A stretch of DNA of 64,000 bases from Ghiorsea bivora (GTDB lineage: Bacteria > Pseudomonadota > Zetaproteobacteria > Mariprofundales > Mariprofundaceae). The notes beneath the pieces were generated by a model, which was not told where the DNA came from, ran no database searches, and saw only the letters and a list, made by a program, of their open reading frames with translations. This document shows, in pieces, positions 1-64,000 of the stretch. How positions within the stretch are numbered: position 1 is the stretch's first letter; each line of letters opens with the position of its first letter. The translations under genes were made by a program, and so were the position numbers. Location: assembly GCF_000744415.1 (NCBI RefSeq), contig NZ_JQLW01000005.1:348650-412649 (forward strand), written 5' to 3'.

Positions 1-2
1 GT

Positions 3-950
3 GCAGAGCCAGTATTGGAAAAAGGGGAACGGCGCAAGACAGTGATGTTTGAACGATTATCCTCGTTTGCGCTTGTTGCAGCTTATATAGTGTCCGTTTG
101 TTTGTATGTACATATTTTAAGTTCTTTTGTGTTGGGTGCTTTTGATTTGGATTCAAGCTTTAATAAAAGCCTTCTGACAACAATTATTATTGGCAGCATC
201 ACTATAATCGGTGTGGCGGGTGGATTGAAACCATTGGAGAAAATGGAAAGTTGGGCGTTGTATATTACGCTAGCTATTTTGATGGTATTATTACTTGGTT
301 TCGCCATGTATGACGTGAATCATTATCTCGATGCAGGTCGTTTTACGATGCCACAAATGCCAGATCGTAGTACTTGGGAAATGATTACCATTGTCGCGGG
401 TACTTTGATTGTGGTGCAGGGTTTTGAAACCACACGTTATCTTGGCAAAGTATTTGACCGCAGGACACGTATAGTTGCATCACGTTGGTCACAATATTTA
501 TCACTTTCAGTCTATGTCATTTTTGTTGCCTTGGCGCTTCCAATTGTGGTGATATTGAAAGGAGACTATGCTGAAAACAGTTTGATTTTATTGGCGGCGC
601 AAGTGTCTGTGTTTCTCGTTGCGCCATTAATTATTGCAGCCAGCTTGTCACAGTTTTCAGCTGCGGTTGCTGATACTTTAGCTGCAACAGCCAATATGAC
701 GGAAATCACTCTGGGTCGCATCAACCAGCGCTGGGGATATGTTTTGGTGGGTGGTTTGGCGATGGCATTGGCTTGGTCTGGCTCAACATTTGCCATCATT
801 ACTTTAGCATCTAAAGCGTTTGCTTTGTATTATTTTCTTCAATGTTGTGTTGGTTTTACAGTGTGTAAGAATCATATGGAACGGTTAAGGTTTGTACTTG
901 TCGGTTTAGCTTTGTTATTCGTACTTATTTTTGCTGTACCAGCTGGGTGA
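3..950 (+). CDS. APC-superfamily permease, 5' end outside the window
   Basis: Membrane transporter of the amino acid/polyamine/organocation superfamily, inferred from about nine hydrophobic helices and the 'GTLIVVQGFETTRY' segment typical of such carriers. The frame is open to the left edge (codons run from base 3), so the first ~100 residues, including the usual first three helices, probably lie upstream; the TTG at 15 is unlikely to be the true start. It ends 15 bases before the CBS gene, in the same direction. A decayed N-terminal copy of a related permease lies at 7.26-7.52 kb. The substrate cannot be told from sequence. Confidence 0.75.
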   Translation, partial: AEPVLEKGERRKTVMFERLSSFALVAAYIVSVCLYVHILSSFVLGAFDLDSSFNKSLLTTIIIGSITIIGVAGGLKPLEKMESWALYITLAILMVLLLGFAMYDVNHYLDAGRFTMPQMPDRSTWEMITIVAGTLIVVQGFETTRYLGKVFDRRTRIVASRWSQYLSLSVYVIFVALALPIVVILKGDYAENSLILLAAQVSVFLVAPLIIAASLSQFSAAVADTLAATANMTEITLGRINQRWGYVLVGGLAMALAWSGSTFAIITLASKAFALYYFLQCCVGFTVCKNHMERLRFVLVGLALLFVLIFAVPAG

Positions 951-964
951 TTGAGGGATAAACG

Positions 965-1600
965 ATGTTACCTGAATTCCGAATTTTTGGGCCTGGCATT
1001 AGTAATCCTGTTCCTTTGGAGCAGTTGTTTGCGCGAAAACGTGTAGAGAAAGTAAGCAAGGGTCAGAAGACCAATACAATAAAAGAAGAAAAAAGTCATG
1101 ATGACTCTGGGTTAACTTATCAAGCTAAAAGCTTAAAAGCTTATCAGTTGGCCGAGAGTACGAATGAAAATCAACAAGTACTTCAAGCTTCACAGGTGAT
1201 GACTACGCCAGTGGTCACACTTTTTGTGCAAGAAACAGCATCGAAAGCATTAGATATTTTAGGGAAGGGCGACTTTCGGCATATTCCCGTACTGTCTGAG
1301 CAACAATCGTTGATTGGTATGGTTTCGGATCGTGATATCTATCGCTGTATGTGTGGTACGAGTATGGGCTGTATGCATTGTGCTGAAGATAAACAAAGTG
1401 TGTTGATAGAGCAGGTGATGAAGGATGAGGTGTTAACAGCCAGTGTCGATACGGATGCACGGTATATTGCTCGCTTATTTGTAGAGCAACGTGTTGGTGC
1501 TATGCCTATTGTTGAAGAGGATAAACTTGTAGGTATTGTCACCCGCAGTGATATTCTAAAAGCTGTGATGCTGAATCTTCACTTGGATGTTTGGAAGTAA
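965..1600 (+). CDS. CBS-domain pair protein with inserted Cys cluster
   Basis: 211 residues. An uncharacterised N-terminal stretch (1-70) is followed by two CBS motifs (about 75-125 and 148-205; 'MTTPVVTL', 'GMVSDRDIY', 'GIVTRSDIL'). CBS pairs usually bind adenosyl ligands and regulate partners. Unusual here is C128-x-C130-x5-C136-x2-C139 in the junction between the two CBS motifs, which could hold a metal ion or Fe-S cluster. It sits between a permease and a DUF411 metal-type protein, ahead of a two-component system and a c-type cytochrome, so redox or metal sensing is a reasonable guess but not shown. Confidence 0.85.
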   Translation: MLPEFRIFGPGISNPVPLEQLFARKRVEKVSKGQKTNTIKEEKSHDDSGLTYQAKSLKAYQLAESTNENQQVLQASQVMTTPVVTLFVQETASKALDILGKGDFRHIPVLSEQQSLIGMVSDRDIYRCMCGTSMGCMHCAEDKQSVLIEQVMKDEVLTASVDTDARYIARLFVEQRVGAMPIVEEDKLVGIVTRSDILKAVMLNLHLDVWK

Positions 1601-1637
1601 GTAACAAGAAAATATGATGGTTAAAAAAGGAGATGAG

Positions 1638-2102
1638 ATGTATCAATTGAAGAGGTTTAAGCTTATATTAGGTCTACTGGTTGCCCCTGTACTTATTATT
1701 GGCGGTTTAACGGTTGAGTCTGCTGCAACTGAGGTGGTGATGTATAAAAATCCAAGTTGCGGCTGTTGTGGCGCTTGGGCAAAACATATGAGAGCTGCAG
1801 GTTTTACGGTGAAAGAGTTACCACGTGAAGATATGGAGGCAGTGAAAGAGAAATATGGTGTATCAGCGGGGTTAGCATCATGCCATACGGCACTTGTAGA
1901 TGGTTATGTGATTGAAGGGCATGTGCCCGCTTCTGATGTGTTGCGTTTATTAAAGGACCGTCCAGATGTTGTCGGTTTAACAGCGCCAGGTATGCCTATG
2001 CAGTCACCAGGTATGCAGGCAGAAGGTAAAAATCCCAGAAATTATGATGTATTGGCTTTTGATCAACAAGGTGGAGTTAAAGTTTATCATAGGTATGAAT
2101 AA
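1638..2102 (+). CDS. DUF411 secreted metal-binding-type protein
   Basis: 154 residues from the ATG at 1638, which has an AAGGAG eight bases upstream; the in-frame ATG at 1614 lacks a comparable site. A hydrophobic signal segment (residues ~5-28) is followed by the DUF411 hallmark 'MYKNPSCGCCGAW', with a thioredoxin-like CxCC site, and later 'SCHTALVDGY'. DUF411 proteins are found in copper and other metal-resistance loci and are thought to bind metal in the periplasm. It lies 33 bases before a sensor kinase gene, which supports a metal- or redox-related locus. The exact ligand is unknown. Confidence 0.85.
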   Translation: MYQLKRFKLILGLLVAPVLIIGGLTVESAATEVVMYKNPSCGCCGAWAKHMRAAGFTVKELPREDMEAVKEKYGVSAGLASCHTALVDGYVIEGHVPASDVLRLLKDRPDVVGLTAPGMPMQSPGMQAEGKNPRNYDVLAFDQQGGVKVYHRYE

Positions 2103-2134
2103 GGTATAGTAACCTATGACATGGGTAACTGGTT

Positions 2135-3616
2135 TTGCGTAAACACCTTGCATTAAAAGTTGGGGTTTTGTTAAGCCTTATCTTTTTGTTGGTGGCAGTG
2201 TTTGGCTGGGACCTACTCAGTGATATGCGGCATTTGCAACAAGAAGCAGCGGTTGTCGAAAATAGTAATCATCAAAGTCATGATTTACATGCCATTGAAA
2301 TGGGCGTGTATCGTAATATTAAAGTCGTGAATGACTTTCTTATTACGGGTGACCATCGGTCTGAGGGTGTTTTTCATCAATATCAGCAAAAGCTTGTGCA
2401 AATGATTGAACAATATGAAATAACATACCAAGACAGTAGTTTATCTGACTTGATGCAAAGTGTGAAAAACATCAAAGGCATTGCAGAAAAGGTGTTTGTT
2501 TTGCCGTTTGCGACAGAAAATATGGAAGGTCCTATTTTTATTGATGAAATTGCGACAGAAGCCAAGCAAGCTGTTGAGCATTTGACCCGTAAACATCATG
2601 CCTTAGATGAACAGGTCAACCGTGCTATGCAAATGATGGCGGGTTTGCGTATGGATATGCGTCAAGAAACAGTTGCTTTAATGTTGGTATTATTGCTGAG
2701 TTTAGGGTTCTTAGCCTATTTTATTTATAATCAAATCGTCCATCCACTTGTGCAAATGAAAAAGGCTGTGCAACGGGTTGGAGAAGGTAATTTTGATGTT
2801 CATTGTGCGGTTGTTTCAGATGATGAAATTGGAGAGTTAGCTAAGGCTTTTAATACCATGGGTGAGGCATTACAGGAGCGAGAGCAAAAGCTAAATCGAA
2901 TCCGAAGCTTGGCTGCGCATCAAGAAAAAATGAATGCTTTGTCTGTGATGTCAGCAAGTCTCGCGCATGAAGTGGGTAACCCTTTAGCTTCGGTAGGCAT
3001 GTTGCTACACATGGCAAAACGCAAATTGGCGCAACAAGATACGCAAGCAGTGGCTTCGCATTTGGACTCAGCTGTCAAAGAAACCGAGCGCATGGAATTG
3101 ATTATTCAAACAGTGCTGGATTTTGGTCGGCATGAATTTGATATGCGGTTTCATGCGTTTGCAGTGAGATCTGTGATTGCTGATGCTGTTAAACTAGGGC
3201 AAATGTCTCCCCAACATAAACGTGTAGTGATTCAAGTCAACGAGGATTCGAATATGCCTTTGGTGTATGCCTCCAGCAGTATGTTGATGCAGGTGTTGAT
3301 GAATGTGATTCACAATGCTTGCCATGCTTGTCGTGAAAGTGGTGAGGTACATATTCAAACGATTGAACAAGGTGGACATATTGTGATTGATGTGTGCGAC
3401 ACAGGGCATGGCATTGAGCAAGCTATGCGCAAATCTATTTTTAACCCCAGTGTAACCACCAAAGAAAAGGGGGAAGGTACGGGGTTTGGTTTAGCCATAA
3501 GCAAAGAGCTGATGGATGCTATGCATGGTACATTGTCGTTGCTTGAGGATGCTGGTCATGGCACGTGCTTTCGTATCAGTGTGCCGATTGCGCACCAAGG
3601 TAAAGGTATAACATGA
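2135..3616 (+). CDS. NtrB-type membrane sensor histidine kinase
   Basis: 493 residues. TM1 about 8-26, a helical periplasmic domain 27-178, TM2 about 180-200, HAMP (~200-252), a HisKA H-box 'SLAHEVGNPLAS' with H278, and a C-terminal HATPase with N-box 'IHNACHAC' and G-box 'GEGTGFGLAIS'. The start is TTG at 2135; no ATG is available because stop codons lie just upstream, and CTG at 2129 is an alternative. The stop overlaps the start of the response-regulator gene (ATGA), so the two are co-translated partners. The periplasmic domain looks like a four-helix-bundle sensor; the signal is unknown. Confidence 0.9.
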   Translation: MRKHLALKVGVLLSLIFLLVAVFGWDLLSDMRHLQQEAAVVENSNHQSHDLHAIEMGVYRNIKVVNDFLITGDHRSEGVFHQYQQKLVQMIEQYEITYQDSSLSDLMQSVKNIKGIAEKVFVLPFATENMEGPIFIDEIATEAKQAVEHLTRKHHALDEQVNRAMQMMAGLRMDMRQETVALMLVLLLSLGFLAYFIYNQIVHPLVQMKKAVQRVGEGNFDVHCAVVSDDEIGELAKAFNTMGEALQEREQKLNRIRSLAAHQEKMNALSVMSASLAHEVGNPLASVGMLLHMAKRKLAQQDTQAVASHLDSAVKETERMELIIQTVLDFGRHEFDMRFHAFAVRSVIADAVKLGQMSPQHKRVVIQVNEDSNMPLVYASSSMLMQVLMNVIHNACHACRESGEVHIQTIEQGGHIVIDVCDTGHGIEQAMRKSIFNPSVTTKEKGEGTGFGLAISKELMDAMHGTLSLLEDAGHGTCFRISVPIAHQGKGIT

Positions 3617-4914
3617 AGTTATTAGTGGTTGAAGACGAACAATATATCCGCCAAGGTATCGTGGAGCTTTTGCGTGAAGAAGGTTTTGATACCACTGAAG
3701 CTTCAACTGTTACCGAGACATTGGCATGTTTAGATGCGGGTAATATTGATGCTGTATTGTGTGATAACTTTTTGCCTGATGGTGAGGGTTTTGATGTGTT
3801 GCGTGCCATTGCGGGTTCGGGTATCGCACTCATATTAATGACAGCATTTGGTAATCGAGATTTGGCATCCCGAGCTTTTGCAGCAGGTGCATATGATTAT
3901 GTTGCCAAACCGATTCGTTTTGATGAATTACTTGCACGCTTGCAACGCTTGCAAGAGAAGCTTCTTTTACGAGAAAAAGTGATTGAAAGTGAGCAGCTTG
4001 TCCAAGACCAAGGTGAGTTGGCTGTGCTTGGCTCGTCGGAAAATATGCAAGCGGTGCAACATTTGATTCAAAAATCCAGTGCCAGTGGTGTGCCTGTGTT
4101 GCTACAAGGTGAAACGGGGGTAGGTAAAGGTGTAGTCGCGAGATTATTGCATAGTTTATCCACGCGAAGTGCCCAGCCGTTTGTACGCATTAACTGCGCG
4201 GCTATTCCAGCAGAGCTTTTAGAATCTGAACTGTTTGGTCATAAAAAAGGCGCATTTTCTGGTGCCGATAGTGATAGAAAAGGTCTGTTAACCACAGCAG
4301 CCAAGGGTACACTTTTTATGGACGAGTTGATTGAGTTGCCTATGGCGATGCAATCGAAATTGTTACATGTTTTTGATGAGAAAACTTTTCGCCCCGTTGG
4401 AGGTGATGAAGAATTACCCTTTCAAGCTAGGGTCATTGCGGCGAGTAATGTTGATTTTGAACAAGCTGTGGCAGAAGGACGCTTTCGTGAAGATTTGTAT
4501 TTCCGACTTAATGTTATGAAGATAAATATTCCTGCCTTACGCGATAGGGGAAGTGATATTATTCCCCTTGCTTACCGCCTACTGGATCAAATTTGCCAAG
4601 AATGGAGCAGGCAAGTGCCCAAGATGTCATCTGAGCAAGTCTTGTGGTTAGAGACGCAACCTTGGTATGGCAATGTACGAGAGTTGAGGAATGTGTTGGA
4701 GCGTGCGCTGTTGTTGGGTACAGATGATACATTGCTTTTCTCGGATATGGGAAAACTCAAAGAAGGTCATGATTTACCGTTAGTTGAAGCCTGTCATGCA
4801 TATGAAAAACAGTATATTACACGTATGATTCAAAGTTGTGGTGGTGATAAAACAGCAGCAGCAGAGAAGTTGGGTATAGGTCTTTCAACTTTGTACCGCA
4901 AACTCGACGCATAA
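3613..4914 (+). CDS. NtrC-family sigma-54 response regulator
   Basis: 433 residues. Receiver domain 1-115 with phospho-acceptor D51; AAA+ domain with Walker A 'GETGVGKG', the sigma-54 contact loop as GAFSGA (usual GAFTGA, Thr to Ser), Walker B 'GTLFMDE'; and a Fis-type helix-turn-helix at the C-terminus ('TAAAEKLGIGLSTLYRKL'). It should activate RpoN promoters when phosphorylated by the kinase encoded immediately upstream. The nearest downstream gene, a Cyc2-like cytochrome, has a candidate -24/-12 promoter, making it the likely target. rpoN itself is at 57.1 kb. Confidence 0.93.
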   Translation: MKLLVVEDEQYIRQGIVELLREEGFDTTEASTVTETLACLDAGNIDAVLCDNFLPDGEGFDVLRAIAGSGIALILMTAFGNRDLASRAFAAGAYDYVAKPIRFDELLARLQRLQEKLLLREKVIESEQLVQDQGELAVLGSSENMQAVQHLIQKSSASGVPVLLQGETGVGKGVVARLLHSLSTRSAQPFVRINCAAIPAELLESELFGHKKGAFSGADSDRKGLLTTAAKGTLFMDELIELPMAMQSKLLHVFDEKTFRPVGGDEELPFQARVIAASNVDFEQAVAEGRFREDLYFRLNVMKINIPALRDRGSDIIPLAYRLLDQICQEWSRQVPKMSSEQVLWLETQPWYGNVRELRNVLERALLLGTDDTLLFSDMGKLKEGHDLPLVEACHAYEKQYITRMIQSCGGDKTAAAEKLGIGLSTLYRKLDA

Positions 4915-5060
4915 ATTCCCATATTTGAGAGTCTTTTGCAGGTGCTATTCCCAATAGTGAGAAAGAAAGATAAGGTTATTTATTTTTTAACTTCATGTAA
5001 GGTGCTGATAGCTTTACACTTTTTGTTATTTTTTATAAGATGTATAGGTGGTTGCAGGTT

Positions 5061-5075
5061 TGGCACCAATATTTC
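5061..5075 (+). promoter_or_regulatory. Candidate sigma-54 promoter for the cytochrome-porin gene
   Basis: TGGCAC-N5-TTTC: the -24 element is perfect and the spacing (GG, ten bases, then the -12 dinucleotide) is right, with one mismatch (TC for GC). The expected start near 5087 would leave a leader of about 48 bases with a strong AAGGAGGGGA before the ATG at 5135. A short inverted repeat CTATT-CCC-AATAG at 4945-4957 could be an upstream activator site, but this is weak. The rest of 4915-5134 shows nothing else. Confidence 0.5.
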
Positions 5076-5134
5076 TTTCTTTGGCATGACGGCTGACATC
5101 TGATCAGTAAACATCTTTAAGGAGGGGAATCCCT

Positions 5135-6475
5135 ATGAAAAAAATATTATATACATTAAGTGGTTTTGCCATGTTGGCGGTGGGCAGTGCCGCCCTGGTG
5201 CCAAGTGAAGCAGAGGCATTACCTGTGTTTGCGCGAAAATATGGCATGGCCTGTAACTCTTGTCATACCATGTTCCCGCAATTATCAAAAATGGGCGTAG
5301 CTTTCCGTGAACGCGGTTTCCGCTTTGAAGAAGGTCGTGGTGATATTGATAGCCAAGACGAAAGAGGCGCAAACTTTGATGCAGGTGAGAATGCAGTATT
5401 TGCATCATCATTCCCATTCACTGTACGTACACAAGTCTTATACAGCAATGCAGCACCTCTAACTGATTCAAATGACGTTGTTGTTATGCCTGGGCATAGA
5501 CCTGGTATGTTGGATGGCGCGAAAAACAATGCGAAAATTGGTAATGGTGAGTTTGGTTTAATTACAGCAGGTTCTTATGATAACTTCTCATGGTGGATGG
5601 ATTCCAGCCTTCTTGGTGGCATCGGCATGTTGGAAGGTATTTATTATGTGAATGACCTCGTCAAAGTGCGTTTTGGTCGTGTGCAAAACAACGTGGGTTA
5701 TGGTATGACTATGATGTCTAAACGTCCTATGGGTTATGGTTGGGCAGATGCTGCGCAAATGGCAGGCGGTACAATGCTAATGATGGTTGATGGTGTAAGT
5801 GTGCATGGTACAACCAATGGTGACTCAGGTGTAGGTACATACTACAATGTAAGTTATGGTCTTGCAGGTAATGATTCAACCACAGGCAATAAAACTTCAA
5901 CAGTGTATGGTCGTGTAGCTCAAGAAATCATGGATAATCATATCGTGGGTGTTTATACATATAAAGCAACCAACTATACCAGTGATGTATTTGGTGGTGA
6001 GGCAACTATGCTTATGGCAATGGGTGCACCAGGTGCTACCAATGCAAACCCTATGGCATTTAGTGATGTCACACGTTCAGGTGTTGATTTTGCGATAAAT
6101 TACGGTGAACCTTTGCAAGCTTGGGGTGCATATACAGTGGGTAATCAAACCAATCCGCTTACCAATACCAAGTTGGATGTAACTGCAATTACGTTGGCAA
6201 CAGAGTGGATTATGCAAGAAGGTTGGATGCTTGGTGCAAAATACAATTCAAGTAAAGTTGATTTGCAGATGTTAACCAATGCGGTTTTAAAACCTGCAGC
6301 TACAACACATACAACATTGTATGGTATTCATCAAGTGGCTGAAAATGTGCAAGCTATTTTGTCTTATACAAGCAGTAAAAATGTAGTGGAAAGAATGGGT
6401 GCTGGTGGTGGTGCAACCAATGCAACATTGTCTGACTTTAATTCCTTCGTATTCGCTATTGATATGGCGCTGTAA
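5135..6475 (+). CDS. Cyc2-like outer-membrane monoheme cytochrome-porin
   Basis: 446 residues with a Sec signal peptide (cleavage near residue 28), one heme c site CNSCH at 40-44 close to the mature N-terminus, and a long C-terminal part of alternating polar/hydrophobic strands rich in Gly, Asn and aromatics that reads as a beta-barrel. This architecture is that of the fused cytochrome-porin Cyc2, the proposed iron oxidase of neutrophilic iron oxidisers. However, 'CNSCHTMFPQLSKMG' also matches a broader family of CxxCH barrel proteins, so membership of the Cyc2 clade proper is not certain. It stands alone between a sigma-54 promoter candidate and a terminator, so it is probably a monocistronic, highly expressed gene. 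Confidence 0.65.
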   Translation: MKKILYTLSGFAMLAVGSAALVPSEAEALPVFARKYGMACNSCHTMFPQLSKMGVAFRERGFRFEEGRGDIDSQDERGANFDAGENAVFASSFPFTVRTQVLYSNAAPLTDSNDVVVMPGHRPGMLDGAKNNAKIGNGEFGLITAGSYDNFSWWMDSSLLGGIGMLEGIYYVNDLVKVRFGRVQNNVGYGMTMMSKRPMGYGWADAAQMAGGTMLMMVDGVSVHGTTNGDSGVGTYYNVSYGLAGNDSTTGNKTSTVYGRVAQEIMDNHIVGVYTYKATNYTSDVFGGEATMLMAMGAPGATNANPMAFSDVTRSGVDFAINYGEPLQAWGAYTVGNQTNPLTNTKLDVTAITLATEWIMQEGWMLGAKYNSSKVDLQMLTNAVLKPAATTHTTLYGIHQVAENVQAILSYTSSKNVVERMGAGGGATNATLSDFNSFVFAIDMAL

Positions 6476-6495
6476 TATATAAATGAGGTTGAAAA

Positions 6496-6518
6496 GGGGA
6501 GCATTGCTCCCCTTTTTT
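6496..6518 (+). terminator. Rho-independent terminator after the cytochrome gene
   Basis: GGGGAGC / GCTCCCC stem of 7 bp with a 3-base loop, extended by flanking AAAA/TTTT pairing and followed by a T-run. It lies 20 bases past the cytochrome stop codon. Confidence 0.9.
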
Positions 6519-6537
6519 ATTCCATAGGAGAAAATTT

Positions 6538-7218
6538 ATGGGTATGCAAGTTATAAGTACGGTAAGGCATGGGTTAATATTGGGGATTGTAGCACTGATG
6601 ATGGGTGCACTATGGGCAGTATATATGGCAACCAATCATGAAACATTACATGGTGCGTTTGAACAGCAGCAAGAAGTCATTCAGCAGCAGCAAGCACAAA
6701 AAATGATGAAAGATATGACCATGGATGCAATGGGCGAGGCAGAGATGGGGCACACACATGGATCAGAAATGTCAGCCAACCATCACGAATCAGCACCTGA
6801 TATGCATCAAGAGGGTGGTGGTCATGCGCATGGTGCAAACCAACAACATTCACATTCAGGTTCGCTTGCTAAAGATGCGATGCAGCGTTTATTGCGTGGG
6901 CATATTCATGCTATGGGTTTGGGCGTGCTAGTATGCGTGCTTTTACTCATTGTTGCGTTCACATCACTTAAAGATGTATGGAAGAAAGTATTTGGGCTTA
7001 CGTTTGGTTTGGGGGCAGTGCTTTATCCTCCAGCTTGGGTGATTATGGGTTTTCGTACAGTTGAACTTGGACCAGAGGCAGCAGAAGCTAGTATTATGTG
7101 GCTATTTGGACCAGCAGTTGCTTTATTGATAGGCTCTATGGTTGCGTTGTTAGGTGTGTTACTGCTTGAACAGCTAGGCTTAAAAGATAAGGCTTTGTTT
7201 TCTTGGGCTTTTGATTAA
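6538..7218 (+). CDS. His/Met-rich integral membrane protein, unknown function
   Basis: 226 residues. TM1 about 13-30, then a hydrophilic segment 34-120 rich in Gln, His and Met (HTH, NHH, HAHG, HSH clusters at 70-106), then three more helices (~124-142, 152-170, 188-210). A GHIHAMG motif at the start of TM2 adds further potential ligands. Such a loop is typical of proteins that bind Cu, Ni, Co or Fe, and the location after a heme protein and near DUF411 supports a metal role. No named family is recognised. A good Shine-Dalgarno (AGGAG) precedes the ATG. Confidence 0.7.
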   Translation: MGMQVISTVRHGLILGIVALMMGALWAVYMATNHETLHGAFEQQQEVIQQQQAQKMMKDMTMDAMGEAEMGHTHGSEMSANHHESAPDMHQEGGGHAHGANQQHSHSGSLAKDAMQRLLRGHIHAMGLGVLVCVLLLIVAFTSLKDVWKKVFGLTFGLGAVLYPPAWVIMGFRTVELGPEAAEASIMWLFGPAVALLIGSMVALLGVLLLEQLGLKDKALFSWAFD

Positions 7219-7254
7219 TTTTGCAAAAAAAATAGTGAAAAACTATAGTTATTA

Positions 7255-7523
7255 GGCTCTGTTTCCTTAGGCACAGACGTGATAATTAGCGCAGGTATAT
7301 TTGTTTTTATGGGGCAATTACTGAGCTGGTTGGCAGGTTACTTCTTCTGGCATTTATTGTCGGAGGAGCTGTGTCGGGAATCAGTGCTTATTCTTATGTG
7401 AAGTTTTCAAATGCATATCCTTCATTTGGTGATGTTGTAAAGTTCTTGCGTAAATCTTATGGCCCCGATGTAATTACAGGCACATTTTCTTTTTTAATGT
7501 ATGTGTCTATGGTGTTTTCATGA
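7255..7523 (+). pseudogene. N-terminal fragment of an APC permease, frameshifted
   Basis: No open gene, but two frames give consecutive permease segments: 'GTDVIISAGIFVFMGQ' from about 7270, then after a frameshift 'VSGISAYSYVKFSNAYPSFG' and on to 'FLMYVSMVFS' ending at TGA 7521. This matches the first three helices of APC carriers, the part of the family missing from the truncated permease at the window start, so it is the relic of a second, related permease gene. The remainder was lost where the IS30 remnant begins. Confidence 0.7.
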
Positions 7524-8150
7524 AGGCTTCGCTCCCATGAAGCATAAGGGTTAGCATAGAATCAGCTTGAACTGCCTTGACTACTCTCGAATGTTCGCAA
7601 AATTCCAAACCATTATCTTTGGTGATGGTATCACCTTCCCTGTCTCCTATGCGTACTTTTTGATTCACAATATCAGGTCGCTCAGCGATACCAATATGAT
7701 TGGGTATCTTACTACGGCGACCATTGGAACTGTAATGCTTCCTTCGCTTTTTCTGACAGCGCAAGAATGTATGCAAATCCACCACCTTCATCTAAATCAG
7801 CATAGATAAATCCATTCATAGTTCACAAAACGCGGACCTTCCAAGCGTAAACGTGCGCCAATTTCTACTGGTGACCACGTTTTTCTAATCAGTGGTTCAA
7901 CGCGTTGCCAATGGTCAGGTGCAATGAATGTCTTTACTTTTTTTACCTTCGTTCCATAGCTAAGTGATAGGCTTGTTTAGGTCGACAACCACGAAGACCA
8001 CGGTTTCGCCTTAGTTCACGGCTGATTGTGGATTCGTTGACTAATACCTAGCAATCTCAGTTTGAAGATGCTCTGCTTTATTGAGCACTGCAATCTGGTA
8101 GCGTTGTGCTTGGGTAAGCTGTGTGTAGTTTATTATTATTCTTTGACAAG
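7524..8150 (-). mobile_element. Decayed IS30-family transposase
   Basis: On the minus strand, fragments in different frames match IS30 transposases in order: 'LTQAQRYQIAVL' and 'STISRELRRNRGLRG' (N-terminal helix-turn-helix, about 8130-7970), then 'RKHYSSNGRRSKIPNHI', 'ERPDIVNQK' and 'GDREGDT' joined directly to 'DNGLEF' of the catalytic core. The middle of the DDE domain is deleted and several frameshifts are present, so it cannot be active. Terminal inverted repeats were not recognised. Confidence 0.7.
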
Positions 8151-8323
8151 TTGTGTTTGAAAAGACCAAGGCGGCTACCGTAGCTTACATTTTAAATTAT
8201 TTGTTAAAGTGGCACTTACGAGTTGAATCTACAGACCTTTAAGAAGGTTAGAGCTTGAAGGGGGAATATACGGGGTGAAAAAAGTGCTTGTGAAAGTAAA
8301 TACTCTCATTTTCACTTCGCCAC

Positions 8324-9142
8324 ATGTTGATTTCGATGGCGAACAATAAACATAAACGAAAGGTGAACGAGCAGAGGCAGCAACAAGTGTTGTCTGCGAT
8401 TGACCGTATTGCAGGCAGAAATGAATTGGCATTTTTGACTACGCAAAAAGTATCCAAGGAATCTAAAATTTCGGATGGTGTTTTATTTCGCCATTTTTCA
8501 TCCAAAGAAGCGATGTTGTCATCGTGGGTGGAGTTGCGAACCATGCAACTGTACAACCTGATGGCAGCCATGCCTGCGGGCAAAAAAGGGCTGTTATATT
8601 TTTTAAGAGACCTATTACAGAATCAAGCCTTATTAACCTTTGTGTGTTGTCAGCCTATGGATGTAGCATATTTGCGTTTGAGCTTGGAAACATCACGTCA
8701 AGAACTGTGGCAGGTGCTTTATGCGCATATTGAGTTGCTAGCTGATAAGCCAGATACGGTTTCAGTAGAAAGCTTAACCGATCACCTTTTCCAATGCATT
8801 TACCGTGCATGGAATCCGAATAACCCCCACCGAGAAAAGCAAAAGGAGAAACTTATGACCCAACTACCGTGGGATAAACAAAATATGGGAGAGGTAGCCC
8901 TGCCTGCTAAAGATGTATTGCAGCGGCTAGCCCTAAATGAAAGTGGATTTGTTTTTGATCCAGTGAGTGGTTTGAGCTTTACGGCGAACCCCGTGGCACT
9001 ATTCGTGTTACGTTTTTTACAACATAATGATGATATTGATACCTTATTTAAGGAAATTGAAGCGAAGTTTGATGTTAATCGCAATGAAGCAGAACGTGAT
9101 TTGACCGACTTTTTTGCTCAGCTTCGTAAGCTTATTGTATGA
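8324..9142 (+). CDS. TetR-type regulator fused to a PqqD-like (RRE) domain
   Basis: 272 residues. Residues 20-68 form a TetR helix-turn-helix ('KVSKESKISDGVLFRHFSS'); 70-165 is the helical ligand domain; 190-272 matches PqqD-family peptide-recognition domains ('LNESGFVFDPVSGLSFTAN' and a C-terminal winged helix). PqqD domains bind peptide substrates or chaperone them to modifying enzymes, so a regulator carrying one is unusual. The start is not well defined: ATG 8324 and ATG 8336 both lack a clear ribosome site. An internal in-frame ATG at 8855 has a strong one. It overlaps the ATP-grasp gene by four bases and heads the cassette. Confidence 0.75.
   Translation: MLISMANNKHKRKVNEQRQQQVLSAIDRIAGRNELAFLTTQKVSKESKISDGVLFRHFSSKEAMLSSWVELRTMQLYNLMAAMPAGKKGLLYFLRDLLQNQALLTFVCCQPMDVAYLRLSLETSRQELWQVLYAHIELLADKPDTVSVESLTDHLFQCIYRAWNPNNPHREKQKEKLMTQLPWDKQNMGEVALPAKDVLQRLALNESGFVFDPVSGLSFTANPVALFVLRFLQHNDDIDTLFKEIEAKFDVNRNEAERDLTDFFAQLRKLIV
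8843..8857 (+). promoter_or_regulatory. Internal ribosome site and start for a free PqqD-like protein
   Basis: AAGGAG at 8843-8848 lies six bases before an in-frame ATG (8855) inside the TetR-PqqD gene. Translation from here would give a 95-residue protein (to 9142), the usual size of a stand-alone PqqD. It is therefore possible that the gene yields both the fusion and a free domain. Confidence 0.45.
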
Positions 9143-10227
9143 GTAAGCCAAGTAAGAAAGTTACCATTGCTGTGACAGGCATGAATGCTAAGCCTGATAA
9201 TCCAGGTCCAGGGCTTGCTGTTGCACGTTGTCTTCGTATGGCGTATGGCGATGATATTCGCATTGTGGGTTTAGGTTATGATGTGCTTGACCCTGGGTTG
9301 TACTTGGACGTGTGTGATGTGAGTTATTTATTGCCTTATCCATCTGCAGGTGAACACCAGCTTGTAGAAAGGTTGGCATACATTCAAGTTCAAGAGTCGG
9401 TGGATATATTGATTCCATGTTTGGACGCAGAGCTTTTAAGCTTTAGCCGCTTGCAACATGACTTAAAAGAAATTGGTTTAAGTTTTCTCATCCCTGATGT
9501 GGAGCAGCTTAAAGCGCGCAATAAAGATAATTTAAACGAGTTGTGTAAAAGTGCAGGTATTCGCCATCCTGAAACCAAAAAAATCACCAGCGCAGAGTTC
9601 TTTTATAACTGCCATGAAGATGGTTGGAAGTACCCCATGGTGGTTAAAGGTGTATTTTATGATGCTACAGTGGTCAATAATGCGGATGAAGCAGCCGATG
9701 CCTTTAAAAAAATTGTTGCCAGCTGGGGTTATCCTGTGCTTGTACAGCGTTATGTTGAAGGTTATGAAGTTAATCTCACTGCGATTGGTGATGGTAAAGG
9801 CAACTTACTTGGTTCGGTGATGATGCGTAAACAAGCCGTCACCGATAAAGGAAAGGCTTGGGCGTGCGTGACCGTGCGAGATCAAACATTAGAAGATGAT
9901 GCCTTAAAACTTGTGCAACATTTGCAGTGGAAAGGCCCGTTAGAAGTAGAAATGCTTAAAGAAAAAGATGGGCAGTATTTACTGATTGAGATTAACCCAA
10001 GGTTCCCTGCTTGGATTTACTTAACAGCAGCGGCAGGTAGTAATTTACCAGCCATGTTGGTGGAAATGATTTCTGGAAAAATGCCTGAACAAAAGAAACC
10101 ACAGGTGGGGGCAATGATGATTCGTTATGCAAAAGAAACAGTGATTGACTTACAAACCTTTGAATCCATGGCAATGACAGGCAGTTACCAAGCAAGGGTT
10201 GGAGAGCAAGGAGATAAAGATGAGTGA
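9139..10227 (+). CDS. ATP-grasp ligase (CarB/amino-acid ligase type)
   Basis: 362 residues. An N-terminal Rossmann-like domain ('AVTGMNAKPDNPGPGLAVAR', 'DILIPCLDAELL') is followed by an ATP-grasp fold with 'YPMVVKG', 'VLVQRYVEGYEVN' and metal-binding 'YLLIEINPRFPAW'. Such enzymes activate a carboxylate as acyl phosphate and join it to an amine or thiol. The substrate is unknown. The start overlaps the TetR-PqqD stop (ATGA), and its end overlaps the PLP-enzyme gene by eight bases, so the three are translationally coupled. Confidence 0.85.
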   Translation: MSKPSKKVTIAVTGMNAKPDNPGPGLAVARCLRMAYGDDIRIVGLGYDVLDPGLYLDVCDVSYLLPYPSAGEHQLVERLAYIQVQESVDILIPCLDAELLSFSRLQHDLKEIGLSFLIPDVEQLKARNKDNLNELCKSAGIRHPETKKITSAEFFYNCHEDGWKYPMVVKGVFYDATVVNNADEAADAFKKIVASWGYPVLVQRYVEGYEVNLTAIGDGKGNLLGSVMMRKQAVTDKGKAWACVTVRDQTLEDDALKLVQHLQWKGPLEVEMLKEKDGQYLLIEINPRFPAWIYLTAAAGSNLPAMLVEMISGKMPEQKKPQVGAMMIRYAKETVIDLQTFESMAMTGSYQARVGEQGDKDE

Positions 10228-11599
10228 AAGACAAGCTTGGCAAAAACCAACATTAACGCCGCACAGGATTGGTGCGCTCAATAAGTTTGGTAACGTGAAC
10301 AACACACAGTTTCAAGAATATTTTGAAGGCGTGGCGATTGCAGATTTAATTGAGAAATATGGTTCCCCACTTTTTGTTTTATCCGAAAGCAGATTGCGCG
10401 CCAATGTACGTAAGTTATTTCGTGCATTTGAAACAAGGTATGCGGATGTGGTGTACAGTTGGTCGTATAAAACCAACTATTTGGGGGCAGTATGCACCAC
10501 ATTACATCAAGAAGGTGCATGGGCTGAAGTGGTATCAGCATTTGAATATGAAAAAGCGCGGTCGCTGGGTGTGTCTGCTGAGAAAATTTTGTTTAATGGA
10601 CCACATAAAGAACGCGCAATTTTAGAACGCGTAGTGGAAGAAGGTGCGCGCATCCACCTTGACCATTTGGATGAGCTTTATTTGTTGGAAGATGTTGCCA
10701 AAACAGCAGGTAAACAAGTAGATGTCACCATGCGCTTGAATTTTGATACAGGTTTTACCGAAGCATGGAGTCGTTTTGGCTTTAATTTAGAATCGGGGCA
10801 AGCCATGGATGCTGCACGCATTCTTGGAGAGAGTGAACATTTGAACTTGGCTGGTTTACACAGCCATTTGGGTACATTTGTGCTTGACCCACGTGCTTAC
10901 GCGGCACAAATACGCATCATGTGTGGTTTTATGGACTTGGTCGAAACCAAGACGGGTTGTCATATCCAAAGTATTGATATTGGTGGTGGTTTTGCCTCAA
11001 TGAACTCATTGCATGGCACATATTTACCACCGGAACAAGTTGTGCCCAGCTTTGATCAATATGCCGAAGCGATTTGTAATGCGCTCAACGATGCAACGCG
11101 TGAACGAGATGTGCGAGGTTTGGGTCGCCCGCGTTTGATTTTGGAAAGTGGTCGTGCGGTAGTCGATGATGCAGAAATCTTGATTACATCAGTGATTGCC
11201 AATAAACGTATGCCTGATGGTAGGCGCTCTATGGTGATTGATGCTGGCGTAAATGTTTTATTCACAGGGTTCTGGTATAATCATCAGGTTACACCTACGC
11301 GCCCCTTGGAAGGTGTGGCTGAGGATACCATTCTTTATGGACCATTATGCATGAATATTGATGTGATGCGTTCATCGGTGATGCTGCCACCCATGAATGT
11401 GGGGGATACATTGGTATTTAGTCCTGTGGGTGCATACAACAATACGCAATGGATGCAATTTATTGAGTATCGCCCTAATGTGGTGATGATAGATGAGCAT
11501 CAACAGGTATCGGTGATTCGGGCTGCAGAAGATTTGTCTGTGGTGACAGCGCAAGAATCGATTCCCGAACATCTTGTTAGCATTCAAAGTAAGAAATAA
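10220..11599 (+). CDS. Fold-type III PLP-dependent decarboxylase (LysA-like)
   Basis: 459 residues from ATG 10220, which has AAGGAG seven bases upstream and overlaps the previous stop; an upstream in-frame TTG at 10199 is less likely. Features of the alanine-racemase/DAP-ornithine decarboxylase fold are present: Schiff-base Lys in 'YSWSYKTN', 'LAGLHSHLGT', 'IDIGGGFAS', 'LILESGRAVV' and the active-site Cys in 'LYGPLCMNIDV'. It should decarboxylate (or less likely racemise) an amino acid or an amino-acid conjugate. Lying between an ATP-grasp ligase and a transporter fusion, it is probably biosynthetic for the cassette rather than lysine synthesis itself. Confidence 0.85.
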   Translation: MSERQAWQKPTLTPHRIGALNKFGNVNNTQFQEYFEGVAIADLIEKYGSPLFVLSESRLRANVRKLFRAFETRYADVVYSWSYKTNYLGAVCTTLHQEGAWAEVVSAFEYEKARSLGVSAEKILFNGPHKERAILERVVEEGARIHLDHLDELYLLEDVAKTAGKQVDVTMRLNFDTGFTEAWSRFGFNLESGQAMDAARILGESEHLNLAGLHSHLGTFVLDPRAYAAQIRIMCGFMDLVETKTGCHIQSIDIGGGFASMNSLHGTYLPPEQVVPSFDQYAEAICNALNDATRERDVRGLGRPRLILESGRAVVDDAEILITSVIANKRMPDGRRSMVIDAGVNVLFTGFWYNHQVTPTRPLEGVAEDTILYGPLCMNIDVMRSSVMLPPMNVGDTLVFSPVGAYNNTQWMQFIEYRPNVVMIDEHQQVSVIRAAEDLSVVTAQESIPEHLVSIQSKK

Positions 11600-11602
11600 C
11601 AA

Positions 11603-13780
11603 ATGAAAGCACCTACTTTAAAGCTCTACAACGATTTGGTGGGTATGCTAAGGGCATACGCATCCATTTTATTTGCAGAAAAACCTTGGGTAGGTGCGCT
11701 TTTTGTGCTGGCAACTTTATGGTTTCCCAATACGGGTCTTGCAGGGTTATGGGCTGCGATTGTAGGCATGACGACTGCGGCACTGCTGAAGTTTCGCAAC
11801 TTAGAAAGTGGTTTGCATGTGTATAATAGTTTGTTGGTCGGTTTATCGCTGGGCGCTTATTATTATGTGGATGTGCATCTGTTGCTGCTGATTTCATTTG
11901 CATCGGTTTTGGCAGTGTTTGTGACCGTGGCAGTCTCTGATATAACTTGGCGTTTAAACCGATTGCCCGCATTGAGCCTACCCTTTGTGGTTGTGGCATT
12001 GATGGCAACTTTAGCTGCACAAAGTTATGGTACATTAAGTCGGTATTTGGTGCCTATGGCACCCCATGATATGTTTGTTTCAGCGGCAGTTGACCAGTTT
12101 TTCACATCATTGGGCTCTGCCTTTTTTACACCTCATCCCTTTGCAGGTTTATTGATGTTTATTGGGCTGGCGTGGACATCACGTTATCTCGCATTCCTTG
12201 CAATGACGGGCTTTTTATTTGGCTTTTCCACTTATACTTATCTTTCTGGAAGCCCGCATCCTGATTTGGTGGCGTGGAACGGTTTTAATTTTATTTTGGT
12301 TGCTATGGCGATTGGTGGTTTGTTTACAGTGCCTAGTAAAGCCAGCTTTATACTTGCGATGCTGGGATCGGTGATTGCGGCATTGGTTACGGCATCAAGT
12401 GAAACATTTATGTTGGTGTATGGTTTACCCGTCATGGCATTACCTTTTTTAATTACGACCTTGACCATGTTACTCGCTTTAACCCACCGACCTGCAACAT
12501 CGAATTTACAGCTTACGTTAGATGCGCCAGCATTACCTGAAATTAGTTATGAGCGGGCTAGGCTTGCCAAAGCTAGGCAAGGTGAGTTTGGTAGTGTTCC
12601 AGTGCGCGCACCTTTTTTTGGTGCATGGCAAATTTATCAAGGTTTTGATGGTAAACATACCCATCAAGAACCCTGGCAACATGCTTTAGATTTTTATATT
12701 ACTGAACATGAACAAAGTTACCGTAGTCATGGTAGAACCTTAGATGATTATTATTGTTTTGGGTTGCCGGTTGTCGCACCGGTTGAAGGTTATGTCGTCA
12801 AAACTTTAGATACATTATCGGATAACCCACCCGGTGAGGTAGATACGGAAAACAACTGGGGTAACCATGTGCTTATTCGCATGCACAATGGTTTGTATCT
12901 TTTATTGGCGCACTTAAAGCAAGGCAGTATTGAAACTCATATTGGGGCTTATGTGACTGTGGGTACTCGGCTTGCGGCATGTGGTAGCTCTGGTAGGTCA
13001 CCACAACCGCATTTGCACATGCATGTGCAGTGGGGGGATGTGCTTGGTGGGCATACGCATGCATTTCACCTGACATCGGTGTTACAACAAGATAAACAAG
13101 ATGCAACACCTGATTTTAGGTTGTTTAGCCAACCTTCAGAAGGGCAAAGTGTGATTGCAGCAAAGTATGATCCTGCGTTGCGTGAGTGTTTGAACTTGTC
13201 TGTTGGTCGTAAATTGACCTACCAAGTCGAATATCAAGGTGAACAATGTCAGCGTACTTTGCATGTGGAGCTAAGTTTACTTGGTGAGTTGCATTTGGTT
13301 TCAGACCGAGGCGCAAAGGCTACATTTACCACGCAAGATAATATATTAGCTTTTTATAATCGCCAAGGTAAGACAGACTTATTTTTTGATGCGTGGTTGT
13401 TAACGATGGGTTTAACTCCGCTTCAAGAAGGTAATATTCATTGGCACGATGAACCACCTTTGGCATTACTCCCTTTGTCCATGCGCCAATATTTATATGC
13501 TGTTTTATCACCTGCTTTAACCAAGGGTATGCAGAGTGAGTACCAACGGCAGTGGCAGGGTGGTGTATGGGTTCAACGTGGAAGACACCAGTTTAAGAAT
13601 ATGTTTTTGCAGACCTCGTTTGAAACTAAGGCTGAAATTCAGCCAAAACTAGGCTGTATGTCGTTTGTTTTTAAGGGTGAGAACCTAAAGTTACAAGCGA
13701 GTTTGCTTGAAATTGCACAACAAGGCGATGCGGGTATTCCTGCATGGCAAATCACTGCGGAGGATAAAAAGATGTTATGA
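11603..13780 (+). CDS. Urea-transporter-like channel fused to M23 peptidase
   Basis: 725 residues. Residues 1-295 are hydrophobic with the two-fold repeat of urea transporters: 'GLHVYNSLLVGLSLG' (70-84) and 'WNGFNFILVAMAIGG' (225-239). Residues 335-480 form an M23 metallopeptidase domain with H360/D363, 'GNHVLIRMHNGLYLLLAHL' and 'PHLHMHV' (H470/H472). The first metal pair is H-x2-D, one residue shorter than the LytM H-x3-D. Residues 485-725 are an unassigned soluble domain. The gene starts three bases after the decarboxylase stop. The product could pass a small amide across the inner membrane and act on peptidoglycan or a peptide outside. Confidence 0.8.
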   Translation: MKAPTLKLYNDLVGMLRAYASILFAEKPWVGALFVLATLWFPNTGLAGLWAAIVGMTTAALLKFRNLESGLHVYNSLLVGLSLGAYYYVDVHLLLLISFASVLAVFVTVAVSDITWRLNRLPALSLPFVVVALMATLAAQSYGTLSRYLVPMAPHDMFVSAAVDQFFTSLGSAFFTPHPFAGLLMFIGLAWTSRYLAFLAMTGFLFGFSTYTYLSGSPHPDLVAWNGFNFILVAMAIGGLFTVPSKASFILAMLGSVIAALVTASSETFMLVYGLPVMALPFLITTLTMLLALTHRPATSNLQLTLDAPALPEISYERARLAKARQGEFGSVPVRAPFFGAWQIYQGFDGKHTHQEPWQHALDFYITEHEQSYRSHGRTLDDYYCFGLPVVAPVEGYVVKTLDTLSDNPPGEVDTENNWGNHVLIRMHNGLYLLLAHLKQGSIETHIGAYVTVGTRLAACGSSGRSPQPHLHMHVQWGDVLGGHTHAFHLTSVLQQDKQDATPDFRLFSQPSEGQSVIAAKYDPALRECLNLSVGRKLTYQVEYQGEQCQRTLHVELSLLGELHLVSDRGAKATFTTQDNILAFYNRQGKTDLFFDAWLLTMGLTPLQEGNIHWHDEPPLALLPLSMRQYLYAVLSPALTKGMQSEYQRQWQGGVWVQRGRHQFKNMFLQTSFETKAEIQPKLGCMSFVFKGENLKLQASLLEIAQQGDAGIPAWQITAEDKKML

Positions 13781-14652
13781 AGAAGAAACTAAGTCGATAT
13801 AGTTTAGTAACCTTGTTTAGCTTGTCGTTAAGCCCCTTGGCATACGCTGATGGCTGGTCAGGTTATGTGGATGCATCACTGTTGGCAGGCGCGTATTCAG
13901 GCGCTACCACGCGAACAGCTATCAATACTTATGGTGCAAGTTTGCGTTTGGATTACCTAGAGAGGGCAGGCGTTAAGTTGGCAGGGTCACAATTAACACT
14001 TACCGATAATGGTATTGCTATTGCACAACAGTCTGCATTTGCTAGCGCATATTGGAATTATTTTTGTGACACATTGGGTGGCGTGTTTAAGTTTCGTCTG
14101 GATGTACATCAAGCAGATTTAAGCGATGATTTTACCTATAAGGATAGCGTGCGGGCGTATGCACCTCAAATATCATTTGTGAATTATCAAAAAAGCTTTT
14201 ATGTAGATTTAGGGTATAGCATATCCACGTATGACCTAGGCCTTGAAGCCAAACAGTATACACCCACGTTGGGTTTTGGGTTTAATCAAGGTGCAGATTG
14301 GTTGCAAATGCGAGGTTACTTGATTGATACTACAGATACAGTAAGTGGTGTAGTTTCTTCTACACAGGCAGTAGAATTTAAATTAACGCATTGGACTGCA
14401 CCGGGCTCTATTTTTTCTCAATACTTTGTCAATGCGCTTGTTGGTGAACGTATTCTCGCTGTAGATGGTGATGCAGCAGTAATTTATAGCTTGGCAGATA
14501 AACAGAAGGGGGGCGGAGCTATAGGTGTTGCATGGCAAAGTCATTATGTCGACGGTATGCTGATGTTAAGTGTGGATCAGTATTTGGATCAAATAACAAG
14601 TGCAGCTTATATTAATAGCCTTGCATATATCAGTATTAGTAAATCATGGTAA
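13777..14652 (+). CDS. Outer-membrane beta-barrel protein of the cassette
   Basis: 291 residues. Signal peptide 1-24 (cleavage after AYA), then alternating strands throughout with a terminal aromatic Trp, as in outer-membrane barrels of about 12 strands. No family is recognised. It overlaps the transporter-peptidase gene by four bases (ATGA), so it belongs to the same operon and would give the cassette an outer-membrane pore or receptor. Confidence 0.7.
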   Translation: MKKKLSRYSLVTLFSLSLSPLAYADGWSGYVDASLLAGAYSGATTRTAINTYGASLRLDYLERAGVKLAGSQLTLTDNGIAIAQQSAFASAYWNYFCDTLGGVFKFRLDVHQADLSDDFTYKDSVRAYAPQISFVNYQKSFYVDLGYSISTYDLGLEAKQYTPTLGFGFNQGADWLQMRGYLIDTTDTVSGVVSSTQAVEFKLTHWTAPGSIFSQYFVNALVGERILAVDGDAAVIYSLADKQKGGGAIGVAWQSHYVDGMLMLSVDQYLDQITSAAYINSLAYISISKSW

Positions 14653-14666
14653 AAAGGATAAAAACA

Positions 14667-15278
14667 ATGAAATCATTCGTAATGGTAAGTTTATTAAGTT
14701 TAGGTTTGGCGAATGCTGCTTTAGCCAGTGAAAACCAAGAGGCTTGGCAAACGTCACATGTGCTCGAAAGCAAAGGTGAGTATGAAAAAGCAGCTGCTGT
14801 GCTTACACCACTGTTGAATAACAAAGCAAGTGAGTATGCTTTGCTGCGTTATGGTTGGCTGAATTATCTTCAGGGTAACTATAATGATGCTATTGATAGT
14901 TATAAACGTGCGTTAAATTTTAATTCACGCTCTTTTGATGCGCGATTAGGCATGAGTTTACCTTTGATGGCACAAGGGCGTTGGAAAGAAGCTAGTCGTT
15001 ATTTAAGGCAAATCATTGGACAGTCTCCCTATCATTATTTGGCACATGTTCGACTTATGGTATGTGAAGAAGCTTTGCGTCAGTGGGAAACGCTAGAGAA
15101 ACATAGTAAATCTATGGCAGCCTATTATCCTGCAGATGCGACGATTTTGGTTTATTTAGCAAGATCTTATGCTTGGCAGGATAAAGAAGAGCAGGCCAAA
15201 ATGACTTATCAGCGCGTGCTTAAGCGGTTTCCCAATCATATTGAAGCTAATAACTTTTTAAAAGGTCAGTCGAACTAA
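14667..15278 (+). CDS. Periplasmic TPR protein
   Basis: 203 residues from ATG 14667, which has AAAGGA upstream; the ATG at 14646 has none. Signal peptide to about residue 21, then four or five tetratricopeptide repeats ('ALLRYGWLNYLQGNYNDAIDSYKRAL' is the clearest unit). TPRs are protein-binding scaffolds; here it probably assists the neighbouring barrel or M23 domain. Last gene of the cassette; it ends four bases into the convergent esterase gene. Confidence 0.75.
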   Translation: MKSFVMVSLLSLGLANAALASENQEAWQTSHVLESKGEYEKAAAVLTPLLNNKASEYALLRYGWLNYLQGNYNDAIDSYKRALNFNSRSFDARLGMSLPLMAQGRWKEASRYLRQIIGQSPYHYLAHVRLMVCEEALRQWETLEKHSKSMAAYYPADATILVYLARSYAWQDKEEQAKMTYQRVLKRFPNHIEANNFLKGQSN

Positions 15279-15961
15279 GTTTGGTTGATAAGCCTAGATG
15301 AAATCCATTGACCAATGGTATGGATTTCATCGGGGCAAACGCTGTGTTCCATGGGGTATTCACGCCATGAGACTTGATAACCAAGATTTTTTATAAACTC
15401 AGCAGAGGCCTTGCCGTATTCGTGTAATACGACAGGGTCTTGAGTGCCATGTGCCATGAAAACAGGGGTGTTTTTTGTCGCAGGGTTGAGTATTTCTTCT
15501 ATGCTGTTGTGTAACGGCAGATAACAAGATAAACCCATGATGCCTGCCAGTGGTTGGTCTATGGTGAGTCCTGTATAAAGTGCCATCGCACCACCTTGGG
15601 AAAAACCGACCAAGATGATGCGTTCATTGGGAATACCACGTGTATTTTCGTGTTGGATAAGTTGCTGAATGCTTTTGGCAGACTTTTTGATGCCTTGTTC
15701 ATCTTGAGGGTTGGTATCGGGGTTGTCTACTTTGAGTGAATACAAGTCATACCAAGCAGGCATGATGTAACCACCATTCATGGTTACTGGCATAGCAGGG
15801 GCATGCGGAAAAATAAATCGGATATTGGCATCGTTGGGTAAACCAAGTTGCGGTACAATGGGTTGGAAATCAAAACCATCTGCACCCAAACCATGCAGCC
15901 AAATCACTGTAGCATTGGTTTGATTGCCGAGTTCTGTGGTTTCAAATTTCAAATCTACCAT
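15275..15961 (-). CDS. Carboxylesterase / acyl-protein thioesterase-type hydrolase
   Basis: 228 residues, alpha/beta hydrolase of the phospholipase/carboxylesterase family: oxyanion segment 'VIWLHGLGADG', nucleophile Ser in 'GFSQGGAMAL', Asp in 'GTQDPVV' and His in 'MEHSVCPDEI'. Cytoplasmic; acts on short-chain esters or acyl thioesters. Its start overlaps the end of the PAP2 gene by seven bases, so the two are co-transcribed. Confidence 0.9.
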   Translation of the reverse strand: MVDLKFETTELGNQTNATVIWLHGLGADGFDFQPIVPQLGLPNDANIRFIFPHAPAMPVTMNGGYIMPAWYDLYSLKVDNPDTNPQDEQGIKKSAKSIQQLIQHENTRGIPNERIILVGFSQGGAMALYTGLTIDQPLAGIMGLSCYLPLHNSIEEILNPATKNTPVFMAHGTQDPVVLHEYGKASAEFIKNLGYQVSWREYPMEHSVCPDEIHTIGQWISSRLINQT

Positions 15962-16482
15962 GTTGTGCTTACCTGTAATCCATATTGCCCATTATTTGCT
16001 GAAGGGCTGATTTTTACACCTTTGTAGGGTGTGGCAAAATAAAAGCTGCTGATGGCACCAATGGCAGCACCAGCAAGCACATCCGATGTAAAATGTTTAT
16101 TGGCATAAACACGGCTATAACCAACAAAAGATGCGCCAATATATGCAGGAATAGCATATTTCCAGCCATAACGCGCATGAATGAAAGCAGCACCTTGAAA
16201 GGAAGCAGATGTATGACCTGATGGAAATGAATGCTCACCCCCATTAGGGCGGGTGCGGTTCACACTAATTTTAAGCGCATAAGTTACGCCCAAGTTGGTG
16301 GCAAAGGACTTATACATTTGGTTTTCACCTTCAGCATCATCCAAATACAGTGTTGTGCCATAAGCTATGCTAGGGATGATAATTTGTAGCATGTCACCTG
16401 CAACTTCAATATCACTGGCAGCCCGGGCTTGGGTGCTTAGGAAAAATGCAAGAATAAAGCTGAAGAAAGTGAGTTGAAACAT
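15955..16482 (-). CDS. Periplasmic PAP2-family phosphatase
   Basis: 175 residues. Signal peptide 1-21, then the three phosphatase motifs: 'KISVNRTRP', 'PSGHTSAS' and 'SRVYANKHFTSDVLAG'. It dephosphorylates lipid phosphates such as undecaprenyl pyrophosphate or phosphatidic acid, facing the periplasm. It leads a two-gene operon with the esterase. The 140 bases upstream show no clear promoter. Confidence 0.85.
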   Translation of the reverse strand: MFQLTFFSFILAFFLSTQARAASDIEVAGDMLQIIIPSIAYGTTLYLDDAEGENQMYKSFATNLGVTYALKISVNRTRPNGGEHSFPSGHTSASFQGAAFIHARYGWKYAIPAYIGASFVGYSRVYANKHFTSDVLAGAAIGAISSFYFATPYKGVKISPSANNGQYGLQVSTTW

Positions 16483-16622
16483 AGCGCAAAGGTGCTTGTA
16501 GGTTTTGTGTATAGCAAGTGTTTCTTGGTTTATGATGCAGAGGAACCTTCAGTCACTTGTCTAAATCGAGACTGTAAATTGGATTGTGTATCTGCTTATA
16601 TTCCCCCAAGGAGATAAGCAAG

Positions 16623-16845
16623 ATGAAACAATCAGAAATAGAGGCCTTAGCGCGCGAAGCTTCTAAAGGCATTAAGACCGAGAAAGACTTGTGTGATTTC
16701 AGAGCCGTATGCTGAAGAAGATTACCGTTGAAACGGTACTCAATGCAGAACTGGATAATCATTTGGGTTATGACAGGCATGAGTAATCCGATAACCTCAA
16801 TAGTTGCAATGGTTATTCCAGCAAAACGATTATCTCCGAAGATGG
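16623..16845 (+). mobile_element. IS256-family transposase N-terminal remnant
   Basis: An intact ribosome site (AAGGAG, 16608) and ATG start the reading 'MKQSEIEALAREASKGIKTE', which stops at 16713. It continues in another frame as 'TVETVLNAELDNHLGYD', and in a third as 'NGYSSKTIISEDG'. These are successive pieces of the IS256 transposase N-terminus. The catalytic part is absent; the sequence runs directly into AbiEii-like coding sequence. Confidence 0.7.
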
Positions 16846-17219
16846 TTTGGTATTTGATGCTTCGTCTATCAAAGCTGACATTGGTGTTGGTGATATGGTT
16901 ACGTCCGCTGCCAAAGAAACCAACAGTATTAGATATATCCTCCCCAAAGCTTAAAGCATATCCAGTAGAAACAGTGATTGCAGAAAAGTTTGAAGCCATG
17001 GTCTCTATTGGCTTTACAAACAGCAGAATGAAAGACTTTTATGATATTTGGGCAATATACAAGTTCTTAAACCTTAACAATCAGGTGGTGAACCAAGCCA
17101 TTGCTAACACTTTTAGGCGCAGGTGAATTACAATACCGAGTGAAGCACCGATAGCTTTGACGGACGAGTTTTCAAAAGATAAAACAAAGTTTGATAAAAA
17201 CCATGATAGAGGGAGCAGA
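16846..17219 (+). pseudogene. AbiEii-type nucleotidyltransferase toxin remnant
   Basis: Frames in order give 'LVFDASSIKA', then 'DIGVGDMVTSAAKE' (with about 30 residues missing between), 'SPKLKAYPVETVIAEKFEAM', 'TNSRMKDFYDIW', 'NTFRRR' and, after a stop, 'TIPSEAPIALTDEFSKD'. These are C-terminal landmarks of AbiEii/AbiGii toxins of abortive-infection systems. Frameshifts, a deletion and the loss of the N-terminal nucleotidyltransferase core make it non-functional. No intact AbiEi antitoxin was seen. Confidence 0.7.
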
Positions 17220-17228
17220 AACAAAACT

Positions 17229-17756
17229 ATGATTATACACTGTACAAAAAAGCTGGCAGCTAAGCTCTCTGATGTGAGCAACCTGCCTTTAGATGAAGCC
17301 AATCCTTTGGGAAGTTGGCACGCGAATATCTACAACATCCAACGCCGTAATTGTATCATGTTTTGTCATGATAAAACCCGCTTTGTTCTTTTTATGGCAG
17401 GTTTAAAACAAGCAGATTTTGCCAATTTGGATTATTGCTTTCAGGATTTGTTCGCCAATACCTTGTTGAAATCAGGCTATGATACGGATTTAATCGAAAA
17501 GTCTCTGGCGCTACTCACTCCCGCTCGTTTTGATACTCATTGCAGCCGCTCAGTACAAGGCTCGATGCGAACGGTGCGTACAATGGAATTAGATGCGGCA
17601 TTGTACCATACGGGTGGTGTGATGAGCCTTTTGCCTTATAGCACTTCGGTACAACTGAATTATAGACCTGTCACCGTTAAAGGCATGAAAGCCAGTGAAT
17701 GCCTGTGGCCAATTAAAGATATGGAAACATGGCTGAAAGCGGTAACAGGTGCATAG
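17229..17756 (+). CDS. DUF6933-type protein
   Basis: 175 residues from ATG 17229; the longer frame upstream (from 17157) is the tail of the AbiEii remnant. It begins 'MIIHCTKKLAAKLSD' and contains 'PLGSWHANIYNI' and 'RFVLFMAGL', the conserved pattern of the uncharacterised DUF6933 family, often found in accessory regions. The C-terminus (~120-175) looks like an extra segment. It lies directly before hipBA in the decayed island. Confidence 0.6.
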   Translation: MIIHCTKKLAAKLSDVSNLPLDEANPLGSWHANIYNIQRRNCIMFCHDKTRFVLFMAGLKQADFANLDYCFQDLFANTLLKSGYDTDLIEKSLALLTPARFDTHCSRSVQGSMRTVRTMELDAALYHTGGVMSLLPYSTSVQLNYRPVTVKGMKASECLWPIKDMETWLKAVTGA

Positions 17757-17770
17757 CTTGAGGGTAAACA

Positions 17771-17886
17771 TTCCCGAACGGTAATGAACTTGTTGCTTAT
17801 CCATGATTTCATGTTTAGAGTTACCGTACGGGTAAATTTAAGTGATATGATTGTGAATAAGGAAGTAAAACAACCGTACGGGAATA
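17771..17886 (+). promoter_or_regulatory. Three CCGTACGG-type operator repeats at hipB
   Basis: TTACCGTACGGGTAA at 17821-17835 contains the palindrome CCGTACGG within TTACC/GGTAA arms. A second CCGTACGG is at 17873-17880, and a degenerate, inverted-orientation copy (CCCGAACGGTAA) is at 17773-17784. HipB proteins repress their own operon by binding several such inverted repeats. The third site overlaps the start of the predicted hipB frame. Confidence 0.6.
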
Positions 17887-18143
17887 TTCAAACAACTGAA
17901 CAGTTGGGTGGTTTGGTGCGGGCGTGTCGAAAAGGGCAGAAAGCAACGCAAGCTGAACTTGCGGCGTTGTGTAGCGTGGGTGTGCGCTTTATTTCAGATT
18001 TAGAGAATGGAAAACAAACCATAGAACTGGGTAAAACATTGCATGTGTTGAAATGCCTAGGTCTGGATATTGCGGTGACTCCTCGCAACTGGGAGAAGAA
18101 ACATCAATTAAGTGCACAAGCCATCAACGATAAGCAGTCATGA
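17847..18143 (+). CDS. hipB: HipB-like XRE antitoxin
   Basis: 98 residues from ATG 17847 (a longer frame from 17784 runs through the operator region and is less likely). XRE helix-turn-helix at about 20-75 with 'QAELAALCSVGVRFISDLENGK', as in HipB antitoxins. It neutralises HipA and represses the operon. The stop overlaps the hipA start (ATGA). The start codon lacks a strong ribosome site, so its exact position is uncertain. Confidence 0.8.
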   Translation: MIVNKEVKQPYGNIQTTEQLGGLVRACRKGQKATQAELAALCSVGVRFISDLENGKQTIELGKTLHVLKCLGLDIAVTPRNWEKKHQLSAQAINDKQS

Positions 18144-19375
18144 GTATGTCGTTGCAGGTATATCTGATGGAAACATCTGTGGGCGTTTTACGCTTGAATC
18201 AAAAGAGAAAATTTGAATTTCAATACAATGATGCATGGTTGAACAACGAAAAAGCAGTGCCGCTTTCGTTGTCACTGCCGCTTCAAACCCAAGTTTTTAA
18301 TGATGAATTATCCCGCCCATTTTTTTCCAATTTATTACCTGAATCAGAAGTACGCAAGGCTATTGCGCGTCAGCTTGGCGTGTCCGAAGGCAATGACTTT
18401 GCGCTATTAGAATCTATTGGCGGCGAATGTGCGGGTGCGGTTAGTCTGCTGCCAAATGGTAAAACTTGGAGCAGGGATGGCGAGTATAAGAAGCTAAATG
18501 ATGATGCGCTTAATGCTCTAGTAGAGCAAATGCCACAACGCCCTATGCTTGTGGGCGAAGGTGATTACCGCCTATCTTTGGCGGGTGCACAAAACAAACT
18601 TCCCGTCCTGTTTGAACAAGGCATCATCAGTATGCCTATGGGCTTTAAGCCCAGCTCACATATTCTCAAGCCTCCTATTCAGAACTTTCCAGACACAGTT
18701 GAAAATGAAATTTTTTGTATGCGTCTTGCCAAAGTAGTTGGGCTTGAAGTGCCCGAAGTTATCCTGCTGCAAAAAGAAAAACCGTTGTATTTGATTGTCC
18801 GATATGACCGTAAACGCAATAGTGATGGTGAGCTTGTTCGTTTGCACCAAGAGGATTTTTGTCAAGCTATGGGCATTGCCCCAGACATGAAATATGAAAA
18901 TGAAGGCGGGCCTTCTTTGCAAGCATGTTTCCAGTTGGTGCGTGAGCATAGTGTTAGCCCAATCGCAGATGTGAAGGCATTATTACAGTGGGTGATATTC
19001 AATTATATCATTGGTAATGCGGATGCTCATGGTAAAAACCTATCTTTTCTTTTTGATGCGCGTGGACCACAGCTTGCACCCTTTTATGATTTATTGTGCA
19101 CGGTTGTTTATCCTAGTTTGAGCAGTAAGTCGGCGATGAAAATTGGTGGTGAATATCGACCTGATTGGGTGGCGGAACGCCATTGGCAGCAATTTGCTAT
19201 GGATATTGGCGTAAACTATAAAATAGTGAAACAAAGCATAAAGAAAATCAGTGCTAAAATAACAGCGGAATGCGTTGCTGTGGCTGAAGATTTTGGAACC
19301 AATAAAAGTATCAAGAAAATACTCAAGGTGATTAACCAAAGAATAAAGAAATTACAAATGACACTTGGGCTTTAA
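18140..19375 (+). CDS. hipA: HipA-family serine/threonine kinase toxin
   Basis: 411 residues. N-terminal HipA domain (1-100), then the kinase core: 'RLSLAGAQNKLPV' (autophosphorylation/ATP loop), 'SSHILKPP', 'VENEIFCMRLA', 'LIVRYDR', 'HQEDFCQAMG', catalytic 'GNADAHGKNLSFL' and 'LAPFYDLL'. HipA toxins phosphorylate aminoacyl-tRNA synthetases or related targets and cause dormancy. All key motifs are intact, so the module looks functional although its surroundings are decayed. Confidence 0.9.
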   Translation: MSMSLQVYLMETSVGVLRLNQKRKFEFQYNDAWLNNEKAVPLSLSLPLQTQVFNDELSRPFFSNLLPESEVRKAIARQLGVSEGNDFALLESIGGECAGAVSLLPNGKTWSRDGEYKKLNDDALNALVEQMPQRPMLVGEGDYRLSLAGAQNKLPVLFEQGIISMPMGFKPSSHILKPPIQNFPDTVENEIFCMRLAKVVGLEVPEVILLQKEKPLYLIVRYDRKRNSDGELVRLHQEDFCQAMGIAPDMKYENEGGPSLQACFQLVREHSVSPIADVKALLQWVIFNYIIGNADAHGKNLSFLFDARGPQLAPFYDLLCTVVYPSLSSKSAMKIGGEYRPDWVAERHWQQFAMDIGVNYKIVKQSIKKISAKITAECVAVAEDFGTNKSIKKILKVINQRIKKLQMTLGL

Positions 19376-19428
19376 TGATATTGGGTAAGTTGAAGGCAGT
19401 GAGTGGTTTGGTAGGAAGTTAGGGGTAG

Positions 19429-19700
19429 AACCCTGTAAAAATCAGAAACCCTTTATGGACTGAAGCCTTACAAAAAGCTGGCGTTAGATACCGTAACCCT
19501 TATCAAACAAGGCATACTTATGCATCTATGTTCCTCTCTGCCGGGGAAAATCCGGCATGGATTGCGCGGCAGATGGGGCATACAAACATGAACATGGTAT
19601 TACAAAAATATGGTCGTTATTTACCTGACCATGATCCTCTTGCGGGACAGAAGATCATTGCAAGGATGGCACAAATCGGGCACAAACCAAATTCTAAAAA
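19429..19700 (+). pseudogene. C-terminal end of a tyrosine recombinase (integrase)
   Basis: The frame shows 'ALQKAGVRYRNPYQTRHTYASM', 'ARQMGHTN' and 'QKYGRYLP', the conserved His, His and nucleophilic Tyr region of phage/island integrases. The N-terminal three quarters is missing, with a stop at 19426. The frame reads on into the adjacent tRNA gene, consistent with an element that used this tRNA 3' end as its attachment site. Confidence 0.75.
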
Positions 19701-19702
19701 CC

Positions 19703-19727
19703 AAAAAAGCCCTGTAAATACAGGGCT
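19703..19727 (-). terminator. Terminator downstream of tRNA(CAT)
   Basis: On the minus strand, AGCCCTG / CAGGGCT (7 bp, 6-base loop) followed by TTTTTT, starting seven bases past the tRNA 3' end. Confidence 0.85.
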
Positions 19728-19733
19728 TAGATA

Positions 19734-19810
19734 TGGTGGCGCTTCAGGGACTCGAACCCCGGACACCCGGATTATGATTCCGGTGCTCTAACCAGCTGAG
19801 CTAAAGCGCC
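19734..19810 (-). tRNA. tRNA-Met (CAT), CCA encoded
   Basis: 77-base cloverleaf with acceptor GGCGCTT/AAGCGCC, D-arm TTAGCTCAGCTGGTTAGAGC, anticodon stem CCGGA/TCCGG around loop ATCATAA (anticodon CAT), T-arm with GTTCGAGTC, and an encoded CCA. Elongator Met is the likelier reading; a lysidine-modified Ile2 tRNA has the same anticodon and cannot be excluded. Confidence 0.93.
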
Positions 19811-19886
19811 ATGTCTTACAATTTGTGAGAGCCGCACTTTATAAATCTATGGGGTTTCGTCAACCATTATGTCATCACACCAAGAT

Positions 19887-22800
19887 TTAAACTAAATTAC
19901 AATCACACTCTACAATACTTTGCAAATGTGTCATGGCAAGAATATAGCGTAGGCGCAGCTCTTCATTGGTCAACCCATCTTTCGAAGTAAGCAGGTGTTC
20001 TAGCTTCACTTGTAATGGATGTTGCTGCCATACTTGCACCAGTTTTTGTTTCTTTTGCTTGGAAACAGACAGCATTTGTTTCGCAGCTTGTTTTTTCATG
20101 CGCAGCAATCTACCCAACCACTCACAACGTAAGGCGTGGGCATCATTATCACCCCACAATGTACTGCGTAAACTTTCTTCAAGTGGTGCAAATGGCAATG
20201 TATCAATACAATCTTGGGTTATGGCTAAACAGGTGTGCAAAGGTTTACCTGTCGCTTCACACAATGGTATTGCTGTGGCTAAATCAGACAAGGCTACAAC
20301 ATCCAAATGACGTTTCTTGGCAAATGCTATCAAACCTCTCTGCATAGATTGTAACCATGTTTGGTTCACTTGCATGTGCCCATCCAACAACAAAAGTCCC
20401 TCTGCAAAGTTGAGCACTTTCTGTTGGATTTGATACCAACCTTGCAAATCACTTCCATTCTGATGCAAAAATTCGGCATAAATATTTTGTGTGCCCAATA
20501 ACATATCTGCCATCAGCACTACCTGTACGACATCCACGATTGAAGAAGTCGTTAAGTTTTGCAAATAATGAATGCTGGTAATGCCATAGCGGTTCACGAT
20601 ATAACTGGTAATACGCGTATGCGCGATGTCATTACCGAGCGGGTGATGTGCAATGGCTAATGCAAATTTCTTTTGTAATGGTTTAGGGAAGTAGTTATTT
20701 AAAAATATATTGCCAAACACACTTTGTTCACGAAATGCCACTTCGTCCAAAGCTTGATGCACGCGATTCTTTTCATGCCCTAACCACTCTGAGAATACAG
20801 GCCTTAACACAAAGTCTGCTGTATCTTCAGTCATACTGTATAAATACTGGTCTGCAAAAAGCTGTTGTTGCAAATGGTATAGTCGTGGCAAATGATGCTC
20901 GGCTGTTTGTTCCGTTAAACTCAAGGCAATAGCTTGTTCCTTATTATCTTGTAAACATTGCTCTGCCACAAAGTTTGCCACTTGTTTCAAACGTTGGTTG
21001 CGTCGTTTAAATGATTCATGCGCAAGAAGAATTTTCAGGTTTACTTCATGGTCAGACATATTCACGCCTGCAGCGTTATCTATGGCATCAGTATTAATCA
21101 AACCACCTGCTTGTGCGTATTCAATGCGGGCTGCTTGTGTTAAACCAAGGTTGCCACCCTCACTAAGTGCCTTGCAGCGTAAGTCACAAGCGTTAATGCG
21201 CACAGCATTGTTGGCAGGGTCTTGAGCATCTGCATCCGTTTCAAAGCTTGCTTTAACGTAGGTGCCGATACCGCCATTATACAACAAATCTACAGGTGCT
21301 TGTAAAATCGCACGAATCAAAGCTTCACCAGAACAATCATCTACGTTCATGCCCAACACAGCTTGAACTTCTTCGGATATATGAATATTTTTAGATGCGC
21401 GGTCAAATACGCCGCCACCTTGGCTAATCAGCGAGGTATCATAATCACCCCAGCCTTTGACTGCAGTAAACAACTGTGAGCGCTCACGAAAAGCTGCTGT
21501 AACATCAGGGTTAGGGTCTAAAAAGATATGTTGGTGATTAAAGGCTGCCACCAACTTCAGATTAGGGTTGAGCAGCATGCCATTGCCAAATACATCGCCA
21601 CCCATATCACCAATGCCAACAGCGGTAACTTCATCATGCCATAAATCAATACCAAGACGTGCAAAATGATGTGCCGCACATACCCAAGCGCCTCTTGCTG
21701 TAATACCAAATGCCTTATGATCATAACCATAACTACCACCACTGGCAAAGGCATCACCCAACCAAAATCCAGCCTGAATAGCCTCTTCATTGGCATCGTC
21801 AGAGTATCTTGCTGTACCTTTATCTGCGGCAACAACCAAATAGGCGTCATCTACATCTTCAGCTGCGATATTGATGCCTGCAGGCGGTTGCAATTGATTA
21901 CCAACACGGTTGTCTGTAATCGATAGTAAAGCGCGAATAAACTGATGGTATTGTGCCAATACAAAGTCTGGACCATTCCCATCACGCACCACAAAACCAC
22001 CTTTGGCACCTGTGGGTACAATTTGTCCGTTTTTCACCACTTGTGTCGCCATCAGCTCCAAGACTTCGGTTCTAAAATCGGTAGGCCTATCCGAATAACG
22101 CAAGCCGCCTCGCGCAATTTTTCCGGCTCGTAGGTGTACACCTTCCACACATACGCCATGTACAAAGATTTCACGGTAGGGTTTAGGTTTGGGTATAAAG
22201 TCCAGTGCATTGGGGTTGATTTTAATTGCAAGCGCCTGCCCTTGCTCTCTTGCCCAAGCATTGCTGCGTAAACTGTGTTGTACCATGTCTGCCAAGGCGC
22301 GTAGCCATGTATCTTCTTTCAAGCTTTGCACATCTACCATCTGTGTTTTAAAGCTAGCCATAGCTTGTGCTGCCGCTGTTTCAGGCAAACTTGGGCGGTG
22401 TTTTGCCTCAAACATACGGAAAATTTGTGCACTCACCTTATAGTGCTTCAGCATCACTTCAGATAAGGCTTGAATGGATACTTCAGGAATCAATTGCGCC
22501 AAATGGTTGCGCAGCGTAATTAATACGGTTACGTCACGAATGTTGATGCCACATAAAATAATTAATGCATTGAGTGCATCATGATCCGCCAACTGGTTAA
22601 ATACATCTTGAATACCTTGGCGTAGCCGTGTTAAGCCCTCTGTATGCAATTGTTCGGGCGCTTCACAACGGAAGCGGCAAATATGCATAGGTTGATCAAC
22701 ATGGTGAAAAGGAATCAACGATTGTTCCATGGTAACCAAAGCAAAGGCATTTAATTTTTCTGTCATTACACCCAATGGTAGGGCATGTGGGGTGAGCACA

Positions 22801-24302
22801 TGAACTTCCACAATTTGCCGTTCTATTTCATGCCGCAAAGTGAGCCGAATACGTGTTTTTCCATCTTTTTTTAATTGTTCACGGGCAATCATATCGCGTA
22901 CAAACTGTTCAGGTGGAAACTGATCTTGATATAAATGCACAACCTTGTTGAGCTCCATCAAACCTTCATGCAACAAAGGTGTGGATAAACCGGCTTGTAA
23001 TAAACCTTCTTTGGCTTGATCTTTCCAAAAAATAACGCACTGACGAATAGAAGCTTCAACCCTATCTAAAGGTGGCCACTTCTCCACTTGTAAGGCAACA
23101 AAAATCAATTGTGTAGCACCCACACTATAATATTCAGAGCCAAATAACTGCATACCCAATTTTGCCAAAGCCCGTTGCATATTCGCCCAAATATTGTTAC
23201 CAAAACGATGCCTATTTACGGCAACAATCAAATATTCTAAATTACCTTCACTGGGTGATAAGCGCGATACCACTGTTTGGGTTGGGCTATTCATATCAAC
23301 AATACGTTTAAAGGGTAGCAACCACTGCTCTGCTGCGATGGAGTGTAGCATAGATTTGGGTGCGCGATCAAATAAGATACGCATTTCACGCTGGTAAAAA
23401 GCCGATTGTTGCAAAGCAACATCTTTGGTCATGTCTTGCCAAATATTAGCCAAAGTTGGTAAGGATGATGCATTGATATAACGCGCGCCGCGTGAAAAAT
23501 GACCAATCAATACTATGCCGTGCAAACCGTCTTCTTCTTGCCAGCATAAACGTACAGCTTTCACATTTGCGGCACTGTAAAGGTGTGAAAATGTTGAAGA
23601 AAGGTGTAACCAGTGCATGCCTGGTTTGTTAGGGGGTGCAAGGCTTGCCAGTTCTTCTAAGGAAGAAGGTAATATCCATGATAACAATCTTTTATGCTTA
23701 CAAAAGCCTTGGTTCTTCCGTGGATGTTGCAAGTCATACAAACCATAAAGAAGGTAATGATCTTCAATCATCCATTGCAATAATGCTGCATTATTTGGCT
23801 CATCATGCGCTAAATAAATCGCAATACGCTCCAACTCACTACGCATGCTAGGAAAATCGACAACTGACTGATGTACAGCTTGAAGAATATGCTGAATATC
23901 TTTTTCAACGTGTGTGATATTTTCCGTTGTGGTCACGGAGAAGTGAAACACCAAAAACAAAGCTTTGTGCTGCCCACTCACGCCTAGCCCTACACCTTTT
24001 TCAGGTTGCTCGGGTACTGAAAATAATACCGATGCTTGTTCAATGGGTTGGATATGATGTTTTTGTAAATAAGTGCGAATTGCATCAGGATAAAAAGCTT
24101 GGTCTGGGCAATGCACAACCATGATATGTCTGTGTAATGTGCCATGCGAAAGCATTTTGCAGCGCAAACCTACTGGCGCTGAAGCATCCAGAAGCAACTG
24201 CTTCGCCTGCTCAATGACCAGTGCCTTAATACGCCCTGAAGGTATGTTATCCCCCCAAGAAGCTTGAAATAATTGAATAAGACTATCTCTTAATTTTCGC
24301 AT
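19887..24302 (-). CDS. gdhB: Large NAD-specific glutamate dehydrogenase
   Basis: 1471 residues, the 160-180 kDa class (usual length ~1500-1620). A long N-terminal regulatory part is followed by the catalytic core with 'LRAGKIARGGLRYSDRPTDFRTE', 'TGAKGGFVV', 'DKGTARYSDDANEEA', 'AVGIGDMGGDVFGNG' and 'EGGNLGLTQAARIEYA'. It converts glutamate to 2-oxoglutarate plus ammonia with NAD, feeding the 2-oxoglutarate dehydrogenase encoded at 43-46 kb. It is monocistronic, divergent from the rluA-type gene and convergent with the decayed island. Confidence 0.95.
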   Translation of the reverse strand: MRKLRDSLIQLFQASWGDNIPSGRIKALVIEQAKQLLLDASAPVGLRCKMLSHGTLHRHIMVVHCPDQAFYPDAIRTYLQKHHIQPIEQASVLFSVPEQPEKGVGLGVSGQHKALFLVFHFSVTTTENITHVEKDIQHILQAVHQSVVDFPSMRSELERIAIYLAHDEPNNAALLQWMIEDHYLLYGLYDLQHPRKNQGFCKHKRLLSWILPSSLEELASLAPPNKPGMHWLHLSSTFSHLYSAANVKAVRLCWQEEDGLHGIVLIGHFSRGARYINASSLPTLANIWQDMTKDVALQQSAFYQREMRILFDRAPKSMLHSIAAEQWLLPFKRIVDMNSPTQTVVSRLSPSEGNLEYLIVAVNRHRFGNNIWANMQRALAKLGMQLFGSEYYSVGATQLIFVALQVEKWPPLDRVEASIRQCVIFWKDQAKEGLLQAGLSTPLLHEGLMELNKVVHLYQDQFPPEQFVRDMIAREQLKKDGKTRIRLTLRHEIERQIVEVHVLTPHALPLGVMTEKLNAFALVTMEQSLIPFHHVDQPMHICRFRCEAPEQLHTEGLTRLRQGIQDVFNQLADHDALNALIILCGINIRDVTVLITLRNHLAQLIPEVSIQALSEVMLKHYKVSAQIFRMFEAKHRPSLPETAAAQAMASFKTQMVDVQSLKEDTWLRALADMVQHSLRSNAWAREQGQALAIKINPNALDFIPKPKPYREIFVHGVCVEGVHLRAGKIARGGLRYSDRPTDFRTEVLELMATQVVKNGQIVPTGAKGGFVVRDGNGPDFVLAQYHQFIRALLSITDNRVGNQLQPPAGINIAAEDVDDAYLVVAADKGTARYSDDANEEAIQAGFWLGDAFASGGSYGYDHKAFGITARGAWVCAAHHFARLGIDLWHDEVTAVGIGDMGGDVFGNGMLLNPNLKLVAAFNHQHIFLDPNPDVTAAFRERSQLFTAVKGWGDYDTSLISQGGGVFDRASKNIHISEEVQAVLGMNVDDCSGEALIRAILQAPVDLLYNGGIGTYVKASFETDADAQDPANNAVRINACDLRCKALSEGGNLGLTQAARIEYAQAGGLINTDAIDNAAGVNMSDHEVNLKILLAHESFKRRNQRLKQVANFVAEQCLQDNKEQAIALSLTEQTAEHHLPRLYHLQQQLFADQYLYSMTEDTADFVLRPVFSEWLGHEKNRVHQALDEVAFREQSVFGNIFLNNYFPKPLQKKFALAIAHHPLGNDIAHTRITSYIVNRYGITSIHYLQNLTTSSIVDVVQVVLMADMLLGTQNIYAEFLHQNGSDLQGWYQIQQKVLNFAEGLLLLDGHMQVNQTWLQSMQRGLIAFAKKRHLDVVALSDLATAIPLCEATGKPLHTCLAITQDCIDTLPFAPLEESLRSTLWGDNDAHALRCEWLGRLLRMKKQAAKQMLSVSKQKKQKLVQVWQQHPLQVKLEHLLTSKDGLTNEELRLRYILAMTHLQSIVECDCNLV

Positions 24303-24366
24303 AGGACAACCCTTTCATGCACAGTTATATTGACGAGGCTTGCATACTTCTCATCATCGCTCAACC

Positions 24367-25032
24367 ATGAGCAATAGATATACCATTTATACACCACCGC
24401 CACACACAATATTACACATTCTTTTTCAGGATGAACACTTATTGGTCGTTAATAAACCAGCAGGCTTACTTTCGGTGCCTGGCAAAGGTTTAGAAAAGCA
24501 GGACTGTTTGGTATCTCGTTGCGCTGCGGAATTTGGCGAAATTCATGTTGCGCATCGTTTGGATATGTCCACATCTGGTATCATCGTTTTTGCGCGCAGC
24601 AAAGATGCCGTGCGTGCCATGAATCAATTGTTTGCAGGGCGAGATGTAAGCAAAACATATATTGCCGTTGTTGATGGGCTCATCGAACAAGATAGCGGTG
24701 AAATCAATGCGCCACTGATGGTGGATTGGCCCAATCGACCTAAGCAAAAAATTGACGCTGAAGGTAAACCTTCGCACACCCATTATAAAGTCATCGACCG
24801 TAATGAAAAAACAAACACATCTAGGGTAGAGCTCATACCCATCACGGGGCGTTCACATCAATTACGCGTACATATGATGTTTCTAGGCCATGCCATTTTG
24901 GGTGATGAGTTTTATGCATCTGATGCTGCGTTTCAAAAGTCTGAGCGTTTATTACTCCACGCCACACAACTTCATTTTATCCATCCTTTTACAGAACAAC
25001 CACTGCATATCCAGTGTCCGCCTGATTTTTGA
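24367..25032 (+). CDS. rluA: RluA-type pseudouridine synthase
   Basis: 221 residues from ATG 24367; a TTG 27 bases upstream is also in frame. Catalytic motif 'HRLDMSTSGIIVFA' with the Asp nucleophile, substrate lid 'VVNKPAGLLSVPGKG' and the C-terminal 'GRSHQLRVHM'. The short form with no S4 domain resembles RluA, which acts on 23S rRNA U746 and tRNA U32. The assignment within the RluA/TruC group is probable rather than certain. Confidence 0.85.
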   Translation: MSNRYTIYTPPPHTILHILFQDEHLLVVNKPAGLLSVPGKGLEKQDCLVSRCAAEFGEIHVAHRLDMSTSGIIVFARSKDAVRAMNQLFAGRDVSKTYIAVVDGLIEQDSGEINAPLMVDWPNRPKQKIDAEGKPSHTHYKVIDRNEKTNTSRVELIPITGRSHQLRVHMMFLGHAILGDEFYASDAAFQKSERLLLHATQLHFIHPFTEQPLHIQCPPDF

Positions 25033-25070
25033 GCACTACACAAACCTCCGTATTTCTGCTAAACTAATGT

Positions 25071-25646
25071 ATGAGGTATATGATGCGTTATATGGGTTTA
25101 TGGCTACTTCCAATGTTTCTTTTGGGCTGTGTTTCTACCGAAAAGCCTGAAATACCTCCTGCTTGGGCAAAATCAATGTCATCACCAAAGCAAGGCTGCA
25201 TTGATCTAAGCGGGACATATCACAATGCAGGCGAAAGCTCAGGCACACGCAAGTATTATTTAAGTCAGTTTTTCGAATATTTTATACCCAGCTCAGCTTT
25301 TTTAAAACATGCGTGGGTGGATAACATCAAACTTTCCAATGTACATGAAGGTAAGTTTACCATCACCTTCAACAGCAAAGACAAAGTCGCATATCAAGTC
25401 ACATGGCTTCAAGGCAAAGACTTCACATGCCAAGCCCAATATATTCAAAAAGAAGTCAGCTTTATGCCGAGCAACCCTTTAGCCATTGCCAAACACACCA
25501 GCATTACAGCATTTACCAAAGCAGAAGATGGCGCATTGTTGGTTGATGATTTTGATAAAGAAACAGGTGTCGCATTTGTGGTGATACCTTATCAAGAGAA
25601 GCATTATAAATATTATCGTTACCCTGCTATCACTAACACCCCATGA
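25071..25646 (+). CDS. Predicted lipoprotein, unknown function
   Basis: 191 residues. Signal peptide ending in a lipobox LLGC (Cys 20), so it is probably anchored in the membrane from the periplasmic side. The mature part has no recognised domain; a Ser/Gly-rich start is followed by predicted beta-strands. Its stop overlaps the start of the ankyrin lipoprotein gene (ATGA), implying a joint function. Confidence 0.7.
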   Translation: MRYMMRYMGLWLLPMFLLGCVSTEKPEIPPAWAKSMSSPKQGCIDLSGTYHNAGESSGTRKYYLSQFFEYFIPSSAFLKHAWVDNIKLSNVHEGKFTITFNSKDKVAYQVTWLQGKDFTCQAQYIQKEVSFMPSNPLAIAKHTSITAFTKAEDGALLVDDFDKETGVAFVVIPYQEKHYKYYRYPAITNTP

Positions 25647-26560
25647 TAAAATACTTACTATTCTCCCTTGCTCTGCTGCTTAATGCCTGCGCTAGCCATG
25701 ACCGTACTTACTTTGCAGACATACCTTCTGATAAACCTCACGCCACACTAAAAATGGAGCAACAAGATATAAGCAGTTTTAATTTATTCGGTGTAACCGT
25801 TGCAGCTATCAAACCTTTAACCATCAATGGCCTGCCTGTGGATAGCACGCAAGAAAACTGGAAGCTCCACGCATTTGGTGAATTTTTTATACCTGTAGGT
25901 GATACCATGCTAACCCTGCGGTACCTTGATAGGGACAACGATGCTCGTGGTTTTGTTCGTTTTATAGCACAAGCAGGTAAAACATATCAGGTGACCCATC
26001 GTTTGGATGACACTTATATTTACTTTGATGTTAGTGATGTAAAAGGGCAACGCCTGACCACTCAGATATTTCATAAATGGCAATATGTTTGGCAAAAAAC
26101 ATCTGAAGAAGACGCTTTGCTGTTTTCAGCCCAAAATGGCGACCTTGAACAAGTGCAGTCTTTGCTTAAGCAAGGTGTCAACCCCAACTGGTCGGCAGCA
26201 TACAATCAATTCAAGCCTGTGACTGTTGCTGCGGCAAATGGTCATGTCGCCATCATCAAAGCCTTGATACAAGCTGGTGCAGACATAAACCCTGTTAATC
26301 AAACTACCCCACTTGAAGCTGCCGCCATGCGAGGACATGCTGAAGTTGCCGCGTTGTTGCTCAAAGGTGGTGCATACCCAGACCTCGGCAGACCATTGAT
26401 TGATGCCGCAGAGCGTGGATATGTGGCGATTGTGCGATTATTGCTGCAATATAAAGCCTATACCTTATCCCGAAATAGCGAGGGACTAACTGCTTTTGCG
26501 CTTGCACAGCGTTTTGGGCATCAAGGTGTTGCTGCGTTGCTGCAAACTTACCCGCATTAA
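25643..26560 (+). CDS. Ankyrin-repeat lipoprotein
   Basis: 305 residues. Lipobox LLNAC near residue 16; residues 20-150 form a beta-rich domain; four ankyrin repeats occupy about 155-300 ('LFSAQNGDLEQVQSLLKQG', 'AAANGHVAIIKALIQAGAD', 'AAMRGHAEVAALLLKGGA', then 'AAERGYVAIVRLLLQYKA'). Ankyrin repeats mediate protein binding. It probably partners with the overlapping upstream lipoprotein. Confidence 0.8.
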   Translation: MIKYLLFSLALLLNACASHDRTYFADIPSDKPHATLKMEQQDISSFNLFGVTVAAIKPLTINGLPVDSTQENWKLHAFGEFFIPVGDTMLTLRYLDRDNDARGFVRFIAQAGKTYQVTHRLDDTYIYFDVSDVKGQRLTTQIFHKWQYVWQKTSEEDALLFSAQNGDLEQVQSLLKQGVNPNWSAAYNQFKPVTVAAANGHVAIIKALIQAGADINPVNQTTPLEAAAMRGHAEVAALLLKGGAYPDLGRPLIDAAERGYVAIVRLLLQYKAYTLSRNSEGLTAFALAQRFGHQGVAALLQTYPH

Positions 26561-26673
26561 ACTTTAATTTTTCGTAAAAGTTAGATGCTTAAAAAACTAT
26601 GTCTCTTTGTTGTATGCAGAAGATAACATGCATGCGCTGTTCGGGTTTTTGAGAGAAAAAATTAAGTGTGAAA

Positions 26674-26706
26674 ACATAAGAAAGGTTGTTTCTTATGTGG
26701 TTTTTT
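26674..26706 (+). terminator. Terminator after the lipoprotein pair
   Basis: ACATAAGAAA / TTTCTTATGT, a 10-bp stem with a 5-base loop, followed by GG and six T. It lies ~115 bases past the ankyrin gene and just before the convergent membrane-protein gene, whose transcripts it might also stop. Confidence 0.75.
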
Positions 26707-26707
26707 A

Positions 26708-27448
26708 TCATGTAGGGGCGTTGCTGAGTTGTGCGCGTTGAATGCTTCGAAAACGGCGCCATTTTTTGAGGTTTAGGAATTTATAACCCAATAGACATGC
26801 TGCATCAAAGGCAAAATAGACTACGCCAATACCGCTGGGTGGGTTGGCACTGGGAACCCAGTTGAATACATCAAACCATACTGGTGGCCAAATCCAGCAT
26901 TGGTAATGTGTGCCTAAAATTTCAAGGTAAACCACCATGAAAAACATGAATAAAAAGAATAACTTGGTTTCAGGCATACGTTTGAATAATAAAACAACTA
27001 CCAACATGCATATAAAACCAAATACATCATTGGCAAGAACCAACCATGCCAAGCTATAGAGTATCATGGCAGGGTAGAGGGTGCGGATAATGGCTTGCTG
27101 GTGTTTACGTATCCAAGGTTCTTTGGTGATATAATACACACCAGCATACACAATGGCATGACCCAAAGGCACATAATGGGGTACATTTTCTAAGCGGTAC
27201 GTATACATACCTAAACCCAATGACAGCGTAACTTCCCCTGCATAAGCAATAAACACACCAAAAAACATCAATGTTCTTGTGACTTTGGATACCTGAAAGA
27301 AAATCCATAAAAAGACAGCGGCAACCAAGATATTGGTGATGCCTTGCCCATAGCTGATGTATTGGGTCATCCAAGTGCTGTCGATAAATAGACCCAACCA
27401 AATGACAAGCATGGCGGGGATATAAATGTGGGTGAATTTAAGCGTCAT
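26708..27448 (-). CDS. Multi-pass membrane protein, unknown
   Basis: 246 residues with about seven hydrophobic helices and a distinctive C-terminal loop 'CWIWPPVWFDVFNWVPSANP' before the last helix, plus a basic cytoplasmic tail. No family is recognised. It ends the operon after prmA with a 11-base gap, so it is co-transcribed with it. Its role cannot be inferred. Confidence 0.65.
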   Translation of the reverse strand: MTLKFTHIYIPAMLVIWLGLFIDSTWMTQYISYGQGITNILVAAVFLWIFFQVSKVTRTLMFFGVFIAYAGEVTLSLGLGMYTYRLENVPHYVPLGHAIVYAGVYYITKEPWIRKHQQAIIRTLYPAMILYSLAWLVLANDVFGFICMLVVVLLFKRMPETKLFFLFMFFMVVYLEILGTHYQCWIWPPVWFDVFNWVPSANPPSGIGVVYFAFDAACLLGYKFLNLKKWRRFRSIQRAQLSNAPT

Positions 27449-27459
27449 ATCGCGGTAAG

Positions 27460-28305
27460 CTAACGGATCAATTCAACAACTGCCCACTCTTCTTTGAGGC
27501 GAGTGCAAGCGTGGGTTAATCCTTGGTTTTGGTAAGCGGTAATGAGCGCTTCAACTTGGCTGTCTAAGATACCTGATAAAATCAAATGTTTTTCAACACT
27601 TGCTGCCAGTGGCTGTACCATATCAAGTAAAGGTTGAAACAAGATATTGGCGACAACCAATTCAAAGGTGTGACTGGGTGGGGTATCGCCCAAGATAGAG
27701 TCTAAAGACACATCATTGATGTTCGCATTGACTTCACAGGCCTCAACAGAAAGCGGGTCATAATCAATGCATACGATATTTTTTGCGCCCATCTTGCCAG
27801 CGGCAATCGCCAATAAACCAGAACCAGCACCCATGTCCAACAAACTTTGCGGGGGTTGTTTGAGACAATAGTCTTCAATAGCTTCAAGGCATAAGTAGGT
27901 GGTGGGATGTGTACCTGTACCAAACGCCTGACCAGGGTCGAGCACCACATCAACGCCTCTATCGGGTAAAACCTCGCAAAAAGAAGGGCGTACGCATAAG
28001 GATTTGCCAATAGGCATGGCTGTCCAATGGTCTTGCCATGCTGTTGCCCAATCATCATTCAGGGTGGCGATGTGAATATCTTGCTCGTTAATGCCCAACA
28101 CTTGGGCAGCTGTTTTGAGGCGTAAGTATTGTTCTTGTTGATTGTTACTGACTTCAAACCATGCTACATGGGCAGCTTCACCCGTTAATACATTGCTTTC
28201 TTCAGAGCCACCAAGTGCCATAAAAGCCGCTTTAAGCTGGGCAAAAGTTTCTTCATCGATGGCTTTTACAGGGATTCTTAGCTCCACACATGTTACATTT
28301 TGCAT
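27460..28305 (-). CDS. prmA: Ribosomal protein L11 methyltransferase
   Basis: 281 residues. N-terminal L11-binding domain, then a class I methyltransferase with the PrmA signature 'LDPGQAFGTGTHPTT', SAM motif 'LLDMGAGSGLLAIAA' and 'VVANILFQPLL' (NxxF-type substrate loop). It trimethylates lysines and the N-terminus of L11. Divergent from the flavin reductase gene with 53 bases between. Confidence 0.95.
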   Translation of the reverse strand: MQNVTCVELRIPVKAIDEETFAQLKAAFMALGGSEESNVLTGEAAHVAWFEVSNNQQEQYLRLKTAAQVLGINEQDIHIATLNDDWATAWQDHWTAMPIGKSLCVRPSFCEVLPDRGVDVVLDPGQAFGTGTHPTTYLCLEAIEDYCLKQPPQSLLDMGAGSGLLAIAAGKMGAKNIVCIDYDPLSVEACEVNANINDVSLDSILGDTPPSHTFELVVANILFQPLLDMVQPLAASVEKHLILSGILDSQVEALITAYQNQGLTHACTRLKEEWAVVELIR

Positions 28306-28358
28306 CCTTGACCATCCTCTATCATACTTGCGGTGGTTTTTAACCTTGGAGGGTATCT

Positions 28359-29093
28359 TTGTCCAATCCGTCTTCTTTTCGTTTGCGTCTGTCGCAGCAT
28401 GAGCGTCTTACCGATGCATCATGTGATGATGTTGTTGTTAAACTCACATTTGAGCCACTACCCCATCAAAATTTACCAACATTTATCGCAGGACAATGTG
28501 TACGCATGGGTTTACCCAGTCAACCTGATTTGTCTGCATCTTACTTTGCCATTGCATCCAACCCGAATGATGTTTTGGCGCATGATACCGCCAAATATGA
28601 ATTTGTAATCAAAGGTGTGCATCCCTTATCTTATGCTTTGGTGGCATTGAAAGTAGGTGAAGAAGTTGAAGTGGAAGGGCCCATGGGCAAAGGGTTTGAT
28701 TTGTCCGCACATCAAGGTAAAAATGTTATTCTTATGGGTGTTGGTACTGGCATTGCACCGCTGCGTAGTGTGTGGTTGGATATGATTGACCACCGTGAAA
28801 ACTATGGAACCATAGCCATTTATGCAGGTTTTTTGAGTGCGATGCATCATTTGTTGACCGATGAATTACAAAGTCTTGATGCGCATGATATTCAGGTCAG
28901 CATTTCGCTGGCAACGGGGCATGATGATTGGCACGGGCCTGTGGGTTATGTGCAACATGCCTTGCAAGAAGATGCACCGAATCCTGATAATACGGTGGTG
29001 TGTTTGGCGGGTATGAATGTGATGGTGGACGCATGCACAGAAACATTGTTAGAATTGGGTTTTAATGAACAACAAATCTTGCTCAATTTCTGA
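28359..29093 (+). CDS. FAD/NAD(P)-binding oxidoreductase (ferredoxin reductase-like)
   Basis: 244 residues. FAD domain 1-105 with 'ASYFAIASNP' in place of the usual RxYS motif, and NAD domain 106-244 starting 'VILMGVGTGIAPLRSVW'. Architecture is like PyrK or hydrogenase/sulfite reductase gamma subunits, but the C-terminal four-Cys [2Fe-2S] site of PyrK is missing. It precedes ruvX, pyrB and pyrC in one run of overlapping genes, so a link to pyrimidine synthesis is possible but unproven. Confidence 0.75.
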   Translation: MSNPSSFRLRLSQHERLTDASCDDVVVKLTFEPLPHQNLPTFIAGQCVRMGLPSQPDLSASYFAIASNPNDVLAHDTAKYEFVIKGVHPLSYALVALKVGEEVEVEGPMGKGFDLSAHQGKNVILMGVGTGIAPLRSVWLDMIDHRENYGTIAIYAGFLSAMHHLLTDELQSLDAHDIQVSISLATGHDDWHGPVGYVQHALQEDAPNPDNTVVCLAGMNVMVDACTETLLELGFNEQQILLNF

Positions 29094-29532
29094 GGTGTCA
29101 CTACCTCTTCTCGCACTCGATATTGGCGGTAAACGCATTGGTGTTGCTGTTTCCGACCGTTTGGGTTTTTCGTGTCGGGGTATTACATGTTTATTCCGTA
29201 ACGACCAAGGCTGGCCACGCCAAGTGAATAAATTGGTGGCTGAATATGGTATCAAAGCGTTGGTGGTGGGTTTACCGAAAAACATGGATGGTACAGAAGG
29301 TAGCCAGGCAGAAGATTGCCGAAAAGCGGCGGCACAACTATCCAAAACTACTGATTTACCCATATTTTTTCAAGATGAACGCCTTTCCACGTGGACAGCC
29401 AAAGAGCGTTTGTTTGCCCAAGGTTTGAATGAGAAAAAAATGCGTGCCAAGCTTGATCAAACAGCAGCAGCTGTGTTTTTAGAAGATTTTATTGCCGCCA
29501 ACAAATCCTTAACGGAGAAAAAACATGCCTAA
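29065..29532 (+). CDS. ruvX: YqgF/RuvX family nuclease
   Basis: 155 residues from ATG 29065, overlapping the reductase by 29 bases; a GTG at 29095, right after the reductase stop, would give 145 residues and is equally plausible. RNase H-fold motifs: 'LALDIGGKRIGVAVSD', 'ALVVGLPKNMDGT', 'FQDERLST' and 'DQTAAAVFLEDF'. Family members process the 5' end of pre-16S rRNA. Confidence 0.92.
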   Translation: MNNKSCSISEVSLPLLALDIGGKRIGVAVSDRLGFSCRGITCLFRNDQGWPRQVNKLVAEYGIKALVVGLPKNMDGTEGSQAEDCRKAAAQLSKTTDLPIFFQDERLSTWTAKERLFAQGLNEKKMRAKLDQTAAAVFLEDFIAANKSLTEKKHA

Positions 29533-30469
29533 ACCTTTATTTGGACTCAAACATTTATTCGGCATTGGCGACCTAAGCCGAGAACAAATTACATCCTTGG
29601 TCAATTTGGGCGATGATTTTATTGACATCAACAGCCGTAGTATCAAAAAAGATGCCACACTTCGTGGGCGCACCGTGATTAACTTATTTTTTGAAAATTC
29701 AACGCGCACACGCACCAGCTTTGAAATTGCAGGTAAACGTTTGTCAGCCGATGTCATCAATATATCTGCTTCAACTTCAGCCACCAAAAAAGGTGAAAGT
29801 TTATTGGATACAGGGCAAACCCTTGCAGCCATGCAGCCACATGTGTTGGTGATTCGCCATTCTGTGGCAGGCACATGCGAGTTTTTATCCGAATTTTTGG
29901 AAGATACCGCACTCATTAATGCCGGTGATGGTTCACATGAGCATCCAACACAGATTTTAACAGATTTACTCACGCTTAAACGCAGCATGGGTGATATTCA
30001 AGGTAAAACCATGACCATCGTGGGTGATATTGCCCATTCAAGAGTGGCGCGTTCGCATATGTTAGCAGCCAAAATTATGGGGTATAACGTACGCATCGTG
30101 GCACCCAAAACATTATTACCTGCTTTTGTGGAAAATTATGGTTGTGAAGTGTTCCATGACTTTGATGCAGCGCTTAAGGGCACGGATATTTTATATATGT
30201 TACGCGTGCAAACCGAGCGCTTAACCACCAACTGTTATTTCCCATCGATTCGTGAATACCACGAAACTTACGGCTTAAACATGAAACGCCTTAAAGCAGC
30301 AGGTGACCATTGCATGGTGATGCATCCAGGGCCTATGAATCGTGGGGTTGAGATTGCAACAGATGTTGCTGATTCCATGAAAAGTTTAATTTTAGAGCAA
30401 GTGGAACATGGCGTGGCAGTGCGCATGGCTGCATTAACAGCATTATGTGGCGGGGCGACAGAGGAATGA
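29525..30469 (+). CDS. pyrB: Aspartate carbamoyltransferase catalytic chain
   Basis: 314 residues. Carbamoyl-phosphate site 'FFENSTRTRTSFE', 'HPTQILTDLLTL', 'MLRVQTER' and 'MHPGPMNRGVEI'. Second enzyme-level step of UMP synthesis, making carbamoyl aspartate. It overlaps ruvX by eight bases and precedes pyrC. No regulatory chain gene (pyrI) is present; in species with active or pseudo-dihydroorotase partners PyrB and PyrC form a complex. Confidence 0.96.
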   Translation: MPKPLFGLKHLFGIGDLSREQITSLVNLGDDFIDINSRSIKKDATLRGRTVINLFFENSTRTRTSFEIAGKRLSADVINISASTSATKKGESLLDTGQTLAAMQPHVLVIRHSVAGTCEFLSEFLEDTALINAGDGSHEHPTQILTDLLTLKRSMGDIQGKTMTIVGDIAHSRVARSHMLAAKIMGYNVRIVAPKTLLPAFVENYGCEVFHDFDAALKGTDILYMLRVQTERLTTNCYFPSIREYHETYGLNMKRLKAAGDHCMVMHPGPMNRGVEIATDVADSMKSLILEQVEHGVAVRMAALTALCGGATEE

Positions 30470-30479
30470 CTTCTTTTTT

Positions 30480-30576
30480 GAACCGCAGAGGACGCAAAGG
30501 AACGCAAAGGAAGTTCATAGAGGCTGTCCAAAGATTAAGGTGCTCCGCGAAGTTTCGTGTCCTTGGCGGTAAAAGT
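30480..30576 (+). repeat. Intergenic hairpin repeat between pyrB and pyrC
   Basis: Imperfect inverted repeat: ACCGCAGAGGACGC near 30482-30495 pairs with GTGTCCTTGGCGGT at 30557-30570, with a degenerate direct GACGCAAAGGAACGCAAAGG motif in the left arm. Sequences of this type recur in intergenic regions of many environmental proteobacteria. It separates two genes that are otherwise consecutive. Confidence 0.6.
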
Positions 30577-30593
30577 TTGGGTGGTGAATTAAT

Positions 30594-31880
30594 ATGACAG
30601 ATATTCTAATTACAAACGGTCGTGTGATTGACCCTGCAAACCAAGTGGATGAAGTCTGCGATGTTTGGATTGAAAGTGGAAAAGTAGCAGGCGTTGGCAA
30701 GTTTGATGGCGCTGCCAAAAAAACCATTGATGCCAAAGGTTTGATTGTCTGCCCAGGGCTGATTGATATGCATGTGCATTTAAGAGAGCCAGGTGAAGAG
30801 TGGAAAGAAGATATTGAGTCGGGTTCACAAGCGGCTGTGGCAGGTGGTATCACCACGATTTGTACTATGCCCAATACTGAGCCGTGCATCGACCATGCAG
30901 GCATTGTGTTGCAAGTGATTGCGCGCGCGAAAGAAATTGGTTTGTGTAATTTGCGACCTATTGGCGCAGTAACGCGCAACCTGAAAGGCACCGAACTCAC
31001 CGAAATGCGCGAATTATCGCGCTCAGGTGCGGTGGCATTTTCCGATGATGGGAAACCAGTCTGGCATGCGGGTGTGATGCGTAAAGCATTGGAATACTCT
31101 TCAAGCTTTGGTTATTTGATTATCCAACATGCTGAAGAAAAGCAACTTACAGAGGGCGGTTCGGTTAATGAAGGCTGGGTGTCCACACAACTTGGTGTGC
31201 AAGGTATGCCTGTGGAAGGCGAAGACAGTATGATTGCGCGGGATATTATGCTGACCCGTCGCGCTGACGCCCGTTACCATGTGGCACATATCTCATCCAA
31301 AGGTGCGGTTGAACAAGTGCGCTTGGCACAAAAACAAGGTTTGAAAGTCACCACAGAAGCAGCGCCGCATCACTTTGCATTGACTGAAGATGAAGTGCTC
31401 AATTTTAATGCCGATGCTAAAATGAGCCCTCCATTACGCACTGAAGAAGATAGGCTGGCTGTGATTGAAGGTTTAAGAGACGGTACGATTGAAGTGATTG
31501 CAACCGATCACGCACCACATCATGAAGATGATAAACGCTGTGGATTATCATGTGCAGCATTTGGCATTGTAGGTTTAGAAACCATGTTACCCGTATCGCT
31601 AGATTTAGAGCGTGCTGGTGTGTTACCCATGGTTGATTTGATTGCCAAGATGACAGCAAACCCAGCGAAATTATTGAATCTTCCAGAAGGTTCATTATCT
31701 CAAGGCAATGCCGCAGATATTTGTATCTTTGACCCCAATAAACAATGGATGCTAGACCGTGAGAAACTGCGCTCTAAAGGACGCAATACCCCGTGGCATG
31801 GTAGAACCATGACAGGGCAAGTGGAATATACACTCAAAGATGGACGTGTGGTGTTTGAGAAGGGTGAGATTAGAGTTTGA
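30594..31880 (+). CDS. pyrC: Dihydroorotase (type I, PyrC)
   Basis: 428 residues, amidohydrolase fold: metal ligands in 'DMHVHLREPG', 'HISSKGAVE', and 'ATDHAPHH'; 'GIVGLETMLPV' follows. The length and the 'MTDILITNGRVIDP' start fit the long class I dihydroorotase commonly paired with PyrB. It cyclises carbamoyl aspartate to dihydroorotate. Confidence 0.95.
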   Translation: MTDILITNGRVIDPANQVDEVCDVWIESGKVAGVGKFDGAAKKTIDAKGLIVCPGLIDMHVHLREPGEEWKEDIESGSQAAVAGGITTICTMPNTEPCIDHAGIVLQVIARAKEIGLCNLRPIGAVTRNLKGTELTEMRELSRSGAVAFSDDGKPVWHAGVMRKALEYSSSFGYLIIQHAEEKQLTEGGSVNEGWVSTQLGVQGMPVEGEDSMIARDIMLTRRADARYHVAHISSKGAVEQVRLAQKQGLKVTTEAAPHHFALTEDEVLNFNADAKMSPPLRTEEDRLAVIEGLRDGTIEVIATDHAPHHEDDKRCGLSCAAFGIVGLETMLPVSLDLERAGVLPMVDLIAKMTANPAKLLNLPEGSLSQGNAADICIFDPNKQWMLDREKLRSKGRNTPWHGRTMTGQVEYTLKDGRVVFEKGEIRV

Positions 31881-31911
31881 GATTTCATGAAGTATGTAAA
31901 GGAGTGAGGTG

Positions 31912-32382
31912 GTGTCGAAAAAAGTATTGTGGTTTGTGATTGTATTGTTACTTGCAGTGATTGTTGGTTTTGCTGCGAAGTTTATGGTGTTGGGAAGTAC
32001 ACAGGAAGGCACTGCCGAAGACAGCCGAACCGTTGTGGTACTGAATAGTGTTGAGCGGGCAGCAGTATTGTCAGAAATGCGAGCACTGCTTGAGGCAACG
32101 CAGCTTGTAGTGGAGGGTTTGACTGAGAGAGATATGAAGCAAGTTGCAGAGGCAGCAAGTGCGGTAGGCATGCAAGCAACGAGCACTATGGATGTGCGTT
32201 TGATGGCGAAATTACCATTAAATTTTAAGCGGTTGGGTATGAGTACACATAAAGCATTTGATGAGATTGCAGCGCTTGCGCAAACAGGTGATGCTAGTAA
32301 AGTGCAACGCAAATTGGCAGAGACCATGAACAATTGCGTAGCTTGTCATGCTAGCTTTCAGATTCCTTCTGTATTTCAATAA
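31912..32382 (+). CDS. Cytochrome c'-like monoheme protein
   Basis: 156 residues from GTG 31912, seven bases after AAAGGAG (GTG 31909 is the alternative). N-terminal membrane/signal segment 4-27, a helical body, and the heme site CVACH four helices in, near the C-terminus ('NNCVACHASFQ'). A C-terminal heme in a four-helix bundle is the hallmark of cytochrome c'/c556, which bind NO or carry electrons in the periplasm. The uncleaved-looking anchor suggests a membrane-bound form. Confidence 0.8.
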   Translation: MSKKVLWFVIVLLLAVIVGFAAKFMVLGSTQEGTAEDSRTVVVLNSVERAAVLSEMRALLEATQLVVEGLTERDMKQVAEAASAVGMQATSTMDVRLMAKLPLNFKRLGMSTHKAFDEIAALAQTGDASKVQRKLAETMNNCVACHASFQIPSVFQ

Positions 32383-32520
32383 ATAGGAGGCTCTATATAG
32401 ATCTTCCTTAAAAAGTCATAACATTTGAATATAAAAATAGAACACATACACTTTTTGTTGTATGAAATGCAAGGTTTATACGTGTTTTTATGCAAAATTC
32501 TTGCACCTGTTTGAAATAGG

Positions 32521-32568
32521 CGAGGCTAAAGCTTTACTTCCATTGGAGGTGCGACTTTAGTCGCGCAT
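32521..32568 (+). repeat. REP-like palindrome GCGACTTTAGTCGC
   Basis: The 266 bases between the cytochrome gene and yggT contain no gene. They hold a 14-base palindrome GCGACTTTAGTCGC (32551-32564) preceded by an AGGCTAAAGCTTTA arm, a form of short intergenic repeat common in proteobacteria. AT-rich sequence fills the rest; no clear terminator was found. Confidence 0.5.
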
Positions 32569-32648
32569 GAACTTTTTTATGTTGCTTGGTGTCTTTGTGA
32601 TAAAAAAAGGTTTTCTTGCGTATGGAATACTTTTTGAGGAAGCTCTAT

Positions 32649-32945
32649 TTAAAGAAAACTTGCACCTAAACGATTCAACGTTTGTACCAAGAAAATATCT
32701 AAAAAGTATATCATCATCAGGGCAATGATGGGTGACCAGTCGATGCCACCCATATACGGCACGCGGCGGCGGATAGGGAATAGGATGGGTTCAGATAGTT
32801 GATTGATGATGCGTACAATGGGGTTGTATGGATCGGGTGACACCCATGATAAAATGGCGCGGGCAATGATAACAATCATGGCAATATTGAGGGCAATGCC
32901 CAACACTGCTGAAATAGCTTGTAATAAATAACCCAATATAAACAT
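32649..32945 (-). CDS. yggT: YggT family membrane protein
   Basis: 98 residues, two hydrophobic helices flanking 'SWVSPDPYNPIVRIINQLSEP' with the conserved 'PIRRRVP' segment. Associated with cell division and osmotic fitness in several bacteria (Ylmg/YggT family). It overlaps proC by one base; the yggS-proC-yggT order is the classical conserved cluster. Confidence 0.92.
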   Translation of the reverse strand: MFILGYLLQAISAVLGIALNIAMIVIIARAILSWVSPDPYNPIVRIINQLSEPILFPIRRRVPYMGGIDWSPIIALMMIYFLDIFLVQTLNRLGASFL

Positions 32946-33754
32946 TAGCTTAACTCCTTAGACCGTTTGCTTGCTGCTTGCACCCCTTTGCGTACTGCTG
33001 TTGGAAATTCACTTTCATACATGGCATCTAGGGCTGCTTGAGTGGTACCACCAGGGCTTGTGACTTGGGCACGAAGGGTTGCTGCATCACGACCACTTTC
33101 TGCAAGCATGCGACCTGCACCCATGGCTGTTTGATTGGCAAGTTTGGCAGCTAAATCTTTAGGTAAACCTTGTGCTTCACCTGCAGCTTGCAATGTTTCA
33201 GCAAGTAAGAAGAAATAGGCAGGACCACTGCCTGACACAGCGGTGACGGCATGCAATAAACGCTCATCATCTACCCATGCAGTTTCTCCAGATGCACCAA
33301 GGATATATGTTGCCATATCTTTGTGTTGTTGATCAGTTTCACCAAATAATACGGACATACCTGCACCCAATAATGCGGGGGTATTGGGCATGACACGAAT
33401 CAATGCCAAATGGTCACGGCGAGCATAATCTTTCATTTTTTGAATGCCCACACCTGCTGCGATGCTAACAACTGTTGCATCTTCAGGAATACGGTTACCA
33501 ATTTCTGTCAAAACACTTTCAATAACTTGTGGTTTCACCGCTAAAACAATGGCCTGGGCGTTTTCAATAGCATCAATATTATGCGTTGATGTTTGAATAC
33601 CATAGTGCTCGGCAAGTTCTGCCAAACGCGGCTCACGGGTGTCGGTGACGGTGATGTTCTCAGCATTGTGCCCAGCTTTAACAAGCCCTGCAATCAAGGC
33701 TTCTGCCATATTTCCGCCACCGATAAATGTTATCTTTTGTTGCTTCATAATCAC
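32945..33754 (-). CDS. proC: Pyrroline-5-carboxylate reductase
   Basis: 269 residues. Rossmann motif 'FIGGGNMAEALIAG', 'VLAVKPQ', and the family signature 'SGSGPAYFFLLAETL' with 'QVTSPGGTTQAAL'. Last step of proline synthesis, using NADPH. Starts directly after the yggS stop. Confidence 0.96.
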   Translation of the reverse strand: MIMKQQKITFIGGGNMAEALIAGLVKAGHNAENITVTDTREPRLAELAEHYGIQTSTHNIDAIENAQAIVLAVKPQVIESVLTEIGNRIPEDATVVSIAAGVGIQKMKDYARRDHLALIRVMPNTPALLGAGMSVLFGETDQQHKDMATYILGASGETAWVDDERLLHAVTAVSGSGPAYFFLLAETLQAAGEAQGLPKDLAAKLANQTAMGAGRMLAESGRDAATLRAQVTSPGGTTQAALDAMYESEFPTAVRKGVQAASKRSKELS

Positions 33755-34387
33755 CTAATCTTGTCCAAAAATTTCTGAGCCAACCCGAATCATGGTCGCT
33801 CCTTCTTCTATCGCTATGCGCCAATCATTGCTCATGCCCATGCATAAACCTTGTACATGAGGATACTGCGCTATGACATCATCCCTGCATTGTCTTAACA
33901 AGGAGAATGCCAACTTAGCATCGCCATCTTTGGCAGCCATACCCATCAAACCGATGACTTCAAGTCCTTCTATAAGGGCTAGCTGTTGTAAAAACAAGGG
34001 TATATCATCAGGCTGAATACCTTGTTTTTGTGGTTCGTCTGAAATGTTTACCTGCACAAATACGGGTAGTCTACGACCTTCAACATGTTTGGCGACCTCT
34101 TTTGCAGTTTCAATATTACAACAGGAGTGCCACATATAAGCAAAACGACCAATATATTTGGCTTTATTCTTTTGTAGCGGGCCAATCATATGCCAACGGG
34201 CAAGGGGATATTTTTGTGCTCTATCGCGCAAGTTTTGCGGTTTGGCTTCGCCAAAGTCCAAATGTCCTTCTGCCAATAGTATTTCTATATTGCTATCGCT
34301 AGTGTATTTGGATACGGCAATGAGTTGGGCATCACCCATGTTGGATTGCACATGTTGCCAACGTTGAATGAGGGCTGAGTCAATCAT
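33755..34387 (-). CDS. yggS: YggS family PLP homeostasis protein
   Basis: 210 residues, single alanine-racemase-type barrel with PLP Lys in 'LIAVSKYTSD', 'WHMIGPLQKNKAKYI', and phosphate-binding 'GMSNDWRIAIEEGATMIRVGS'. It controls free pyridoxal phosphate. Slightly short for the family (~230). Overlaps the glycosyltransferase gene by eight bases. Confidence 0.94.
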   Translation of the reverse strand: MIDSALIQRWQHVQSNMGDAQLIAVSKYTSDSNIEILLAEGHLDFGEAKPQNLRDRAQKYPLARWHMIGPLQKNKAKYIGRFAYMWHSCCNIETAKEVAKHVEGRRLPVFVQVNISDEPQKQGIQPDDIPLFLQQLALIEGLEVIGLMGMAAKDGDAKLAFSLLRQCRDDVIAQYPHVQGLCMGMSNDWRIAIEEGATMIRVGSEIFGQD

Positions 34388-35501
34388 TTTTTTTCACGCG
34401 TAACATAAAAAAGCTTAAGACCAGATAGAATATAACGGCTTGGGCAAGCAATAATACCACGGTAATCATGGGGCTTTTAATCAAAGCCAATGCGGCAAGC
34501 CCCATTAATATGGAAAAGCTTAAGATAAGGGTGACCGCTTGTGCTTGTGTGCAACCTATATCCATCAATCTGTGGTGCAAATGATCTTTGCCGACATATT
34601 CAATCCATTCCCGGAAGTTGTGTACATCACCACGGGCAATGCGGGCAACGGTGGTATAAATAATATCAAAAATCATCACGGAAAAAATTAGCAATGGTGC
34701 GGCATAGGCTTTGATTGCACTATCTCCAGACCAATCACCCATAACCGCAATCGATGCCATTACCCAGCCTAAATAAGTGCTACCTACATCACCCAAAAAA
34801 GAGCGGGGTTCGCTTTGGTAACGTGCGTTGTCAGGCAAAAAGCCAATGGCAGCACCTGCTACAGCCAAACATAAGTACAACATATACGCTTGGTCAGTAT
34901 GCCAAGCCAGCATGCCCATCAATAGGCATGTAATGGCGGCTAAAGATGCCGCTAAACCATTGATACCATCTAAAAAGTTAAAAGCATTGGTGATACCAAT
35001 AATCCATAATGCGGTGACGATATATTCCAGCCCATGCCCCCACCAAGTGTCCGGTGCAAAGTGAATGACCACATCGCAATACATCAGTACAGCAACTGCG
35101 ATAAACTGACCCATCAGTTTGGTTTTGGCGGATAACTCTTTGATGTCGTCGCTTAAAGATAATGCGCCTACGATGAGCGCAGATATAACCACACCTTTAA
35201 ATTCGATGGAGTAGTTAAAATTGAGCAATAAAGTGGCATTGACGGCAATAATGACAGCCAAACCACCAATACGCGGGGTGGGTTGGGCGTGTATTCGCCG
35301 TGCATCGGGATAGTCCAAAGCATCCCAGCGATGTGCAGCATAAATTATAGCAGGCATCAAAGCGTAGGTTAACAATAGGCTGGCAAAAAATAAGAATAGG
35401 CTATGTGTTAATAATCCTTGTACCTGCCAAGGCACGACCAATAACAGACCTGTGCACAAGGCAAGCCAACGTATATAAGCATGATCTATGATTTGAAACA
35501 T
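34380..35501 (-). CDS. WecA/MraY-type polyprenyl-phosphate sugar-1-P transferase
   Basis: 373 residues with about ten transmembrane helices. Catalytic motifs 'SLSDDIKELS' (aspartate pair) and 'NAFNFLDGINGLA'; 'HLHHRLMDIG' near the C-terminus is the WecA-type HLHH loop. It transfers an N-acetylhexosamine phosphate to undecaprenyl phosphate to start a surface glycan. It closes a five-gene minus-strand cluster of sugar enzymes. Confidence 0.9.
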   Translation of the reverse strand: MFQIIDHAYIRWLALCTGLLLVVPWQVQGLLTHSLFLFFASLLLTYALMPAIIYAAHRWDALDYPDARRIHAQPTPRIGGLAVIIAVNATLLLNFNYSIEFKGVVISALIVGALSLSDDIKELSAKTKLMGQFIAVAVLMYCDVVIHFAPDTWWGHGLEYIVTALWIIGITNAFNFLDGINGLAASLAAITCLLMGMLAWHTDQAYMLYLCLAVAGAAIGFLPDNARYQSEPRSFLGDVGSTYLGWVMASIAVMGDWSGDSAIKAYAAPLLIFSVMIFDIIYTTVARIARGDVHNFREWIEYVGKDHLHHRLMDIGCTQAQAVTLILSFSILMGLAALALIKSPMITVVLLLAQAVIFYLVLSFFMLRVKKND

Positions 35502-36523
35502 GTTGCAAGTCCTTGTGAAAGCAGTAAAAATTCTTGTTCGTTCATGTTATGCAGCAAAGGTAAAGACACACAATATTGCCATGCCTTATCAGCTTGCGGG
35601 CAGTTTGCATCACGGATTGCATGGTGCAAGGGTTGTTGTACTGGGCGCATGGCGGTTATGCCCTGTTGTTGCAATGTTTGAATCACATTTTCAGCTGTGT
35701 GCTCGCTACGAATGATATAACGAAAGTGATTGCCTTGTATGCCAGTGATTGGCGTGACTGCATAATTCTTTAGCATGGCATCGTATTTATTTACCCATGT
35801 TTGGCGTTGTTGTTGCTCCGCAGCTGCATGGCTTAGTCGCACTTGAGCTAAGGCAGCGTGGATATTGGATAACTGATGATGTCCAACATAATCTTGTTGT
35901 AAATCCGCTTGGTCAGGGTTGGTCATCTTGGTGATGGATTGGATAAGCGCCTCATCCTTGCTACTGATAAAACCGCCATAAGCACCACCCCAAGGTTTGG
36001 TAGCATAAAAAGAACCAATGCAAACATCGGCAAATGTGCCCACAGCTTTACCTTGCCACATTGCACCTGCAGATTGGGCAATATCTTCAATCACTGGGCA
36101 GTCAAAAGGTTCGCTCACCAAAGGTTCAATCATACCAAAGGGGTGAACCAATACCAAAATATCCAAATCTTTGGCAGTGGTGTGTGCTTGTTCAGCATCC
36201 AAGGTTAAGTTTGTTGTACAGTCCATAAACACAGGCTTCGCATCTGCATTTTTCACGGCAAACAATAGCGAGGCACAGGCATAAGCAGGGATACCCACGC
36301 GCGCTTGTTTTTTGTCTTTGCTGAGTGCGCGAATGGCAAGCATCAATGCCGATGTACCTGAATCAACAGCCAGCACGGCTTGCCCTGATAATTGGGTTTG
36401 CAAGGTTTGTGTTAAAGCCGTGGTTACATCACCTTGGGCTAAAAAACCTGATTGAATCACCTGTTGTGCAGCCTGCGCAAAGGGTTTGCCAAAACTTGGG
36501 CGAGAATGGGGAATACCTGGCAT
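35486..36523 (-). CDS. DegT/DnrJ/EryC1-type aminotransferase
   Basis: 345 residues. PLP fold-type I sugar aminotransferase features: 'DSGTSALMLAIRAL' (phosphate binding), 'VIEDIAQSAGA' and 'FYATKPWGGAYGG' with the Schiff-base Lys. Such enzymes aminate keto-sugars for surface glycans. Overlaps the neighbour genes at both ends (16 bases with the transferase and one base with the PIG-L gene), so tightly coupled. Confidence 0.88.
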   Translation of the reverse strand: MPGIPHSRPSFGKPFAQAAQQVIQSGFLAQGDVTTALTQTLQTQLSGQAVLAVDSGTSALMLAIRALSKDKKQARVGIPAYACASLLFAVKNADAKPVFMDCTTNLTLDAEQAHTTAKDLDILVLVHPFGMIEPLVSEPFDCPVIEDIAQSAGAMWQGKAVGTFADVCIGSFYATKPWGGAYGGFISSKDEALIQSITKMTNPDQADLQQDYVGHHQLSNIHAALAQVRLSHAAAEQQQRQTWVNKYDAMLKNYAVTPITGIQGNHFRYIIRSEHTAENVIQTLQQQGITAMRPVQQPLHHAIRDANCPQADKAWQYCVSLPLLHNMNEQEFLLLSQGLATCFKS

Positions 36524-37134
36524 TATAAACGAATACGAATGGGCATAAATGCTTCAGCGCAAGACATTTTACCCTGTACACCACGAAAATGGGATGTCGC
36601 CAAAGCAATTTCAATGATATTGAGGCTGATACGGGTGCGCTCCACCTGCGATTTATGCGCTTCTAAGGCTTTGAGTTTAAGGCTTAAAGTGTCGTGGGTA
36701 TTCATAAAGACGGTGGGTTCAAAACCAATGGTTGAAGGCGTTTCATAACACAATACATTAGGAATATAACGGGTAACCGAACGTGCAACCAATGCCATTT
36801 CTCTGTGGTCTTGGTGGGTATCATCGAGATGGTTTACATATACGGTGTCAGGTTTGATTTGTTGTACGATTTTTTCTAGGGATGCCATCAGGTCTTGACT
36901 GGAAGCAGGCAAATGAGTGTCTTCAAAGTCACCCCAATGCACTTGTTTAAGACCTAAAATCTTGGCAGCAGCTTCTTGTTCAGCGCGACGAACGGTAGCA
37001 TCACCACCAACTTGTCCTGATGTGGCAACATAAATATGTACTTCATCACCACGTTTTGCATGTTCAGCAAGGGTTCCACCGCAACCGATTTCTAAATCAT
37101 CGGGGTGTGGGGCAAGGGCAAGTATTGTTTTCAT
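36523..37134 (-). CDS. PIG-L/LmbE family deacetylase
   Basis: 203 residues. Zinc motif 'LAPHPDDLEIGCGGTL' at the start and 'DTHQDHREM' later. These enzymes remove N-acetyl groups from sugars such as GlcNAc conjugates. Together with the aminotransferase, WbqC and the WecA-like transferase it suggests synthesis of an amino sugar with a free or re-acylated amine. Confidence 0.9.
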   Translation of the reverse strand: MKTILALAPHPDDLEIGCGGTLAEHAKRGDEVHIYVATSGQVGGDATVRRAEQEAAAKILGLKQVHWGDFEDTHLPASSQDLMASLEKIVQQIKPDTVYVNHLDDTHQDHREMALVARSVTRYIPNVLCYETPSTIGFEPTVFMNTHDTLSLKLKALEAHKSQVERTRISLNIIEIALATSHFRGVQGKMSCAEAFMPIRIRL

Positions 37135-37826
37135 GGCTGCATGTCTCCCATATTGGCAATCAAACCTTTGGCATCTTCACCGATATTGAGCAACACATCA
37201 AGCACACTCAAGTAAGGTATGAAATCACCATGCATTTGGGGGTATTTTGGTGGTGTACACTGTTGAAACAGCAACTTGATATTGGCACCAGTGAATGCGG
37301 ATGGTTGCAAATAATTGCGTCCTTCTGCGCCTGAAAGGTATACACCACCTTGTAAATGTTGGGTGATTTGGATGAGCCGTTCTGTTGGATTGGTTACATC
37401 CACAGGTAAATCTGATGCAAGGTGTAACGGGGTAGTGCAGTCTAACATACGACCAAGTTCACGAATCAAAGCCACATTCAAATCGACAAGCCTACCATGC
37501 TTTTGTTGCAAAATGGTTTTGATTGGTTGCCAATATGCATCCAAATAAGGGGATTTGGCATAGGCTTGTTCAATGGATGTGATTTGTTTTTTTGCCCAGT
37601 TGTTTGGTGCGATGCGGACTTCATGTATCAGTTGTGGGAAACGATACGTTACAGGCACAGTAACCCACTGCTCACCTTGTTTGGTTTTGATGCGGTTGCG
37701 GTTTTGCCATTCATTTTTATGAAACTGCACCGTATCCAAAATGACAAAGGTATCGGCAAGTTTCCATTTATGAAAGAAACCTGACCAAGGCATATAATTG
37801 GGCTGATGAATGGTAATGGTTTTCAA
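37131..37826 (-). CDS. WbqC-like family protein
   Basis: 231 residues, starts 'TIHQPNYMPWSGFFHKW' and has 'FVILDTVQFHKNEWQNRNRI' and 'YLSGAEGRNYL', the pattern of WbqC proteins found in O-antigen and glycan clusters. The biochemical role is not settled; an acyl/aminoacyl transfer to a sugar amine has been suggested by context. Overlaps the PIG-L gene by four bases. Confidence 0.88.
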   Translation of the reverse strand: MKTITIHQPNYMPWSGFFHKWKLADTFVILDTVQFHKNEWQNRNRIKTKQGEQWVTVPVTYRFPQLIHEVRIAPNNWAKKQITSIEQAYAKSPYLDAYWQPIKTILQQKHGRLVDLNVALIRELGRMLDCTTPLHLASDLPVDVTNPTERLIQITQHLQGGVYLSGAEGRNYLQPSAFTGANIKLLFQQCTPPKYPQMHGDFIPYLSVLDVLLNIGEDAKGLIANMGDMQP

Positions 37827-37838
37827 GTATTCCCCTTG

Positions 37839-39395
37839 TTATTCACGCACTTGAACCAGAAACGGATTGGCTTCCATGCGAATGCCTTGCTGCGCTGGTA
37901 TTTGTAAACGTATCACATGTCGCCCTACAGACAAGTGCAGCGGGTAGCTTTGTGCCACCTGCATATCGCTGGTAAGCAAAATATGCCCTACGATTTGACC
38001 ATCTACAATCCATTGTGCTTTGAGTTGTATGGTTGGTTTTGTGTTGTCCATCTCTTTGAGGCTGGCAATCAGGGTCACATTTGGGCTCACCACAGCCGTA
38101 TCACCTGTAAACATGGTTTCTGTTGCTTGGGTTTCAGGGTTGGCGTAAAGCAGTGCTAAGCTGTTGAGGCTTAAATTATGCTGTTTACCCATTTGCCAAG
38201 CGGTCATACGCCCTTGTTTTAGGGCGGCTAAAATATCATCCTCCTGCGCGCTTTTTGCCCATACATCCATAGGAAAGTTGCCCAAAAACTCACCTGATTG
38301 TCCTTCTTTATGATAATCACCCGCAGCTACTGCCCAAATGGGTTTGCCAATATAACCTGCCAAATAATCCATCATATATTGATCCCACAAACCACCTGCA
38401 ATGGTATTGTCATCGTTATCACCATAAGTAGCAGCAAATCCATCAGCTGTGGCGTCGGCAGTGGATGATTGAAATACATCACGATTGTATGGGGGTGTAT
38501 CCAGTAAAACCCCCATAGGCCCTCGGCGTACACCAGATTTGGTTCCGGGATGTGCCCAAATGACAAATAAGTTTTGCGCATGTGCCGATTCGATAAATGC
38601 TTGGTTGGGGTCAACTTTTGGTTTCATTAACCATGTGGTCATAAAAGCAATAAATGAACCTGCGAGCAGCAAAGCAATACCCCGCTTTTTCTTGCGCATC
38701 AAGATAAAGAGGAGCCCAAAAATAAACACAAACCAAAACACTAATGATAATTCTTTGTCGCCGTAGCCATACTTTAAACTGTAGCTGCTTAGCTTGGTAA
38801 TATTTTCAGGTGTTTTAACACCCAATGTAATCAGATGTTTTTCAGCGTCATGTAAGCTTAGGTTTTTGAAGGGTATGCCTTGCCAATAGTAACCCGGTGT
38901 AGACTCTGTACCTGCAAAGATTGTGATGTTGGATTGTTGTTGGATGCGTTTTAAATCAGTGAAAAAGTTATCTACACCTGTTTGGTATAAAGAGGGGTGC
39001 TCTTGGCTATAACCAAAAATATGAGGCACAGGGTCAATGCCTAGACGAATGCTATATCTATCATGTTCGGTAAAAGCGATGGCATCCAAATGGCGTTTTT
39101 TTGCCAGTGAAACCAGCGTGTCAAAGTCATGTGCACCATCAGAGTGGTTGCTACGTACATCAATCAATACGCGGTATGGCGGTGCTATTGTGGGTATATG
39201 ATGCAGGACAAGAACTGGTTTTTCTTGTTGGTTGGTGTTTTTCGGTAGTGATAAATCATTGTCTATGCGCAGGGATTGCTCAGGTAAAATATCATGCAGT
39301 AGCATAAGTCTATCCAAGCTTATATCTTCTGTAGCTAGTGCTGGTATGTTAAACCCAAACAGTAATGTTATCATCAATAGTGGTGATATGGACAT
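37839..39395 (-). CDS. PHP-domain hydrolase split by a membrane hairpin
   Basis: 518 residues. Signal segment 1-22; PHP motifs 'DVRSNHSDGAHD' (80-90) and 'AIAFTEHDRYS' (105-115); two transmembrane helices at about 218-234 and 239-256; then the rest of the PHP site with 'VIWAHPGT' and 'WAVAAGDYHKEG' (His ligands), and a C-terminal beta-sandwich (~400-518). PHP enzymes are metal phosphoesterases. The helices sit inside the catalytic fold, which would hold a periplasmic phosphatase at the membrane. First gene of the glycan cluster. Confidence 0.8.
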   Translation of the reverse strand: MSISPLLMITLLFGFNIPALATEDISLDRLMLLHDILPEQSLRIDNDLSLPKNTNQQEKPVLVLHHIPTIAPPYRVLIDVRSNHSDGAHDFDTLVSLAKKRHLDAIAFTEHDRYSIRLGIDPVPHIFGYSQEHPSLYQTGVDNFFTDLKRIQQQSNITIFAGTESTPGYYWQGIPFKNLSLHDAEKHLITLGVKTPENITKLSSYSLKYGYGDKELSLVFWFVFIFGLLFILMRKKKRGIALLLAGSFIAFMTTWLMKPKVDPNQAFIESAHAQNLFVIWAHPGTKSGVRRGPMGVLLDTPPYNRDVFQSSTADATADGFAATYGDNDDNTIAGGLWDQYMMDYLAGYIGKPIWAVAAGDYHKEGQSGEFLGNFPMDVWAKSAQEDDILAALKQGRMTAWQMGKQHNLSLNSLALLYANPETQATETMFTGDTAVVSPNVTLIASLKEMDNTKPTIQLKAQWIVDGQIVGHILLTSDMQVAQSYPLHLSVGRHVIRLQIPAQQGIRMEANPFLVQVRE

Positions 39396-39579
39396 TATTC
39401 CTCCGCAGTTCTGGTGCGAAATTAAAGCAAAAGCATTGCCAATACAATCAATCAGGGGTTTTTTGGCCTTGAGATACCCTCCCTAGCAATGATTTGCATA
39501 AGCTGCTATACTCACCTTATGTGTTATGTGGAATATAACGATAGACTAACTTCAGCTTGCCTAACTTTGGGTCATAGCG

Positions 39580-40503
39580 ATGGCTTACAATACCTTTTCA
39601 AAGTCTAGCAGCAATCTGCTTGAACTGATGGACTGTGGATATGCAGCTCTTGACCTGCACGGGCATTTCTTAGAAACCAATACAATCTTTGCTGCTATGT
39701 TTGGTTATAATGAAAACACCTTATTATTGATGGATATGGAAACATTCTGGAGGAATGCGGCTGCGCAGGTATCTTTTCTTGAGCAGGTGAAAGAGCAGGG
39801 TGTCGTACATCATTATAAAGCGGAATTAAAACATAAACATGGCGAGTTGTTGCCTGTATTTATCAATGCAGAATATTTGCTTGAGCAGCAAGTGTTTATG
39901 CTTTGTGTTTACCCTAGTATACTGCCTGATACAAGCCAGTATGAAGTGTTGAAAACGAGTCAGAAGAACACGATGCAGCGAGAGTTAATAACCAGTGAAT
40001 CAAACTCGGCTAGGGTTGAGTTATTCCAACCTTTTTCTTTGGGTGATTTGGCATTATCAGTGATGCAACGATATGAGCATGTGTTTGTGGGTAAACCAAG
40101 AGTGTTTACTTATGAAATTATGAAGAACTTACCCATGTGTATGGGTAATAAACAACAGGTTTTGAAGTTATTATCTTGTATGATGGATAACGCCATTGAA
40201 GCGACACAAGCGGGTGACAGTATCACGGTTTATGTGCGTACGACCATGTTAAAACACAAAAGTACAGGTTTGGATGAGCAATATGTGATGTTATCTGTGC
40301 AAGATAATGGGGTTGGTATGGATGCGGAAACGCAAAAACATATTTTTGAGCCAAATTTTTCAACCAAGCTGCAAGGTAGAGGTATGAGTCTGACGCGGGC
40401 ACTGAAGGTGATTAAGAAACATGATGGTAGAATTCATGTTAAAACAGGCCCTAAGATGGGCAGTTTGTTTAAAGTTTATTTTCCTGTGTGTAGCCATGAA
40501 TAA
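39580..40503 (+). CDS. PAS-HATPase kinase-like protein without H-box
   Basis: 307 residues, no membrane helix. PAS domain about 9-115 ('LLELMDCGYAALDLHGHF'), then an HATPase domain from ~150 with 'MDNAIEAT', 'VQDNGVGMD' and 'GRGMSLTRALKV'. The HisKA dimerisation/phospho-acceptor helices appear to be missing: residues 116-148 have no His in an H-box context. It may be a stand-alone ATPase, phosphorylate elsewhere or act as an anti-sigma-like regulator. No response regulator lies beside it. Confidence 0.75.
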   Translation: MAYNTFSKSSSNLLELMDCGYAALDLHGHFLETNTIFAAMFGYNENTLLLMDMETFWRNAAAQVSFLEQVKEQGVVHHYKAELKHKHGELLPVFINAEYLLEQQVFMLCVYPSILPDTSQYEVLKTSQKNTMQRELITSESNSARVELFQPFSLGDLALSVMQRYEHVFVGKPRVFTYEIMKNLPMCMGNKQQVLKLLSCMMDNAIEATQAGDSITVYVRTTMLKHKSTGLDEQYVMLSVQDNGVGMDAETQKHIFEPNFSTKLQGRGMSLTRALKVIKKHDGRIHVKTGPKMGSLFKVYFPVCSHE

Positions 40504-40552
40504 AACATGCTCGGTATTGTACAATCATTAAGTTTATGCATCTTTTGCCAAG

Positions 40553-41188
40553 ATGAGTTTTGAACAACAACATGTGATTCGGCATACGCAACAATATTTT
40601 CCAGATGCCATGGCTGAACAGGAAGCCTTGCGTGATGCCTTGCTTGCGGGTGACGGCCGGTTTAAATTGATACTTACCGAGCACCCACCAACGTATACTT
40701 TGGGGACTTCAGGTACGACACAAGATGTATTAACCCGAGAAGTGGATGGTGATACCATTGAAGTATTCCAAACAGGTCGCGGTGGTGAAGTGACCTACCA
40801 TGGCCCTGGGCAGTTGTTATGTTATGTGGTGGCAAATGTGTCCAAAGAACAAGATTTGCATCAGCATATTTGGCGATTGGAAGAAATGATTATACGTACA
40901 CTGGCAGATTTGGATGTCCAAGCAGGGCGGGATTCGCGTGGGATTGGGGTGTGGGTGGATGGTTTAAAAATTGCTGCTGCGGGTGTGCGTTGTAGGCGTT
41001 GGGTGGTATGGCATGGCATTGCCTTAAACATCAATCCCAATCTCAATCATTTTAAGGGTATTGTGCCGTGTGGTATGCAAGATGCACCCGTCACGTCATT
41101 GGCTAAGCTTGGGTTAGAAGTTAGGCGTGATACAGTAGAAAAGATAGTGGTTAAGCAGGCTGAAAAGGTGTTTTATTCTTTATTGTAG
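40553..41188 (+). CDS. lipB: Octanoyl-[carrier protein] transferase
   Basis: 211 residues. 'GRGGEVTYHGPGQLLCYVV' and catalytic 'KIAAAGVR' Lys with Cys in 'GIVPCGMQDAPVTSL'. It moves an octanoyl group from ACP to lipoyl domains; the nearest substrate is the lipoyl domain of SucB (43.5-43.8 kb). LipA is not in the window. Confidence 0.96.
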   Translation: MSFEQQHVIRHTQQYFPDAMAEQEALRDALLAGDGRFKLILTEHPPTYTLGTSGTTQDVLTREVDGDTIEVFQTGRGGEVTYHGPGQLLCYVVANVSKEQDLHQHIWRLEEMIIRTLADLDVQAGRDSRGIGVWVDGLKIAAAGVRCRRWVVWHGIALNINPNLNHFKGIVPCGMQDAPVTSLAKLGLEVRRDTVEKIVVKQAEKVFYSLL

Positions 41189-41195
41189 CTGTTGT

Positions 41196-41723
41196 TTAAT
41201 AATGAAGAATACTATGCACAGGGGTGGGGCTGAGTTTTTCGCGTCCGGCTAGAAAATCCAATTCAATAACAAATAAACAAGCCGCAACCTCAGCACCCAG
41301 TTGTTCAATTAGTTGAATGGTAGCTGCTGCTGTGCCGCCTGTTGCCAATAAATCATCAACCACCACCACTTTATGACCTTGGCTTAAGGCATCACGATGA
41401 ATTTCGAGTATGCCTGTGCCATATTCGAGTTCATATTCAATGGCATGTGTATCAGCGGGAAGTTTTCCAGGTTTGCGTATGGGTACAAAACCAACGCCTG
41501 TTTGTTGGGCTAAAGCAGCACCAAATAAAAAACCGCGCGATTCAATGCCAACAATAGCATCAATATCATCAGGCATGTGCACAGCAAGCTCAGATGTACA
41601 TGCTGAAAATGCTTCGCCATCCGCTAAAAGCGGGCTGATGTCTTTGAAGTTGATGCCAGGTTTGGGGAAGTCTGGAATGTTTCGGATATAATCGCGTAGT
41701 TGTAAAGCTGGTTTTGTGGTCAA
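41196..41723 (-). CDS. apt: Adenine phosphoribosyltransferase
   Basis: 175 residues. PRPP motif 'VVVVDDLLATGGTAAAT' and N-terminal 'IPDFPKPGINFKDI'. Salvages adenine to AMP. Its start overlaps the sigma-factor stop by four bases, an uncommon partner; convergent with lipB. Confidence 0.95.
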   Translation of the reverse strand: MTTKPALQLRDYIRNIPDFPKPGINFKDISPLLADGEAFSACTSELAVHMPDDIDAIVGIESRGFLFGAALAQQTGVGFVPIRKPGKLPADTHAIEYELEYGTGILEIHRDALSQGHKVVVVDDLLATGGTAAATIQLIEQLGAEVAACLFVIELDFLAGREKLSPTPVHSILHY

Positions 41724-42565
41724 ATAAGTTCCTCCAAAAGCATGGTTTGTGCTTCTGGAAGGTTACGCAATTTTTTTAATGCTGCAACTTGAATTTGACG
41801 AATGCGTTCGCGGGTTACGCCCATGTGTTCACCGATGGCTTCAAGTGTCCAAGGATCATCGCGATGTCCTAAGCCATAACGAAGAGACATGACTTTTTTC
41901 TCTTTTTGGCTTAAGAAAGCCAACCAGCCATCGAGTAGGTCTTTACAAAGGTTTTTGTTTAATTCATGGCAAGGCTGCTCAGCCGTACAATCTTCGATGA
42001 TATCATATAAGGTTAAATCTTCTGTACCTAACATGATTTGGTCTGCGCTGTCTGTGGGTAATACCGCTTCTTTGAGTTCTTGCACGCGTTTCTTGGTATT
42101 ACCCATGCTGACGGCGATTTCGTTTTCAGTGGGCTCGCGCCCTAAAGTATTGCGTAAATGATTCACATAACGCCCCATGCTATTAATTTCTTTAGCCACA
42201 TGGACGGGTACACGAATGGTATGGGCCTGATTCATAATGCTGCGTTCAATGCTTTGGCGAATCCACCATGTGGCATAGGTTGAAAAACGGCATTCGTGTT
42301 CAGGGTCAAACTTTTCTACAGCGCGCATCAAACCAATATTGCCTTCTTCAATCAAATCTTCGAGTGGCACATTGGGGTTCATATAGCGGCGGGCAATTTT
42401 CACAACCAAACGCAGGTTGGCGTTAATCATGCTGGTTCGTGCTGTTTCGTCGCCTGCTTTAATTTGGTTTGCCAGTGCAATTTCTTCTTTAGCGGTCAGA
42501 AGTTGGTAACGCGAAACCTCTTTCATGTATAAACTCATTGGATCTAATGCTGTGTTTACTTTCAT
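41720..42565 (-). CDS. RpoS-like group 2 sigma factor
   Basis: 281 residues with regions 1.2 to 4 of a sigma-70-type factor: 'LLTAKEEIALANQIKAGD', 'NLRLVVKIARRYMN', 'FSTYATWWIRQSIERSIMNQ', 'IRVPVHVAKEINSM' and C-terminal helix-turn-helix 'TLEAIGEHMGVTRERIRQIQ'. The -10 recognition helix is intact and there is no 1.1 acidic domain, as in RpoS; RpoS is a likely name but RpoH-like alternatives are not excluded. A 20-base palindrome sits upstream of the ribosome site. Confidence 0.8.
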   Translation of the reverse strand: MKVNTALDPMSLYMKEVSRYQLLTAKEEIALANQIKAGDETARTSMINANLRLVVKIARRYMNPNVPLEDLIEEGNIGLMRAVEKFDPEHECRFSTYATWWIRQSIERSIMNQAHTIRVPVHVAKEINSMGRYVNHLRNTLGREPTENEIAVSMGNTKKRVQELKEAVLPTDSADQIMLGTEDLTLYDIIEDCTAEQPCHELNKNLCKDLLDGWLAFLSQKEKKVMSLRYGLGHRDDPWTLEAIGEHMGVTRERIRQIQVAALKKLRNLPEAQTMLLEELI

Positions 42566-42584
42566 GGTCTATCCCCTCTCTCCA

Positions 42585-42604
42585 CTGGATGATGCATCGT
42601 CCAG
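42585..42604 (-). promoter_or_regulatory. 20-base palindrome in the leader of the sigma gene
   Basis: CTGGATGATG followed by CATCGTCCAG, a near-perfect dyad with one G-T pair, about 20 bases before the ATG and just upstream of a GGAGAGAGGGG ribosome site. It could be an operator or an RNA hairpin that affects translation. The rest of 42566-42691 shows no other feature. Confidence 0.5.
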
Positions 42605-42691
42605 TATGCGAAGCATGAAGCGTAGTAAAGAAGGTGTATATCGCATGAATATGCTATATGATTCATAACATGCTGATAATTAAAGGTTAAA

Positions 42692-43777
42692 TTATAGTCC
42701 TATGGCTTCTTTGCTGGGGTTTTCCAGGATTTTCTTCACATGAACGAGGAATTGAACAGCTTCTTTGCCATCTACCAAGCGGTGATCGTATGACATGGCG
42801 AGATACATCATAGGGCGTGCCACAATTTCATCATCTTCAACCACAGCACGTTGGGTAATGGTATGCATACCTAAAATTGCACTTTGCGGCGTATTAAGAA
42901 TGGGGGTGGATAACATAGAGCCAAAAATACCACCGTTGGTAATCGAAAAGGTACCACCTTGTAAGTCATCAGGTTTTAAGCCGCCTTCTCGCGCTTTGCT
43001 CGCCAATGCGATAATACCTTGCTCAATTTCAGCGTAACTTTTAACCCCAGTATCACGCAATACAGGCACAATCAAACCATTATCTGTGGAGACAGCAATG
43101 CCCATATCAATATAGTTATGATACAAAACATCATCGCCATCAATATAAGCATTCACGGTTGGGAATTCAGCACATGCTGAGACACACGCTTTGACAAAAA
43201 ACGACATAAAACCCAATTTTACGCCAAATTTGGCTGTGAACTCTTCTTGGTATTGCTGGCGCATGTCCATAATGGGCTGCATATTCACTTCATTAAATGT
43301 GGTGAGCATGGCGGCAGTGTTTTGCGCTTCTTTCAGGCGGGTGGCAATGCGCTTGCGCAAACGAGTCATGGGTACACTGATTTGTTCGCGTTCAGCAAGC
43401 GGGGTGGTGTCGGTTATTGTTTCATCTTTGGTTTCAGGTGCTGGAATCACTTCTTTGCTGGAGGACCCTTTTGTTTTGCTAGTGGTAGTTTCTTCGGGCT
43501 CATTGGCTTCTGAAACACCTGTATTAGCAGCCGCCACATCAACAGATGTATCAATTAAACCAATAACCTGACCAGGTTCTACTGTGTCTTCTTCCGCAGC
43601 CAATTGTTCTTGCAGAATACCAGACTCGGTCGCTGTGATTTCCATGGTGATTTTATCACTTTCGATTTCGGCAATAATATCATCCACATGTATTTCATCG
43701 CCCACATCTTTAAGCCATGCAATCAGTGTAGCTTCGGTATCGGATTCCCCCAAGCTGGGTACTTTAATTTCAAACAT
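42692..43777 (-). CDS. sucB: Dihydrolipoamide succinyltransferase E2, no subunit-binding domain
   Basis: 361 residues. Lipoyl domain 1-78 with the lipoylated Lys in '[10 protein letters not shown]'; a Thr/Ser/Glu/Lys-rich linker to ~125; catalytic acyltransferase core from '[18 protein letters not shown]' to '[13 protein letters not shown]' (catalytic His). E. coli-type SucB (~405 residues) has a ~35-residue E3-binding domain between linker and core; it is not seen here. It overlaps sucA by eight bases. Confidence 0.92.
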
Positions 43778-46574
43778 GGTGCCACCCCATTTTGTATTCG
43801 AGTAGTTGATTGGTGTCAGTGCCTAATGCTGCTGCCATCAGATGTTCTTTTTCTTCATTGTGTCGTTTCATCGAACCCACAGCGGGTGCAGCCAAGGCAT
43901 CACGTGCTAAAACATACAAGGTTTGTTCGCTTAACAGCGCATCTTGAATCATATGTTTGATTTGCCGCCAAGCCCCTTGATTGATGGGTTCTTCTTGTAA
44001 CCAGACCACTTCCTTGCAATCGGTGTAAGTTTCCATGATTTGAGTCAGTTCTGCAGCAGGGAAGGGGTATAAACGTTCGATACGAATGATATGCGTATCA
44101 TGGTTCTCGTGTTTGTTGCGTGCTTCAAGCAAGTCATAATAGACTTTACCACTGCATAGGATGACACGGCGAGCTGTACCCGCACATGTATTATCTAAAA
44201 TGGGTTGAAACGCGCCTGTAGCCAAATCGGATACGGTGGATGTTGAAGCTTTGTTTCTGAGCATACTTTTGGGTGCCATGATAATCAGCGGTTTACGGAC
44301 TTGATGTTTGTATTGCCGCCTTAACAAGTGAAACATTTGTGCTGGCGTGGTGGGATAAACCACTTGCATATTATCATTGGAGCAGAGTTGTAAGAATCGC
44401 TCCAAACGGGCTGAGGAATGTTCTGCACCTTGCCCTTCATAACCATGGGGCAACCATAATGTTAAACCAGACATGCGGTTCCACTTGGATTCACCCGCAG
44501 CCACAAACTGGTCGATGACCACCTGTGCCATATTGGCAAAATCGCCATATTGGGCTTCCCAAATCACCAAAGCTCGTGGTTCGGCAACCGAATACCCATA
44601 TTCATAAGCCATGACAGCCATTTCCGATAACATACTATCCACCACCAAAAAGCGAGACAATGTACCATTGGTTATGGTCTTTAAAGGCATAAAACCTTTG
44701 CCTGTTTTTTGGTCATACACAATGGCATGTCGATGGAAGAATGTGCCACGCCCTGAGTCTTGCCCTGCCAATCGAATCCAGCCACCTTCATCCAGCAAGG
44801 ATGCATAAGCCATCATTTCAGCACAACCCCAATCGATGGGCATATCATCATGAATCATGCTGATGCGATTATCATAAATTTTCTTCACTTTAGGGTGCAG
44901 TTGAAAGGACTCAGGCACTTGCACAGCACGTGAGACCAATGCTTTGAGTTTATCTTCGCTCACCGTGGTGTCGGGCTCTTGGTCGCTATGTTTAACAAAA
45001 CCTTCCCAGCGACCATGCAAACTGTTTTCATGTTTGGGTGCTTGTTGCGGAGAAACCATATTATTTTTGCGTACGCTATCCAAACATTCACGGAACATTT
45101 TAGCTGTTTGCATCGATTCGTCTTCGCTTTGAATGTCTTCGTCTGCCAGTTTTTGGCGATAAATAGCCTGTACAGTAGGATGTTTTTTGATGTGCTGATA
45201 CATTTTAGGTTGGGTAACTTCAGGTGCATCCGCTTCATTATGCCCCAGCCTGCGATAACAGACCAAATCAATGACTACATCGCTGCGGAATTGATGGCGA
45301 TAGTCCATGGCAAGCTCCATTGCCATACAACATGCTTCAGGGTCATCGCCGTTAACGTGTAATACAGGAGCTTGCACCAATTTGGCGACATCGGTGCAAT
45401 AAAAGGTAGAGCGTGCATCAAAAGGATTGGTGGTAAAACCAATTTGATTGTTGACCACAATATGAATCGTACCACCAGTGCGATAACCCGATAAATCGCC
45501 AAGGTTTAATGATTCAGCTACCACACCTTGCCCTGCAAAAGCAGCGTCACCATGAACAAGCACACCCATTACTTCACGTCTTGCATTATCTTTACGGCGA
45601 CATTGCCGTGCGCGAACACTGCCCAAGACCACGGGTGAAATAATCTCCAAATGGGAAGGATTAAAACCCAAAGATAGATGAACTGTGCCGTTGTCCGTGC
45701 TGATGTCTGACGAGAAACCCATGTGATACTTCACATCACCAGCACCACTTTCAGTATCCACAAACTGATTGCCTTCAAATTCAGCGAAAATATCACTCAA
45801 AGATTTACCCAAGATATTGGCAAGCACATTTAAGCGACCGCGATGCGCCATGCCCATAATAATTTCTTTCACACCTTTGTTGCCTGCACGTTGAATCAGA
45901 CTATCGAGCATAGGAATCAAGCTTTCACCACCTTCGAGTGAAAAGCGTTTTTGTCCTGTATATCGGGTGTGTAAAAAGCGTTCAAATTCTTCAGCTTTCA
46001 TTACCAAATTAAAAATATGTTTGCGTTGTTCGTTGTTAAATTGTGGCTTAGAGCGAGAAGACTCTAATTTTTGTTGCAGCCAATTGCGTTTGGCAGTGTT
46101 GCTAATATGCATTAATTCAGGTGCAATATGACCACTGTAGGTTTGTTCTAGAATATTGATGATTTCTTTTAAAGGTAGAGTGGCAGGTGCAACCAAATCA
46201 CCCGTAGGGAAATCTGTATCTAAGTCGCTTTCATTTAAACCATAATATGCCAATTCCATATCAGGAGCGATATGGGGTGGGTTAAGTTTGAGCGGATCTA
46301 AATTAGCGATGAGATGACCATGCATACGCCATGCATTGATCAAATATAATGCGCGAGATGGGTATTCCACATGGTGCAAGGCAGTGGTATTTTCATGGCT
46401 GCTTGTTTTGCCTGTTTGTTTTGTGGTGATGGGTTGTGGCTTAACTGCTATAGCGGGCGTTAAAGTGTCGCTATGCTCATTATTGGCGGTGGTTATCCGC
46501 ATGTCGTGTTTGAGCTTAGCTAAAGCTTCATCGTGGGAAGTCATAGTGATATGTTTACTCAGTGATTCAGGCAA
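43770..46574 (-). CDS. sucA: 2-oxoglutarate dehydrogenase E1
   Basis: 934 residues, full length. Substrate and thiamine diphosphate binding motifs: '[13 protein letters not shown]', '[13 protein letters not shown]', '[12 protein letters not shown]', 'NNQIGFTT', and the C-terminal '[18 protein letters not shown]'. It starts at TTG 46574, preceded by AAGGAGG five bases upstream; an ATG 30 bases inside is the alternative. A MITE-like element ends 23 bases upstream of the start, just outside the ribosome site, between it and the flavoprotein gene. Confidence 0.96.
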
Positions 46575-46596
46575 GGTCGCCTCCTTATGTCACGAC

Positions 46597-46761
46597 TAGG
46601 AGCCTGTAGGACTTATGAGAATCGGCTACGAAAAATCGGATATTCATCTTCTTTACCTGTGTTTTCGTTGAATAACGGTGTTATTCGCCTCAAAACCATG
46701 TAAAAAATCAAAGACCTCCCGATGTTTCGCGCTACAATTTCATAAGTCCTATAGGCTACTA
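46597..46761 (+). mobile_element. MITE-like element upstream of sucA
   Basis: 165 bases bounded by 24-base terminal inverted repeats (left TAGGAGCCTGTAGGACTTAT, right arm read on the other strand TAGTAGCCTATAGGACTTAT; 21 of 24 match). The interior has no open gene. A target duplication is not clear. It lies between the flavoprotein gene and sucA in their shared direction, and may have brought promoter or terminator activity. Confidence 0.7.
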
Positions 46762-46775
46762 ACCTGTAGCGTATA

Positions 46776-48209
46776 TCAAAACCAGCGCATAAGAAAGCGT
46801 ACAATACGCTTGGTGTTTGCAGAAAATAATTTGTCGGTATAAAAACTGCCTGCAATACGTTTATTCACTTCGGCAAGGGTTGGGTAGGGTGCAATCGCAG
46901 ATGCCATGGCTCCAATTTTCATTTTTTGTGAAATGGCTAAAATCCAAGGTTGAATCAATTCACCAGCATGTAACCCGACAATACTCGCACCCAATATATG
47001 CCCTTTGGGCGTGACTACCACTTTGACCAAGCCCTCCGTGCGTTGCTCGGCTTGGGCTCTATCGTTTTCTGTGAAGTCCCATTTGAGAATACGTACCTCA
47101 ATGCCTTGTGCTTTGGCATCGGCCTCTGTAAGTCCAACATGTGCCAATTCAGGGTCGGTGTAGGTCACCCAAGGCACAGCGGAATAATCCACCTTTGCAG
47201 GTATTTTGAATAAGATATTACGAATGATAATGCCTGCTTGGTAAGCCGCCATGTGGGTGAATTGATAAGGGCCAGTCACATCACCAATGGCGAAGGTTTT
47301 TTTGTTGCTACTTCGTAAGCGTTTATCCACTTCAATACCACGCGGCGAGTAGGTCACACCCGCTGCTTCAAGGTTTAAGCCGTTTACATTGGCTTTGCGA
47401 CCTGTGGCAATTAATAAATGAGAACCGATAATGTCACATACTTTCGTGTCGCTTCCATCAGCTTCAGCAAAAAAGGCATGAATGCCATTTTTATGTTTTT
47501 CAAAGCGAAGACTTTTCACACCTTCATGGAAGTTGATGCCTTCTTTTTTTAGGTGTTCAAGTACAATAGTTGTTAGCTCAGGGTCATCTTTAGACAGCAG
47601 TTTCATGACTTCAATCACGGTTACTTTTGCGCCTAATCTTCGATGCGCTTGCGCCATCTCTATGCCAATCGGACCACCACCAATCACAATCAGGTGTTCA
47701 ATGGGTGATGTGTTGTTAAAAATGTTTTCGTTGGTGAAGTAGGGAACATCGTTCACGCCATCAATGGGTGGTACAAAAGCGGATGAACCTGTTGCCACCA
47801 CAAAATATTTGGCTTGGATGGTTTGATTACCAGCTTTGACTGTATTTTGGTTTATAAATTCCGCAGCAGCTTGGATGACATGGACACCCAAACCTTCAAA
47901 CCGCTCCACTGAATCATTGGGTTCAATTTGGGCAATCACATGATGAATATGCCCGTGCACTTTTTTCCAATCTACGTTGGGGGTGGCAGCTTCAATGCCA
48001 AAAGCGGATGCATCACGCATGGTTTGCGCCACATGCCCTGCGGCAAGCATGGCTTTGGATGGTACACAACCTGTATTTAAACAGTCGCCACCCATTTTAT
48101 GTTTCTCAATCAGCACAACGCTGGCACCCATTTGGGATGCGCCTGCGGCAACAGACAAACCACCTGAACCTGCACCAATTACACAAATATCTGTTTTAAT
48201 GGTATTCAT
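46776..48209 (-). CDS. Flavoprotein disulfide reductase (Lpd/MerA-like)
   Basis: 477 residues from ATG 48209, overlapping the TVP38 stop (ATGA); a longer frame from 48230 exists. FAD motif 'CVIGAGSGGLSVAAG', redox-active 'GGDCLNTGCVPSK', NAD motif 'VIGGGPIGIEMAQ' and 'FAIGDVTG'. The C-terminal catalytic motif of dihydrolipoamide dehydrogenases (His-Pro-x5-Glu type, 'HAHPT') reads 'APYPTLAEV', so the His is Ala/Tyr-replaced. This variant is typical of reductases encoded next to TVP38 proteins and may not be the E3 of the SucAB complex. Confidence 0.82.
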   Translation of the reverse strand: MNTIKTDICVIGAGSGGLSVAAGASQMGASVVLIEKHKMGGDCLNTGCVPSKAMLAAGHVAQTMRDASAFGIEAATPNVDWKKVHGHIHHVIAQIEPNDSVERFEGLGVHVIQAAAEFINQNTVKAGNQTIQAKYFVVATGSSAFVPPIDGVNDVPYFTNENIFNNTSPIEHLIVIGGGPIGIEMAQAHRRLGAKVTVIEVMKLLSKDDPELTTIVLEHLKKEGINFHEGVKSLRFEKHKNGIHAFFAEADGSDTKVCDIIGSHLLIATGRKANVNGLNLEAAGVTYSPRGIEVDKRLRSSNKKTFAIGDVTGPYQFTHMAAYQAGIIIRNILFKIPAKVDYSAVPWVTYTDPELAHVGLTEADAKAQGIEVRILKWDFTENDRAQAEQRTEGLVKVVVTPKGHILGASIVGLHAGELIQPWILAISQKMKIGAMASAIAPYPTLAEVNKRIAGSFYTDKLFSANTKRIVRFLMRWF

Positions 48210-48901
48210 GATGCGCCTCGGTTTTGCCATTTTTTGTAAAACACAGGAATCAGGGATAATAAAGCCAAACCAATCAGTGCACCCATCATTTCAGGGGTTA
48301 AAATACCTGATACAGAAAAATGTTCACCTTGCTCAAACACTTTGCCTAAACCGCTTCCAGCAAGGGCAAAAACAAAGGTTGCAGGCATAATGCCAAAAAA
48401 TGTGGCGATGATATAAGTGCGCAATGGTACACCCAAAAATGCAGGGGCAAGGTTAACAATAAAGAAGGGGAATAAGGGCACAAGACGCAATACAAACATG
48501 TAGTTAAGCGCGTTTTCTTGAAACCCTGTTCTCATGGACTGAATGGATTTCCCTGCTTTGGCAAGCAAAACATCACCCAGCGATGTTTTGGCAATTAAAA
48601 AGATCATTGTCGCACCTATTGTCGCACCCACCACAGTGTAAAGACCGCCCCACAATGCGCAAAAGAAAAAGCCACCCGCCAGTGTCATTACAGTACCGCC
48701 AGGTAGGGACAAAGTAACAACAGTAATATACATCAATATATAGGCTAAGGCTGAGATGAAGGGCTTCTCAGCTACCCAAGTATTAAGCTCTAAACGATGT
48801 GTTCGCAACTGTTCAAAGCTTAAATATTCATGCCAACCAGCCATGAAAAACAAGGTGGTAAGGGCGGCAATGATGAGTAGGGGTAAACTTTTTTTTAGCA
48901 T
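48206..48901 (-). CDS. TVP38/TMEM64 (VTT) family membrane protein
   Basis: 231 residues with about six helices and the family segment 'LPGGTVMTLAGGFFF' plus 'FVLRLVPLFPFFIVNLAPAFLGV'. VTT proteins are lipid scramblase-like. Its stop overlaps the flavoprotein start, a pairing seen in many proteobacteria. Confidence 0.9.
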   Translation of the reverse strand: MLKKSLPLLIIAALTTLFFMAGWHEYLSFEQLRTHRLELNTWVAEKPFISALAYILMYITVVTLSLPGGTVMTLAGGFFFCALWGGLYTVVGATIGATMIFLIAKTSLGDVLLAKAGKSIQSMRTGFQENALNYMFVLRLVPLFPFFIVNLAPAFLGVPLRTYIIATFFGIMPATFVFALAGSGLGKVFEQGEHFSVSGILTPEMMGALIGLALLSLIPVFYKKWQNRGAS

Positions 48902-48990
48902 ATATAATTCCTTGTGTCTGATGTTACATCAGCTTGATTGTATGCTCGTATAGTCGCCACGCAATACAGATTCTTACATTATTGTCTTTG

Positions 48991-49569
48991 CTAATACGGT
49001 GGCCATTGGTCTTTTACTTTCATGGTAAAAGAAGTGCCCTGATATTGAAGCTCAATACCATGTGGTGTGATGTGGGTGAGTTGTAATTGTTCAGCAATAT
49101 ACTCCTGTTCATGTCTGACTTGGTTATTGATAATCACCATACGTTTACTGGTTTCTTCGCTATAAACATGGGCAGAAATAGTGATGGGAGGAAGCTGGTT
49201 TCGTAGCGTTGTATCCAATGCCATAATATTGGGAATAGTCTTAATCTTTTTTTGAACAGGGTTAGGGTCTTTTTTAATGTACTGTGTGGGTTGAGATTTG
49301 ACCGCTTTGATTTGAGTGGTGGGTTCAGTTTTAGGGGCTGTGACATGGTTTTCTTGAGGGGTGATGACTTGCTGAGGTGGTGTTTCTTTTTGATTGAGAA
49401 ATATCCAAAGCATAAGAAACCCCAAACCAATCATGATAAAATAAAGCCCATATTTTCCTTTTCCTTGGGGCGGAATGTTATTTTGCGCTGAAACAGTGGG
49501 TATAGACGTTGGGGTTTGTTGTTGCCTGTCTTTTTCTGCTTTATTGAGCGCATCTAAAATATACGACAT
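48991..49569 (-). CDS. gspB: GspB-like general secretion accessory protein
   Basis: 192 residues from ATG 49569 (an earlier in-frame start at 49638 runs into ExeA). Conserved start 'MSYILDALNKAEKDRQ', single membrane helix at ~42-58, a Thr/Pro/Gln-rich linker, and a C-terminal periplasmic domain ending 'FTMKVKDQWPPY'. GspB works with ExeA/GspA to open peptidoglycan for assembly of the type II secretin. It overlaps the ExeA stop (ATGA). Confidence 0.85.
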   Translation of the reverse strand: MSYILDALNKAEKDRQQQTPTSIPTVSAQNNIPPQGKGKYGLYFIMIGLGFLMLWIFLNQKETPPQQVITPQENHVTAPKTEPTTQIKAVKSQPTQYIKKDPNPVQKKIKTIPNIMALDTTLRNQLPPITISAHVYSEETSKRMVIINNQVRHEQEYIAEQLQLTHITPHGIELQYQGTSFTMKVKDQWPPY

Positions 49570-51266
49570 CAGTTGCTTTCCTTTGTGGCGTGTAAACTGG
49601 GTGCATCGATATGATTTAAAGCATTGATATGAATCCAAGTCAAAGGCCCTGCAATACCATCAGGTGATAAACCTTCTTGCCGTTGTAATGTTTTCACTTG
49701 CTCTTTGAGCGTATTATCATATTGGGTACGTGGTGCGCCTATCCAGCTTTGATTTAGGGCTTGGGTGATTTGTTCAGCTAAAGTGGCAACCAAAGCCCCT
49801 GAATGACCAGGGCGTACAGGTGCGTTATAATCTTTGGGGGCTTTCCACAATAAAGTGAAATCATTATGGCTAAATAATGCTAAGGTAGTGAGTGGCACTT
49901 CGGCATAAACGTCTTGGGTTGCAAGCATTGCTTTAGCGCCGACAAGTTTTAACACCGCAGTATAAGCTTTTAAACCATCTTCATCGCTAATACTAAGTAC
50001 AGCAGGTTTATCCAAGCTGCGCATGGCGGCAATATCTCCCAACTGACGCAGGCATTGGAGTTGATGTTGTTTAGCAAAAGTACAGGGATCAGCATCAGAT
50101 GTTGGTTTATACACAATATTCCAAGCTTGGAATAAAGGTACAAAGGCTTGGTTAAAGTTGGTTGTACTAGGCAGATGCTGGGGTTCGGTGGCTTGAATAA
50201 CTTCAACACCGGTAACTTCGGGCTGATTCACTTCAATGGTTTGTTCGGGCGTAATAGCTAAGCGTGTTTCTTTTTTGGTGGTTGCAGGCTTAGGTGTGGT
50301 TTGAACAGGTCGTGATGTTTGGGTCGCAACGGTGATGGTGTTTAAAGGGGTAGATGTGTTTGATGCATTCCAAACCCAAAGCAAGGTAATTGCTGCCGCC
50401 AAGAATAGAATATAAGGCAGTGCAGATTGCCGTGTTGCGGAAGCTGTTACAGGAGTTGTTTCACCAAGTACTTCATTTCTGGCTTGCTGCAAAATGTTTT
50501 TATCAACGTGTTTGTTTTCCGATGCATAAGTACCAAGCAAGGCGCGGTCTGCAATTAAATTAATCAGCCTCGGAATACCGCCTGAATATTCAAATAATAA
50601 ATCCAATACAGGTTTAGGGAATAGCTCTTGGTTGTTTGCGCCTGCAATGGATAACCGGTGATGAACGTATGCCACCAATTCATCTTTGTGTAGCGGGGTT
50701 AAGTGGTAGCGCGATGTGACACGTTGGGCGAGTTGGCGTAAATCTTTGCGATTTAAAATGTCGACCAATTCAGGTTGTCCAAGCAGCATGATTTTCAGCA
50801 GTTTTTTATCGTTGGTTTCTAGGTTGGTCAAAAGCCTAAGCTGTTCCAACACAGAAATTTCTAAGTTTTGTGCTTCATCAATGATTAAAACGGTATGCCT
50901 GCCTTTGCTGTATGCTTCGAGCAGGTATTGGTTGAGTGCATCGGTCAGTGATTTAATGCTATGGGTGTCTGCGCATCTAATATGCAGCTCATCGCACAGG
51001 CTTGCCAATATTTCTGTTTCAGATTGTTTAGGGTTAATGATGTATGCAATATCGGTATGCTCAGGGATTTGTTCCAGCAGGTGTTTGCAAATGGTGGTTT
51101 TACCCGTACCGACTTCGCCAGTTAGCACCATCACTCCGCCTTCACCCTGCAAGCCATACAACATATGCGCTAAGGCCTCTTTGTGCCGCGCACTCATAAA
51201 GAGGTATTTCGGGTTGGGCGCGATGGTGAAAGGTTTTTCAGTAAAACCAAAGTAGGTGGTATACAT
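49569..51266 (-). CDS. gspA: ExeA/GspA-family AAA ATPase with peptidoglycan-binding domain
   Basis: 565 residues. AAA+ ATPase 20-270 with 'GEVGTGKTTICKHLL' and 'VLIIDEAQNL', a membrane helix around 287-303, an intermediate domain, and a C-terminal PG_binding_1 domain ('LQRQEGLSPDGIAGPLTW'). It binds peptidoglycan and helps place the type II secretion secretin. Together with GspB this implies a type II or pilus-type system elsewhere in the genome. The 184 bases to the next gene upstream (51267-51450) show nothing definite. Confidence 0.9.
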   Translation of the reverse strand: MYTTYFGFTEKPFTIAPNPKYLFMSARHKEALAHMLYGLQGEGGVMVLTGEVGTGKTTICKHLLEQIPEHTDIAYIINPKQSETEILASLCDELHIRCADTHSIKSLTDALNQYLLEAYSKGRHTVLIIDEAQNLEISVLEQLRLLTNLETNDKKLLKIMLLGQPELVDILNRKDLRQLAQRVTSRYHLTPLHKDELVAYVHHRLSIAGANNQELFPKPVLDLLFEYSGGIPRLINLIADRALLGTYASENKHVDKNILQQARNEVLGETTPVTASATRQSALPYILFLAAAITLLWVWNASNTSTPLNTITVATQTSRPVQTTPKPATTKKETRLAITPEQTIEVNQPEVTGVEVIQATEPQHLPSTTNFNQAFVPLFQAWNIVYKPTSDADPCTFAKQHQLQCLRQLGDIAAMRSLDKPAVLSISDEDGLKAYTAVLKLVGAKAMLATQDVYAEVPLTTLALFSHNDFTLLWKAPKDYNAPVRPGHSGALVATLAEQITQALNQSWIGAPRTQYDNTLKEQVKTLQRQEGLSPDGIAGPLTWIHINALNHIDAPSLHATKESN

Positions 51267-51450
51267 TAAACTGCTTTAGCCCTCTAGTTCCAATAAAGTT
51301 TTCTTTGAGAGACTTACAATCATTGATACCACCTTTTTTGTTGAATATACCAATTACTTAGTCAGGATGGCATATGAAAAAACATTTTGTGTTCGCTTTT
51401 GTTTATTTAAAAGACGTTTGTCATATATATAAACTTAGCATTACAACCGT

Positions 51451-52434
51451 TTAGTTTAGAAGCTCCTGAATTTCTTCTTGGGATAATGGTGCTGGAAGTC
51501 TAGCGCCAAGCTGGGCTACGATTTTCGCAGCGGCATGGCTGCCCAAATGTCCTGCTTGTTTCCAGCTTAAACCATTGGTGATGCCGTAGAGTACACCAGC
51601 AGCATACATGTCGCCTGCACCTGTGGTATCCACAGCATCAACGGTGACACCTTCAATGGCAATCACTTCGCCGCCGTGCATGATGATAGAGCCATTTTTA
51701 CCCAAGGTGAGCGCCACGTTATCGCATGTTTTGTGGATAGCATGGGCAGCATGGACGGGGTCATCTTCGCCAGTCAGGGCTGCTGCTTCATCTTCGTTGC
51801 AAAACAACAAATCAACTGGACCTTCAATCAGGTATTTGAACTCATCACGGCAAATATCGATCAAGAATGGGTCGGAAATGGTGAGGGCGATTTTGGTACC
51901 ACACTGATTGGCAATATCAATGGCGTGTAAGGCTGCTTCCTTGGTCGATTCACCAGCAAACAAATAACCTTCTACGTAAATATAATCCGCCTTAGCAATC
52001 GCAGCTTCATCAATGTCTGATGGGGATAAAGTTGCAGATACGCCGAGATTGGTCAGCATGGTACGTTGGGCATCGGGAGTGATTAAAACCACGCAAGTAC
52101 CTGTGGTTTCGTTGCTTGCCTTGGCGCCAAAATGAATGCCCAAATCTTGTAATTCTGTGGCATATTGCAGCCCGAAGTTATCCGATCCCGTTTTGCCACA
52201 ATAAGCAACCTTGCCGCCCATATCTGCAATACCTACAATGGTATTGGCTGCCGAACCACCTGAACAAGTGTTGACCTTATGCGTTTGTAATGCATCAAGA
52301 ATTTTTTGCTGATCTTCTTCGCTGGTTAAGGTCATGATACCTTTTTCAATGGCATTGGCTTCTAAAAAAGCATCATCACATTGTACTTGTAAATCCATAA
52401 TGGCGTTGCCTACGCCGTAAACATTGATTGTCAT
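51451..52434 (-). CDS. PfkB-family kinase, adenosine kinase type
   Basis: 327 residues. 'GGSAANTIVGIADMGGKV', 'CNEDEAAALTG' and the PfkB anion hole 'DTTGAGDMYAAGVLYG'. The overall pattern resembles bacterial adenosine/ribokinase-type kinases; the substrate (adenosine or a sugar) is not certain. Co-oriented with pmbA, 67 bases away. Confidence 0.85.
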   Translation of the reverse strand: MTINVYGVGNAIMDLQVQCDDAFLEANAIEKGIMTLTSEEDQQKILDALQTHKVNTCSGGSAANTIVGIADMGGKVAYCGKTGSDNFGLQYATELQDLGIHFGAKASNETTGTCVVLITPDAQRTMLTNLGVSATLSPSDIDEAAIAKADYIYVEGYLFAGESTKEAALHAIDIANQCGTKIALTISDPFLIDICRDEFKYLIEGPVDLLFCNEDEAAALTGEDDPVHAAHAIHKTCDNVALTLGKNGSIIMHGGEVIAIEGVTVDAVDTTGAGDMYAAGVLYGITNGLSWKQAGHLGSHAAAKIVAQLGARLPAPLSQEEIQELLN

Positions 52435-52501
52435 AATCTTACCCTACCTTTTTGTTTCGTATGATGTTTCTTTTGGGCTGCATATATTTTGGTTCACCTT
52501 C

Positions 52502-53866
52502 TTATTGCCCTGCAATAGTCATGTCGGAAATCACAATGCTGGGCACAGCAGTGCTACCAAACCATGTAACATCATTGCCGACATGTGAAATAGCTTGAAA
52601 CATATCACGCAAGTTACCTGCAATCGTCACTTCTTGCACGGGTTGCGTGATGACACCATTTTCAATGAGAAAACCTGCTGCGCCGCGTGAGTAATCACCT
52701 GTGACAGGGTTGATGCCAAACCCCATCAATTCGGTAACAAAAAAACCATCTTGAATGTCTTGCATGATAGCCTGTTGGTTTATATCACCACCATGTACGA
52801 TGATATTAGATGTGCCAATGCCAATGTCACCTGTGAGCCCACGGCTGGCATTACCTGTCTCGGGTATATTCAATCGTTTAGCGACATAGCGGTTGGTTAA
52901 CAATGTGGTTAATTTACCATTTTTAACAATGTTTTGTTGTTGGCATAACGTACCTTCACCATCAAACAAACGATTTGCCATGCCTTGAGGGTGGTCGGGG
53001 TTTTCTTCAACGGTAACAAAAGAAGGAAACAATGCTTTGCCTACATCATCTGCCAAGAAAGACCGTTTTTGTAATACCGCACGCCCATTGATGGCAGAAA
53101 ACAAATGACCAAAAATTGAGCTTGCAATACGGGGTTCAAAAAGCACAGGGCAAGTGCGGCTACTGATGACTTTGCTGCCCAAACGTGATGCGGCGCGGTG
53201 CGCAGCTTCTTCGCCAATGGATTTGGCAGTGCGTAGTTTTGCGGCCTGAAATGCAGAATGCCAAGCGTAGTCGCGTTGCATGTTTTCACCTTCACCTGCA
53301 ATCACAGACACCGATAAAGATGAAGAAGATTTTCGATTTTTTGCCACAAATCCATCACTGCAAGCATACACCTTTTCATCATCACCAAAACCAGCCGTCG
53401 CACCTTCGCTGTTTTGGATCTTATCATCAAAACCAAGTGCCGTTTCCTCACATTGTAGGGCGGCAGCCTTGGCGGCCTCAGTATCCCAGCCATGATGAAT
53501 ATGTGGGTGGGTTTCTTGCCATGCTGCCAAATCTTCTGTGCTAGGGTGGTTTGCGCCTACAGGTGCTACAACATCAGGGTCAGGCTCGGAAATCTTTGCC
53601 ATATCCACCACTTGTTGCGCCAAAGATTTTAAACCACTGTCGGACAAATCTGATGAACTGGCAGAGGCAAACGCCAAGCCTTTGTTGGTTTCTACAAAAC
53701 CCCTTAATCCTATGCCTTGGGCATGTTCAGCTTCAATGCTTTCCACTTTTCCATGGCGTACTTGAATGGATTTACCGGTGCTGTTCACTGCAATCGCATC
53801 GGCATGTTTTGCGCCTGCTTGGCTGATATAATCCAAAAGTTGTGCGGTTTTGTCTTGTAGATTCAT
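52502..53866 (-). CDS. pmbA: PmbA/TldE-type metalloprotease homolog
   Basis: 454 residues, with 'SIEAEHAQGIGLRGFVE', 'FEPRIASSIFGHLFSAING' and C-terminal 'GDYSRGAAGFLIENG'. The TldE/PmbA subunit pairs with TldD (not in this window) to form a peptidase that matures small proteins such as microcins or degrades antitoxins. It lacks the zinc-binding HExxxH site of TldD, as usual for this subunit. Confidence 0.92.
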   Translation of the reverse strand: MNLQDKTAQLLDYISQAGAKHADAIAVNSTGKSIQVRHGKVESIEAEHAQGIGLRGFVETNKGLAFASASSSDLSDSGLKSLAQQVVDMAKISEPDPDVVAPVGANHPSTEDLAAWQETHPHIHHGWDTEAAKAAALQCEETALGFDDKIQNSEGATAGFGDDEKVYACSDGFVAKNRKSSSSLSVSVIAGEGENMQRDYAWHSAFQAAKLRTAKSIGEEAAHRAASRLGSKVISSRTCPVLFEPRIASSIFGHLFSAINGRAVLQKRSFLADDVGKALFPSFVTVEENPDHPQGMANRLFDGEGTLCQQQNIVKNGKLTTLLTNRYVAKRLNIPETGNASRGLTGDIGIGTSNIIVHGGDINQQAIMQDIQDGFFVTELMGFGINPVTGDYSRGAAGFLIENGVITQPVQEVTIAGNLRDMFQAISHVGNDVTWFGSTAVPSIVISDMTIAGQ

Positions 53867-53919
53867 TTTTATGCCCTTCTCTGCTATAATGGGCTAAGCA
53901 TTGGTTATTTTTACTTGTC

Positions 53920-53935
53920 TGGCAAGGTGATTGCT
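53920..53935 (+). promoter_or_regulatory. Candidate sigma-54 promoter for the membrane kinase gene
   Basis: TGGCAAGGTGATTGCT: GG and GC are ten bases apart as required; one mismatch in the -24 block (A for C) and TTGC is perfect. The start would be near 53946, leaving a short leader, with AAGGAG at 53948 before the GTG start at 53960. No activator gene adjoins it. Confidence 0.4.
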
Positions 53936-53959
53936 TACTGATGGCATAAGGAGAAGACT

Positions 53960-55198
53960 GTGTTATTCAGGAAACTGGTTGTTGATGAGCGCAAGCGCAA
54001 ACATTTTATCACTTTGTTGAACATTGGAATCGTAGTGTTTCCGTTAACTGCGGCAGTAGATTTTATGACGGACAACTATATAGGTGCTGTGGTTGAGGTC
54101 GTGTTGGCTGCGTGTTTTATTGCGGCACACTGGTTTATCCGTCATAAACATTATGTACAACAAACAGTTACTGTGATGATGCTGATTCTTCTGTTCGGTA
54201 GTTTGCTGCTGTTATGGAATGATATTTTGATGTTACCTTGGATTTCAGTTGTCGTGGTGATTGGTTTTGGTTTTATGGGGACAGACAGTGGTAGATTGTG
54301 GGCTGCATTGACTATTTTGTGTGTGGCTGGCGTTTTTATATTGGACTTAACCAGTGCTGAGCCTTTGTATAGTGTTTTAATGGCTATGAACCTTATTGTT
54401 AGCTGTATCGTTTTGGCGTTTATTGTTGATTATGCCTACTTGCAGCTGCAGAAATGGCAGGATCAACTTTTACAAGAGACAGCAAAGCAAGAGAGGTTGG
54501 AGATGGCCAAACGTTTTTCTGAAAACATGGCGCATTTAATCAACAATGAGATGCAAGCAGTGATTGGTTTTGCTGAAATCATGCAATACAAAGTGAAAGA
54601 CCAAGGTTTACAGCAATATTGTGCTCAAGTTATCACTGCTGCAGAAAAAACCAGCCAACATGCAAATCAGTTGTCTGCATTTGTCGAAAAAGAGCCAAGC
54701 GATTTTAGTACTATTGATTTTCAAGTATTGGTTGAAAGTGTGGTGCAAGCATGGAAAGAACAGCTGCCTGAAAACATTCATGTACATATGAGTTGGCAAA
54801 CTGGTGCACAACCGTGCAAGGGTAGTGCGGTGTTGCTAAAGGACATGATATTATCTGTTTTACACAATGCAGCAGAGGCTATTGGTCGTATTAAAGGTGA
54901 CTATGAGGGTAAGGTTCAAGTGGTGCTTGACCATGAAATATTGCATGAGCCTTGTTCAGAACGCCAACTCAGAGAAGGGAAGTATATTGTTCTAAGCATT
55001 ATTGATAATGGTGGAGGGGTTGCAGAGGCATTGCAAGGTAAGCTGTTTGAACCTTTTGTGACGACAGAGTTCTTGGGTCGAGGTTTAGGGCTGGCGAAAG
55101 CGTTTGGTATAGCTAAGCAGCATTCGGGTGCCATTGAACTGTTTTCTAGCAGTTGTTCGGGTAGTGTTTTTAGGCTTTGGACGCCCTTGATTTCATAG
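53960..55198 (+). CDS. Membrane-bound sensor histidine kinase
   Basis: 412 residues from GTG 53960 (AAGGAG upstream). Six hydrophobic helices in 15-160 form the sensor, then an H-box 'MAHLINNEMQAVIGF' with H192 and a C-terminal HATPase ('IDNGGGVAEAL', 'GRGLGLAKAFGI'). The H-box resembles the HDFNN-type class. No response regulator is adjacent. Its end overlaps the convergent epimerase gene by 29 bases. Confidence 0.85.
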   Translation: MLFRKLVVDERKRKHFITLLNIGIVVFPLTAAVDFMTDNYIGAVVEVVLAACFIAAHWFIRHKHYVQQTVTVMMLILLFGSLLLLWNDILMLPWISVVVVIGFGFMGTDSGRLWAALTILCVAGVFILDLTSAEPLYSVLMAMNLIVSCIVLAFIVDYAYLQLQKWQDQLLQETAKQERLEMAKRFSENMAHLINNEMQAVIGFAEIMQYKVKDQGLQQYCAQVITAAEKTSQHANQLSAFVEKEPSDFSTIDFQVLVESVVQAWKEQLPENIHVHMSWQTGAQPCKGSAVLLKDMILSVLHNAAEAIGRIKGDYEGKVQVVLDHEILHEPCSERQLREGKYIVLSIIDNGGGVAEALQGKLFEPFVTTEFLGRGLGLAKAFGIAKQHSGAIELFSSSCSGSVFRLWTPLIS

Positions 55199-56066
55199 TT
55201 TGCTTAAAGGCATCCATGAAACTTGGATACTTCAGTTTAGGTCGCAGTTGTTGATGCAACTTACGATTGGATATGCGTTTATTGTCTCTAAAAAAATCCA
55301 AATAAGCAGGGCTCATTTCTTTTTCAGCTTGCTCGGGTGTGAGGACGATAGGTGTGGGTGCACCAATGATTTCAGCAAGCGTACACACGTAATCTTTGTG
55401 TGAACATGGTGTATCATCGGATAGATTCATGATGCGGCTTGCTTGCGGCTTTAACATGGCGACCATCAATGCAGCCACAATATCGTCCACATGAATGCGA
55501 TTGGAGTAGTGGGCGGGTTGCCAAGCCACTGTTTTATAATTTCCTGCCATAAGCTTGGAAACGATATTGCGTTCATCACCATAAATGCCCGCTAAGCGAA
55601 ATACTTCGGCAGGAGCACGCGATGTAAGCCAGACTTGTTCGGCTTTAAGGCGTTGCACACCGCGTGGGTTTGTAGAAAAATGAGTTGAAGTTTCGCCAAT
55701 CCAATCACCTCCGCTGCCTGCATACACGCTGGTTGCAGATAAATAACCAGCCCACTTGAGCGTAGGTAGTTTTTCAACCAGAGCAGCCACCCATGATGAT
55801 TGGGTTTCAAAAGGTTTGCGGTCTTTATCATAATTTAAAGGTATGGAATCAAGCACAGCATCACAATCTTTTAGCCATGTGTTATCCAATACCGCAGGGT
55901 TATCATTCACCACAGCATCAATACCTTGCTGCTGTAAGGTTTTTGCAGTGCTTTGATTGCGTACAGTGGCTTTGATGTTGATGCCTTGTACCAAGGCGGT
56001 GATGGCGAGTTTGCTACCCACATAGCCGCAACCGAGAATCAATAAAGTTTTGATGGGTTTGTTCAT
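55170..56066 (-). CDS. NAD-dependent epimerase/dehydratase family protein
   Basis: 298 residues. Rossmann motif 'LILGCGYVGSKLAITAL', 'LSATSVYAGSGGDW' with the catalytic Tyr region altered, and 'RLAGIYGDERNI'. It resembles the YeeZ-type of extended SDR proteins with a divergent active site; substrate unknown. Convergent and overlapping with the histidine kinase gene. Confidence 0.85.
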   Translation of the reverse strand: MNKPIKTLLILGCGYVGSKLAITALVQGINIKATVRNQSTAKTLQQQGIDAVVNDNPAVLDNTWLKDCDAVLDSIPLNYDKDRKPFETQSSWVAALVEKLPTLKWAGYLSATSVYAGSGGDWIGETSTHFSTNPRGVQRLKAEQVWLTSRAPAEVFRLAGIYGDERNIVSKLMAGNYKTVAWQPAHYSNRIHVDDIVAALMVAMLKPQASRIMNLSDDTPCSHKDYVCTLAEIIGAPTPIVLTPEQAEKEMSPAYLDFFRDNKRISNRKLHQQLRPKLKYPSFMDAFKQTMKSRASKA

Positions 56067-56133
56067 TGGTCTCCCTCTTGCTTAGTCTTTAAATTGAAAC
56101 TATCTTGCGCCCTCTGTGAAGTTCACAGTGAAC

Positions 56134-56210
56134 GGGCTTATGGCGCAACTGGTTAGCGCTACCGGCTCATAACCGGTTGGTTCTAGGTTCGAGTCCTAGT
56201 AAGCCCACCA
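56134..56210 (+). tRNA. tRNA (CAT), Ile2 or Met, CCA encoded
   Basis: 77 bases fold as a cloverleaf: acceptor GGGCTTA/TAAGCCC, D-stem GCGC/GCGC, anticodon stem ACCGG/CCGGT around CTCATAA, T-arm CTAGG-TTCGAGT-CCTAG, and encoded CCA. The anticodon CAT fits both elongator Met and the lysidine-modified Ile2 tRNA; the acceptor and anticodon stems look more like Ile2, which I rate only as likely. It differs from the other CAT tRNA at 19.7 kb. Confidence 0.9.
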
Positions 56211-56256
56211 TATTATAATCATGTGGCATATCATGAGCAAAGCGAGGTGTTTGACA

Positions 56257-56502
56257 ATGCGTAGTGTAAACCCTGAAGAATTGAAGCGATTGGTATGTGA
56301 GCATATTGAAGATGCGGATGTTGAGGTGCGCTGTTATTCGGGTGATGATCACTTTGAAATGACGGTGGTCTCTGCATCGTTTGCAGGCAAACCACGCATT
56401 GCACGCCACAAAATGGTGTATGCCGCATTGGGTGACAATATGCGTGCAGCAGTGCATGCTTTAGCATTAAAAACAAAAACGCCTGAGGAGGCAGCAGCAT
56501 GA
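56257..56502 (+). CDS. BolA-family protein
   Basis: 81 residues from ATG 56257 with GAGG upstream; earlier ATGs at 56221 and 56233 are in frame. BolA fold with 'YSGDDHFEMTVVS' and 'RIARHKMVYAALGDNM' (conserved His ligand). The short, IbaG-like form partners with monothiol glutaredoxins. The stop overlaps the grxD start (ATGA), so the pair is encoded together. Confidence 0.92.
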   Translation: MRSVNPEELKRLVCEHIEDADVEVRCYSGDDHFEMTVVSASFAGKPRIARHKMVYAALGDNMRAAVHALALKTKTPEEAAA

Positions 56503-56837
56503 GTGATTCAGTCCAAGAGCAAATTGCAGAAGTTGTAAAAAATAACGATGTGCTTTTATTCATGAAAGGCACACCACAAATGCCACAATGTGGATTCTCA
56601 CAACGCGTGTGTGCAATTTTACAAGAGCAAGGCGTTCCTTTTGCAGCAATCAATGTGTTGTTAGATCCTGCTGTTCGTGAAGGTATTAAGACATTCAGTG
56701 ATTGGCCAACCATTCCTCAGCTTTATGTGAAGGGTGAGTTTGTGGGTGGTTGCGATATTGTGTCAGAAATGCACGAAGATGGTGAGCTGGCAACGTTGCT
56801 TGCGCCACTGAAAGAGGGTGACTCTGAAGCAGCATAA
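56499..56837 (+). CDS. grxD: Monothiol glutaredoxin (Grx4 type)
   Basis: 112 residues. Active site CGFS in 'KGTPQMPQCGFSQRVC', 'TIPQLYVKGEFVGGCDI' (cis-Pro and GG motifs). It holds a bridging [2Fe-2S] cluster with glutathione and delivers or repairs Fe-S clusters together with the BolA protein encoded immediately upstream. Confidence 0.96.
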   Translation: MSDSVQEQIAEVVKNNDVLLFMKGTPQMPQCGFSQRVCAILQEQGVPFAAINVLLDPAVREGIKTFSDWPTIPQLYVKGEFVGGCDIVSEMHEDGELATLLAPLKEGDSEAA

Positions 56838-56842
56838 GTGCT

Positions 56843-57005
56843 AGGGAAGCTCTGAATAAGTCATGAATTTGCATCCTGCGTCTAGAGTACCCAAACGCTG
56901 CGTTGTGAATTTGAGCAATAGCTGGCGATTCCATGTGACCCACGCCTTGATTTTGAATGTTTTGAATCACAACTTGCTTCGTCTAGGTTTAATCAGAACT
57001 TCCCT
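56843..57005 (+). mobile_element. MITE-like element with TGCT target duplication
   Basis: 163 bases between 18-base terminal inverted repeats (AGGGAAGCTCTGAATAAG on the left; AGGGAAGTTCTGATTAAA read from the right; 15 of 18 match). The flanks are the direct repeat TGCT at 56839-56842 and 57006-57009, i.e. a 4-bp target duplication. The interior has no credible gene. It lies between grxD and rpoN. Confidence 0.8.
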
Positions 57006-57033
57006 TGCTTTTTTGAATAAAAAAATATATAAC
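57005..57033 (+). promoter_or_regulatory. Candidate sigma-70 promoter for the rpoN operon
   Basis: TTGCTT-N17-TATAAC. The -10 matches 5 of 6 consensus bases, the -35 only 3 of 6, spacing 17. The -35 spans the right edge and TGCT duplication of the MITE. It reads into the leader of rpoN; no other promoter is obvious there. Confidence 0.4.
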
Positions 57034-57093
57034 GTGGATGTGAATACGTTTGTATTATATGCCCGCGCTACAACAGCACTGGAGCCCATGTAA

Positions 57094-58497
57094 ATGGCTG
57101 GTACTGTTCGGCAAAACCTTAGTCAAAAGCAATCGCAACGGCTTGCTTTAACGCCACAGTTAACGCAAAGCTTAAAAGTATTGGCGATGAATAGCCAAGA
57201 GCTTGAGCTGTATATTGAAGAAAGCCTAGAGTCCAACCCGCTATTGGAGTTGGATGCAGACAATACGCCGCGCCAAAGTGAAGATACTTCTGTATCGCAG
57301 CAAAAAGAAGATTGGCGTGAGCAAGGTGATAATCGCTGGGAAACCATGTACCAAAATGGCAGTCAGTTTGATGGTATGCCAGACCCTGACCAACAGTGGA
57401 AAGATGAACAAAGTTTGAGTGAGTCTTTGCACGAACAAATTAACCAACAACCGATGAATGATAAGGAACGTGCAATTGCACATGCTATTGTTGATTCCTT
57501 AGAGGATGATGGTTATTTCCGTGTTACCGCAGATGAAGTGATACAAGCCGTTGATTATGAAGGTGTTACTGAGGCTGATGTTGTGCATGTGTTAGAGTGT
57601 ATTGTGCAAGAGCTGGAGCCAGGGGGCATTGGTGCACGCGACTTAACAGAATGTTTGTTGTTGCAGATTTCAGATGATGATGTGTCGGCGATGTTGGTGC
57701 GCCAAATGTTGTTGTACCATGCGGATAAACTTGCAGATGATGAAGTTTTGATGCAAGAAATGCATTGCTCATCCGAAGAACTCATTGCGGCACGTCATTT
57801 ATTGCGTCGGCTTGACCCTTTTCCAGGTCATGGCTTGCGCGGTGTAGAAAATATTTATGTACAACCTGAAATTATATTCCGCATTGTGGATGGTGAGGTT
57901 GAAGTGGATGTGCCCAAATCTGGGTGGCGCGGGCTTAAAGTGAGTGAACAGTGGGCTGGTAAAACATGGACAGGCAAAGATCGCGAGTTTATGGATGCAG
58001 CCAGCCAAGAAGCCAAATGGTTGTTGAGTGCATTGGATCAACGCAGTGAAACATTGATGAAAGTTGGTTTATGTTTAGCGGCAAAACAACGGTTGTTTCT
58101 TGAGCATGGTGTTTTGGGTTTGAAACCATTAACCTTACAAGTGGTTGCAGAAGAAGTCGGTTTGCATGAATCAACCATTTCGCGCGTAACCAATGGTAAA
58201 TATGCGCAAACGCCTTTGGGTTTGATTGAAATGCGCTGCTTTTTCTCGGCAGGTTTACCCACACGTGGTGGTGGCATGATTTCAGTGCACAGGGTGCAAC
58301 AACGGGTGAAAACATTGATTGAATCAGAGCCTATTGGAAGGCCGATTTCAGACCAAGCGATTTCAGACCGTTTGCAAGCTGAGGGTATTGGTATAGCAAG
58401 GCGCACCGTTGCCAAATACCGCGAACAATTAGGGCTGCCGCCAAGCAGTCAACGAAGGCGTGCTGTAAAAACACGCTTATCTCAAAGCAGGAGGTAG
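57094..58497 (+). CDS. rpoN: RNA polymerase sigma-54 factor
   Basis: 467 residues. Region I 'SQRLALTPQLTQSLKVLAM' binds activators; an acidic region II follows; the C-terminus carries the core-binding part, the helix-turn-helix ('EEVGLHESTISRVTNGK') and the RpoN box 'ARRTVAKYREQLGLP'. It recognises -24/-12 promoters and needs NtrC-type activators such as the one at 3.6-4.9 kb. It starts the hpf-ptsN-hprK-rapZ-PTS operon; GGAG lies upstream of the ATG. Confidence 0.97.
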   Translation: MAGTVRQNLSQKQSQRLALTPQLTQSLKVLAMNSQELELYIEESLESNPLLELDADNTPRQSEDTSVSQQKEDWREQGDNRWETMYQNGSQFDGMPDPDQQWKDEQSLSESLHEQINQQPMNDKERAIAHAIVDSLEDDGYFRVTADEVIQAVDYEGVTEADVVHVLECIVQELEPGGIGARDLTECLLLQISDDDVSAMLVRQMLLYHADKLADDEVLMQEMHCSSEELIAARHLLRRLDPFPGHGLRGVENIYVQPEIIFRIVDGEVEVDVPKSGWRGLKVSEQWAGKTWTGKDREFMDAASQEAKWLLSALDQRSETLMKVGLCLAAKQRLFLEHGVLGLKPLTLQVVAEEVGLHESTISRVTNGKYAQTPLGLIEMRCFFSAGLPTRGGGMISVHRVQQRVKTLIESEPIGRPISDQAISDRLQAEGIGIARRTVAKYREQLGLPPSSQRRRAVKTRLSQSRR

Positions 58498-58500
58498 GAA

Positions 58501-59061
58501 ATGCAAGTATCTATTACAGGTCGTCATGTGGACTTAACAGAGCCGCTTAAATCTTACGTTAATGATAAATTAGGGCATTTGAAACACTCATTTGACCATG
58601 TTGTTGATGTGCATGTGGTATTAACAGTTGAAAAACATAGGCAACGTTGTGAAATTAATATGGCTGCCAATGGTATTACGATTCATGCCAAACATGAAAC
58701 GGATGATATGTATGCAGCCATTGATGGTGTGGTGGATAAACTTAATCGTCAACTCAAACGCTATCGTGCAAAATTGCAACGTCATCAAGGTTCACAGCGT
58801 AAAACCAGCATGAAATTGCGTGAAAAAGTTTTGGATGTCGCGCATGATACTGATGAATTGACGGAATCTTATAAACCCAACACCTTGGCTGATGAAGTGG
58901 TTGATGTGCAAGTGATGAGCATGGATGAAGCCGTGATGAAAATGGAATTGTCTGAGAAAGATAATGTGTTGCTTTTTACCAATGAAGAAACAGGTAAACT
59001 GAATGCATTAACACGTCGCCCTGATGGCTCATTGAGCTGGATTGAGCCTGAAGCTGCATAA
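58501..59061 (+). CDS. hpf: Long-form ribosome hibernation factor (HPF)
   Basis: 186 residues. N-terminal S30AE domain 1-100 ('ITGRHVDLTEPLKSYVNDKL') and a C-terminal dimerisation domain from ~130 ('VVDVQVMSMDEAVMKMELS'). The long type dimerises ribosomes into 100S particles. Three bases separate it from rpoN; a good AGGAGG lies before its ATG. Confidence 0.93.
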   Translation: MQVSITGRHVDLTEPLKSYVNDKLGHLKHSFDHVVDVHVVLTVEKHRQRCEINMAANGITIHAKHETDDMYAAIDGVVDKLNRQLKRYRAKLQRHQGSQRKTSMKLREKVLDVAHDTDELTESYKPNTLADEVVDVQVMSMDEAVMKMELSEKDNVLLFTNEETGKLNALTRRPDGSLSWIEPEAA

Positions 59062-59062
59062 A

Positions 59063-59497
59063 ATGAACAAAAGCATACCAGTTCGTCCAGAGCGTGTTTT
59101 GTTAGGTTCGAAAGCACAGAGCAAACGTGCACTGTTAACAGAAATGGCTGGTATGCTTTCTTCCATGGACCCTGATTTGGTGTTGGAAGTGATTATGGCT
59201 AGGGAAAAGCTGGGTAGCACTGGCATGGGGCATGGTGTGGCGATTCCACATGGCCGTATGCGGGGGCTGATAGAGCCAGTGATTGTAGTCGCTATTCATG
59301 AAGCAGGCGTTGATTTTGATGCGATTGATGATGCTTTGGTGCATATTGTGGTGATGTTGCTTGTGCCAGATGATAATAACAAAGTTCATTTAGAGCTTTT
59401 GGCAACGTTGGCGCGTTTATTACAACAGACCGATATACGCAAAGCCTTGCGAGATGCGCCTGATGCGGAAACAGTAGCATCATTATTTGCTGCATGA
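59063..59497 (+). CDS. ptsN: PTS EIIA-Ntr (PtsN)
   Basis: 144 residues from ATG 59063 (a TTG at 59042 overlaps the hpf stop and is unlikely). EIIA fold with the phospho-acceptor His in 'GMGHGVAIPHGRM'. It receives phosphate from HPr and regulates potassium uptake, nitrogen genes or kinases rather than transporting sugar. Confidence 0.92.
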   Translation: MNKSIPVRPERVLLGSKAQSKRALLTEMAGMLSSMDPDLVLEVIMAREKLGSTGMGHGVAIPHGRMRGLIEPVIVVAIHEAGVDFDAIDDALVHIVVMLLVPDDNNKVHLELLATLARLLQQTDIRKALRDAPDAETVASLFAA

Positions 59498-59526
59498 TCT
59501 GTTGTTATGTTCCGTGTGAGTAATCC

Positions 59527-60471
59527 ATGAAGAAAAACCCAAGGATTACAATTGCCGAAATACTTGCAGAGCAAGGTGAAGTATTAAAAATGTCCTTGGT
59601 TGCAGGCGAAAAAGGTTTGCACCGTTATATTGACCATCCCAGGTTACAAAAACCATCTTTGGCATTTGCTGGTTTCATTAAGCATCTTAGCGATATTCGC
59701 ATGCAGGTGATTGGGCAGACAGAAGTCGAATATTTGGAAACACGTACTGAGCAAGAGCAAAAACATGTGATTGATGCAGTGTTTGATTTGCGTTTGGCGT
59801 GTGTGGTGATTACACGAGGCATTAAACCACCAGCGCTAATTTTAGCTGCTGCCCAACGTACAGATACACCATTGATTATTTCTGAATATGAGTCGTCGTC
59901 ATTTATGGCAAATATGACGCTTTTTTTATCCCATGCTTTAGCGCCGATTACCCACCATCACGGTGTATATATGGATGTGTTTGGTATGGGGGTATTGCTT
60001 CGAGGTGATAGCGGCATAGGTAAGAGTGAAATTGGTTTAGAGCTTATTGCACGAGGGCATAGATTGATTGCCGATGATATGGTGGAATTGATACGCGAAA
60101 CGCCAACTGTGTTGGTAGGGCGAAGCCCCGAAGTATTACGCTATCAAATGGAAGTGCGAGGGCTGGGTATTTTAGATATCCGAAATATTTTTGGTGCAGC
60201 AGGCATCACCGATACCAAACGTGTACGACTTGTGGTGGATTTGATGCCTTGGGAAGATTATCAGGAAAAAAATAGGCTTAATAGCGATGAAGAAGTGGTC
60301 TTGCATGGTGTAAAGCTACCCTCAGTACAGTTGTTTGTTAGACCAGGGCGCTCTCTTGCAGCACTGATTGAGGTAGCAACACGTAATCAGTTGCTTAAAC
60401 AACGTGGTTTTAATAGCACAGAAACGTTTACCCAGGCTTTGCGGCAACGTATACAAGATCAGAGCGACTGA
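59527..60471 (+). CDS. hprK: HPr kinase/phosphorylase
   Basis: 314 residues. Walker A 'GDSGIGKSEIGLELI', 'LIADDMVEL', and the HprK signature 'EVRGLGILDI'. It phosphorylates or dephosphorylates Ser46 of HPr; the HPr encoded downstream keeps this Ser in 'NGKSIMGIM'. Overlaps rapZ by one base. Confidence 0.94.
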   Translation: MKKNPRITIAEILAEQGEVLKMSLVAGEKGLHRYIDHPRLQKPSLAFAGFIKHLSDIRMQVIGQTEVEYLETRTEQEQKHVIDAVFDLRLACVVITRGIKPPALILAAAQRTDTPLIISEYESSSFMANMTLFLSHALAPITHHHGVYMDVFGMGVLLRGDSGIGKSEIGLELIARGHRLIADDMVELIRETPTVLVGRSPEVLRYQMEVRGLGILDIRNIFGAAGITDTKRVRLVVDLMPWEDYQEKNRLNSDEEVVLHGVKLPSVQLFVRPGRSLAALIEVATRNQLLKQRGFNSTETFTQALRQRIQDQSD

Positions 60472-61331
60472 TGCTTTTTATTATCACAGGACTTTCAGGT
60501 GCGGGTAAAAGTACGGCTTTACATGCTCTCGAGGATTTAGGTTTTTTTTGTACAGATAATTTACCTGTAACGATGCTTGCCCACTGGGCAGAAAATATGA
60601 TGCGGAATACAGATAATGCAGCTGTTGGTATTGATATTCGGAGCACAGAGAACCCTGAGTTATTATCGCAAGCTTTGGGCTCAATACGGCAAGGTTTGCC
60701 ATGGAGAATCATTTTTATTGATGCTGAAGATGCCGTGTTGCAGCGTAGATTTTCCACATTGAAGCGTAGGCACCCTTACGCTCCTGATATTGATTTGGGG
60801 CAAGCTATTGTTGCTGAACGAAGGGCTTTGGAGCCGCTGCATGAACAAGCGGATATTATGTTAAACAGTTCACGACTTACCCCGTATCAATTGGCGGATT
60901 CGGTAGAGTCTTTTTGGCATAAACAAAAGATGAATTTGGTAGGTGCGCAGCCAGTTACATGTTCATTGGTTTCGTTTAGTTACCAAAAAGGTTTGCCACC
61001 AGGCGCTGATATGGTGATGGATATGCGCTTTTTGCCTAACCCACATTATGAACCTGATTTGGCTCCGTTGACAGGAAAGGATGAGGCCGTTCAAGCATTT
61101 TTTAAACCTATAGCTGAAGTTAAAATGGCGGAAGATAAAATCAAAGATTGGTTAGCATTTATTTGGCCGCATTTGATACAAGAGCGGAAGCGGTATTTTA
61201 CTTTGGCTTTTGGCTGTAGTGGTGGTCGGCATCGCTCGGTATATATGACAGAGAGGATTGCTGCTTGGATGGTAGCGCAAAAGATGAGTGAACCATTGAT
61301 TCGCCATCGAGAGTTAGGGGATATTCAATGA
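60471..61331 (+). CDS. rapZ: RapZ-family RNase adapter / nucleotide-binding protein
   Basis: 286 residues. Walker A 'GLSGAGKSTALHALED' and C-terminal 'FGCSGGRHRSVYMTERIAAW'. In E. coli RapZ controls GlmZ decay and glucosamine-6-P synthesis; in other groups the YvcJ family is less defined. It lies in the conserved ptsN-hprK-rapZ order and overlaps the EIIA gene by four bases. Confidence 0.93.
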   Translation: MLFIITGLSGAGKSTALHALEDLGFFCTDNLPVTMLAHWAENMMRNTDNAAVGIDIRSTENPELLSQALGSIRQGLPWRIIFIDAEDAVLQRRFSTLKRRHPYAPDIDLGQAIVAERRALEPLHEQADIMLNSSRLTPYQLADSVESFWHKQKMNLVGAQPVTCSLVSFSYQKGLPPGADMVMDMRFLPNPHYEPDLAPLTGKDEAVQAFFKPIAEVKMAEDKIKDWLAFIWPHLIQERKRYFTLAFGCSGGRHRSVYMTERIAAWMVAQKMSEPLIRHRELGDIQ

Positions 61332-61726
61332 TTGGTGTTTTATTGCTGGGACATGCCCGTATTGCTAGTGAAACCAAACAGGCTGTTGAACATATTTTAG
61401 GGGAGCAGGCACAGTTTAAGGCAGTGGATATTATCAATTCTGATATACCAGATGAAGAAGATACAGGTTTAAGTGCTGTATTGGATAATTTGAATCAGGG
61501 GCAGGGTGTTTTAATTCTGGTTGATTTGTTGGGTGCAACACCTTGGAATATAGTGAATCGTGTGGTGGTGAATCAGCATGTGGCATTGCTTAGTGGTTTT
61601 AATGTGCCTGCGGTGGTGCGGGCGATTAGCTTGCGTCAAGAATGTGCGGACTTAAACCAGCTGGCACAATCCAGTGTGGAAGCAGGGAAACATTATATGC
61701 GATTACAAATGGCGGAGTTCGGGTGA
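61328..61726 (+). CDS. PTS EIIA, mannose (ManX) family
   Basis: 132 residues with H9 in 'MIGVLLLGHARIASE' as phospho-acceptor and 'LVDLLGATPWNIV'. No EIIB or EIIC gene is in the operon, so this is probably a regulatory EIIA. It receives phosphate from HPr. Its stop overlaps the HPr start by one base. Confidence 0.9.
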   Translation: MIGVLLLGHARIASETKQAVEHILGEQAQFKAVDIINSDIPDEEDTGLSAVLDNLNQGQGVLILVDLLGATPWNIVNRVVVNQHVALLSGFNVPAVVRAISLRQECADLNQLAQSSVEAGKHYMRLQMAEFG

Positions 61727-61995
61727 TGGTAAAACGCCAAGTTGTGATTCAAAACAAATTGGGTTTACATGCACGGGCATCGGCATGTTTTGTCGCCGAA
61801 GCGAGCAAGTTTAACAGTCATATTAAGGTGCAATATCAAGACTATGAAGTGAATGGTAAAAGCATCATGGGGATTATGATGTTGGCGGCAGCCAAAGGTG
61901 CTGAAATTACTTTGATTGCCAGTGGAGAGGATGAAGATGAAGCTGTATTGGCTTTAGAAGCATTGGTGAATCAACGCTTTGGGGAAGATACATGA
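61726..61995 (+). CDS. ptsH: Phosphocarrier protein HPr
   Basis: 89 residues from ATG 61726 (TGATG overlap with the EIIA stop); an upstream frame from 61642 runs through the EIIA gene and is not used. Catalytic His in 'LGLHARAS' and regulatory Ser in 'NGKSIMGIMML'. Carries phosphate from EI to EIIA-Ntr and the ManX-type EIIA. Confidence 0.94.
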   Translation: MVKRQVVIQNKLGLHARASACFVAEASKFNSHIKVQYQDYEVNGKSIMGIMMLAAAKGAEITLIASGEDEDEAVLALEALVNQRFGEDT

Positions 61996-63644
61996 ATGCG
62001 CAGGGTCACGTGCGTAGACAGGGTTCTGCAGTTGCCAAAAGCTCGGGGCTGGTGCTTGGCTGTGCGCAAAGGTTGAATCAAAAACACCATATTATTCAAG
62101 AATATAAGATTTCAAGCGATGATGTTGAAGCAGAAATAATACGCTTAAGCACTGCGATTAGCCAAGCAGTCTATAAGTTGCAGCAAGAAGTTAAAACGTT
62201 AGCTGATATGGATGCATCAGGTGAGCTTAAACATATCTTAGAAGCTTATGATATGATGTTGCAAGACCCTGAATTAATTCAGCAAACTGAGCTTTTTATT
62301 CAACGGGAATGTATCAATGCCGAATGGGCATTAAAAAAGAGTTTAGGGCAAATTATTCAAGTTTTTGAGCATATTGAAGATGCTTATTTGCGTAGTCGGA
62401 AAGCAGATATTGAACATATTGGGGAACGTATTTTTGTGCAGCTGGCGGGTATCAATCAGCAGCAACAGTACGAACATGCTATTATGGTGGCTCAAGATTT
62501 TTCACCTATGGACATCGTGGATATGTGGCGTGCAGGCGTATCTGGTTTTGTATCTATTCAAGGGGGTGAAAATAGCCATACCATGATTGTTGCTAGGGGT
62601 ATTGGTCTGCCAGGTATTGCGGGTGTACAAGAAGACTTCTTCGCTTGGGTTGATGATGGTATGTCGCTTATTCTAAATGCTGAAGAAGGATCATGGGTAC
62701 TTAGTCCAAACAAACAGGATTTGATGCAATTTGAGCAAGCAGAACAAGTGCTACAATTAAAACATAAACGCTTGCAGAGCTATGTGGATAAACCTTCGGT
62801 TAGCCACGATGGATACAGTATGCCATTGATGGCAAATGTTGAATTCATTGAAGAAATTATCATGGCGCAGCAACAGGGTGTAGATGGTATTGGTTTGTTT
62901 CGTACAGAGTTTTTATTTATGCAAAGTGAAACGCTGCCCAGTGAGGCGGTGCAACTAGTGTACTATCAGCAGGTGATTCAAGGCATGAAAGGAAAACCTG
63001 TGACCTTTCGTTTGCTCGATGTGGCCATTGATAAAATAAAAGTAATGGATGGTATGAATCCTGTTTTTGAAGGTGAGAACCCTGCCTTGGGTTTGCGCGG
63101 TGTGCGCATGTTGTTGCAAAACAAAACAATTTTACAAAGTCAGCTGCGCGCAATCATACGCGCTGGTTGGCATGCAGAGATCTCGATTTTGGTGCCCATG
63201 GTTACCGTGGCGTCAGAAATGGTGGATGTAAGGCAAGTGGTGCACGAAGTCTGCCAAGATATTGGGTTTACAGGTAAGGTTTGTTTGGGTTGCATGATTG
63301 AAGTGCCTGCAGCAGCTTTGGTGGCTGATACACTGGCGCAGGTTTCAGATTTTTTCTCGATTGGTAGTAATGATTTGGTGCAGTATAGCCTAGCAGTTGA
63401 CCGTACAGATGAACATGTGAGTTACTTGTATGATGCTGGGCACCCAGCTGTGATGCAGCTATTGCAGATGACGGTAGATGCGGCGCAAAAACATCATATT
63501 CCAGTCTCAGTATGTGGTGAACTAGCCGCAAATCAAGCTTGGCTTCATACATTTTTAATCATGGGTATTACAAGCTTGTCGATGAGTGCGCGTCATGTTT
63601 TGCAAATACGCGAACAATTACATCATTTACGCGCCTTTTCGTAA
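61992..63644 (+). CDS. ptsI: PTS enzyme I
   Basis: 550 residues, no GAF domain, so of the PtsI rather than PtsP length class. HPr-binding N-terminus, active His in 'GGENSHTMIVARG', and PEP-binding C-terminus with 'FRTEFLFM', 'FRLLDV' and 'FFSIGSNDLVQYSLAVDR'. It phosphorylates HPr with PEP. Overlaps HPr by four bases and closes the operon. Confidence 0.94.
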   Translation: MNAQGHVRRQGSAVAKSSGLVLGCAQRLNQKHHIIQEYKISSDDVEAEIIRLSTAISQAVYKLQQEVKTLADMDASGELKHILEAYDMMLQDPELIQQTELFIQRECINAEWALKKSLGQIIQVFEHIEDAYLRSRKADIEHIGERIFVQLAGINQQQQYEHAIMVAQDFSPMDIVDMWRAGVSGFVSIQGGENSHTMIVARGIGLPGIAGVQEDFFAWVDDGMSLILNAEEGSWVLSPNKQDLMQFEQAEQVLQLKHKRLQSYVDKPSVSHDGYSMPLMANVEFIEEIIMAQQQGVDGIGLFRTEFLFMQSETLPSEAVQLVYYQQVIQGMKGKPVTFRLLDVAIDKIKVMDGMNPVFEGENPALGLRGVRMLLQNKTILQSQLRAIIRAGWHAEISILVPMVTVASEMVDVRQVVHEVCQDIGFTGKVCLGCMIEVPAAALVADTLAQVSDFFSIGSNDLVQYSLAVDRTDEHVSYLYDAGHPAVMQLLQMTVDAAQKHHIPVSVCGELAANQAWLHTFLIMGITSLSMSARHVLQIREQLHHLRAFS

Positions 63645-63663
63645 GTTCTCCTGTAAACTTGCG
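63640..63663 (+). terminator. Weak hairpin after ptsI
   Basis: CGTAAGTT and AACTTGCG form an 8-bp stem with one G-T pair, an 8-base loop and no strong T-run. It overlaps the last bases of ptsI. A terminator is possible but not convincing. Confidence 0.3.
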
Positions 63664-63688
63664 ACCAATTTCATAAAAAGAGGTTTTC

Positions 63689-64000
63689 ATGTCAGAAATT
63701 TCATTGTTTGGTGCCTTGATTGCAGGGTTGCTATCATTTTTATCACCTTGTGTTTTACCTTTAGTACCCGCATATTTATCTTTTATTAGTGGTGTTTCCG
63801 TGGATGCTTTACGTGGTGATGCGTCCGTTGACCATCAACAAGTAAGGCGCACAGCGATGATACAGTCCATGTGGTTTGTGTTAGGTTTTAGCTTGGTATT
63901 TATTGCCTTGGGCGCTTCGGCATTTTGGTTGGGTCAATGGTTGTTGATGCACATGAGCACCTTGGCTAAGGGTGCAGGGCTGATTATTATTATCTTTGGT
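63689..64000 (+). CDS. CcdA/DsbD-type membrane protein, 3' end outside the window
   Basis: From ATG 63689 with AAAGAGG upstream: 'LIAGLLSFLSPCVLPLVPAYL' is the signature first helix of CcdA-type proteins, with the reactive Cys in SPCVLP. Two further helices follow and the frame is still open at 64000. Such proteins move reducing power across the membrane to cytochrome c maturation or thioredoxin-like partners, which fits the c-type cytochromes in this window. Confidence 0.85.
   Translation, partial: MSEISLFGALIAGLLSFLSPCVLPLVPAYLSFISGVSVDALRGDASVDHQQVRRTAMIQSMWFVLGFSLVFIALGASAFWLGQWLLMHMSTLAKGAGLIIIIFG

Follow-up and report, generated by a model that had tools for sequence, protein, structure and literature searches.

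The window, a 64 000-nucleotide stretch of the Ghiorsea bivora genome, encodes near its start a sensor histidine kinase, an NtrC-type sigma-54 activator and a methionine-rich, Cyc2-like outer-membrane cytochrome-porin on one strand (Table 1). A preliminary description had placed the end of the two regulatory genes 220 bases before a CxxCH barrel protein, and the reading frames reproduce this layout, with a gap of 220 nt between the activator and porin genes. Behind the porin gene, a hairpin followed by a U-run (-20.6 kcal/mol, z -4.2 by RNA folding) forms a probable intrinsic terminator, although it is absent from the list returned by a consensus terminator scanner. The gene that follows encodes a conserved membrane protein without any Pfam family match.

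The porin closes a copper island that extends over 16.7 kb upstream of the window and leads, on the same strand, into the porin module. The island combines Cus efflux, a copper P-type ATPase and PcoA/CopA-CopB resistance genes with several smaller genes, and its window-proximal end consists of a transporter, a CBS-domain protein and a DUF411 protein that recur as neighbours.

Table 1. Features of the porin locus, its upstream island and the sigma-54 gene (window coordinates)
Feature	Position	Strand	Basis or remark
CusB, CusA (TIGR00914)	upstream of window	same strand	profile match, TIGR00914 above cut-off
Met/His-rich protein; CueO-like multicopper oxidase; YHS protein; cytochrome c	upstream of window, after CusA	same strand	
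Copper P-type ATPase CopA (TIGR01511)	upstream of window	same strand	above cut-off
PcoA/CopA oxidase (TIGR01480), CopB (PF05275)	upstream of window, before 400-aa transporter	same strand	above cut-offs
Membrane transporter, 400 aa, C-terminal portion	15..950	+	start lies before window; recurrent neighbour
CBS-domain protein	965..1600	+	recurrent neighbour at homologous loci
DUF411 protein	1614..2102	+	recurrent neighbour in copper island
Sensor histidine kinase, membrane-anchored	2135..3616	+	Pfam, homologue alignment, AlphaFold model
NtrC-type sigma-54 activator	3613..4914	+	Pfam, homologue alignment; 4-nt overlap with kinase ORF
Perfect enhancer-like palindrome TTCTCGGATATGGGAA within activator gene	4738..4753	+	motif search, genome scan
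Distal upstream activator site (UAS) TTCCCATATTTGAGAG	4916..4931	+	motif search, genome scan; one mismatch to TTCYCRNNNNYGRGAA
Proximal UAS TTCCCAATAGTGAGAA	4948..4963	+	perfect; 32 nt from distal site
Sigma-54 -24/-12 element TGGCAC-CAATA-TTTCT (TGGCACCAATATTTCT)	5061..5076	+	sequence, conservation profile, shuffles
Met-rich Cyc2-like outer-membrane cytochrome-porin, 446 aa, 27 Met	5135..6475	+	motif, alignment, tree, model
Probable intrinsic terminator	6491..6517	+	RNA fold
His/Met-rich membrane protein, conserved, 226 aa	6538..7218	+	adjoins porin in most homologous loci
rpoN (match to sigma-54 DNA-binding domain)	57985..58461 (about)	+	sole rpoN of genome

The porin is a Cyc2 relative outside the Cluster 1 clade

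The Cyc2 superfamily is defined by a length of at least 365 aa, a single heme c site and a fused 16-strand outer-membrane barrel, with the signature AXPXFAR[Q/K][T/Y] ahead of CXXCH and PXL behind it (PMC8406198). The porin carries this signature (ALPVFARKYGMACNSCHTMFPQL), with motif residues invariant in 17 homologues: a signal-peptide-like N terminus is followed by ALPVFARKYG-x2-CNSCH-TMFPQL, in which CNSCH, the one CXXCH of the protein, occupies residues 40–44. No family in Pfam or NCBIfam matches the porin, and its structural model (overall pLDDT 54, good in the C-terminal half only) places OprP/OprO, the porin templates named for Cyc2 (PMC8406198), among the top fold matches. With an N-terminal half this poor (pLDDT <50), the model allows neither a count of barrel strands nor an assignment of the methionines to the pore. 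Taken together, the signature, the heme site and the fold of the barrel support the Cyc2-like cytochrome-porin named in the preliminary description, under the published motif definition (PMC8406198).

The same genome holds a separate, ordinary Cluster 1-type Cyc2 elsewhere (L002: AFARQTGSACLACHFQ), which is 43% identical to the porin over the first 60 residues and shows no similarity beyond them. In a quick tree with long branches, the porin family and Cluster 1-type Cyc2 form separate clades with support of 99 and 97. Methionine makes up 4.9–6.8% of residues in the porin family versus 1.2–4.3% in Cluster 1 Cyc2, and 15 of the 27 porin methionines are invariant, among them those of GMTMMS, MAGGTMLMM and MLMAM. 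The porin resembles the Cluster 1 Cyc2 of Mariprofundus ferrooxydans PV-1 (PMC8406198) in its N-terminal monoheme c domain, Cyc2 motif, fused OprP/OprO-like barrel and class, but differs in its separate clade, roughly twofold methionine content, own predicted sigma-54/two-component control and copper-island context.

McAllister et al. (2020) described two Cyc2 kinds in Zetaproteobacteria, Cluster 1 and Cluster 3, the latter known from fewer lineages; they record the functional difference between the two as unknown, and the accessible sections of that report describe neither regulation nor a copper context for Cluster 3 (PMC7029218). We saw no third Cyc2-like kind among 78 Zetaproteobacteria genomes, and the porin is the minority kind of the two. 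Since only these two kinds were found, its family is most likely the published ‘Zetaproteobacteria Cluster 3’, a match made by elimination (PMC7029218).

Kinase and activator

Pfam assigns HAMP, HisKA and HATPase_c domains to the kinase. Its AlphaFold model (mean pLDDT 81) has a predicted periplasmic four-helix sensor, and the sensor residues H46, H49, H52, E55, M130, E131, H154, D158 and M165 are invariant in an alignment of 12 homologues. These conserved His, Met and Glu residues could bind a soft metal, and are only suggestive of a putative copper response. A fold search with the full kinase returned mostly catalytic-core matches and nothing informative on the sensor.

The activator combines Response_reg, Sigma54_activat (AAA+) and HTH_8 (Fis-type) domains. 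Its homologues are 46–93% identical overall (alignment of 14), with a near-invariant recognition region, GIGLSTLYRKL, which fits a fixed DNA target. The loop of the AAA+ domain reads GAFSGA at the window locus and GAFTGA in many homologues. The best matches of the two proteins to curated models include AtoS, AtoC, ZraS and ZraR, all far below equivalog cut-offs; relative to these ZraSR/AtoSC-type systems, the pair differs in sensor region and target.

A conserved, predicted sigma-54 promoter with paired enhancers

TGGCAC-N5-TTTC had been noted at 5061 in the preliminary description, and the sequence confirms it as the start of a -24/-12 element whose position would put the transcript start near 5087. 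The strict box pattern occurs in 19 of 23 upstream regions of homologous loci versus 0.03% of shuffled regions, and the other four carry close variants (L006 TTGGCTCTCATGTTGCT, L011 TTGGTACGAAGCTTTCT, L012 TGGCATGGAAGATGCT and L033 TTGGCGCAACAGTTGCA). In a per-column profile of 21 divergent upstream regions anchored on the box, TGGCAnnnAnnTTTCT is kept and the flanks are random; as these regions were picked by pattern, fixed pattern positions were partly selected for and their conservation is inflated. An A between the two elements and a T two bases after the box are conserved yet lie outside the selection pattern.

The -12 element reads TTTC in most loci, a G to T change from the TTGC consensus, with canonical TTGC or ATGC in L006, L012 and L033. 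Genome-wide pattern searches found TGGCAY-N5-TTTCT unenriched (5 matches versus 4 in a reversed control) and TGGCAY-N5-TTGCW enriched (19 versus 1). Because of the TTTC reading and the lack of enrichment of the TTTCT form, a box in a single sequence is weak evidence by itself, and because its genome-wide count lies at background we claim no wider TTTCT-type regulon.

An unsupervised motif search above the box recovered the palindrome TTCYCRNNNNYGRGAA in 22 of 22 upstream regions (score 194 versus 44–47 in shuffles). Its centres lie 102–107 or 136–139 nt before the box (about 105 and/or 137), and many loci have both copies, 31–32 nt apart. At the window locus, the centre of the proximal site falls ~106 nt ahead of the -24 element. 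A TAAC-N5-GTTA motif first noticed by eye between enhancer and box was abandoned, as the TTCYCR palindrome emerged from the unsupervised search in its place.

The 2.15-Mb genome contains only two perfect copies of the palindrome, 4948–4963 and 4738–4753, both at the porin locus, and one-mismatch matches elsewhere are at background (47 versus 43 in a reversed control). The copy within the activator gene is shared at that position only by the closest Ghiorsea relatives and may reflect coding conservation. No enhancer palindrome was found at the classical copper genes of the island. In several Mariprofundus-type genomes the activator and porin genes are separated by an additional gene that has further UAS sites ahead of it. 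A second UAS pair upstream of a neighbouring gene occurs in some loci, and in L021 it comes with a canonical sigma-54 box, TGGCATGATTGTTGCA.

A search for sigma-70 alternatives upstream of the porin gave a chance-level result: one weak sigma-70-like site at 5013–5041, in a region where the number of such sites is no higher than chance. This site and the departure of the -12 TTTC from consensus are what would favour a chance box, with the porin read from a sigma-70 promoter and the upstream conservation due to another regulator. We consider that highly improbable, given that box spacing and sequence are kept in all loci, the enhancer pair sits at NtrC-type distance, a conserved sigma-54 activator is adjacent and rpoN is in the genome.

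The sequence hallmarks of a sigma-54-dependent operon are found here: an activator with a receiver domain, AAA+ loop and Fis-type helix-turn-helix in a genome with rpoN, a conserved -24/-12 element with correct spacing (TGGCAC-N5-TTTCT) and dyad-symmetric enhancers roughly 80–160 nt upstream. The predicted layout is that of a textbook NtrC-type sigma-54-dependent promoter with, apparently, essentially one target. The earlier proposal that the adjacent pair controls the porin through sigma-54 is strongly supported by the box, the locus-unique enhancers, co-occurrence and rpoN, and on this sequence evidence we regard such control as very likely.

Distribution across Zetaproteobacteria

Among the 78 Zetaproteobacteria genomes, the kinase is present in 29, the porin in 28 (fragments counted) and both in 25 (Fisher p 4e-13, a value that overstates independence because the genomes compared are related). 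The kinase-only cases G032, G041 and G060 stop at contig edges. In a species-level genome collection, 22 contigs encode the porin, in most cases preceded by the same kinase and activator, and the best named matches of the porin are Ghiorsea MAGs (95–96% identity). Culturable carriers include Mariprofundus ferrooxydans PV-1 and M. micogutta ET2. In ~320 non-Zetaproteobacterial Pseudomonadota genomes we found no full-length relative of the porin, only cytochrome-domain matches. Comparison of the loci shows the kinase, activator, two predicted enhancer palindromes, predicted -24/-12 box and porin to form one conserved Zetaproteobacteria module, which occurs mainly among metal genes, chiefly those for copper, and is distinct from the ordinary cyc2 of these genomes.

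One genome departs from this arrangement. In G043 (L176), the same kinase-activator pair and a perfect UAS directly after it are followed by a Cluster 1-type cyc2. The search before that gene found no sigma-54 box, and the activator has GALPGT in place of the GAFTGA loop. This pattern is as expected if the circuit decayed upon loss of its target, or it may stem from a MAG mis-join.

Association with metal-resistance genes

Metal genes flank 16 of 20 porin loci versus 0 of 19 Cluster 1 cyc2 loci in similar-sized neighbourhoods (p 1.5e-7, among related genomes). Short contigs account for some of the four porin neighbourhoods without a metal gene, yet L110 and L111 span 14–20 kb. Co-occurrence of CopB with the porin is moderate (7/28 versus 2/50 genomes, p 0.009). 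RND or Zn/Cd-type genes also appear in some porin neighbourhoods, which leaves room for metals besides copper.

Like a copper two-component system, the pair is encoded with copper-detoxification genes. A predicted switch of its own and a usual place beside copper-defence genes suggest that the porin acts on copper, or on another metal, rather than serving just as a second iron oxidase. The putative iron oxidation of the preliminary description finds no support as the specific role of a methionine-rich protein that lies outside the Cluster 1-type clade and within a copper island.

Iron could nevertheless be the substrate if the porin were a second, conditional Fe(II) oxidase, a Cyc2 isoform switched on through sigma-54 upon a change in iron, oxygen or redox state, with its copper neighbours a product of shared mobile islands. 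The full Cyc2 motif and length (PMC8406198) would fit, as would the iron oxidase Cyt572 of Leptospirillum, a Cluster 3 protein (PMC7029218), and the presence of the same two-component system ahead of a Cluster 1-type cyc2 in G043. We judge this reading unlikely: the porin appears dispensable for iron oxidation, since only 28 of 78 genomes have it and most have an ordinary Cyc2; the metal-gene association is strong and the sequence methionine-rich; and the G043 example comes with neither a GAFTGA loop nor a detectable sigma-54 box. A role as a Cu-tolerant iron oxidase would be speculative. A copper or soft-metal role for the porin module, with copper chemistry and induction deduced from context, seems fairly likely to us.

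Proposed mechanism and porin chemistry

We consider it probable that the module is a dedicated two-component/sigma-54 switch on a copper-resistance island, with the Met-rich Cyc2-like outer-membrane cytochrome-porin as its target. The periplasmic kinase sensor, through its conserved His, Glu and Met residues, would respond to copper in excess, or to another soft metal. Once phosphorylated, the activator would bind both palindromes as an oligomer and loop to the sigma-54 polymerase on the -24/-12 box, turning the porin gene on, and the terminator would limit read-through into the gene of the 226-aa membrane protein. The porin would in turn help to deal with periplasmic or outer-membrane copper.

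The simplest chemistry, a guess prompted by the methionine-rich sequence and the copper island, would be for the single heme c to take the electron of Cu(I) and hand it to cytochromes of the periplasm, much as Cyc2 handles the electron of Fe(II). That cuprous oxidation is the porin's chemistry is tentative and unlikely. In its full form, the proposal makes the porin a derivative of Cyc2 in which a heme-based cuprous oxidase is joined to an outer-membrane barrel and expression is switched on by a sigma-54 circuit that senses copper; we regard this as unlikely. If true, such an oxidase would strip electrons from toxic Cu(I), with possible respiratory use of these electrons in microaerophiles, where O2 is scarce for multicopper oxidases.

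The invariant Met clusters in the barrel half (MTMM, MLMM and MLMAM), the OprP/OprO-like fold and the occurrence of CopB and CusA in the copper island could also point to an outer-membrane channel for metal entry or exit, with the heme domain as a redox-sensing plug or gate instead of an electron relay, exporting copper beside Cus efflux and CopB. Attaching heme c would be a high price for a simple channel, and the pore lining cannot be made out in the model; we hold this reading to be unlikely.

Comparison with known systems and significance

The copper/sigma-54 regulatory logic proposed here has precedent in CorSR of Myxococcus xanthus, a copper-responsive NtrC-type pair shown genetically, with putative sigma-54 promoters (PMC3707914). 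CorSR resembles the window pair in its Sigma54_activat and HTH_8 regulator, its membrane kinase and the P1B ATPase and multicopper oxidase nearby (PMC3707914), but drives its own operon and copper genes, whereas the predicted target of the window pair is a cytochrome-porin. PcoA/PcoB-CopB resistance and Cus efflux share the island but are unrelated to the cytochrome-porin by homology. In the open-access literature, we found no earlier report linking Cyc2 with sigma-54, cuprous oxidation or copper resistance. The module brings together two known kinds of element, a Cyc2-like cytochrome-porin and a putative copper-type sigma-54 two-component system.

The minority Cyc2 kind of the Zetaproteobacteria now has a specific predicted regulator, a promoter architecture and a neighbourhood, all suggestive of defence against copper or other metals, and the question of how the two kinds differ in function (PMC7029218) becomes directly testable. 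Cyc2 serves as a marker gene for iron oxidation. The porin family is a warning that such homologues should not be counted as iron oxidases. The module also offers a clean predicted sigma-54 circuit that seems to act on a single target, in a group whose control of outer-membrane electron transfer has seen little study.

Cassette surroundings and copy number

Downstream of the kinase-activator-porin cassette, the window retains the remains of a permease gene, disrupted by fragments that we take to resemble IS30-type transposase; the gene is whole in two sister contigs. A conserved gene run in the window, found too in L005 and the Ghiorsea locus L006, comprises a TetR-PqqD fusion together with presumed ATP-grasp-like, PLP-decarboxylase-like and urea-transporter-like/M23-like proteins; as a cluster, these genes may serve to modify peptides or amino acids.

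The cassette is present twice in some Ghiorsea MAGs, namely G025 (contigs C71 and C10, loci L006 and L009) and G031 (C12 and C29). One of the G031 copies, the second, is apparently only partial: its kinase match is split in two pieces and its porin match is truncated. L110 (20 kb) and L111 (14 kb) are among the longer loci of the family, yet no metal gene lies within reach at either, and the copper link of the porin family, strong as it is, is therefore not universal.

Promoter elements and a possible second target

Nearly all homologous loci have TTTCT as the -12 element of the porin promoter, whereas sigma-54 sites in the window's genome favour TTGCW. TTTCT is thus a departure specific to the porin promoter family, at a usually conserved base.

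At L176, the cassette's kinase-activator pair, accompanied by a perfect enhancer palindrome (UAS), precedes a Cluster 1-type cyc2. No sigma-54 box was found at this locus, and the activator loop reads GALPGT in place of GAFTGA; a decayed circuit or a MAG mis-join is possible.

Five loci have an extra gene, possibly encoding an outer-membrane barrel, between activator and porin; it belongs to the KKVYSPHAEQG family or, in PV-1, is a gene of similar size. UAS sites stand upstream of this gene in all five, so that in Mariprofundus-type genomes the regulon may extend to a second target.

Coordinates of features in the window and compared loci
Locus	Feature	Position
Window	-12 element	5072-5076
Window	permease remnant	7219-8300
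Window	conserved gene run	8324-13780
L004	whole permease gene	3634-4959
L005	whole permease gene	8079-9404
L176	kinase-activator and cyc2 locus	G043:C60:3001-11208
L018	extra gene	4812-5660
L021	extra gene	about 5008-5754
L013	extra gene	4295-5092
L023	extra gene	5058-5774
L025	extra gene	4988-5782
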